Source of the DNA: Bolinopsis microptera
Lineage: Eukaryota > Ctenophora > Tentaculata > Lobata > Bolinopsidae
DNA: 64,000 bases
Direction of reading: 5' to 3'
Assembly (NCBI RefSeq): GCF_026151205.1
Contig: NC_087074.1
Span: forward strand, 14,440,167 to 14,504,166
The notes below the pieces were generated by a model. That model was not told the origin of the DNA and ran no database searches. It saw only the letters and a list, made by a program, of their open reading frames with translations. The position numbers were made by a program, and so were the translations under genes. Positions 1 through 64,000 of the stretch are shown here, one piece after another (positions within the stretch are counted from its first letter, which is position 1; every line of letters begins with the position of its first letter).

Positions 1-304
1 TGGCCATTTTCTTTTGTTCATCTGTCATTGCTGCGCGCCTGGCCTTTTCCTTTAAACGCTTTTGCTCTTTTTTTGCATTGCGTTCAGGGGTTGTCATAGA
101 TGCCATAGTTGACGACTTTCGAGATCGTTCTTTTTGTTGAAGTTTTGTGAGCTCTGTGGTGGTCATAGAGTTCCGAGCTTGAGACATTTGAGATCGTTGT
201 TTTTGTTGGAGTTGTGTGAGCTCTGTGGTGGTCATAGTTGCTCGCTTTTGAGACTTTCGATGACAATCATACTGAAGATGTTGTGAACGCTGTGGGCTTG
301 TCAT
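1..304 (-). other. STPR-like 23-residue repeats (probable DNA-binding domain, runs off window)
   Basis: Four successive units of exactly 23 residues, each starting Met-Thr: MTSPQRSQ, MTTTELTQ, MTTTELTK and MTTPERNA, then a fifth begins MTDEQKKMA at the edge. The units are rich in Arg, Lys and Gln. A 23-residue basic period is the definition of the STPR (score-and-three peptide repeat) domain first known from silkworm FMBP-1, which binds DNA. Assignment rests on period and composition, not an alignment. Confidence 0.6.
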
Positions 305-3300
305 AAAAGCACGATGCTGCTGCATTCGAATACGAGCAGAATATCGATCTTTATCTTTTTGAAGCTCTTTATCAGCCATATTAGAAAGAGTGTCACATTT
401 CATAGAGGAATCCGTTTCCTTCTTCTTTTTAACAGTTGAAGCATAAGAGTCATTTTCGGTATATGGGGTCAAAAGAGTGGGACTTTCTACAGAGCTACCA
501 TTGTGACAGTCATAATATGGTCTATACTCCTGTGATTCGTGCAATTCAGTGTCATCAATGAAATTGTCCATATCATCTGGCGAAGCTGTACAATTATGGG
601 AGTTGTCAGACTCTTGGGATACATGACCTTCTTCATCTTGAGCTTCATTGTCGATGAAAGGATTGTTATGTCGACCGCCACCATACATTAGTGAACGAGA
701 TTGTATAGTGGTGTTACTAACGTTGTAGGAAATAGATGGTGCATATACAGAAGATGATGAGGACACCCCGGTCCCCTCAGTCATATCAGTGATAAGGGGT
801 TCCGTAGGATGAGTGGCAGATAATGACACCCCGGTCCCGTCAGTCATATCGGGGGTGCAGGGTTCCATAGGATGAGGAAGAGATGATGACACCCCGGTCC
901 CTTCAGTCTTATCGGGGATGCAGGGAAGCAGTGGCAGACGGTGACAGCCGGTAAGTGTTATAAAAGGTGCAGGGATCCGAAGAAAAAGTGGCAGATGACA
1001 AAGCTCAGTAGAAATAGGGTTGTGGCTCACAATAGGTGTTTGAAGAACGGAGGATGATGATGACAAATGTATCCGGTTATTCTCATCAGATGGTGACACC
1101 CCTTCAGTCTTATCGAGGGTGGTGGGCTTTAATGAAGCAGGGCCGGATGACGACACCCCTTCAGTCTTATCGAGGGTGGTGGGCTTTAATGAAGCAGGGC
1201 CGGATGACGACACCCCTTCAGTCTTATCGAGGGTGGTGGGCTGTAATGAAACAGGGCCGGATGAGGACACCCCTTCAGTCTTATCGAGGGTGGTGGGCTT
1301 TAATGAAACAGGGCCGGATGAGGACACCCCTTCAGTCTTATCGAGGGTGGTTGGCTTCGATGAAACAGGGCCGGATGACGACACCCCTTCAGTCTTATCG
1401 AGGGTGGTGGGCATTAAAGAAACAGAGCCGGATGAGGACACCCCTTCAGTCTGATGGAGGGTTTTGGGCTTTAATGAAACAGGGTCGGATGACGACATCC
1501 CTTCAATAGATCTCGGCTTAAGCGTTCTGAAAGTAAGACTGAAACGGTAGCCTTGGCATACACCAGAGGTACTTCCGTTTGCTATACGATGGAAGTACGC
1601 TAACTGTGACTCAGGATCCATAACAAACAAAGAATTAGACAGAAGCTGCTGACTGAAGGAAGGGCGGTTCCTTTTACACGTGGCAAAGTCCATGTACCGT
1701 GTAGCACCAATTGATAGAGTCGCTATTTTGGCAGATTTGTCCAAGTGCCGTTCATCGTCCTTATGATATGGTAAGATGGTAGAGGAGTCTTTATAAAAGT
1801 TGACCAATATGCTGTTAAAGTTAGCTGACAATGTAACATTAACAATGGACAAAATATTTTGTAGTATAGGCTCTGAGTGAATGGGGATAGGATTTAGATG
1901 TTTAGTAGCCCTGTTGTAAACATATCTATCTTTGCCAAAAAGAAGAACCTGCGATGAGTTCATACCCTGTCTAATAAAAAGACCTTGTTTCACTTTAGAC
2001 AGTAAAAGTTCCTCAATATGTTTTGCGATATGCACAGGGAGTAGATCTTTGTAATAAGCCAGCCTTGTATAAAGCCATTTCGGACACTTCGACGAAATAT
2101 ATGAGGCAGGTGCAGGTGTTGGTGCAGCAGGAGCAGGTGCAGCTGGAACATGAACTGGTGTGGGTGAAGCAGGAGTAGATGCAGGCGTATCAGGCGCAGG
2201 TGCAGCATGAGCTGGTTTTGGTGCAGCAGGTGTAGCAGGAGCAGATGGAACAGGTGCAGGAGAAGCATGTGCAGCAGATGAAAAAGGTGCAGCAGATGGA
2301 ACAGGTGCAGCAGATAGTGAAGGTGCAGCAGATAGAACAGGTGCTGGAAGAGCAGGTGCAGCAGATGGAACAGGTGCAGCAGATGGTGAAGGTGCAGCAG
2401 ATGGAACAGATGGAACAGGTGCAGCAGATGGTGGAGGTGCAGCAGATGAAACAGGTGCAGGAGAAGCAGGTGCAGCAGATGGAACAGGTGCAGCAGATGG
2501 TGGAGGTGCAGCAGATGGAACAGATGGAACATGTGCAGGAAGAGCAGATGCAGCAGATGGAACAGATGGAACAGGAGCAGCAGATGGTGGAGGTGCAGCA
2601 GATGGAACATGTGCAGGAAGATCAGATGCAGCAGATGGAACAGGTGCAGCAGATGGTGGAGGTGCAGCAGATGAAACAGATGGAACAGGTGCAGGAAGAG
2701 TAGGTGCAGCAGATAGAACAGGTGCAGGAGAAGTAGTAGATGGAAAATCATCCGGAGTTAAGTCCCACAAGCTATCAGACCGATCAGAAAATTGTGAGGG
2801 TAAAGGGGACACAGGGATCAGTGAACTGTCTACTAGATAACGGAGATGAGTGGGGATACTAGCAAAACCATTAAAATAGCAGTGAATGTTAGCCTTAACA
2901 ATCTTTTTAAACAAAATGTTACCTGTGTAGCTGAAATGTAAATTATCCGTACGCTGTATGTAATTGAAAGCATCATTAGGAGTAATGTGAAAAGGGTTAG
3001 AAACTAATACAAAATTAAATTTATTACGTAAAGAAACCAATTCAGCGTTAAAAGCATTAATTTTAGAAAGAAAATGTGACCTTTGACAATTAGGATAATC
3101 AAAACGAGGCAAAACAATATTCACAAAAACAATAGCCTTCGGAAACTTATGATGCACACAGTTTATAAGGTCAGTAAACATTTCTGCAAACGTTACACTA
3201 TCACACGAACACCTACCTTTTATATTGTTAGTTCCCACCATGACGTAGACAGCATCTATCTGCGGCAGTTTCCGAGGATTGATGTTGGTAACCTCGTCTG

Positions 3301-4626
3301 CCACGTGCTGGGTGTCCATACCACGGCAAGAAAAAACATGTAGCCCACGGTATGATTTCGGATATAAACGTGTAGGTTCTTCGGGACGTTCGGAATCAAT
3401 GTATTTAACCATTGAATCTCCTAGAACCACAACCTGAACAAAATTGATTTGTCAATAATCGTGTAATGTAAAAACATAAGTAGAAGTAAGAGTGTAAGTT
3501 GTAATAACTAATACTTCTACATCTGTTGGGGTTTACTGTAAAAAAATTTAGAAAATGTGGCTAGACATGTACATATTATAGTAAAATCATAACTTTTATT
3601 TACTCACGTTTTTATCCGTAAAGACGAACTCCTCAGGAGAGAAGCTGGCGGTGTTGCACTTAAACTGTACGGGTCCCGGGTTAGTTTCCACATCGCCTGA
3701 TAGTATAAGGCACATCCTGGACCAAACAACAGAAGAAGACAAATCACCAGCCATAGCGTTGACGAGCAGTTCAAGAACCAGGATGGCAGGACTAGATGGC
3801 AATAGGCCAGCATCCTCGAGGTACTGCAACTGAGCGCTAGCAGCTTTAACTGTTGATGTCAAATAAATTAATTGAGCCGAAACCAGATTATAAATTAAAT
3901 TTAATGTTGACATGATGTTAAGGTTGCAACAACTTTGAAAAATGAACTCCAAATAAAATTCAACACTCAACACAGCTCCTGAAGCCAAAACCAAGGTGTT
4001 CTGTGGTTGAAGAGCGACCACGAACAGCTGTTGAGGTTTCATTATAACCGTCCACAGATTGGGTGAAGAGAGCAGACGACCTATAAATAGGATTGCTATT
4101 TATTATACAATGATATCTTCAACAAACAATCTAATCGAGCTCATAAAAGCTTAAGGAAACGAAACGTAGCAGATGTGCAATTTCAACCTTCAACAAACTC
4201 ACCATAACCAACAAGAACTCCAGTGTTCATCGACGACGCAAACATCAGCACAACCAGGACAGAAGTAGCCGCTAAAGCTCCCCGCACGAAGAATGTTCTC
4301 GTGAAGGTGTAGAATGAGCTGACACCGTAATCAGAGTGCTTGTAAACGAACGTCAGTCGATTGAATAATAACCAGATATGTACATTATGACAAAAGTAAT
4401 ATTGCACATTAACCAAACTCCTAGAGGTAAAATCTATTGCAGGCAATAGTACTTGGTTTCCAAAGTAACACAATGCCATACAAAACATATCAAAACAATC
4501 CAAGAAAAACCCTGTAACAGCCACATTTACCTCGTCAAAACAAATGTCATATTTAATTAATTTATCTGGTGCTAAGTCGGTGGAACATCCCATAACAAAT
4601 AAAATGATTAACAACTTGTACTTCAT
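1..4626 (-). CDS. Mosaic gene: TM leader - 2A - SGNH hydrolase - AlkB dioxygenase - STPR-like repeats (left end open)
   Basis: Three exons read on the minus strand: 4626-4203, 3978-3608 and 3433 to the window edge. Splice phases agree (1, then 0), with GTGAGT donors at 4202 and 3607 and acceptors TTCAG at 3979 and 3434. The third exon is one frame without a stop for about 1,144 codons. Domain order: a 243-residue hydrophobic leader starting with a signal-like MKYKLLIILFVMG; a 2A motif ending NPG|P at residue 244; an SGNH hydrolase from residue 266; an Ala/Pro-rich linker; an AlkB-like 2OG-Fe(II) domain; 19-residue repeats; and, at the edge, 23-residue STPR-like repeats. The start is the first ATG of the exon 1 frame. 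Known: 2A and SGNH (esterase) modules occur in non-LTR retrotransposons. Inference: this is the front part of a large mobile-element polyprotein; a Helitron-type Rep/helicase or another core may follow beyond position 1. No core enzyme is visible, so a host gene is possible. Confidence 0.75.
1095..1503 (-). repeat. 57-bp tandem repeat encoding 19-residue units
   Basis: About seven copies of a 57-bp unit, each encoding VSSSGPVSLKPTTLDKTEG with few substitutions. More diverged Thr/Ser/Pro repeats continue to about 745. The unit is divisible by three, so copy number can change without breaking the frame. The run follows the AlkB domain directly and looks like a disordered Ser/Thr-rich spacer. 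Confidence 0.85.
1520..2095 (-). other. AlkB-like 2OG-Fe(II) dioxygenase domain of the mosaic gene
   Basis: Core residues are intact. An NSILVNFYKD strand precedes PYHKDDE, where His (1763-1765) and Asp (1757-1759) form the HxD iron site. A distal His lies in AYFHRIA (1589-1591). The 2-oxoglutarate-binding Arg pair appears as RFSLTFR (1526-1546), the R-x5-R signature of AlkB, and the SIGATRY strand is also typical. Known: AlkB enzymes remove alkyl groups from DNA or RNA bases. Inference: the element may use it to repair or demethylate its own nucleic acid, as proposed for AlkB in some plant RNA viruses. Confidence 0.85.
2105..2745 (-). repeat. Ala/Pro/Ser-rich coding minisatellite (linker)
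   Basis: About 640 bp of short units related to GCAGCAGATGGAACAGGT on the plus strand. In the gene frame they encode a flexible linker of APVPSAAPPPSAAP-type sequence between the SGNH and AlkB domains. Because the unit length keeps phase, antisense and alternate frames are also open here; those frames give His/Leu- and Gln/Met-rich shadows that I do not treat as genes. Confidence 0.85.
2908..3433 (-). other. SGNH/GDSL hydrolase domain of the mosaic gene
   Basis: The domain opens with VVVLGDSMVKY (block I, nucleophile Ser 272). Block II Gly lies in FSCRGMD, block III is VGTNN (Asn 334), and block V is DNLHFS (Asp 428, His 431). All four SGNH catalytic blocks are present in the usual order and spacing over about 175 residues, so the enzyme looks competent as a lipase/esterase-type hydrolase. 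The substrate cannot be told. Esterase domains of this fold are known in ORF1 of CR1-group retrotransposons and in some tyrosine-recombinase retrotransposons. Confidence 0.85.
3671..3712 (-). other. 2A ribosome-skipping peptide coding motif
   Basis: The second exon encodes LILSGDVETNPGP, which matches the 2A consensus D-V/I-E-x-N-P-G-P exactly. Known biology: the ribosome fails to form the Gly-Pro bond, releasing the upstream product and restarting at Pro. Here it would separate the membrane-type leader (residues 1-243) from the SGNH/AlkB product starting at Pro 244. The surrounding frame also ends in a hydrophobic stretch before the motif, as in other 2A sequences. Activity itself is not shown by sequence. 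Confidence 0.85.
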
Positions 4627-5094
4627 TAAATTACGGTGAAAAGTTTGATAATTTAAATTAAAAAGAATGTAAACGTAACGTGGCGTGTAATTTGCGGAAA
4701 GATTAAACTATGTTGCGTGGTGATTAAATGGCATTAACGTGACGTCACGAGAGTCCAAGTAGACCCATAGAGCCATAGTACGTCTGTAGGAAGTACAATT
4801 CATAAGTGATTAAATTTCTGCGCGCGCGCGCGGTTTTTTCGTTGCATAGTAACGAACGGAAGCAAGGAACACGACATATATTTGACCCACCTACCGCAAT
4901 CCCCAAAATCCACGTTTTTCTGCAAAAACGTCCATTCGTAACCTTCCACTTTATATTTTTTCAAAATGGTGGATGGAAAAAATTTCTTTTTGTGCCGGGT
5001 TATCAGCATTTAAACCATCTACCGACTTAACTAAAGTTAACTGTGTACGGAACTCATTATTTACCAATTACCAGTGACATTTTCTTAATTTCAG
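4627..5094. promoter_or_regulatory. Intergenic region upstream of the mosaic gene, with a CRE-like site
   Basis: A perfect palindromic TGACGTCA (CREB/ATF-type site) sits at 4740-4747, about 115 bp upstream of the mosaic gene start. A (GC)n stretch at 4820-4832 could form Z-DNA. No coding exon is visible on either strand, so the region may hold the minus-strand promoter. Regulatory use is inference only. Confidence 0.3.
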
Positions 5095-6388
5095 GCACTC
5101 AAAAAGGATCCGAGGAAAATTAGTCTTGTTGAAGTATTTCACTCCCAGATACCAGACAGTAAACAGGAAGAAATAGCGGCTGATCTAATGAATATCAATG
5201 GGCGTATCAAATTCAAGTGCCTTATCTATGGGATTTGATGCAGCAGGTATGTACTATGTTTGGCACCAAGTATATCGAAGACTATTTTAAACACCTTTAA
5301 ACAGTCTATTTCAAACAAATGGATTCTCTGTGTTAAACACGGTTAATAGTAAATTTGATAAAAATGTATATTCTTTAGGGATCCAATACGTCATCCATTC
5401 GAAAATGGCTCGTACGGCAGAGGATTTCATCCAGATGATTGGTGGGTAATGTGAAACAATTAAGTTATTTGTAATAATTTTATAGAGCGCTCTGCACATA
5501 TACCTCTATTAAAGGTTTAACGAGCTTAATTGTCTTAAACGTTGCTTTTAAATCTCAGGTCGGGCTGGGAGAAGTGCAAATCTAAAGGCGATATGTATTG
5601 TATTTACGCACAACAAGACCAGGGATATGGACGGAGAGTGTCTTATGTACCGCGACCAGAATGGAACTTGCCGTAGGATAATACTTTCTGGTACCTTTAA
5701 AGGTAAAACAGCTCCACGTAGTCCTACAATTGAAAAAGTAATTCAATATCCTTTATTAGTTGGCAAATACTTTAAGTTCTCCAACGGCATTTGAAATCAC
5801 AAATTTTAGCCATTTCAATGCGATGACATAAATGTCATCAGGGGTACTCAAGCTGCATGACAACGTTTATAACGATACTTGCTGCGATGTTTGCAGACCT
5901 TCCCAAGACCCACTCATTCAAAGACTCCGGGAACGGAATAACAAGCAGAGGAGGTCGGATGTAGACATGCGTGAGTACTGAGTACTTAGTACCGAATGTT
6001 TTAAATCACATGTAATATTTGTAACGTTCATGCCTAAACTGTGCTTTTTTGCTTTTATCGAAAAGTAATGATAACAACAACAACAATTTAACTTTGTGCT
6101 CCTGCGAGTGGTGAAGAATCAGCAATATCAGTCATAATATTTCCAGAACCTAGACGCACAGTGACGAAAGAAGATAGGGAGTTCTTTGCAAAAGCGTTAG
6201 CATGCCAGCTGACGTCCTATAGTGACAACAGACCCTTTCTGGACTGTGAACTCACGGAAGGAGTCATTAAACTTCTCACAAATGAATGCGGACATATTTT
6301 TAATTTGGAAGATATTGAAGGAATCGTGCCAGGACTGAGTGACAGGGTGAAGAGGGACATACTAGTTATAACTAACGATATATTTTAA
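5095..6388 (+). pseudogene. RecQ-family helicase, last five exons, probable frameshift in the first
   Basis: Exons 5095-5246, 5379-5441, 5559-5702, 5842-5970 and 6147-6388 all have GT/AG borders and phase 1 between the last four. The first gives VEVFHSQIPDSKQEE, like the RecQ helicase C lobe. The next two give IQYVIHSKMAR and, across the splice, FIQMIGRAGRS (motif VI). Exon 3 ends CRRIILSGTFK and exon 4 carries TCCDVC, matching the RecQ zinc-binding cysteines. The last exon ends ITNDIF-stop and looks like a small C-terminal domain. Near 5220-5240 the first exon meets a TGA unless one base is adjusted (reading then continues SMGFDAA). The DEAH helicase core is not in the window; it may lie left of the mosaic gene or be lost. 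Either a decaying gene or one split by the mosaic element. Confidence 0.7.
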
Positions 6389-6989
6389 GTAACCTCGTCT
6401 CAATTTTCGTTTATCGCAAAATAGCGGAGACCTAATCATGAGTCAACCGGTGAATTACACATTTGTTTGGATATATTATAAATCATATGTTCAAATTGAA
6501 TGTATACTTACTTAATGGTAATTAATTAAACAAGACATTTTGGAGAAACTATTTAGATTGAGGATTTCAGATTAAGTTCAAATAATATATTAAATCTTGT
6601 ATGCTCAAATACGTTGAGCCCAAATTCTGCACAGTACGTTTTTTACAGTGTTATTAAAGTCTATTTCTGGCAACAGGGGTATGGATCCTTTGTTTACCTT
6701 TGATACATTTTCAGTTCGGTCCATAAATTAAAACTTGATTACTACCTTGAGTTAACATATTTGTGTAATGTATAGTGTATACTGCACTGTATATTATATA
6801 AATATAATACAATTGATTAATATAGAAGATTTCAATAGAAAAAGGTTCAGGTATTTAAATAAGAAAGAAATGCGTTATAATTCTTAAATTCGTAAAATTA
6901 TGAACTTACATAGTGTTGTGACAGTAAGCGGAGTAGTCTAGAAGCTTTCTTGAGGTTGTCTTGTGTCTACTGTACTCGTTGAACAGAAT
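6389..6989. other. No feature recognised
   Basis: AT-rich sequence after the RecQ-like stop codon; it probably includes the 3' untranslated region. No exon or repeat stands out. Confidence 0.5.
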
Positions 6990-7590
6990 TCAGCTGAAAT
7001 AGAAAGAGGGTTAAACTGAGTAGAATAATAATGCGTTGATAAAGACGTTGATAGTTGATAAACCTGATTGTTCCACTGTACAAATATGCAAAAACATACA
7101 TTTTGACGACGGAATCTCGTCGAACCATAGTAAATACAGTTATATGCCATCTGCAAAGCTACAGTAAAATGTAAAACACGGCGGAGCTATTGAGGCCAAC
7201 GTATACCAACTGATGTTTGGCCCGCCCTTATTATATACATTCATCAAGTACCAACTCACGATAAACAACGCGACTAAATGATCACAATATTTAACTATGA
7301 AGTGGACACCTTATTCGCCCGGAATATAGTTGTTGAATGTACGGGGCAGATTTAAGCGCCAAATATTGCGTGTAAATAATTGTATGTACATTATATGACA
7401 CACCTTGGTAAAGCGGATTAGTTAGTATGCTTGCTTATAGCCTTTTATGAACGATATTCCACTCATGTCCTGTTTACGTCTGTAACTATGGCGACGGGGA
7501 CGGGTTACTAAGGAGAATTATGCAATTATATCATATATGAAGGAGAAGGTTGGACAGTGTTGCCAAGTTGGGCTGGGTTTAGATGTTAGA
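6990..7590. repeat. Diverged repeat R, copy 1
   Basis: Similar to 9195-9665 and 10145-10500. Shared blocks include GACGACGGAATCTCGTCGAA, AACACGGCGGAGC, GTGGACACCTTATTCG and GAAGGTTGGACAGTGTT. It is non-coding as it stands; the minus frame that is open in copy 2 is broken here. Probably an old local duplication. Confidence 0.6.
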
Positions 7591-7613
7591 GTGATTACAA
7601 CGATTTTAGGATC

Positions 7614-8110
7614 AAGTTCATTTTTATTCATTTCGTTCATTTCATGAACCAAGGGATTATTTGGCACTTCTGAGAGACTGAACATGTTAGTTCACATGCC
7701 CATTGCCCCTCTACCATAACAGATCAATTTTAAGTCAGTCCAGGCATAACTACTGCCCAAAAGCCTGTTCCAAATTTGTCTCAATCCAGTTCCAAAATCT
7801 CAACTACTCTGAAACCAAAATGGGACATTGCCCTTAGAGCCCTTTCTGAGCATGCTAGAGCCTCCAAGCTTTTCAGGAATACTCCTAGTATCAATACCAA
7901 TCGATTCTGATTGATTTCAACTCATTTCAGGCGATTTTATGGAAAGTTCATTTTTGTTCATTTCGTTCATTTCATGAACCAGGGGATCATTTGGCACTTC
8001 TGATCAGTGACTGAACATGTTAGTTCCCATGCCCCTTATACCAGATCAATTTTAAGTCAGTCCAGGCATAACTACTGCCCCAAAAGCCTGTTCCAAATTT
8101 GTCTCAATTC
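7614..8110. repeat. Direct duplication, period 330 bp
   Basis: About 175 bp at 7614-7790 (AAGTTCATTTTTATTCATTT...) recurs at 7944-8110 with few changes, separated by unrelated sequence. It ends in a shared GTTCCAAATTTGTCTCAAT block. No coding frame. Confidence 0.75.
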
Positions 8111-8289
8111 TGTCTTACTGTTCCAAAATATCGGATTCATGAACTCTTAGGTTTACTATTCTGTGTGTGTGTGTGTGTGACTGTGAGTGTAACCACTATA
8201 ATTAGCATTGCTTCGATTGAAGCACGGTTAGAGCCGCGCGCACGTGTAGACGGTGGAGTTACTGGGCACAGTAACCCTCAGACTGGGTG

Positions 8290-8345
8290 GCGCCCAGCCT
8301 TTCATTTCACCGAATGTCTGTGTTAATGATAATTATAGCCTGGGG
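8290..8345 (+). repeat. Interspersed repeat C, diverged copy
   Basis: Contains a degenerate form of the core CTGGGCCGCGCTCAGCCTGT followed by AGCCTGGGGTC. Better copies are at 12881-12960, 14934-14963 (inverted), 40411-40490 and 45773-45793 (inverted). A SINE- or MITE-like family is likely but not classified. Confidence 0.45.
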
Positions 8346-9194
8346 TCGCCAGTAACAGGAAAGTGTGGAGTATTGGTTATATGTGTGAGTAAGGGCCAAT
8401 TGTAAACATGTAGGTGGACAAATATTTGTTATGACTAACGATATAATCTGCCGTACACATTAAGAGATTGTAACAATTACCCTCAATTTAACATGTTACC
8501 TGATTAAGAGATAATCTATGCTATGTATAGGTCACGTTCCCTGATTTCTAAAGCCGCTCTCAATTACTATCTGTAATTTGACCCTGGAAATGTAACTAAT
8601 TGAACAAATGGCAGATAATATTAATGATAAAATATAATATCGAGCTTGGAGGGGTTAATCAAAAGAAGCTATCAAATAAAGTGAATTGTTAAATGAATGT
8701 ACTTAATTTAAAAAATAAAATAACAACCTTTATCCTATAAGTATAATATAATATGAAGATCGTCGAGCTTTGAGAACTGAGAAGTGAGGAAGTCTACCAT
8801 CTTGCAGATGAAACTATATGAAACACAATCGAGTTTATGAATTAATTCTTCGATTTATCGATCCGCTCGTCTTAATATTATCTCTCTATCTAAAATTATC
8901 GAGTTAAGGTTTAAAAAGCAACTGTCGAAATTGTAAGTATTTCATGATAAATCATAGCTCAAGATGGCTAATCTAGTTATTCTAGCCGCCACATTAACAA
9001 ATACTTAATACTTATTCATGGCAAACTCTAAACAAATAAATTGAATATTCGCATAAAATCGGAACTTTTGTCTTAGTATTATATTATATCGCTAAAACGA
9101 TTAATCTGAACTTATAAAAATACGTGAGAGTAAATTTCTTACCTTGAGCGAGTCCTTCGCAATTGACGGAAGCAATCATCTCGAAGAGGGAGGG
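8346..9194. other. No feature recognised
   Basis: AT-rich, no long frame, no clear repeat. Confidence 0.5.
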
Positions 9195-9665
9195 AATGGA
9201 ATTCAGCTAAAATAGAAAGAGAGTTAAACTAAGTAGAATAATTATGCGCAGCTGCGTTGATAAAGACGTTGATACTTAATAAACCTGATAGTGTCACTGT
9301 GCAAATATGCAAAACCATAAATTTCGACGACGGAATCTCGTCGAACCATTTACCATGGTAAAAACAGTTATATGGCATTACATCTGCAAAGCTACAGTTC
9401 TCAAATGTAAAACACGGCGGAGCAATTGAGGCCAACATATACCCACTGACTTTTGGACCACTACACCCTATACATGTATAAAGTACCAACTCACGATAAA
9501 TTATATCATATAGCAAGGAAGGCTATGTAATTTACCTAGAAAAATTTCTCAGTGAGACAGAGGAAACTATATCATGTTGTTGAGGACAGCTTCGCAGTTA
9601 TATATTAATATGAAGGAGAAGGTTAGACAGTATAGCCAAGTTGGGCTGGGTTTAGAGTGATTATA
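9195..9665. repeat. Diverged repeat R, copy 2
   Basis: Matches 6990-7590 in order. A minus frame at 9516-9229 is open for 95 codons with several cysteines (CIGCSGPKV, CFTFENC) and ends beside an AG|GT-like site. The same stretch is shifted and stopped in copy 1, so if it was ever an exon it is not conserved. Confidence 0.5.
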
Positions 9666-9879
9666 ACGATTTTACCGTCGAAGCTTAAGTTACATCTTTA
9701 TACTCTCACCAGCATGGCAGCATGTGCAGTTACATCTAAAATGACTGCGTATATCGTTAAATTTATAGTTAAAGACAAGTTAAGGCCGGTACGCGTACGG
9801 TACCTTTGAAATAAATGAGACAACTGAAAACAATAAAGCTAGCAGTAAAAACATCGCTGCTGATATAAGCTACGTCATA

Positions 9880-12850
9880 AACCGCTAATGATAATGGTAC
9901 TGAATTATTATGGTTAATTTGACACGGCAACTCGTGTATGTTCTACTTGAGACTGTCTCCGTGGTAACCAGAGTTTGAAATATTCAGATTCATCTTATAT
10001 TATGCGGAAGGAGCTATCACACTCACCAGTCACCATTCTATAAGTATTAACCATGTACACGCTATTACATTTTAATTGAGCTCAAATAGTTTACACAGGG
10101 CGGTTGCCTTTTTTCCATTCAATCCTTATATAGCGAATCCGGAATCAGGGTAGAATAATAATGAACAGTGCGTTGATAAAGACGCTGATAAACCTGATTG
10201 GCCCACTACTATACATTCATCAAGTGCCAACTCACGATAAACAACGCGATCATTGATCACAACATAATATTATGTAACTATATAGTGGACACCTTATTCG
10301 GGATATATTTGTTGAATGTACAGGGGAAGATTTAAGGGCCAAACATTGAGAATGAGTGTAAACAAATGTGTACCTGAGAAAAATGTTCTGAGTGAGACTG
10401 ACGAAAACTATATTATGTTATTGAGGACAGCTTTGTAGTAATATGAAGAAGAAGGTTGGACAGTGTTACCAAGTAAGGCTTGGAGTGATAATAACGATTT
10501 TACCGTAGAAGATTGTCATAAATAGCATACGTAAGGGTAACAAAGTAACAAGATTTACAACAGTTTCAAGAATTAAAATAGCAAATTATATAAAAGTGTC
10601 AAACAGTATAATTATATAAAATAAATTTAGTCAAGTGTTGCAATTGGCAGAGTACATTACAGACTACAGAGCTGAGGTAACGGAAATCGTCCACTGCTAC
10701 TTATATTATATCTAACATGAAATGGCAAATAAGAATGTGAAATTAAAATTTCGATTTCGATTGAACAGTAGTTTGAATTAAACAGTTGTTCGCCTAGAAT
10801 TTGAGAAAAAGAACAGATGTGAGGATTAACGAGAATTTTTAAGTGTGTACGCAATTGCATGTTAAACTCCATGATTTTATATTTGGCAGTTTAAGATGGA
10901 TAGATGAAGCCAAAATGAGGACGACAATGCGAGACTTTCAATAAAGAAATTACCAATATCCTATGACACCATGACATGACACCATATAAATTGTGTCAAA
11001 GAGCATTGAGCACGACTAAGGTCCCGGGTGAATGTCAACCTAATCAGGTATGAGGTAATGAGAAATAATGCTAGCTCTATGCCTTATTCTTTCTCAGAAT
11101 CAGTAACACTATCTATATATATAGTGCAACGTAATGATCAGGCTTTCCGATAAAAGATATTTACCGGCAACTTTCTTAAACAATAATCACACATTGATTT
11201 ATTAAGTCTATCGGTCAGAGAACAGAAAACAGGGATGTGCTACTTAAAACACACGAAATAACTGGGACCAGTGCAAATACGTAAAGTCATATTTTACCTG
11301 ATTGTTAGTAGAGTCAGTTTAGTTTACTCCATGTCTAATGTCTATGATAACTAGGATGAAGGATGCTTCGTCATAAAGTAAATCGTAGACGTGATTGCAT
11401 TGACACTGACAGATGTACCAATAACCAAAGGTTCAAATAATCAAAAGTGAGCTAATATGTTCTTCGCAGATGGATGAATAGAGAACTAAGTGCTGCAGAT
11501 TGATCATTAAATATCACAAAAGAGCGACACTAATGACTAAAAGCATTGTAAACTAACATGGTACGATAGCATGATACGATAGCACACTAGTTAGACCAAG
11601 ACAAAATAGATGAAATTGCAAAAGTGAAACGGAAAATAAAAGCCAACACCACGTATAGCAAGATAATAATGTTAATTATAACGAGGATCGAGAGGTACTG
11701 AGGTAGTCATGACAATCGCAGTTTGCTAAAAACGTCGGTGAATAGTATTCATAAACAGCCAATGATCAGCTATAATAGTACGGTTTATTTTACACGGTGA
11801 CTCGTTCTACTTGAAACTGTCTCAATGGTAACAGAGTTTAAAATGTTCTTACTCTTAGTCTTAGTCTTACAGGAGATCTACACGGTGAATGTAAGTGGGT
11901 CTGGGAATCTATGGCGTAAGACTCTACGGTGGAAAACTTTACGGTGGCGCCGTACAAAAACAACAGGTGTAAAAAACAGGACTATTAGGTGGCAAAGTCT
12001 ATAATCAGGCATGAGATAGTAAGATAAAGAACTTAAGAAATAATGCGAGCAAACAAATGTTATATTTTTTTATCGATATTGATAAATTGGCAGGTGTCCC
12101 TCATTAAATTTATGAGTTACAGGAGTTGCAAGAGTGGCAAATTCGAATTCGAAACAATAAATTTGGATTAAACAGTTGTTTGCCTAAAATTTGTGACAAA
12201 GAACAGGCAAGGGGATATACAAGGATTTCTAAAGTTATGATATTACACGATATAAATTGTGTCAGTGGTCACATAAGCCTGTCCTATCCCAGGTAAATAT
12301 CAATATATAATCAGGTACTAGATAGTAAGAAATAATGCGAGCTCTCAGCATATATCTCAGAGTCTGTATCACTATCGAAATATATTGTGGATTGTACGAC
12401 TGAAAGATGAAGTTTATTAAATTCCGAGACAAAATATTTAACGGCAGCTTCCTGAGAACAGAACACGGGGATTTGAAACTTAAAACACACGAGATAGCCG
12501 GAACCAGTAAAGTGAAGCTATATTTTAAATAATTATTCTTAGAAGACTGTTTATGGTTTAGTTGACTCTGAGATCAAACCTTCACTACAAGAGGCTTCGT
12601 CATAAAAGTAAAAGTTGAAAGTATACGTGATCCGGATGCAATAACAGATATATTAAACGTTCAAATCATTTTACACCTACGCTAAAAACTTGTCCACCAA
12701 CACTGTACAAACTACAAAAACATTTGATTGGCAGACGGATAGATAAAGAACGAATTATGAACTATAGACCACAGAATGATCGTTGAATATCATAAAAGAA
12801 CGGCACATGTGCACAACACACAAAGGCGATATGAACTGATATGGAAGTTA
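9880..12850. repeat. Old tandem duplication of a ~1.3-1.9 kb non-coding block
   Basis: Blocks near 9890-9990, 10740-10850, 11050-11290 and 11350-11540 recur in the same order near 11770-11850, 12140-12230, 12310-12520 and 12600-12800 with many substitutions and indels. Shared strings include TTCTACTTGA.ACTGTCTC, AAACAGTTGTT.GCCTA.AATTTG and CTTAAAACACACGA. I see no gene in either copy. Confidence 0.55.
10145..10500. repeat. Diverged repeat R, copy 3 (partial)
   Basis: Carries the second half of repeat R, from GTTGATAAAGACG through GTGGACACCTTATTCG to GAAGGTTGGACAGTGTTACC. Confidence 0.55.
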
Positions 12851-12880
12851 GACCTAGGCAAAATTGAAAGAATCGCACTA

Positions 12881-12965
12881 ACTGGGCCGCGCTCAGCCTG
12901 TCATTCCGCCTAATCTCTATTAATGAACATAATAGCCTGGGGTCCTCAGGTAAAAGCAAGCACTG
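12881..12965 (+). repeat. Interspersed repeat C
   Basis: Core ACTGGGCCGCGCTCAGCCTG then TCATTCCGCC, followed by AATAGCCTGGGGTCCTCAGG. Exact reverse complement of the core at 14934-14963. Confidence 0.6.
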
Positions 12966-13141
12966 ATAACAGAAACAAAGAATCATATTTCACTTGTGTT
13001 GTTCCGTTCACCAAAACAAGTGCTAACAGACTAGATGGTTGATGAAATAAGCCTCTTGACTCCCATTGTGTGAAATTACTAACACTAGCAGTAACCGGTG
13101 TTTCTTTAAGGTGGGGTCAAGAGAGACAGACAATAACACAC

Positions 13142-13248
13142 GGAATTAAAGAGGAATTAAAGAGGAATTAAAGAGGAATTAAAGAGGAATTAAAGAGGAA
13201 TTAAAGAGGAATTAAAGAGGAATTAAAGAGGAATTAAAGAGGAATTAA
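13142..13248 (+). repeat. 11-bp tandem repeat
   Basis: About 9.6 perfect copies of GAATTAAAGAG. Non-coding. Confidence 0.95.
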
Positions 13249-14739
13249 ACATGAAATTACCAAGGAGAACACTAACGAACTCGTCTTGGCTATACATCAA
13301 TTAGAAAATGTTATTTATTAAATTTGAGATTTTTACACAACTTGGCCCATTTAGATGAGCTATACAATACTCTGTAAAAGATAACATAATATAGAATATA
13401 ATTGTCTGGGAGGATGACTGTAAAATTTGGGGAAAAAAGTATCCTGTGGTTAAACAAAGCACAGATACTAACAGAAACAAATCAAACGTTTGGTTCGATC
13501 CACACTACTGATATGTAAGATCAGACACAGCAAATTATGACGCTCTCAAAGCATTTCACAATAAAGGATAATTTATTATATAGATAAATTATTAACAGGA
13601 AAATTGTTTTAATTTTGGTTCATCGAATGTTTTATATCAGATGTTGATTTCTTAAAGATAGGTGTATATTTTTGCTATTATTTCTATGAAAGGGGAGGTA
13701 CGGATAAAGTACCAAACCTTATTGTGTATATTTGGTTGCAACTCCGGTAAATGATGAAACATGTCTCTTATGAGAGTGATACCGTGAGTTGCTTCCTTTT
13801 TTTTTTAATTAATTTATATAGATTAACTCCCGATTTCAATTCAGGGAGACTAATCTATTCTTGCAAAAATGTTAAAACAAACTAAATATTTTACAACATC
13901 TAGGATTAAGGACAAAGTGACTAATATAGAGTACGAGAACACATGATTTCCATCACAATGCGATCTATTAAATAAGTAATAACTAGGATTAAATATCTTA
14001 ATCCATCATCAAAGATTGTACAGTATGAATATCAGACCATTAAAGCGTTTTTCTACGATCCAATTCAGAATTTTGACACTAACTGTAAAGGAAAAAGGTG
14101 CAGGGCAGAACTAATCTATAGATCACATCTAAGAGATTTCTTTCGATCACAGGCCTTCTTTGAAAACGACAAAAAGTAGCCGGGCCCGAACAGGCAGTCC
14201 GAAAGAAAAAAAACTACAAACAGACAGTATAATGGTCAACATCAATCTGACATATTTTGTTCCTTCTGAACCCTGAACCTCTTGATTTGGATTTAAGTAA
14301 CACGATCTTAGTTCGGAAATTTAATTCAAATGCATAGCATGAGTATATAAAAGAAAATCTTCAGATAACTGCAAACTGATTGACAAACTAAACCATCCCT
14401 CATCAGAGTGGTAGTCATGACAGGACCATGTTACTTTGATATTAAGTATAGCTAACATCTTTCGCTAGGGTCTTTAAACGAAGTAAATGTCGGGCAGCTA
14501 AATATAAACAAGTGTAGACAACTGGACGATTTTTTAAAAATGTCGTTCGAGCAATCGAAAAGGTCATCAAAATATATCTTAACTACAGGAACAACATAAA
14601 CATGAAGGAGGTACCGAAGTTACTGTGCAGTGTGATAACAGTAATATTATAACACGAGGTGCAGTGAGCAGCACATCACTGATGACACTCATATCGCTCG
14701 ATTTTACAATCCAATAATCAAATTTTACAATCTAACTCA
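13249..14739. other. No feature recognised
   Basis: AT-rich; no exon, RNA gene or clear repeat seen. Confidence 0.5.
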
Positions 14740-14965
14740 GCGCGCGGCTCCTCTAGCTAATACGTTACTTTTCTCCAATTGGCAGTTTGCGTGCACGTGT
14801 CTTTTCTGAGGCCCCAATTGGTTCTAAATGATCACGTGAATGCTGGTCACGCGCACATCAACTTCCAATGAGCGTACTGCCATTTTTTCTGAGGCGATGG
14901 AGGTCGTAAATCACTCAGCCCGAATAAAGATTTGGCGGAATGACAGGCTGAGCGCGGCCCAGTAA
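14740..14965 (-). repeat. Interspersed repeat C, longer copy
   Basis: Begins near CAGCGCGCGGCTCCTCTAGC and ends with the inverted core GGCGGAATGACAGGCTGAGC then GCGGCCCAGT. The whole block resembles 45380-45800 in the centre of the large foldback element, so this is a dispersed family of about 230-450 bp. Confidence 0.55.
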
Positions 14966-17942
14966 CCCAAGTTATACGTGTTTTAATATCAAAAAATGTC
15001 CAATTTTTTTGTATCATTTTTAACTAATATCTTTTTCAAATCGCTGCCACATCAAAATTATTTTACGAAAATACATTAAATTTTTACAGAAAGCAAGCTT
15101 AATCGTTTTAGAACTAAATTAAAAAAGAATTTAATGTAAAAATGTTAAAACTTTAAAATTATCAATGGAATAAATTGCCAACGTCCAAATATGTGTGAAA
15201 TACGACGGAGAGCGGTCACGACACTGCGCGCAGCGGTGTGTGCATTGCAAAAGTGTACAAAGGACGAAAAATGGTTAATTTATTGCTTAAAATGCATATT
15301 ACTCCTAAAATATTGAATATTTTGAAATAATTCTTACAGGATCGTAATGAACTTAGTCAGACGCAACTTTTGGTACCAAAATTATAATATTTAAAGCAAC
15401 AAATTTTTCAATTTTGTTCAATTTTACACAGATGTTCAGATTAAAAACTTTTGAAAAAAATTCCTTTAAATCTTAAAATATTAGTACTACAAGCTTCGTC
15501 TCGATGCGCTGATTACGATACCATAATAACTTGTGATAATAATTGAAAATGTGAAAGTTATAGGCCAAAAACTAAAAATTTCCGCGAAAAAAGCACGCGC
15601 GGCGAACAAGCGCCGTGTAGCTTTTTTTCCAAAAATTGCTACACGGTGGATTTATTTTATTCACATTTTTAGACAACTTTTGGTACCAAATTTATTGAAA
15701 TCGGAGAAAAAAAGCATCAAATAATGCTTCTCGCAACCACGATAGATCGTCGAAATGCACCACTGTGCCTCACCGAGCTGCGAAGGATTGACATCGTGAA
15801 TCAATTTTGCTTCGCATCGTTGATCGTTGCTCTGCTTCGATCGTTGCTCTGCAACGATCTCGATGGGTTGACATCGTCAACCAAACGTTGGGGCCGTCTA
15901 CCAAATTTGAATGACATACAATAACAAGAAATCATTGTCATACGTTGTATGACCCGCCGCGCACGAAGTGCGCGGCTCCCCCTGTATCGTCAGAACGATA
16001 AAGGGGTGACATAGTGAAACGACCGTGGGGGTCGCAACATGATACAAAGAAATCAAACATATAGGAAAGAAAAATTTTTTTTAGGAAAGAAAAATTTTTA
16101 TTTACCACAAAACAATCAATACATAATGTTATATTCATAAATAAATTCAAATTTCAATTTCAAACACATATACAGTACGCCGCGCACACAGCCACAATTT
16201 AAAATTGTTCAGAAATTCGTAGGTCAGCTGTAGGCGCCGCGCACATGATCTATTTAATTGTTATCTTATAATACATGTCAATACGTATCTTACAATTACA
16301 TGTCACATTTCTTAATTTCTAGAGCCAAAATTTCAGAAGCAAATAATTTAAAAGATATTTCTGTCGTTCACGCAGTACAGGCCGTGAACACTGCGACCTA
16401 ATTAATATAATAATGGAGAGATTCCAAAAAACCGCGCGCTCGTTATTTGTGATTAAATTGAGTGCGCGCCACTGTCAACCGCAGTACCGCTCAAGCATGA
16501 AGTACTAAGCGGTACGCAGTTTGCGTGAGGCGTAGACATTTGTAGCACACGTTTCATTCAACTAATCCATTATGTGACATGTAATTATATTAAAGCAAAA
16601 AGAATATTAATTTTAGTAATAATTGACGTAAACATATGTGTTTAAATAACATCTATAATCTAGCGAGTTACTAATACCATTTGTTTGTATTATTGATTAT
16701 ATATGTTTACACTAGCCTATATTATGATGGAGATATACAATGCATTATATAATTGCTCCAATATTCAACACTGCTAAACAACAAATACCTACTCGCCCAT
16801 CGATGAAGCAGTCGCCAAAACAAAGCTCAAAGTTAATATATCCTCGTACTTCGTTTTGGAAACTGTAGAATTCCAATAAATAATTAGTGTTTCAATTGTG
16901 TATTCGATGGGCAAGCACTCGCCACTCGAGGCCGAGACAAACGGCACCAGCTCCGCCCTGCAACATGAAGTAATGTAAGCAGTAAGGCGGGGCGGTGGTG
17001 TGCGCCGTTTATACGGCCCACAGCACGAGACATTTTGAGCTCCAAGACTTAAGACTATAAAAGTCCCGAATTAAACATAGCGACTTACTATCGTCAGCCG
17101 TCAAAAATTTAGAAGTTGTATGTTATAAACTCTACACCTGCTATCAGTATAACATGTAATTTAGTTTGTTATTGGCTAAATTTTCAACTCGATTAAGCGA
17201 TGCAGACGGATGAACTAGGCTTCTCCTCCGTCAAAAACACAATGAGAGGGGGTTGTGGAAGGACACGAACACTATTCGTTAACTCGTACCCCGGGTACCC
17301 CCTAGAACCGTGTCCCATCAGAGAGAGCCCATCACCCGTCAGATCGAAAACAGTGTTTTAGTTTTGATATATGCTGTACCAATTACAATAAATGGTAAGT
17401 CAAGGCTGACGTTGGTAGCAAAATATAAAGTGACACGTCACAACAAAATAACCAATACACACTACACACTATATATACGCTATAACTATTGTACACAGTA
17501 CACAGTATAACTTAAATATAAAATATAAACAAGTTACAAGAGACAAAAGAGTTTACAGAAGAGTTTTACATCGGCTCAGCACCGCCAGGACATTGGCTAT
17601 ACACGTGGGTCAATTAGTTTGATTTGGTATGGCTCGACCGGGAAAGTGGTCGAAATTAGTGCTCTTAATGAGTCATCACTGTCGTCTGAATATTAGAGCG
17701 GGAACTTCCCAAGGTTCGGCCGACGCGACAACGCGCACAGCATCGGCGCGCAATGCTATGCGAGTGCCCATATTACTGTGTCATTCGGCGGTTGCGCTCA
17801 GCGTAACTGGGAATGAGTTGTATGTTGTTTACCTAAATTCAAGCATGGTATTCATAGATAAGCTTGTCAGTCAGTAAGTGCTTAAGTGGGAATAACGGGC
17901 AAATGAATATCACTTCATAATCAGAATTCAGTGAAATTTCTG
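14966..17942. other. Mostly featureless; one small hairpin
   Basis: CCGTGTAGC at 15613-15621 pairs with GCTACACGG at 15638-15646 (9-bp stem, 16-nt loop). The block CAACTTTTGGTACCAAA occurs twice, near 15363 and 15674. Otherwise no gene recognised. Confidence 0.45.
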
Positions 17943-20900
17943 TCACACACCATCAGTTCCATACCGGTTTTGAGCTCTTAGAAGTGACTGTTTAAGTAAA
18001 TTCTTGACAGATCCGCATGTAGAGGTGAAATTTAACGGGCCAACTTTACGGAATTCGTTCCAAAGCCATGCAGATTTATAAATAAATTGATTAGTTGGAG
18101 AGGGTGTAATGAACAGATTATCTTTCCTATTTGATATGTTGAATAAGTAGTATAACGAAATTGGTACTCGTGACTTAATGATCTTGAAAAGTTCCATTAA
18201 ACAACGGTATCGGTACAGGTTCTCTGTAACAAGTAATTCATGTTTTGTGAATAGAGGCTTAGTGGACTCTTTAACATAGAATTCAGATCCTAGACGTTGA
18301 GAATTAATTGGTCTTGCTCTAGCACATGTCTTGAATTTGTCTACATAAGCTTCATAGTCTCCAAATAGAATCCTGATACACTTCTTTTGAGTAATAAATA
18401 GCGGTTTTAACTGATTATTGGGAATACCTCCCCAGACAGAAATAGCATAACCTAGGTGTGATTCAAAGAGGGAATGATATATTTGCTTATATAGTGATTC
18501 TGGTAAGCATTTCTTAATACGGTAGATACGTCCACAAGCACTTCTTAGTTTCTTGTTGAGGGATGAAATATGTGGTTTCCAGCTCAATTTATCGTCCATG
18601 ATTACTCCGAGAAATTTTGTCTGACTTACACGTTTAATTATTTTGTTATTATTGGACAAGTTTTGGCTATTTATATCGGCATCTAATTCGTTATTATTAC
18701 GTTTAGAGGGAGAAAAATACATGTAACAACACTTCTTTACATTAATGTGCAGTAGGTTAACTCCCATATACTTGTTTACGGCCTGTAGTACTTCATTAGC
18801 CAATTCGTATACTTTATTTCTCGAATCGGCAGCGACAAATATATTAGTATCGTCTGCAAATAAGACAAATTTACCCTTTTTAGTTATATTGCATATGTCA
18901 TTGATGTACAGTAGGAAAAGTAGAGGTCCTAATACACTACCCTGAGGGACCCCGAATTCAACCGGTAATTCATCAGATTTGGTATCCAAAACGTTTACAA
19001 ATTGTTTCCTATTAGACAAATAACTAGAGATAAGATTCAGAGCATTTCCTCTTATGCCATAGTTGTTTAACTTTGTAGTTAGTTTACAGTGGTCTAGAGT
19101 GTCAAAGGCTTTTGAGAGATCGATAAAGACCCCTAGGACATGTTGCTTTTTACTAATTAACGATTCTATATGTTCTACAGAGTAGTTCAGTGCATGGCTG
19201 GTGGAGTGTCCTTTTCTAAGCCGAACTGGTTTTCATGTATTATACCCCTTGGAAGTAAGGAAACTATAGAGCCGCTTATATATTAACTTTTCTAGAATTT
19301 TCCCGAATACAGGTAGAGTTGATACTGGTCTATAGTTTTCTAAAAGCTGTTCATCTTCTTTTTTGTAAATGGGGCTGATTCTCCCCAGTTTTTAATTCAT
19401 CGGGAAAGTGGCCTTCTTGCATGCATTTATTAAAGTATCTAGCTAAGTACGGTGCAGTAATTTGACACGACTTCTTGATCACATGAATAGGTATGTCACT
19501 AGATTTTCCCGTTTTTTAGTTCGTTTATGATCTCTTTAATCTCAATACAGTCACAATCACAAAGAAAAATACTGGACGTAACTGATGTGGGCAGGTAATC
19601 AGTAAATGACGGCAGGGAATTTATTCTTAAGAAGTCACCAGAGTAAGCTTCGTTCAAGTTAGCTGCAATAGAGGCAAAGTATTTATTGAACTCATTTGCA
19701 ATTACACGCCGATTAATCACACGCTCGTTATTTATCACAAAGTTAGGTTTAATCTCACGTCTCTTCTTACCACGCAGTTCATTAATTATCTGCCAAGTTT
19801 TCTTACTATCTCCAGCGCATTCTGTAATCTTAACACCATGATACTTACGTTTGCAGAATTAATAAGGTGGTTTAATAACTTCCGGTGTGCCTTAAATTCT
19901 TCATGACGTGTTACTTTATTTGTACAATTAAAACAAAGGGTAAGACAGTCTGCATGGTTGGTTGAAGAGGCGTTGAGGCATTTCTTCTTAACTGCCTTTT
20001 TCCACAGGTCATAAAGCTCATGTTTTCTATTTATAGAGGCAATCAGGCCTGATGTAATCCATGGATTATTCTTAGCAGTACGTTTAGAACACTTAGGCTG
20101 GTTTAGTTTACATGCACTGTCTAGTTGATGATTAAATACAGTGAAAAAAATTACTGAAGTCTTCTGGTGGATCACTAGTTAATTCACTGTCTAGTACTTC
20201 CACAAATCTGTCCACATTTTTTGCACAGTAGTCATAGTACTGGAAATAGTTTTGTTCATGAACCTCAGTACTGACTAGGGGTGAGTTGAATATGTTAAAT
20301 ACAGCATGGTGGTGACTGATGCAGGTACTAATTGTTCCAGAGCAGATAGAGTTCTCTATGTTGTTGGTGAGTATGTTGTCAATGCATGATTCGTTACATC
20401 CTGGTTTATGATGCGTGGAAGTAGAAATAAGTGGTGATAAACCTAGACCTAGAATAAGGTTTTCAAAGTCTTGAACAAGTTTACTGTTTTCATCATGGAG
20501 ATTAATGTTAAAGTCACCTAGTATGTAAACATTCTTTTTTGGGCATGATTCAATAATTTTTCTAAGTTCATTTAGTGCCTCTGAGGAGTCCCCACTAGGA
20601 GGACGGTACAGTACTCCTACATGTACAGGTTCATCATGTTGAATAGTAATAAATAGGGTTTCAAGATTTTTGGTTACCCATGATAATTCTTCGTTTACAA
20701 CTCCGTTTAAGTTCGTCCTTTAAGTACAATGCTACTCCACTTCCCTTTGCTTTATTGATATGTTTGTCCTGATAGAAACAATTGTACCCCTCTAGATGGT
20801 AGACAGTGCTTTCCTCTATTCCAATATTGGTTTCAGCAAGTCCAATAATTTTAAATTTTTCGGCTAATCGGTTTAGTTCCATGCTAAAGGCATCAAAATT

Positions 20901-21269
20901 TGTTTTATTACCATCTATGTTCTGGAAAATCGTGGAGCAGTTGCTTGCAAAACACGGTTTGATATGTGTGTTAAAGTCCTTAATTGTATAGGATCTACAG
21001 TTTTCCAAAGCATCGGACATCTTTTGGATACATGGGTCACAGTCATTAACTTCAGGATTGGTCATTACTTTAAAAGGATTATATTTTTTAGATATGGAAT
21101 GTTTACACTCGTTGCAGTAAAAGTTGTCATTGATAACTTGCGCTTTGGAAGGATTAAAACATTTGGCATGGAGAATACTATTGCAGTTAAAACATTCAAA
21201 GAGGGGAAGCCCTAATCCAATATTCTTCAGACAGTGACTACAAATTTCCTTTTGAACACGATTAACCAT
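17943..21269 (-). pseudogene. Non-LTR retrotransposon (Jockey/CR1 group) encoding PHD finger, endonuclease and reverse transcriptase, frameshifted
   Basis: Read on the minus strand. It starts with a C4HC3 PHD-type finger (CSHC, FECFNC, HAKC, YCNEC) at about 21245-21115. An APE-type endonuclease follows, with IIGLAETN, then LGDFNIN and a late HH motif, spanning 20930-20190. The reverse transcriptase has VFIDLSKAFDTLDH, FGVPQGSVLGPLLF and VLFADDTNIF (catalytic Asp pair) before a C-terminal thumb region, ending ...YGTDGV-stop at 17943. The frame changes between blocks (19786-20175, 19499-19738, near 19218 and 19250), so the copy is dead, although long stretches of sequence are well preserved. 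PHD domains are known in CR1-group elements, usually in ORF1; here finger and endonuclease share one frame. Confidence 0.8.
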
Positions 21270-21455
21270 ACCTGTTAACCGTTCCGTCCCCTCCGCTGCA
21301 GTGCAGGCGGGCCACTAGCCACGTTGCTGTATAGCCGTCCATTGACTTTGCCGATGTGTTTTCTTCTGTCTTCTCCGCCATTTAACCTAATAAATACAGA
21401 TTGTTTAATGAGTCCAGCAAGGACTCTTGCCCCTAACTTGTTAGTGGCAGTATGG

Positions 21456-22052
21456 TGGCAGTTACGAAACTCGAGAGACTGTGGGATACTGAAGGGAAAG
21501 GAAGCAGTTCTAACGAGCTCTTCTCAAACACAAGGATATATCTTGTGAACTCGGCTAGTATATATGAAACATTTGTCACGGAGTTGTAGAGGGAGTTATG
21601 TGCCTCGCCGGGCTAAAGTAGTGGATGACTTTGCTGTACGGCAAGTTAAACAAGGATCTGAAACTACTAGGTTCCGTACAGACTCAACTCTGCACCCGTG
21701 TCAATATGTTCATTATATGCAAGCCTCTTGATTTATAATCACCGAGTCTAGTAATTGTTTAAGAGAGTTCTCTGGCAGTTACGAAACTCGAGAGACTGTG
21801 GGATACTGAAGGGAAAAGAAGCAGTTCTAACGAGCTCTTCTCAAACACAAGGATATATCTTGTGAACTCGGCTAGTATATATGAAACATTTGTCATGGAG
21901 TTGTAGAGGGAGTTATGTGCCTCGCCGGGCTAAAGTAGTGGATGACCTTGCTGCGGCAAGTTAAACAAGGATCTGAAACTACTAGGTTCCGTACAGACTC
22001 AACTCTGCACCCGTGTCAATATGTTCATTATATGCAAGCCTCTTGATTTATA
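21456..22052 (-). repeat. Two 317-bp-spaced monomers upstream of the PHD-EN-RT element
   Basis: About 283 bp starting TGGCAGTTACGAAACTCGAG at 21456 recurs almost identically from 21773, differing at a few bases and one short indel. They lie just upstream of the element's first codon. Tandem 5' monomers that act as promoters are known in some LINEs, so this may be the element's promoter region; that is inference. Confidence 0.7.
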
Positions 22053-22189
22053 TCATCAATAATTATATATGGATTTTGTTTATTACAATTCCGTCACAAC
22101 TGCTGATAGAAGAAAAATAAGGACAAGCAATTGGACGGACAGAATTGTAACCAACAAAAACACATTTCTGAGACTCATAAGACTGATGA

Positions 22190-22440
22190 GCTAGTCTGGC
22201 CAGACTGTATCAGCAGCCCAGAGGTACTTGATCAGATTGGCCTTAAAAGTAGAAATCTGCTCTGACTGCCGGATACATACTGGTAGACTATTCCATTTCA
22301 GCATAGATCTATGAAAGAAGCTATTTCGAAAGGCATCCGAACAGGGCCGGGCACAGTGGTACTCATGTAAGTTGAAGTATCCGACCTATCAATTATTTGA
22401 GCATTGTGCCTAGTGTATCGGGTGCCCTCTGGACGAGAAG
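22190..22440 (-). pseudogene. 3' fragment of a second non-LTR reverse transcriptase
   Basis: Minus-strand translation gives NSFFHRSMLKWNSLP then STFKANLIKYLW and ends VWPD-stop, the usual C-terminus of Jockey-group polymerases. Upstream, RPEGTRYTRHNAQIIDR continues in a shifted frame, so there is a frameshift near 22365. It is a different family from its neighbours. Confidence 0.7.
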
Positions 22441-23560
22441 CCTCGAAAAATCATCAAAAAACGAGGTCCAAGATTTTCAAAATCGAATAAAAATTTTTTA
22501 AAGGCCTATCTCAAAATTCCATCCGGCTTATATCTTCTAAATGGTCCCTAGAACATATCCTGAAAGTTTCAGAGTGATTGCTCAAAACATGTAGGAGAAG
22601 ATAGATTTTTAGAGTCGATTTTCAGGACGCGATCAAAAGTCCCTTGTGCAATACAATTACACACAAGCGCTGACCTTTGACCGGCAATAATTTCGGCTAG
22701 GAACAATATTTTTCTATGGGATTAAAAGCATCTGATAGACATCACTCCCCTCTATTAGAAACAACTAAAAAATCAATTTTGAGACAATTTCCATGAGGAC
22801 CCCCCCTGCCCTCTTAAACTATCCTTTGACCTTATGGTATACATTACACGAGAATACTTTAGGTCGATGGTAGACTCTACCTACCCTTTCCGTCTTTTAA
22901 GGTAGGGTAAAATAAGGCTAACTAGCTATCAAGGTTTTGTTCATTACTTGTTCTACTGCCTCTTCGGACTAGCCCTTTAAATTGTTTCTGTCTAACCTGT
23001 ATTCAATCAATTTTATAAATAAAATGAATAATAAACTTGAAACTGCGCCTTAAGATACTGATTGTTAAAAATGATATAATTGTCGTTTTAATACAGTTCA
23101 CATGTTGACCCTGTTCATAAGAAACACCCCTAACATTTTTATCACAGTTGCAGTTGGTGAAAGGACCCAGGCGCCGTTAAGCTTTTATAAGCCTTGGTTG
23201 ACTGCTGAGAGTGGTGACGGGTTCGTCATTATTGATTATAGTATATTCAAAATCGGATAATATTGATACACTTAAGTTAAATTCAATTTTTAAGCTATAT
23301 TGTCATACAGCAGTTAAGTTACAACTGCTTGCTATACACAATATAATTATAAAATATGCTCGCTACATACTTTTATATATCACATGTACATATTAGCTCA
23401 TAATACCAACACAATTTAAAAAAACAATAGGCAAGAGATCCAAAACCAATTATACAAGCATAATACCAGGCCGAGACCAACATTTAACACATTTTCATCA
23501 AAAGCTGCAAGCTCATTATCGTGTGATTCCACTTTGACCCATTATTATGCAGTCACCTTC
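22441..23560. other. No gene recognised
   Basis: Moderately AT-rich; no exon-like frame or clear repeat unit. It may include the 5' remainder of the decayed reverse transcriptase ending at 22190. Confidence 0.4.
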
Positions 23561-23658
23561 AGGCTGTGTCAATGGATCATGTGAAAAGTGTTATTGACAG
23601 GTTGTCCACAGGCTGTGTCAATGGATCATGTGAAAAGTGTTATTGACAGGTTGTCCAC
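23561..23658 (+). repeat. 49-bp tandem duplication
   Basis: Two identical 49-bp copies starting AGGCTGTGTCAATGGATCAT, ending GGTTGTCCAC; the second runs directly into the left arm of the hairpin at 23653. Confidence 0.95.
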
Positions 23659-26518
23659 AAAAGCTATATTCATAATTTTTGTGAAACATAATTATGAATA
23701 GTGTAGTTTATCGCAGCACTCAGGCCAAAGCGAAATATGATGAAACAAAAATATCTAAGTTTATGGATGACTTTGATGGATACCTGGACAATCTTCTGCT
23801 TAAAACTGGATCTCCAATTATTTGTGGTGACTTTAATTTCCATGTTGAAGACATATACAATAATGTTGCCCAGAACTTTATTGCTCTTTGTGAGAGCAAA
23901 GGCTTCCTTCAGCATGTCGACTCTCCTACTCACATCTCCGGCGGGACACTGGACTTGTTATTTACTCTAGGCTGTGTAAGTGACTCATTGTCTGTAACAG
24001 ATATGATGGTAGAGACAAGCACTGGAACCAGCTCTGATCACTATCTAGTAAGTTTTCAGGTCCCAGTCACATTCGATTTTCATAAAGCTCGTACATATGA
24101 AGAAAAAGATGTCAGAGAGCTAAGCAAAATTGACATCGATAAGTTCAGGGAAGATCTGTTTTGTTCAGAGCTTAACCTTTCTGAATATCAATCCTTAGAC
24201 GAGGCTGTGAACCTTTATCAAAATGTCCTTGAACAGGTGCTAGACAAACATGCCCCACTTATTACGAAACGATTTACTGCTGAAAAGTCTGATTTTTGGG
24301 ATAATAAATGTCAAATTGCTGTCAGAGAGAGGAGAAGGGCAAAACGAAAAGCCAAAAAGTATCCAGAGAATGATGAGTTTAAAACTACTCATTTTGAAAA
24401 ATGTGTTGACGCAGAAATCACTATCAATCGAGCTAGGGATGGCTACTATGATAAACAGCTCAGTTCTTGCAAAGGAGACTCGAAAGGGACCTATAAAGTC
24501 ATAAATAAACTTTTAGATAAGGAATATGGCTCCAACAAATTGCCAAATGGTGAAGATATCGAAGTGGCTGCCAAACTCAAGACTTTCTTCGATCAAAAAG
24601 TAAAGACCATTTACTCTAATATTGAGAAGGAAATTCAAAACACTTCCCTAAACGGTCAAGGTACCAAGGACTCTACTTCGATAGATAATGCAAAGTGTAG
24701 ACTTAATCAGTTTAAGGAAGTCTCATTATCAGACCTTGAAACCTTAATTAGGAGTCTTCCCAATAAATCAAGCGTACTCGATGTCATACCAATGTGGTTC
24801 TTCAAGAACTGCTTACCCGAGCTTCTCCCAATCATCCATTACATCGTGAATGAATCACTAAGAGTCGGAAAGTTTCCCTCTGCCCTAAAAGAAGCATCTA
24901 TTAGGCCTGGACTCAAGAAACCTACCTTAGATGTTGATGAGCTGAAAAACTATCGACCGATTAGCAATCTAACTTATCTGTCCAAAATACTAGAAAAAGT
25001 AGTTCATTGCCAATTAAATGAATATGCTGATGTCAACAACCTGTTTTCCCCATATCAATCAGGCTATAGAAAATTCCATAGTTGTGAAACTGCAGTTACC
25101 AAAATACATAATGATATTCTAATGATGATTGACAGCAAATCGAATGTTGTGCTTCTACTCTTAGATCTATCAGCTGCTTTCGACACCATAAACCATAACC
25201 TCCTTCTTACGAAACTCAAGAATGCGTATGGTATTACAGAACTAGCACTCAGCTGGTTACAATGTTACCTTAATAATCGCACATTCAAGGTTAAAGTAAA
25301 AAAAGCCACATCTTCTGAAGGCTATCTGGATATTGGTGTACCTCAAGGATCCATTTTAGGACCGCTACTGTTCATATTGTATACCAGAGATCTTGAAGAA
25401 ATTGTCACAAAATATGGTTTCTCGATACATTTGTATGCAGATGACACACAGGTGTACTTTACTTTTGATGTTCACAGTTCTAATCCTGATTTAACAGCTG
25501 TGAAAAATTGCTTTCTGGAGATAAAGCAATGGATGACAGTTAACTTCCTAAAACTGAATGACGAAAAAACAGAGTTCATTGATATAGGACCATATGTCAG
25601 CCCAATCCAGACAATGGATTTAGGAGACCTCTCAATCTGCCCTGTTAGCAAAGCCAAGAACCTGGGATTCCTTTTCGATCACCAAATGAATCTGGACTCT
25701 CAAATAAATGCTGTCTCCAAAGTATGTTATTTGAATCAAAGGGACTTAGCAAGAATCGGTTCGAAGCTTTCCCATGACCTAAAAGTTCAGTTAGTTCACT
25801 CCAATATCCTCTGTTTCATAGACTACTGCAACTCAGTCTATTATGGAATAACAGAAAAGAATCTTCATAAGCTACAAAAGATACAGAACAATGCTGCTAG
25901 ATTTATCTTTGGTCTTTACGGAAAAAAGATACGTGAACCTATCATGCCTTACCTCAAAAAGCTCCACTTTCTGCCTGTTCGGTTCAGAATTAAGTTCAAA
26001 ATATCACTTCTGGTCTTCAAGTGTCTTAATAACATAGCCCCTCAGTACTTACAAGGACACGTCAATCTAAGGGAAGTACGAAGACAAAGTTCCAGACTAG
26101 ATGATGACTTTTATTTGTTGAAAGTTCCTCCTGCTCCTCATTTCAGACGAACAGATGCTGCATTTATGTTTTGTGGACCAAAAATTTGGAATGAATTACC
26201 CTACTCAGTGAGATCATTATCATCTGTAGAATGTTTTAAAAATGCCCTAAAGACGTTTTATTTCCAACAAGCTTTTGATAATATTTCTAATATTTGTCCA
26301 TAATGTCTGAACTGATATGAAAGTGCATAATTTTGGTAACTTCATACAAATATTTGTTCATAAAATCTGAACTGTTTAAAAAGTCCATAATCTTGCTATT
26401 TCAACACTAAGTCTCGCTTGAATGACTTTAATGTACATCTTTGTTGGGTAAATTTTAATGTCGAAGCGTGTAATAAATGTTAGAATTTATTTATTTATTT
26501 AATATAGCTTTTGTGGAC
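23653..26518. repeat. Hairpin split by a LINE insertion
   Basis: GTCCACAAAAGCTATATT (23653-23670) is the perfect reverse complement of AATATAGCTTTTGTGGAC (26501-26518). Within the left side, ATTCATAATT pairs with AATTATGAAT (ending 23699). Removing the LINE restores an inverted repeat with arms of about 25 bp and a short loop. The LINE therefore landed inside one arm of a foldback sequence. Confidence 0.75.
23694..26303 (+). mobile_element. L2-like non-LTR retrotransposon, 5'-truncated, frame intact
   Basis: An 869-codon open frame. It enters partway through an APE-type endonuclease (ICGDFNFH near residue 44; TSSDHYLVSF near 110) and has a full reverse transcriptase: SPYQSGYRKFHSCETA, LLLDLSAAFDTINH, GVPQGSILGPLLF and HLYADDTQVYF (catalytic Asp pair), with a normal C-terminus. 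The sequence resembles the L2/CR1 group. The first ATG and next codon probably come from the target DNA, since the element seems to begin at about 23700; the N-terminal endonuclease half is missing. A 3' region with AATAAA and a TTTA-rich tail ends at 26500. No stops or shifts, so insertion is probably young. Confidence 0.85.
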
Positions 26519-27373
26519 ATTTTGCCTTACACTTTGGGTGTAAATGTAGTTTTATGCAAATTTCAGTGCCTGGAATTAGTATCTCAAAAAGGTAACTGTT
26601 TTAGGGGGCAAGTGCCTGAACTGCATGTTTTGTTATGTGAATTTTATTTTTAGTCGACCATTTTATAAGTTACAAAGGGTTTTATTTTATATCCTGGTTT
26701 TAAAAAATGTATACCGTTTTTATTTATTTATTTATTGACAGAAGTTTTCTTTTAGGTGTCTAACCTTATATAGTTAGACAGTTACCAATTGCTGGATAAT
26801 TTTTCTGTGTTTTAGGGTATATGTTTCCGCACAACTTATAAATAAATATGCAAAATCGCGATCGGTTAGTCTGCATCTTACATGGGGTGGCAAGTCCCCA
26901 TTCATCGTAGTCCGATAGTTTCATTGAACAACATTATATTTCTATGATAAGTTTGCATAATCGGTTTCAAAATCAGTTGTGGGCCAATTACTCTAAAAGG
27001 AAGCATTTTCGGGCATGTGTTGCTTCACAAGTTGTATATCAGTGGTCTTTAAAAACAGTTTGCAGTAAAGAAAAATTGTGAGACTCTGAAAAGGGCGTAG
27101 CCGATTATGAGCCATTTTTGATCACCCAAAATTGTTGAAAAATCTAGTTTCGTCGAAAAAGGTTTAAAGTATCATATTCATTGCGTTGTAAAATCTTTTT
27201 GAACACTCAGTGTCAGTTAGAATTGCCCTTAAATAAATCATATCTAATGCTCTACTTTAATATCATGTATATCGTTCCATTGAGAATATGTTTTTACTAT
27301 GAGCTTTAACTGTATTTTAGTTAAATACTAATGGCAGTACATATTGCAGATCCTTAACCCATTTCATTGTAGC
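26519..27373. other. Upstream region of the RSK gene, no motif recognised
   Basis: AT-rich, with TTTA runs near 26720. It should contain the 5' untranslated region and promoter of the kinase gene, but I cannot point to a specific element. Confidence 0.4.
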
Positions 27374-47567
<20,194 letters not shown>

Positions 47568-47705
47568 TGAACTTTGTTAACTTTACTTTTGTTTATATTA
47601 AATGTCAATATGTTGTTGAAGTTAAGATCGTTTTATCAATATTATGTTCAAAAGTTGTGTCTTCAAATAATTATTTATTGTACTGGGTGTTCTTTATACT
47701 TGTAG

Positions 47706-48290
47706 ATATTACTAGCAGGAACCCGTATAACCCTAAAGTGGTGTCAAGACTCAAGAGACTATTACCTATTTAATTCGCGTCTAAATTTTGGGCACTCAAA
47801 TTCTTATTCCTTGGCCAATTTTGTATTTTTTCATGCTGATTTGAAGGCCATTAAAGCATTTGAAACAGTCAAAAACGTTCAAGTTGTATATTATATCCTT
47901 TACAGTTTTTGCGGAAAGTCGTGTTAACGTTGATGCCGTGGTGTCAGTAAAATGGTACGGATATTATATATACTAGCAGGAACCCGTCTAACCCTAAAGT
48001 GGTGTCAAGACTCGAGAGACTATATATATATAAAATAATTATTACCTATTTAATTCGCGTTTTTGACACCACTTGGGAGTCCAAATTTTGGGCACTAAAA
48101 TTATTATTCCTTGGCCAATTTTTTATTTTTTCATGCTGATTTGAAGGCCATTAAAGCATTTAACCCAGTCAAAAAAGTTTCAGTTGTATATCTTTTACGG
48201 TTTTTGCGGAAAGTTGCGTTAAAGTTGATGCCGTGGTGTCAGTAAAATGGCACAGATATATATATATCGTCTCGCTTTATATATAGTAAG
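47706..48290 (+). repeat. Two tandem units of a ~260-320 bp repeat E
   Basis: Units start TACTAGCAGGAACCCGT and end near GCCGTGGTGTCAGTAAAATG. Each carries GTGGTGTCAAGACTC and, inverted, TTTTGACACCACTT. A third unit follows the LINE at 50973-51297; truncated copies are at 54895-55050 and 61838-61995. Confidence 0.8.
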
Positions 48291-48341
48291 ATTATATATA
48301 TAATATAATGTCTCCACAGTGCTGCTGATATAGCCTTAAAA

Positions 48342-50786
48342 GTGAAAAAGCCTCCCAAAAATTCTGCCCGTAAGAAATGGTTCGACCCACAAGTCAACTC
48401 CTCGCGGCGGAACCTAAATAGGCTAGCAAACCGGCTTGGTAGTAAGCACTGTAACAGTATCCTCAGACGAGAATACTTTAAGCAACGCAACAAGCATAGC
48501 AATTATGTAAACAGTAAGAAAGTAGCTTTCCTTAAGAAGTTAAATGAAGCTATAGAAGAAGGTCACATACTCGACTGGAAAAAATTTAAACGGCTTAAAC
48601 AAGAACATGACACTAGCCCCTTACTTGACAAATTTGATTTAGCTAGCTTCCATAACTTCTTTGCATCCCTTTATAAAAAACCAGACCAGGAGCCAGATCT
48701 CACTCACCACAATCACAAACATTACCCTGAACCACCAGATCTGGATATCCTAAATAAGCTCATGTCAGAATCTGAAGTGACCTCTGCCATCAAAAATCTC
48801 AAAAAAGGTAAAAGTTGCTCAAACGACTTGATATCCAACGAGATGCTTCAGAGCGTAACCCCGCTTTGTCTCAAAGCCATCCTCAAAAACTTCAACCACT
48901 CACTGGTCTCCGGTTACTATCCATGGCACACCAGCATCATTACTCCTATTTACAAGTCTGGCAACCCTTTCAGCCCGGATAACTACAGAGCAATAGCTGT
49001 TGGTAGCTGTATGGGTAAACTGTTTTCTAGCATCTTACTTGAGCGTCTCCTGTACTTCAAAAAGCTCTACTGCCCTGACCCAAAAGAACAACTAGGGTTC
49101 TCGAAGGGTGCTCAAACAAATGACCACGTTTTTACCCTTAAGACAGTCATTGACAAATATACCAAGGTTAAGAAAGCTCGCCTCTATGCATGCTTTGTTG
49201 ATCTAAGAAAGGCCTTTGACACTGTATGTAGGGACCTCCTTCTGCACAAAATCACATGCCTTGGAATAACTGGAAACTTCTTCAATTGCCTAAGTGATAT
49301 GTATAGAAACTCAATAGCTCATATAAAAATCTCCAAACTCTTGTCCCCTAATATTGACATTGGAAAAGGAACAGAGCAGGGACACCCCCTATCACCGGAC
49401 CTTTTTAAAATCTATATCAACGACTTGTCATCTCTCCTGAAATCTGTTGGTGATTATCCTATTCTAGCTGACGTCCTAATATCACATCTGCTCTGGGCTG
49501 ACGATCTTGTCCTACTTGCCCTAAGTCCCAAGGCCTTGCAAGACAATACAAACATCCTATTCGACTTCTGTAACTCTATGGGCCTTGAAGTAAACATTAA
49601 AAAAACCAAGATTCTCATATTCTGCCCTCCTAAAAGAAAACAATCCTATGAAACATTCATTTTGGGAGGCCAGCCCATCCAACACACCGAAAAATACTGC
49701 TATCTTGGCATTATATTCCACAGAAATGGATCTTTTACAGCAGCAAATACTGAACTGAGGGCCAAGGCTCTCCGTGCTCTCTATGGCCTCAAAGGCAATA
49801 TCGTCAAAGATGCCCTCTCTCACCGTTCCCTAAACATTCTATTTGACTCTCTAATAAAACCGATACTGCTCTATGGCTGCCAAATCTTATGTCCTCACTC
49901 AAAAACCATGAGATACCTCTCCAAAACAGATAGCAAAGCCAACCCCCAGCATACTCTCAGGTACATCTCACAAGACCACTATGAAAGATTCCACCTTAAG
50001 TTTATCAAGTGGTCCTTGTCTGTCCATTCAAAAGCATCAAATATAGGCTGCTGGGGTGAAAGTGGGCGCCACCCCCTCTTCTTTGAAGCCTGCAAACTTG
50101 CAATAGATTTCTATAGTCGCCTTGAAAGCACTGAAAATGAACTTCTCTCCGCTGCATTTCACGAGCAGATTATGCTGGGCCTTCCTTGGTACACCAACAT
50201 CTCTAATCTTCTCACCAAATATAACTTCCCCCACTCATCCTCTTCAAAATCCAAGCTCTCTACCCAAATCAGTCACAACATGAGGGAAGAATTTGTGGAT
50301 ACCTGGAAATCTGCCAAGGCATCCTCACCTAAATTAGAATTCTACAATCAAATTAAACATGATTTTGAACCAGAAACATACTTAGGAGTGGTTAAGATCC
50401 CCGATGCTCGGAAAAGCTTAACAAGGTTTCGTATTAGCTGCCACAATCTTTACATTGAGAGGGGCCGTTACGAAACCCCCCTAGTACCAAGAGAACATCG
50501 ATGGTGCACTTTTTGCTTTTTCAGCAAGGGGCTTAAGCCTATTGAGGACGAAATTCATGTTCTAACTGACTGTTTACTCTACTCCTCAGTTAGAGAAAAA
50601 TTTAACTTCCATCCCAAAAATATTACTGACCTAGCCGGTTTGCTATCCGATAAAACACTAGACCCTACAAAATTTACTGCCACAGCAAGAGCAATCCATT
50701 CAATTCTCTCTGTGAACGAAAATTTCACAGCCTACTATAAGAGCCCAGATTTCTACTCAAATACTGGCCAATGCATAATGCTATAG
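48342..50786 (+). mobile_element. Non-LTR retrotransposon with intact 814-codon reverse transcriptase frame, 5'-truncated
   Basis: The frame is open from 48309 (first possible start codon GTG at 48342). It lacks the endonuclease and begins in the linker (KKWFDPQVNSSRRNLNRL). RT blocks: STPIYKSGN-type ITPIYKSGNPFSPDNYRAI, ACFVDLRKAFDTV, GTEQGHPLSPDLFKIYINDL and LLWADDLVLLA (catalytic Asp pair). A C-terminal HRWCTFC ... HVLTDC motif may bind zinc. The 3' end at 50955 is a tail of five TTGTATCC units, as in CR1/L2-type microsatellite tails. The clade is not certain (Trp before the Asp pair and GHPLSP differ from L2). The near-identical fragment at 28158-29110 suggests recent activity. Confidence 0.85.
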
Positions 50787-50972
50787 GACCTCAAAAATAG
50801 CATTATAAAACATTTCTATTTTATCCCTACACATTTGTAAATAACTAGAATTGTGTAACCTTAAATTATTTCAGAATTATAACTATTGTGAATTCAATAA
50901 AATAATTATCACTTTTGTATCCTTGTATCCTTGTATCCTTGTATCCTTGTATCCTATATCGTCTCGCTTTAT

Positions 50973-51297
50973 ATATACTAGCAGGAACCCGTATAATATA
51001 ACCCTAAACGGTGTCAAGACTCAAAATACTAAAATAATTATTACCTATTTAATTGGCGTTTTTGACACCACTTGGGGGTCCAAATTTTAGGCTCTAAAAT
51101 CATTATTCCTTGGCCAATTTTTTATTTTTTCATGCTGATTTGGAGGCCATTAAAGCATTTGACCCAGCCAAAAAAGTTCCAGTTGTATATCTTTTACGGT
51201 TTTTTGCGGAAAGTCGCGTTAAAGTTGATGCCGTGGTGTCAGTAAAATGGCACAGATATATATATATATATATATCGTCTCGCTTTATATATAGTAA
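50973..51297 (+). repeat. Repeat E, third unit
   Basis: Follows the LINE tail; starts TACTAGCAGGAACCCGT and ends TCGTCTCGCTTTATATATAG like the unit left of the LINE. Confidence 0.8.
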
Positions 51298-52220
51298 GAT
51301 AGTAAGATGTAGTAAGATAAGAGGACTGCAATTGCATCAGTTTTGTGGGTTTTTAAAAAGATCATTTGTATTGAGCAACCGGTCAGTCTCAACAGCGTCA
51401 AAAAACCTTATTACATCCGTAGCAGCTGTTGGAAACGTCATGTTGTGAGCTGCGATCCTATTAGTGGATATTTAGTGTCTAACTCTTTACAACACCTCAT
51501 TATCTTCTTTTTTACTTTTTTACAACTTATTTCTCTCACAATCCAGTTAGTACCTACGATATTTTACAGCAAATATTTAAAAAATATTTAGATCAGTATT
51601 TTATGGGATGAGACAATGGGACCACCGTAAACTGTATTCACGTGTTTGTGCGTGTGTTTGTGCATGTGTTTGTGCATGTGTTTGTGCGTGTGTTTGTGCG
51701 TATGTTTGTGTGTGTGTTTATGTGGTTAGTGGTGAGTTACAAAACATACCACATAACTCTATATAATATAATATAACCATGATATAGTTTGCACCTGGTT
51801 AACTTTGAGCCCTGTCTTTAGCGCTTAAAAAGGGCTTACAGTAACAGTAACTTTGTTAGAAATTTGGGGCATCATACGTCCATGGCATGGTATATAATAG
51901 GTTATTGTTAAAAAGATCTTACTACATCACTTACGCACGTGTCTGGTGTCATATTGTATCTAGAAAGAGGTTTGAACGAATATTAAAACAGCTATTGAAT
52001 AATATGGGCTAAGATTTACAAGTAGTAATTGTCTGCTAGCAGTAGATGGTGTTGATAGGTATTATCCATACTACAATGTGTCATTTGTTTAGAGCTGCCA
52101 CAAGTTACTCTCTCAATGTAGTTAGCTGTTTCCTTCTATACATCTCACACACACGCACATGAATTATCAAATAGGTTCATCGTTACAGCTGTATTCATCA
52201 TCATCAACGGAACAATCATT
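51298..52220. other. No gene; a 12-bp tandem repeat
   Basis: About seven copies of TGTTTGTGCRTG at 51640-51725. Otherwise featureless; I looked for the RSK catalytic-loop exon here and did not find it. Confidence 0.5.
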
Positions 52221-52228
52221 GGTATGTT

Positions 52229-53418
52229 GGCAAGTTTCCATAAACAATATTTTATTATCGGCGCTGATAATCTCTTATTGAGCGCTTTCTTGGCGCTTTT
52301 AAAAAAAAAACCGTTTACAATCGATTTTTTTTACGATTATAAACTGTTCAAAAAAAAATCGCTTATAATCGACTATAATTGATGTCATAATTCAAAAAAG
52401 CGCTTTTTTGAATTTAAAAGCGCTTATAAGCGCTTATAAGCGATCATAAGTCCCGCTGAACGATTTGAAAGCGATTTTCCAGTAGGATTGGCGCCAAAAA
52501 CGGGCGGATAAGCGGTCGGCCAGATAAGCGATTTGTAGGCGGGGGGGGGGGGGGGGGGGGGGGGGATCAGGTACCAAGTGCCGGACATCACGTCGACTAA
52601 GTGTAGTTTTGGATATTTTTCACTAGACCCACCCACCCCCTTTGCGGTACTAACTGTTTTTTTGGATAATACGTAAGACACCCACCCCTTTTGCCGCCTT
52701 TTGCGGTACTAACTGTCGAAAAATCGTGGTACTAACTGTTTTTTGGTATATAGAATAAGATACCCACCAAGAAATTGCTTTTTTTTTAAAGAGCTCATTT
52801 AAACTTTAAAGGAAGACTTTTAAAAATTTTAAAAATTAAAAAAAAACCCAAAAAAAACTTTAAAAAACCTCAAAACCCATTCCCAAAATTGAAATTTGAG
52901 GAAAAATGGGTTTTTTGGGGTTAGCACCCCCTTTAGTACCATGTACTAACTGTTTTTCTGGAAAATGGGCAGTAGACCCACCAGTTAGTATCATGTACTA
53001 ACTGTGTTGTTAGAAGAAAAAATGACCCACCCACCAACGTCATGTCCGGTACTAAGTGTATGATCCCCCCCCCCCCCCCCCCCCCCCCCCCCGTTGTAGG
53101 CGCTTTTTTGAACCATTTACAAGCGATTATAAGCGCTTATAAGTGGGGTGCAATTTAGCTGTTTATAAAGCGCAAATAAAGCGCTTATAAGCGCTTTTTT
53201 AATTGGGTCAGGAAAACGCTATATTACATCTTATAGCAATAAAAAGCGCTTTTTTGAATTATGACATCAATTATAGTCGATTATAAGCGATTTTTTTTTA
53301 ACCGTTTATAATCGTAAAAAAATCGATTGTAAACGGGTTTTTTAAAGAAAACGCCGAGAAAGCGCTCAATAAGCGATTATCAGCGCCGATAATAAAATAT
53401 CGTTTATGGAAACTTGCC
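52229..53418. mobile_element. Foldback-family transposon, second copy, split by a poly-G/C element
   Basis: Ends GGCAAGTTTCCATAAAC and TTTATGGAAACTTGCC, with a perfect 8-bp target duplication GGTATGTT (52221-52228 and 53419-53426). Without the nested insertion it is about 640 bp. Shares long blocks with the arms of the element at 43215. Confidence 0.9.
52541..53093. mobile_element. Nested element bounded by 25 G and 28 C
   Basis: Inserted in the foldback element, with an 8-bp duplication TTGTAGGC at 52533-52540 and 53094-53101. It starts with 25 G then GATCAGGTACCAAGTGCCGG and ends, inverted, CCGGTACTAAGTGTATGATC then 28 C and a G; so the ends are imperfect inverted repeats. Inside, the phrase GGTACTAACTGTTTTT and its variants recur several times. 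No coding frame. Superfamily unknown. Confidence 0.7.
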
Positions 53419-53426
53419 GGTATGTT

Positions 53427-54590
53427 ATCATTTGAGTACACCCTATATAACTATAATACGTGCTACCAAATACAGGTCTCTATTATTTTAATAACATGAA
53501 GGTGCACAGAAATTCGAGTCGTTATTTGTTAATTTATGCATATTTAAATTACTCTTATAGCCTACATTGAAAGCCTAATTATGATCACAAAGACACCGGA
53601 CTCCACTGTTCAAACTAATCGTTATCACGAACAGCTGGATTGTTGAATCCATCAGCAGACAGAACAAGTTGAGCCAATAAAGAGTTAACTATAACACCTC
53701 CATTGTCCATACTCAATATAGTCAATAGCATTTAAAGCAGATACTGCACGTGACCAATTGACGCGTGATCCACTGATCGCGTGACCGATGCTGCACAGAC
53801 AAATATTATCAAGTTCCATAGTTATTACTTATTTGAGATTAAATGGTACACCTTGTCTCGAGAAAAACCATTAAATAGCTTTGAACCCTCCCCACTGAAA
53901 TAGGGATTATATAACTACTTAGTTCTAATGAGATCTGCCACAATCTGGGAAATGGTTATTATTGAAAGTCATGATTCTACTGGAGCTGGTGTGGGATCAT
54001 CAAAGAGAGAATGTCCTCTTAATTCTATGAAAAGCCAATTCGGGGAAAGGAAAAAGATAAAAAGCATATTGTTAATCGTTCCGGAATTTAATTTTACATG
54101 TGGCAGGAGATAGGATAGTTAGGTCCAATTTATGATTGATCAATTAAATAAATATGTCGTGTCTCGAAAAAATTCGGCGTAAACTTCGGCGTAAACTTCT
54201 TGAGATCGGTTCCAGTTCTCAAGAACAAAAAATTGTTCGTGATATTCAATAAAGAGAATCATGACTGGTTAGTGGTTAACGTGGACAAAATGAAACAAAG
54301 CAAATATGTAGCTGGAGAAATAAGATGAAATACAATTGTCGCCTTGTCTCATTTTGTCAACGTTCAGGAATCGACCGGGACATGATTTCAGGCCTGACCG
54401 TGACCAAGAATTCTGAATCAAGACCACTACCACTACCAACTCACGCGACGCGTGAGTTGGTAGTGGTAGTTGGTAGTGGTAGTGGTTGCTCAATAATTAA
54501 ACCTAGAAATCCCATAAATTTAACTTGGATATCACCTTAATTTACCGGGAAGTATCTGATGTTTAACTTCTCGACCGGCAGCCGGCAAGT
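53427..54590. other. Copy 1 unique sequence, with a near-perfect 22-bp-arm hairpin
   Basis: Arms 54426-54447 and 54449-54470 pair perfectly around one base (54448), centred on CACGCGACGCGTG. The same hairpin is at 61369-61413. Minus frame corresponding to 60774-60562 is broken here by 8 missing bases. No gene assigned. Confidence 0.7.
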
Positions 54591-54599
54591 AAAATAAAT

Positions 54600-54824
54600 G
54601 GCAAGTTTCCTTAAACGAAATTTTATTATCGGCGCTGATATTGGGCGCTTTTTCGGCGCTTTTTTTAGTTTTAGTCGATTATTTTAATTATAGTCGATAA
54701 TAAGCGATTTTTTTTTGAACCGTTTATAATCGTAAAAAAATCGATTATAAACGGGTTTTAAAAAAAAGCGCCCAATAAGCGATTATCAGCGCCGATAATA
54801 AAATTTCGTTTATAGAAACTTGCC
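54600..54824. mobile_element. Foldback-family MITE, 225 bp
   Basis: Ends GGCAAGTTTCCTTAAACGAA and TCGTTTATAGAAACTTGCC; perfect 8-bp target duplication AAATAAAT (54592-54599, 54825-54832). Duplicated copy at 61543-61767. Confidence 0.9.
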
Positions 54825-55036
54825 AAATAAATAGCATGCGAAATAAATCAAACTCTTCAAAAATTGATGGAAATATGAAGTATATATATTTAAATACTAG
54901 CAAGAACCCAATCTTTTATTTTTCAGTTGTATACCTATCTTAAATACGGTTTTTGCGTAAAGTCGCGTCAAAGTTGATGCCGTGGTGTCAGTAAAATGGT
55001 ACGGATAAACACATTATATAATATATTATATTATTA

Positions 55037-55252
55037 TATATATCTCGTTTTATATGTTATAGTAAGATTGGGGTAAAAAACGGCGAATGGTTGTCTTTCT
55101 CCCTCGGGATCAGAGTTGTTGAGAATAATATTATTCCAGATAAGAAGCTTCCCTCCATTCCCATCAAAGATAGAATGTTGACTGGACACAAACCCACCAC
55201 TCCACTGGTAATAGCAGCTCTCCCTCACTAATATACCGGCTTCAGAGTTCAC
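55037..55252 (-). other. Conserved minus-strand open frame, possible exon (copy 1)
   Basis: A 70-odd-residue frame including VRESCYYQWSGGF, GNGGKLLIWNNI and ERQPFAVFYPNLT, identical in 62195-61977. A plausible acceptor (AATACCAG) precedes it. The composition is like an extracellular beta-rich protein, but I recognise no family and no Met is placed well. Identity of copies only shows recent duplication, not selection. Confidence 0.35.
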
Positions 55253-55287
55253 ATAATTTGCTGGTATTAATTTGATTGCTTCCAGGA

Positions 55288-58200
55288 GACTGCTACAGTT
55301 ACATTACTGGGAACAGTAGTATACTCGCCACACTGTGCTACTACGGTAACATTACTGGGAACAGTAGTATACTCGCCACACTGTGCTACTACAGTTACAT
55401 GACTGGGAACAGTAGTATACTCACCACACTGTGCTACTACGGTTACATTACTGGGAACAGTAGTATACTCGCCACACTGTGCTACTACAGTTACATTACA
55501 GGGAACAGTAGTATACTCGCCACACTGTGCTACTACGGTTACATTACTGGGAACAGTAGTATACTCGCCACACTGTGCTACTACAGTTACATTACTGGGA
55601 ACAGTAGTATACTCGCCACACTGTGCTACTACAGTTACATTACTGGGAACAGTAGTATACTCGCCACACTGTGCTACTACGGTTACATTACTGGGAACAG
55701 TAGTATACTCGCCACACTGTGCTACTACGGTAACATTACTGGGAACAGTAGTATACTCGCCACACTGTGCTACTACGGTTACATTACTGGGAACAGTAGT
55801 ATACTCGCCACACTGTGCTACTACAGTTACATTACAGGGAACAGTAGTATACTCGCCACACTGTGCTACTACGGTTACATTACAGGGAACAGTAGTATAC
55901 TCGCCACACTGTGCTACTACAGTTACATTACTGGGAACAGTAGTATACTCGCCACACTGTGCTACTACAGTTACATTACAGGGAACAGTAGTATACTCGC
56001 CACACTGTGCTACTACGGTTACATTACTGGGAACAGTAGTATACTCGCCACACTGTGCTACTACGGTTACATTACAGGGAACAGTAGTATACTCGCCACA
56101 CTATGCTACTACGGTTACATTACTGGGAACAGTAGTATACTCGCCACACTGTGCTACTACAGTTACATTACTGGGAACAGTAGTATACTCGCCACACTGT
56201 GCTACTACAGTTACATTACTGGGAACAGTAGTATACTCACCACACTGTGCTACTACGGTTACATTACTGGGAACAGTAGTATACTCGCCACACTGTGCTA
56301 CTACAGTTACATTACTGGGAACAGTAGTATACTCGCCACACTGTGCTACTACAGTTACATTACTGGGAACAGTAGTATACTCACCACACTGTGCTACTAC
56401 GGTTACATTACTGGGAACAGTAGTATACTCGCCACACTGTGCTACTACAGTTACATTACTGGGAACAGTAGTATACTCGCCACACTGTGTTACTACAGTT
56501 ACATTACTGGGAACAGTAGTATACTCACCACACTGTGCTACTACGGTTACATTACTGGGAACAGTAGTATACTCGCCACACTGTGCTACTACGGTTACAT
56601 TACAGGGAACAGTAGTATACTCGCCACACTGTGCTACTACAGTTACATTACTGGGAACAGTAGTATACTCGCCACACTGTGCTACTACGGTTACATGACT
56701 GGGAACAGTAGTATACTCACCACACTGTGCTTCTACGGTTACATTACTGGGAACAGTAGTATACTCGCCACACTATGCTACTACGGTTACATTACTGGGA
56801 ACAGTAGTATACTCGCCACATTGTGCTACTACAGTTACATTACAGGGAACAGTAGTATACTCGCCACACTGTGCTACTACAGTTACATTACTGGGAACAG
56901 TAGTATACTCGCCACACTGTGCTACTACAGTTACATTACTGGGAACAGTAGTATACTCGCCACACTGTGCTACTACAGTTACATTACTGGGAACAGTAGT
57001 ATACTCGCCACACTGTGCTACTACGGTTACATTACTGGGAACAGTAGTATACTCGCCACACTGTGCTACTACGGTTACATTACAGGGAACAGTAATATAC
57101 TCGCCACACTGTGCTACTACAGTTACATTACTGGGAACAGTAGTATACTCACCACACTATGCTACTACGGTTACATTACAGGGAACAGTAGTATACTCGC
57201 CACACTGTGCTACTACAGTTACATTACTGGGAACAGTAGTATACTCGCCACACTGTGCTACTACGGTTACATTACTGGGAACAGTAGTATACTCGCCACA
57301 CTGTGCTACTACGGTTACATTACTGGGAACAGTAGTATACTCGCCACACTGTGCTACTACGGTTACATTACTGGGAACAGTAGTATACTCGCCACACTGT
57401 GCTACTACGGTTACATTACTGGGAACAGTAGTATACTCGCCACACTGTGCTACTACAGTTACATTACTGGGAACAGTAGTATACTCGCCACACTGTGTTA
57501 CTACAGTTACATTACTGGGAACAGTAGTATACTCACCACACTGTGCTACTACGGTTACATTACTGGGAACAGTAGTATACTCGCCACACTGTGCTACTAC
57601 AGTTACATTACTGGGAACAGTAGTATACTCGCCACACTGTGCTACTACAGTTACATTACTGGGAACAGTAGTATACTCACCACACTGTGCTACTACGGTT
57701 ACATTACTGGGAACAGTAGTATACTCGCCACACTGTGCTACTACAGTTACATTACTGGGAACAGTAGTATACTCGCCACACTGTGTTACTACAGTTACAT
57801 TACTGGGAACAGTAGTATACTCACCACACTGTGCTACTACGGTTACATTACTGGGAACAGTAGTATACTCGCCACACTGTGCTACTACAGTTACATTACT
57901 GGGAACAGTAGTATACTCGCCACACTGTGCTACTACGGTTACATTACTGGGAACAGTAGTATACTCGCCACACTGTGCTACTACAGTTACATTACTGGGA
58001 ACAGTAGTATACTCGCCACACTGTGTTACTACAGTTACATTACTGGGAACAGTAGTATACTCACCACACTGTGCTACTACGGTTACATTACTGGGAACAG
58101 TAGTATACTCGCCACACTGTGCTACTACGGTTACATTACAGGGAACAGTAGTATACTCGCCACACTGTGCTACTACAGTTACATTACTGGGAACAGTAGT

Positions 58201-59654
58201 ATACTCGCCACACTGTGCTTCTACGGTTACATGACTGGGAACAGTAGTATACTCGCCACACTGTGCTACTACAGTTACATTACAGGGAACAGTAGTATAC
58301 TCACCACACTGTGCTTCTACGGTTACATTACTGGGAACAGTAGTATACTCACCACACTGTGCTACTACGGTTACATTACTGGGAACAGTAGTATACTCGC
58401 CACACTGTGCTACTACGGTTACATTACTGGGAACAGTAGTATACTCGCCACACTGTGCTACTACAGTTACATTACTGAGAACAGTAGTATACTCGCCACA
58501 CTGTGCTACTACAGTTACATTACTGGGAACAGTAGTATACTCGCCACACTGTGCTACTACAGTTACATTACTGGGAACAGTAGTATACTCGCCACACTGT
58601 GCTACTACGGTTACATTACTGGGAACAGTAGTATACTCGCCACATTGTGCTACTACAGTTACATTACAGGGAACAGTAGTATACTCGCCACACTGTGCTA
58701 CTACAGTTACATTACTGGGAACAGTAGTATACTCGCCACACTGTGCTACTACAGTTACATTACTGGGAACAGTAGTATACTCGCCACACTGTGCTACTAC
58801 AGTTACATTACTGGGAACAGTAGTATACTCGCCACACTGTGCTACTACAGTTACATTACTGGGAACAGTAGTATACTCGCCACACTATGCTACTACGGTT
58901 ACATTACTGGGAACAGTAGTATACTCGCCACATTGTGCTACTACAGTTACATTACAGGGAACAGTAGTATACTCGCCACACTGTGCTACTACAGTTACAT
59001 TACTGGGAACAGTAGTATACTCGCCACACTGTGCTACTACGGTTACATTACAGGGAACAGTAGTATACTCGCCACACTGTGCTACTACAGTTACATTACT
59101 GGGAACAGTAGTATACTCGCCACACTGTGCTACTACAGTTACATTACTGGGAACAGTAGTATACTCGCCACACTGTGCTACTACAGTTACATTACTGGGA
59201 ACAGTAGTATACTCGCCACACTGTGCTACTACAGTTACATTACTGGGAACAGTAGTATACTCGCCACACTGTGCTACTACGGTTACATTACTGGGAACAG
59301 TAGTATACTCGCAACACTGTGCTACTACGGTTACATTACAGGGAACAGTAATATACTCGCCACACTGTGCTACTACAGTTACATTACTGGGAACAGTAGT
59401 ATACTCGCCACACTGTGCTACTACAGTTACATTACTGGGAACAGTAGTATACTCGCCACACTGTGCTACTACGGTTACATTACTGGGAACAGTAGTATAC
59501 TCGCCACACTGTGCTACTACAGTTACATTACTGGGAACAGTAGTATACTCGCCACACTGTGCTACTACAGTTACATTACTGGGAACAGTAGTATACTCAC
59601 CACACTATGCTACTACGGTTACATTACAGGGAACAGTAGTATACTCGCCACACG
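55288..59654 (+). repeat. 48-bp minisatellite array 1, about 91 units
   Basis: Unit TGCTACTACAGTTACATTAC + TGGGAACAGTAGTATACTCG + CCACACTG. Because 48 is divisible by 3, one plus frame is open for 1,461 codons (16-residue unit YYSYITGNSSILATLC, one N-glycosylation sequon each). The second plus frame is also largely open, and the minus frame (VPSNVTVVAQCGEYTT) is interrupted by TAG at units with CTATGC. Variants recur in 144-bp (three-unit) blocks, e.g. CTCACC at 56235, 56380, 56524 and again at 57532, 57676, 57820, a higher-order repeat. Coding status is undecided. Confidence 0.95.
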
Positions 59655-60561
59655 GTACTAACTGTCGAAAAATCGTGGTACTAACTGTTTTTTGGTATAT
59701 AGAATAAGATACCCACCAAGAAATTGCTTTTTTTTTAAAGAGCTCATTTAAACTTTAAAGGAAGACTTTTAAAAATTTTAAAAATTTAAAAAAAACCCAA
59801 AAAAAAAACTTTAAAAAACCTCAAAACCCATTCCCAAAATTGAAATTTGAGGTAAAATGGGTTTTTTGGGGTTAGCACCCCCTTTAGTACCATGTACTAA
59901 CTGTTTTTCTGGAAAATGGGCAGTAGACCCACCAGTTAGTATCATGTACTAACTGTGTTGTTAGAAGAAAAAATGACCCACCCACCAACGTCATGTCCGG
60001 TACTAAGTGTATGATCCCCCCCCCCCCCCCCCCCCCCCCGTTGTAGGCGCTTTTTTGAACCATTTACAAGCGATTATAAGCGCTTATAAGTGGGGTGCAA
60101 TTTAGCTGTTTATAAAGCGCAAATAAAGCGCTTATAAGCGCTTTTTTAATTGGGTCAGGAAAACGCTATATTACATCTTATAGCAATAAAAAGCGCTTTT
60201 TTGAATTATGACATCAATTATAGTCGATTATAAGCGATTTTTTTTTAACCGTTTATAATCGTAAAAAAATCGATTGTAAACGGGTTTTTTAAAGAAAACG
60301 CCGAGAAAGCGCTCAATAAGCGATTATCAGCGCCGATAATAAAATATCGTTTATGGAAACTTGCCGGTATGTTATCATTTGAGTACACCCTATATAACTA
60401 TAATACGTGCTACCAAATACAGGTCTCTATTATTTTAATAACATGAAGGTGCACAGAAATTCGAGTCGTTATTTGTTAATTTATGCATATTTAAATTACT
60501 CTTATAGCCTACATTGAAAGCCTAATTATGATCACAAAGACACCGGACTCCACTGTTCAAA

Positions 60562-60774
60562 CTAATCGTTATCACGAACAGCTGGATTGTTGAATCCATC
60601 AGCAGACAGAACAAGTTGAGCCAATAAAGAGTTAACTATAACACCTCCATTGTAGCATTGTCCATACTCAATATAGTCAATAGCATTTAAAGCAGATACT
60701 GCACGTGACCAATTGACGCGTGATCCACTGATCGCGTGACCGATGCTGCACAGACAAATATTATCAAGTTCCAT
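60562..60774 (-). other. Minus-strand open frame of unknown nature (copy 2 only)
   Basis: 70 codons: MELDNICLCSIGHAI..., ending FNNPAVRDND-stop. In copy 1 the same stretch lacks 8 bp and is frameshifted. The 8 bp (AGCATTGT) look like a slippage duplication or loss. No family recognised. Confidence 0.3.
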
Positions 60775-61976
60775 AGTTATTACTTATTTGAGATTAAATG
60801 GTACACCTTGTCTCGAGAAAAACCATTAAATAGCTTTGAACCCTCCCCACTGAAATAGGGATTATATAACTACTTAGTTCTAATGAGATCTGCCACAATC
60901 TGGGAAATGGTTATTATTGAAAGTCATGATTCTACTGGAGCTGGTGTGGGATCATCAAAGAGAGAATGTCCTCTTAATTCTATGAAAAGCCAATTCGGGG
61001 AAAGGAAAAAGATAAAAAGCATATTGTTAATCGTTCCGGAATTTAATTTTACATGTGGCAGGAGATAGGATAGTTAGGTCCAATTTATGATTGATCAATT
61101 AAATAAATATGTCGTGTCTCGAAAAAATTCGGCGTAAACTTCTTGAGATCGGTTCCAGTTCTCAAGAACAAAAAATTGTTCGTGATATTCAATAAAGAGA
61201 ATCATGACTGGTTAGTGGTTAACGTGGACAAAATGAAACAAAGCAAATATGTAGCTGGAGAAATAAGATGAAATACAATTGTCGCCTTGTCTCATTTTGT
61301 CAACGTTCAGGAATCGACCGGGACATGATTTCAGGCCTGACCGTGACCAAGAATTCTGAATCAAGACCACTACCACTACCAACTCACGCGACGCGTGAGT
61401 TGGTAGTGGTAGTTGGTAGTGGTAGTGGTTGCTCAATAATTAAACCTAGAAATCCCATAAATTTAACTTGGATATCACCTTAATTTACCGGGAAGTATCT
61501 GATGTTTAACTTCTCGACCGGCAGCCGGCAAGTAAAATAAATGGCAAGTTTCCTTAAACGAAATTTTATTATCGGCGCTGATATTGGGCGCTTTTTCGGC
61601 GCTTTTTTTAGTTTTAGTCGATTATTTTAATTATAGTCGATAATAAGCGATTTTTTTTTGAACCGTTTATAATCGTAAAAAAATCGATTATAAACGGGTT
61701 TTAAAAAAAAGCGCCCAATAAGCGATTATCAGCGCCGATAATAAAATTTCGTTTATAGAAACTTGCCAAATAAATAGCATGCGAAATAAATCAAACTCTT
61801 CAAAAATTGATGGAAATATGAAGTATATATATTTAAATACTAGCAAGAACCCAATCTTTTATTTTTCAATTGTATACCTATCTTAAATACGGTTTTTGCG
61901 TAAAGTCGCGTCAAAGTTGATGCCGTGGTGTCAGTAAAATTGTACGGATAAACACATTATATAATATATTATATTA

Positions 61977-62195
61977 TTATATATATCTCGTTTTATATGT
62001 TATAGTAAGATTGGGGTAAAAAACGGCGAATGGTTGTCTTTCTCCCTCGGGATCAGAGTTGTTGAGAATAATATTATTCCAGATAAGAAGCTTCCCTCCA
62101 TTCCCATCAAAGATAGAATGTTGACTGGACACAAACCCACCACTCCACTGGTAATAGCAGCTCTCCCTCACTAATATACCGGCTTCAGAGTTCAC
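61977..62195 (-). other. Conserved minus-strand open frame, possible exon (copy 2)
   Basis: Identical to the copy 1 frame. It lies immediately downstream, on the minus strand, of minisatellite array 2, whose minus frame here is open through all units and ends VTVAVSWKQSN-stop. A spliced minus-strand gene with a repeat exon is possible but unproven. Confidence 0.35.
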
Positions 62196-62230
62196 ATAAT
62201 TTGCTGGTATTAATTTGATTGCTTCCAGGA

Positions 62231-63296
62231 GACTGCTACAGTTACATTACTGGGAACAGTAGTATACTCGCCACACTGTGCTACTACAGTTACATTACTG
62301 GGAACAGTAGTATACTCGCCACACTGTGCTACTACAGTTACATGACTGGGAACAGTAGTATACTCGCCACACTGTGCTACTACAGTTACATTACAGGGAA
62401 CAGTAGTGTACTCGCCACACTGTGCTACTACGGTTACATTACTGGGAACAGTAGTATACTCGCCACACTGTGCTACTACAGTTACATTACTGGGAACAGT
62501 AGTATACTCGCCACACTGTGCTACTACAGTTACATTACTGGGAACAGTAGTATACTCGCCACACTGTGCTACTACGGTTACATTACTGGGAACAGTAGTA
62601 TACTCGCCACACTGTGCTACTACAGTTACATGACTGGGAACAGTAGTATACTCGCCACACTGTGCTACTACAGTTACATTACAGGGAACAGTAGTGTACT
62701 CGCCACACTGTGCTACTACGGTTACATTACTGGGAACAGTAGTATACTCGCCACACTGTGCTACTACAGTTACATTACTGGGAACAGTAGTATACTCGCC
62801 ACACTGTGCTACTACAGTTACATTACTGGGAACAGTAGTGTACTCGCCACACTGTGCTACTACGGTTACATTACTGGGAACAGTAGTGTACTCGCCACAT
62901 TGTGCTACTACAGTTACATTACTGGGAACAGTAGTATACTCGCCACACTGTGCTACTACGGTTACATTACTGGGAACAATAGTATACTCGCCACACTGTG
63001 CTACTACAGTTACATTACTGGGAACAGTAGTATACTCGCCACACTGTGCTACTACGGTTACATTACTGGGAACAGTAGTATACTCGCCACACTGTGCTAC
63101 TACGGTTACATTACTGGGAACAGTAGTATACTCGCCACACTGTGCTACTACGGTTACATTACTGGGAACAGTAGTATACTCGCCACACTGTGCTACTACA
63201 GTTACATTACTGGGAACAGTAGTATACTCGCCACACTGTGCTACTACAGTTACATTACTGGGAACAGTAGTATACTCGCCACACTGTGCTACTACA
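62231..63296 (+). repeat. 48-bp minisatellite array 2, about 22 units
   Basis: Same unit as array 1 with its own variants (GTGTAC in place of GTATAC at several units, absent from array 1). The plus frame runs on past the array into a hydrophobic tail (LPVCSIAAAAFLLYYMIY) and a stop at 63386; a second plus frame ends in a hydrophobic tail too. Confidence 0.95.
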
Positions 63297-64000
63297 GCAG
63301 CAGCATGCTCGGTATTATCACTCTACCTGTATGTAGCATTGCTGCTGCTGCATTTTTGTTATATTATATGATATATAAATACACTTAAAGTGTGATAATG
63401 TTTATAACGTGTAAAATTAAGTCATCAGAAGCAAACATACTGAACATATTATGTTGTAGACCTAGCGTGGAGTTCGCCAAGCCAGATAGAGCTGTCGCCT
63501 TGATTTATTATATAGGTTTATTATTAAAGTGACAATTTGATAAATCATGACCTTTCAAAGCCATACTTCACTGAAATGTTATCGGAGTGTATCGCATAAC
63601 TAGGCTACTAGCTCAGATATTATAGTAATTATGACTTATATTACATAATATGTTATGTATAACACGTACTTATAATATGTTACTATGTTACTCACCATGT
63701 CCCCGTTCACTGTAAACTACTGTAGTTTCTGTACCTTGAATATCATGTGGCAGCTAGCCGCTAGGTGCTTCTTATATGTAAGAGGACATGATGGAGGCCT
63801 GTATTAATTGCATTATTCAATTACATATCTATCTATAACTAATCAACACACTTTCCATAGACACGTACCGTTTCTGGGATATTACACAAAGTTCGTCTCT
63901 GCATAGTCCATCTGTCAGGAGCCACAACAAATAATATTCAAACACTCCGGCTGTTTGCTGTCTGCAGGTGGTAGTCGTGAATCTTGATATTATATTAAGT
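63297..64000. other. Right flank, no gene recognised
   Basis: Begins with an imperfect inverted repeat of CAG/CTG triplets (63296-63352). The remainder is AT-rich with no exon of RSK or other genes seen. Confidence 0.5.

Follow-up and report, generated by a model that had tools for sequence, protein, structure and literature searches.

A Helitron of Bolinopsis microptera with an SGNH–AlkB extension in its Rep/helicase reading frame

A minus-strand gene at the edge of the window (the whole 64,000-nt stretch analysed here, G000:C3:14440167-14504166) raises the question of what kind of gene joins a hydrophobic leader, a 2A motif, an SGNH hydrolase, an AlkB dioxygenase and STPR-like repeats, and of what a dioxygenase would do there. 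The sequence-only reading had proposed a possible new mobile-element coding system. We followed the gene into the sequence left of the window (L031) and searched the genome (264.65 Mb, 232 contigs). What the window shows is the 5' portion of a single Helitron with Helitron2/Helentron-type ends (Table 1).

Table 1. Coordinates of the Helitron, its coding parts and surroundings (window positions unless a contig is named), and of a related family
Feature	Position	Strand	Basis or remark
Helitron, part inside the window	1..4977	-	remainder extends to G000:C3:14431413 (L031:1114)
Repeat holding the Helitron	4984..6100, as far as searched	.	matched at nine other loci
ATTTTT beside the 5' end	4978..4983	-	also in the empty site
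Asymmetric inverted repeat, 5' arm TTTCCATCCAC	4969..4979	-	3' arm in L031
Exon 1, hydrophobic leader	4203..4626	-	sequence reading
Intron 1, GTGAGT...CAG	3979..4202	-	sequence and copies L043, L044
Exon 2, remaining leader and 2A motif	3608..3978	-	sequence reading
2A core GDVETNPGP	3671..3697	-	motif read in the sequence
Intron 2, GTGAGT...CAG	3434..3607	-	sequence and copies L043, L044
Exon 3 to the window edge	1..3433	-	frame continues to L031:3353
SGNH/GDSL hydrolase domain	2921..3427	-	PF13472 (Lipase_GDSL_2), E 1.5e-8
Repetitive alanine/proline/serine-rich linker	2220..2733	-	sequence reading
AlkB 2OG-Fe(II) dioxygenase domain	1505..2104	-	PF13532 (2OG-FeII_Oxy_2), E 2.2e-21; Pfam span 1526-1924
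57-base tandem repeats, repeated 19-residue unit	1095..1505	-	sequence reading
STPR-type 23-residue repeats	1..307, continuing beyond the window edge	-	shift comparison
Family with 52% Rep identity	C6:8448565, C10:5713283, C10:9081213		frames of 2,221, 2,176 and 624 aa

Outside the Helitron, the window contains a long tandem satellite in which both strands have several open frames (55267-59707 and 62210-63388). Retrotransposon ORFs with reverse transcriptases, sub-cut-off in Pfam, lie at 17943-21314, 23685-26303 and 48309-50786, one of them adjoining a PHD-finger-like ORF. A 346-aa open frame on the minus strand (31687-32727) looks by eye like a seven-helix receptor.

The gene appears to be read from three exons. 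As had been proposed, these join into a single stop-free frame, of 1,409 aa up to the window edge. Both introns start and finish alike in the window copy and in the two copies compared (L043, in which an indel disrupts the exon-1 frame, and L044), and the exons are probably spliced together. In exon 3 the first in-frame ATG sits within the GDS motif, and a protein begun at that codon would be missing the catalytic serine. Several stretches of the leader are hydrophobic. The 2A core satisfies the D(V/I)ExNPGP consensus of 2A/StopGo sequences, and DVETNPGP is present in four further copies (L003/L043, L005, L008 and L044). If active, this motif would split a 243-aa leader from a 3,337-aa protein.

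The frame was indeed open at the window edge. It runs on for 2,171 residues and ends at L031:3353, which gives an open frame of 3,321 aa and, with exons 1 and 2, a conceptual protein of 3,580 aa. The sequence-only reading had named the sequence left of position 1 as the place to look for a Rep or a helicase, along with an HMM search of the protein. Pfam returned the SGNH and AlkB domains listed above and, in the continuation, DUF6570 (8.6e-14), Helitron_like_N (8.6e-23) and PIF1 (5.7e-22), all in the same frame. Rep contains HLH and NYVISY (a YxxxY pair) and the helicase contains GAGGVGKS, which we take to be the HUH motif, the Rep tyrosine motif and Walker A, respectively. With matches admitted up to E 1, Pfam found no AP endonuclease in the 2,215-aa continuation. 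The C-terminal region may hold an OTU-like protease: it shows Cys and His-Trp motifs by eye, has no Pfam or PDB match and gives a poor model (pLDDT 36).

Within the window, Pfam, motif reading and a shift comparison place all five modules where they had been proposed. The SGNH blocks GDS, G, N and DxxH are present, appearing in the alignment as GDS, GTNN and DNLH. In AlkB, the iron triad HxD...H and the RxxxxxR motif are invariant in 20/20 aligned rows (alignment A1; 8 Helitron rows, L002 and L008 left out). The predicted structure has the AlkB fold (pLDDT 90.1), and in sequence and modelled fold the domain is closer to ALKBH3/ALKBH2 than to the m6A enzymes ALKBH5 and FTO. AlkB is under purifying selection, with dN/dS of 0.09-0.31 for 43 of the 45 copy pairs, some with dS near 1. 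The frame-shifted copy L011/L012 and the fragment L019 were omitted from dN/dS, as was L006, whose locus cuts the domain, from that of SGNH. STPR repeats bind DNA. In the STPR-type region, a shift of 23 residues gives 42/130 identities, against at most 17 for all other shifts from 5 to 39; no Pfam STPR model matched in the window protein. NCBIfam profiles gave sub-cut-off AlkB and RecD-type helicase matches and nothing further. There was no match in phage records, and the 12 matches in plasmid records were every one below 60% identity (the five listed at ~30-32% are bacterial or cyanobacterial).

The ends of the element were defined by its copies and insertion sites. When the DNA spanning the 5' end was searched against the genome, the matches met at one junction, at which the copies start and the flanking repeat stops. 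The 1,123 bases adjoining this end match nine other loci at 98-99%, and the same repeat picks up again on the 3' side. By coordinates, the flanking matches adjoin in 8/9 of these loci. All five read at base level are empty sites of the form ...GAAATTTTT|AAACAACAG... From window position 4977 to G000:C3:14431413 the Helitron is about 13,731 bp long, with ~2 bases of uncertainty left by a T run at its end. ATTTTT directly precedes TCC in all 14 junctions read (the window copy, seven other copies and six short ones), and a pattern count in one short family places it before 26/32 exact 5' ends. The short copy L087 marks a second insertion with an exact empty site. The one row read is identical across 146 joined bases, and 46/47 rows cover the joined flanks, some of these rows being two arms of one inverted repeat. 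At a third insertion, that of a C10 copy, the paralogous empty site is diverged, with ATTGTT and other gaps. No target duplication was seen at these three insertions (two exact, the third diverged).

The termini also carry an inverted repeat. The 3' arm GTGGATGGAAA is the inverted counterpart of the 5' arm and lies immediately upstream of a candidate 3' stem-loop in L031, after which the element ends in GCAATTCTTGTT. Short copies have their own inverted-repeat pair, with 11/12 bases matching. The 7-bp stem is kept across copies, and its stability does not exceed that of shuffles (z -0.26 and -0.57; 77/200 and 44/200 shuffles fold at least as well). The 3'-end pattern has 382 genome matches (192 + 190) versus 0 for a backward control. 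A host gene is rejected by the multiple copies, exact ends and empty sites. The proposal of a mobile element thus held, and a single-copy gene without boundaries is ruled out.

What type of Helitron is this? Marks of the superfamily are a protein that combines Rep with a PIF1-type helicase, and insertion without target duplication. The T-rich target and the asymmetric inverted repeat, whose 3' arm precedes the terminus, are marks of Helitron2/Helentron, for which subterminal or asymmetric inverted repeats, a 3' palindrome or hairpin and a T-rich target are described in the available text of two reports (PMC4067079, PMC5148889). According to the same text, Helitron2/Helentron elements also share with ours many short non-autonomous copies and have a 3' stem-loop, for which ours has a candidate, and Helentrons additionally carry an AP endonuclease from CR1-type retrotransposons (PMC4067079, PMC5148889). 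A canonical Helitron (Helitron1; 5' TC...3' CTRR, A/T insertion) would fit the 5' TCC but neither the ATTTTT target nor the 3' end, CTTGTT; this type was rejected. A strict Helentron was rejected, as no C-terminal AP endonuclease was detected. From its termini and the endonuclease search, we file the element as probably Helitron2-type. Unlike known Helitron2/Helentron elements, it has an in-frame 2A-SGNH-AlkB-STPR extension, and its C-terminal region gave no OTU match.

Copies of the element fall at several distances. A Rep query found five copies at 100% (rounded), that in the window among them. More distant are a C4 copy (80-82%), two C9 copies (58%), a C11 fragment (56%) and a third family (52%; Table 1). 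AlkB and Rep share one long open frame in four copies, on C3 (3,321 aa), C10 (3,388), C12 (3,366) and C9 (3,226). Chance adjacency of the modules is rejected because this frame recurs in all four. Shorter frames with both domains occur at C12:2.47 Mb (2,459 aa) and in the other C9 copy (2,225 aa), and the remaining copies are broken. Of the 732 candidates of the AlkB query, the 150 that were scored include none near the 52% family or the C4 copy, and neither had an SGNH match among the 52/52 candidates scored. Both are probably without the SGNH-AlkB extension.

The copies differ from one another unevenly along their length. In the C-terminal coding region, 9-15 of 747 bases differ from the window copy (L031:3356-4102 versus L047-L050 and L052), and dS in AlkB of the same copies (L001-L008) runs from 0.007 to 0.36. 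The C10 copy is closest to the window copy in AlkB and most distant at the C-terminus. To judge from these comparisons, the copies look mosaic. Between Helitron subfamilies (L009 and L010 versus L001-L008), identity is ~72% in AlkB and ~40% in SGNH, which would mean either far faster evolution of SGNH or its replacement. The short non-autonomous copies (L083-L088) are ~590 bp where both ends are seen and have Helitron ends and no long coding part.

Does the extension occur elsewhere in the genome? The AlkB query (150 scored matches from 732 candidates) also found multi-copy elements with an ORF1 that encodes AlkB then SGNH (L013-L018, L020-L030), in two families. The 646-aa ORF1 has AlkB (5.7e-23) and a sub-cut-off GDSL match (8.3e-6), and the next ORF matches Exo_endo_phos (8.3e-6). 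The 540-aa ORF1 has AlkB (3.8e-13) and GDSL (PF00657, above its cut-off). The ORF after it has a hydrophobic start, then ...SILNPGP, then a short stretch that resembles an AP endonuclease by eye, with no confirmation by Pfam. We call both families LINE-like on these sequence features; no reverse transcriptase was identified beside either ORF1 in the stretches fetched. Ten more AlkB fragments (L089-L098), which span AlkB only and were read without context, are mutually diverged and keep all catalytic residues.

These families bear on where the extension came from. In a tree of 22 rows, which omits L002 (98.5% identical to the window copy) and host ALKBH genes, the AlkBs of the Helitrons fall together with the 540-aa ORF1 family at a support of 96/89; that row has a long branch and the root is arbitrary. 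From this grouping, the co-occurrence of AlkB and SGNH in both kinds of element and the NPGP motifs in both, we infer that the SGNH-AlkB part was exchanged with the ORF1 of LINE-like retrotransposons and was more likely taken from them. Precedents for such exchange are the Helentron endonuclease, nearest to CR1 proteins in the available text of one study (PMC4067079), and the Helitron-associated texim SGNH genes of fish, relatives of CR1 esterases (PMC4021074). Independent entry of AlkB and SGNH into the two kinds of element, or transfer from Helitron to LINE, has a probability somewhat short of even. In its favour are the opposite domain order (SGNH then AlkB in the Helitron, AlkB then SGNH in the LINE-like ORF1s), the identity of only ~40% between the Helitron AlkB and its nearest LINE-like counterpart, the long tree branches and the host ALKBH genes outside the sampling. 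For AlkB, a LINE ORF1 may prove as novel a setting as a Helitron.

CR1/L2-type LINEs with an ORF1 esterase and with 2A were reportedly described by Kapitonov and Jurka in 2003 and by Odon in 2013. They share with our element an SGNH domain, there in ORF1, and a 2A, there in non-LTR elements; they differ in being RNA-based, and AlkB precedes SGNH in both LINE-like families read here. The nearest precedent is the set of fungal Helitron1 and Helitron2 elements that encode TET/JBP dioxygenases, proposed removers of silencing marks in the text of that study available to us (PMC12730594). They too are Helitrons encoding a 2OG-Fe(II) dioxygenase with a likely nucleic acid target (PMC12730594). The window element instead has AlkB, in one frame with Rep, and AlkB here is also in LINE-like elements, whereas the accessible part of that study found no retrotransposon with TET/JBP (PMC12730594). 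AlkB is likewise transposon-encoded in an orchid Ty3/Gypsy element, whose protein bound and demethylated RNA in vitro; as far as the available text goes, that system is an LTR retrotransposon with a separate ORF of ALKBH5 type (PMC9289625). Fish texim genes encode Helitron-associated SGNH hydrolases related to CR1 esterases, but each is a separate gene beside the Helitron, and no AlkB is mentioned in the text at hand (PMC4021074). In the open-licence literature we found no description of AlkB in a Helitron, of AlkB with SGNH in a LINE ORF1, or of STPR in a Helitron. The SGNH, AlkB and STPR-type modules do belong to the element's protein, but the claim of a new coding system is too strong, the element being of a known type, a Helitron by its Rep/PIF1 and ends. 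What looks new in these searches is the 2A-SGNH-AlkB-STPR extension in the Rep/helicase frame; the Helitron type, TET/JBP Helitrons and AlkB in an LTR retrotransposon were already known.

What might the extension do? The sequence-only reading raised the hypothesis of self-repair or escape from base methylation. The ALKBH3/ALKBH2-like sequence and modelled fold would agree more with an enzyme that repairs methylated nucleic acid than with one that erases 5-methylcytosine. We give roughly even chances to a Helitron2 whose AlkB strips methyl adducts from the element's own ssDNA or mRNA and whose SGNH-AlkB cassette is shared with LINEs. The spliced mRNA of one gene would be translated and 2A would free a membrane-directed leader from the working protein, of ~3,337 residues. 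This protein would carry, in order, SGNH hydrolase, AlkB, STPR-type repeats, DUF6570, HUH-type Rep, PIF1-like helicase and the C-terminal region. For sea-urchin NLRs, the available text reports a 2A with a second role as signal sequence (PMC4981915). Rep would nick and the helicase would peel one strand away. On the single strand so exposed, or on the element mRNA, the tethered AlkB would clear methyl adducts of the 1-methyladenine/3-methylcytosine type, with the STPR repeats keeping the protein on DNA. ALKBH3 itself works better with ASCC3, according to the text available (PMC8508711). A bolder proposal, in our view rather doubtful, is that the SGNH-AlkB cassette is itself mobile and passes, within one genome, between LINE-like retrotransposons and rolling-circle DNA transposons. 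Its Helitron version would amount to a one-chain repair-and-replication machine, a natural fusion analogous to ALKBH3-ASCC3 in which an ALKBH3-like domain dealkylates the ssDNA exposed by a Rep/PIF1-type helicase.

The same element could instead act on RNA, with AlkB demethylating its own mRNA (m1A, m3C or m6A) as a shield from epitranscriptomic control. The activity of the orchid protein on RNA in vitro, in the accessible text (PMC9289625), the AlkB in LINE-like ORF1s of this genome and AlkB domains of similar fold in RNA viruses all speak for such a target. We nevertheless hold it to be rather less than an even prospect: the predicted fold and sequence are nearer to ALKBH3/ALKBH2 than to ALKBH5 and FTO, and human L1 is helped by m6A and suppressed by ALKBH5 in the available text of one report, so removal need not help (PMC7873242). 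AlkB might also lift a silencing mark from the element DNA, the role suggested for the TET/JBP enzymes of fungal Helitron1 and Helitron2 elements (PMC12730594, available text). That is improbable here, where the domain is AlkB (PF13532, ALKBH2/3-like) and not TET/JBP. Finally, the extension could be a passenger without a role, given that Helitrons often capture gene fragments (PMC6431247, in the text available) and that the 52% family seems to lack it. Purifying selection on AlkB, which extends to pairs with dS near 1, the intact catalytic residues and the frame common with Rep in four long copies make a passenger very unlikely.

If removal of methyl adducts from the element's own ssDNA or mRNA is what AlkB does, a transposon that moves as ssDNA would have taken direct-reversal repair of DNA or RNA into its replication protein. 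Together with the TET/JBP of fungal Helitrons and the AlkB of orchid Gypsy, this suggests that 2OG dioxygenases are a recurrent transposon asset. AlkB with SGNH in LINE-like ORF1s of the same genome would offer a natural comparison for asking whether base alkylation or methylation limits transposition.
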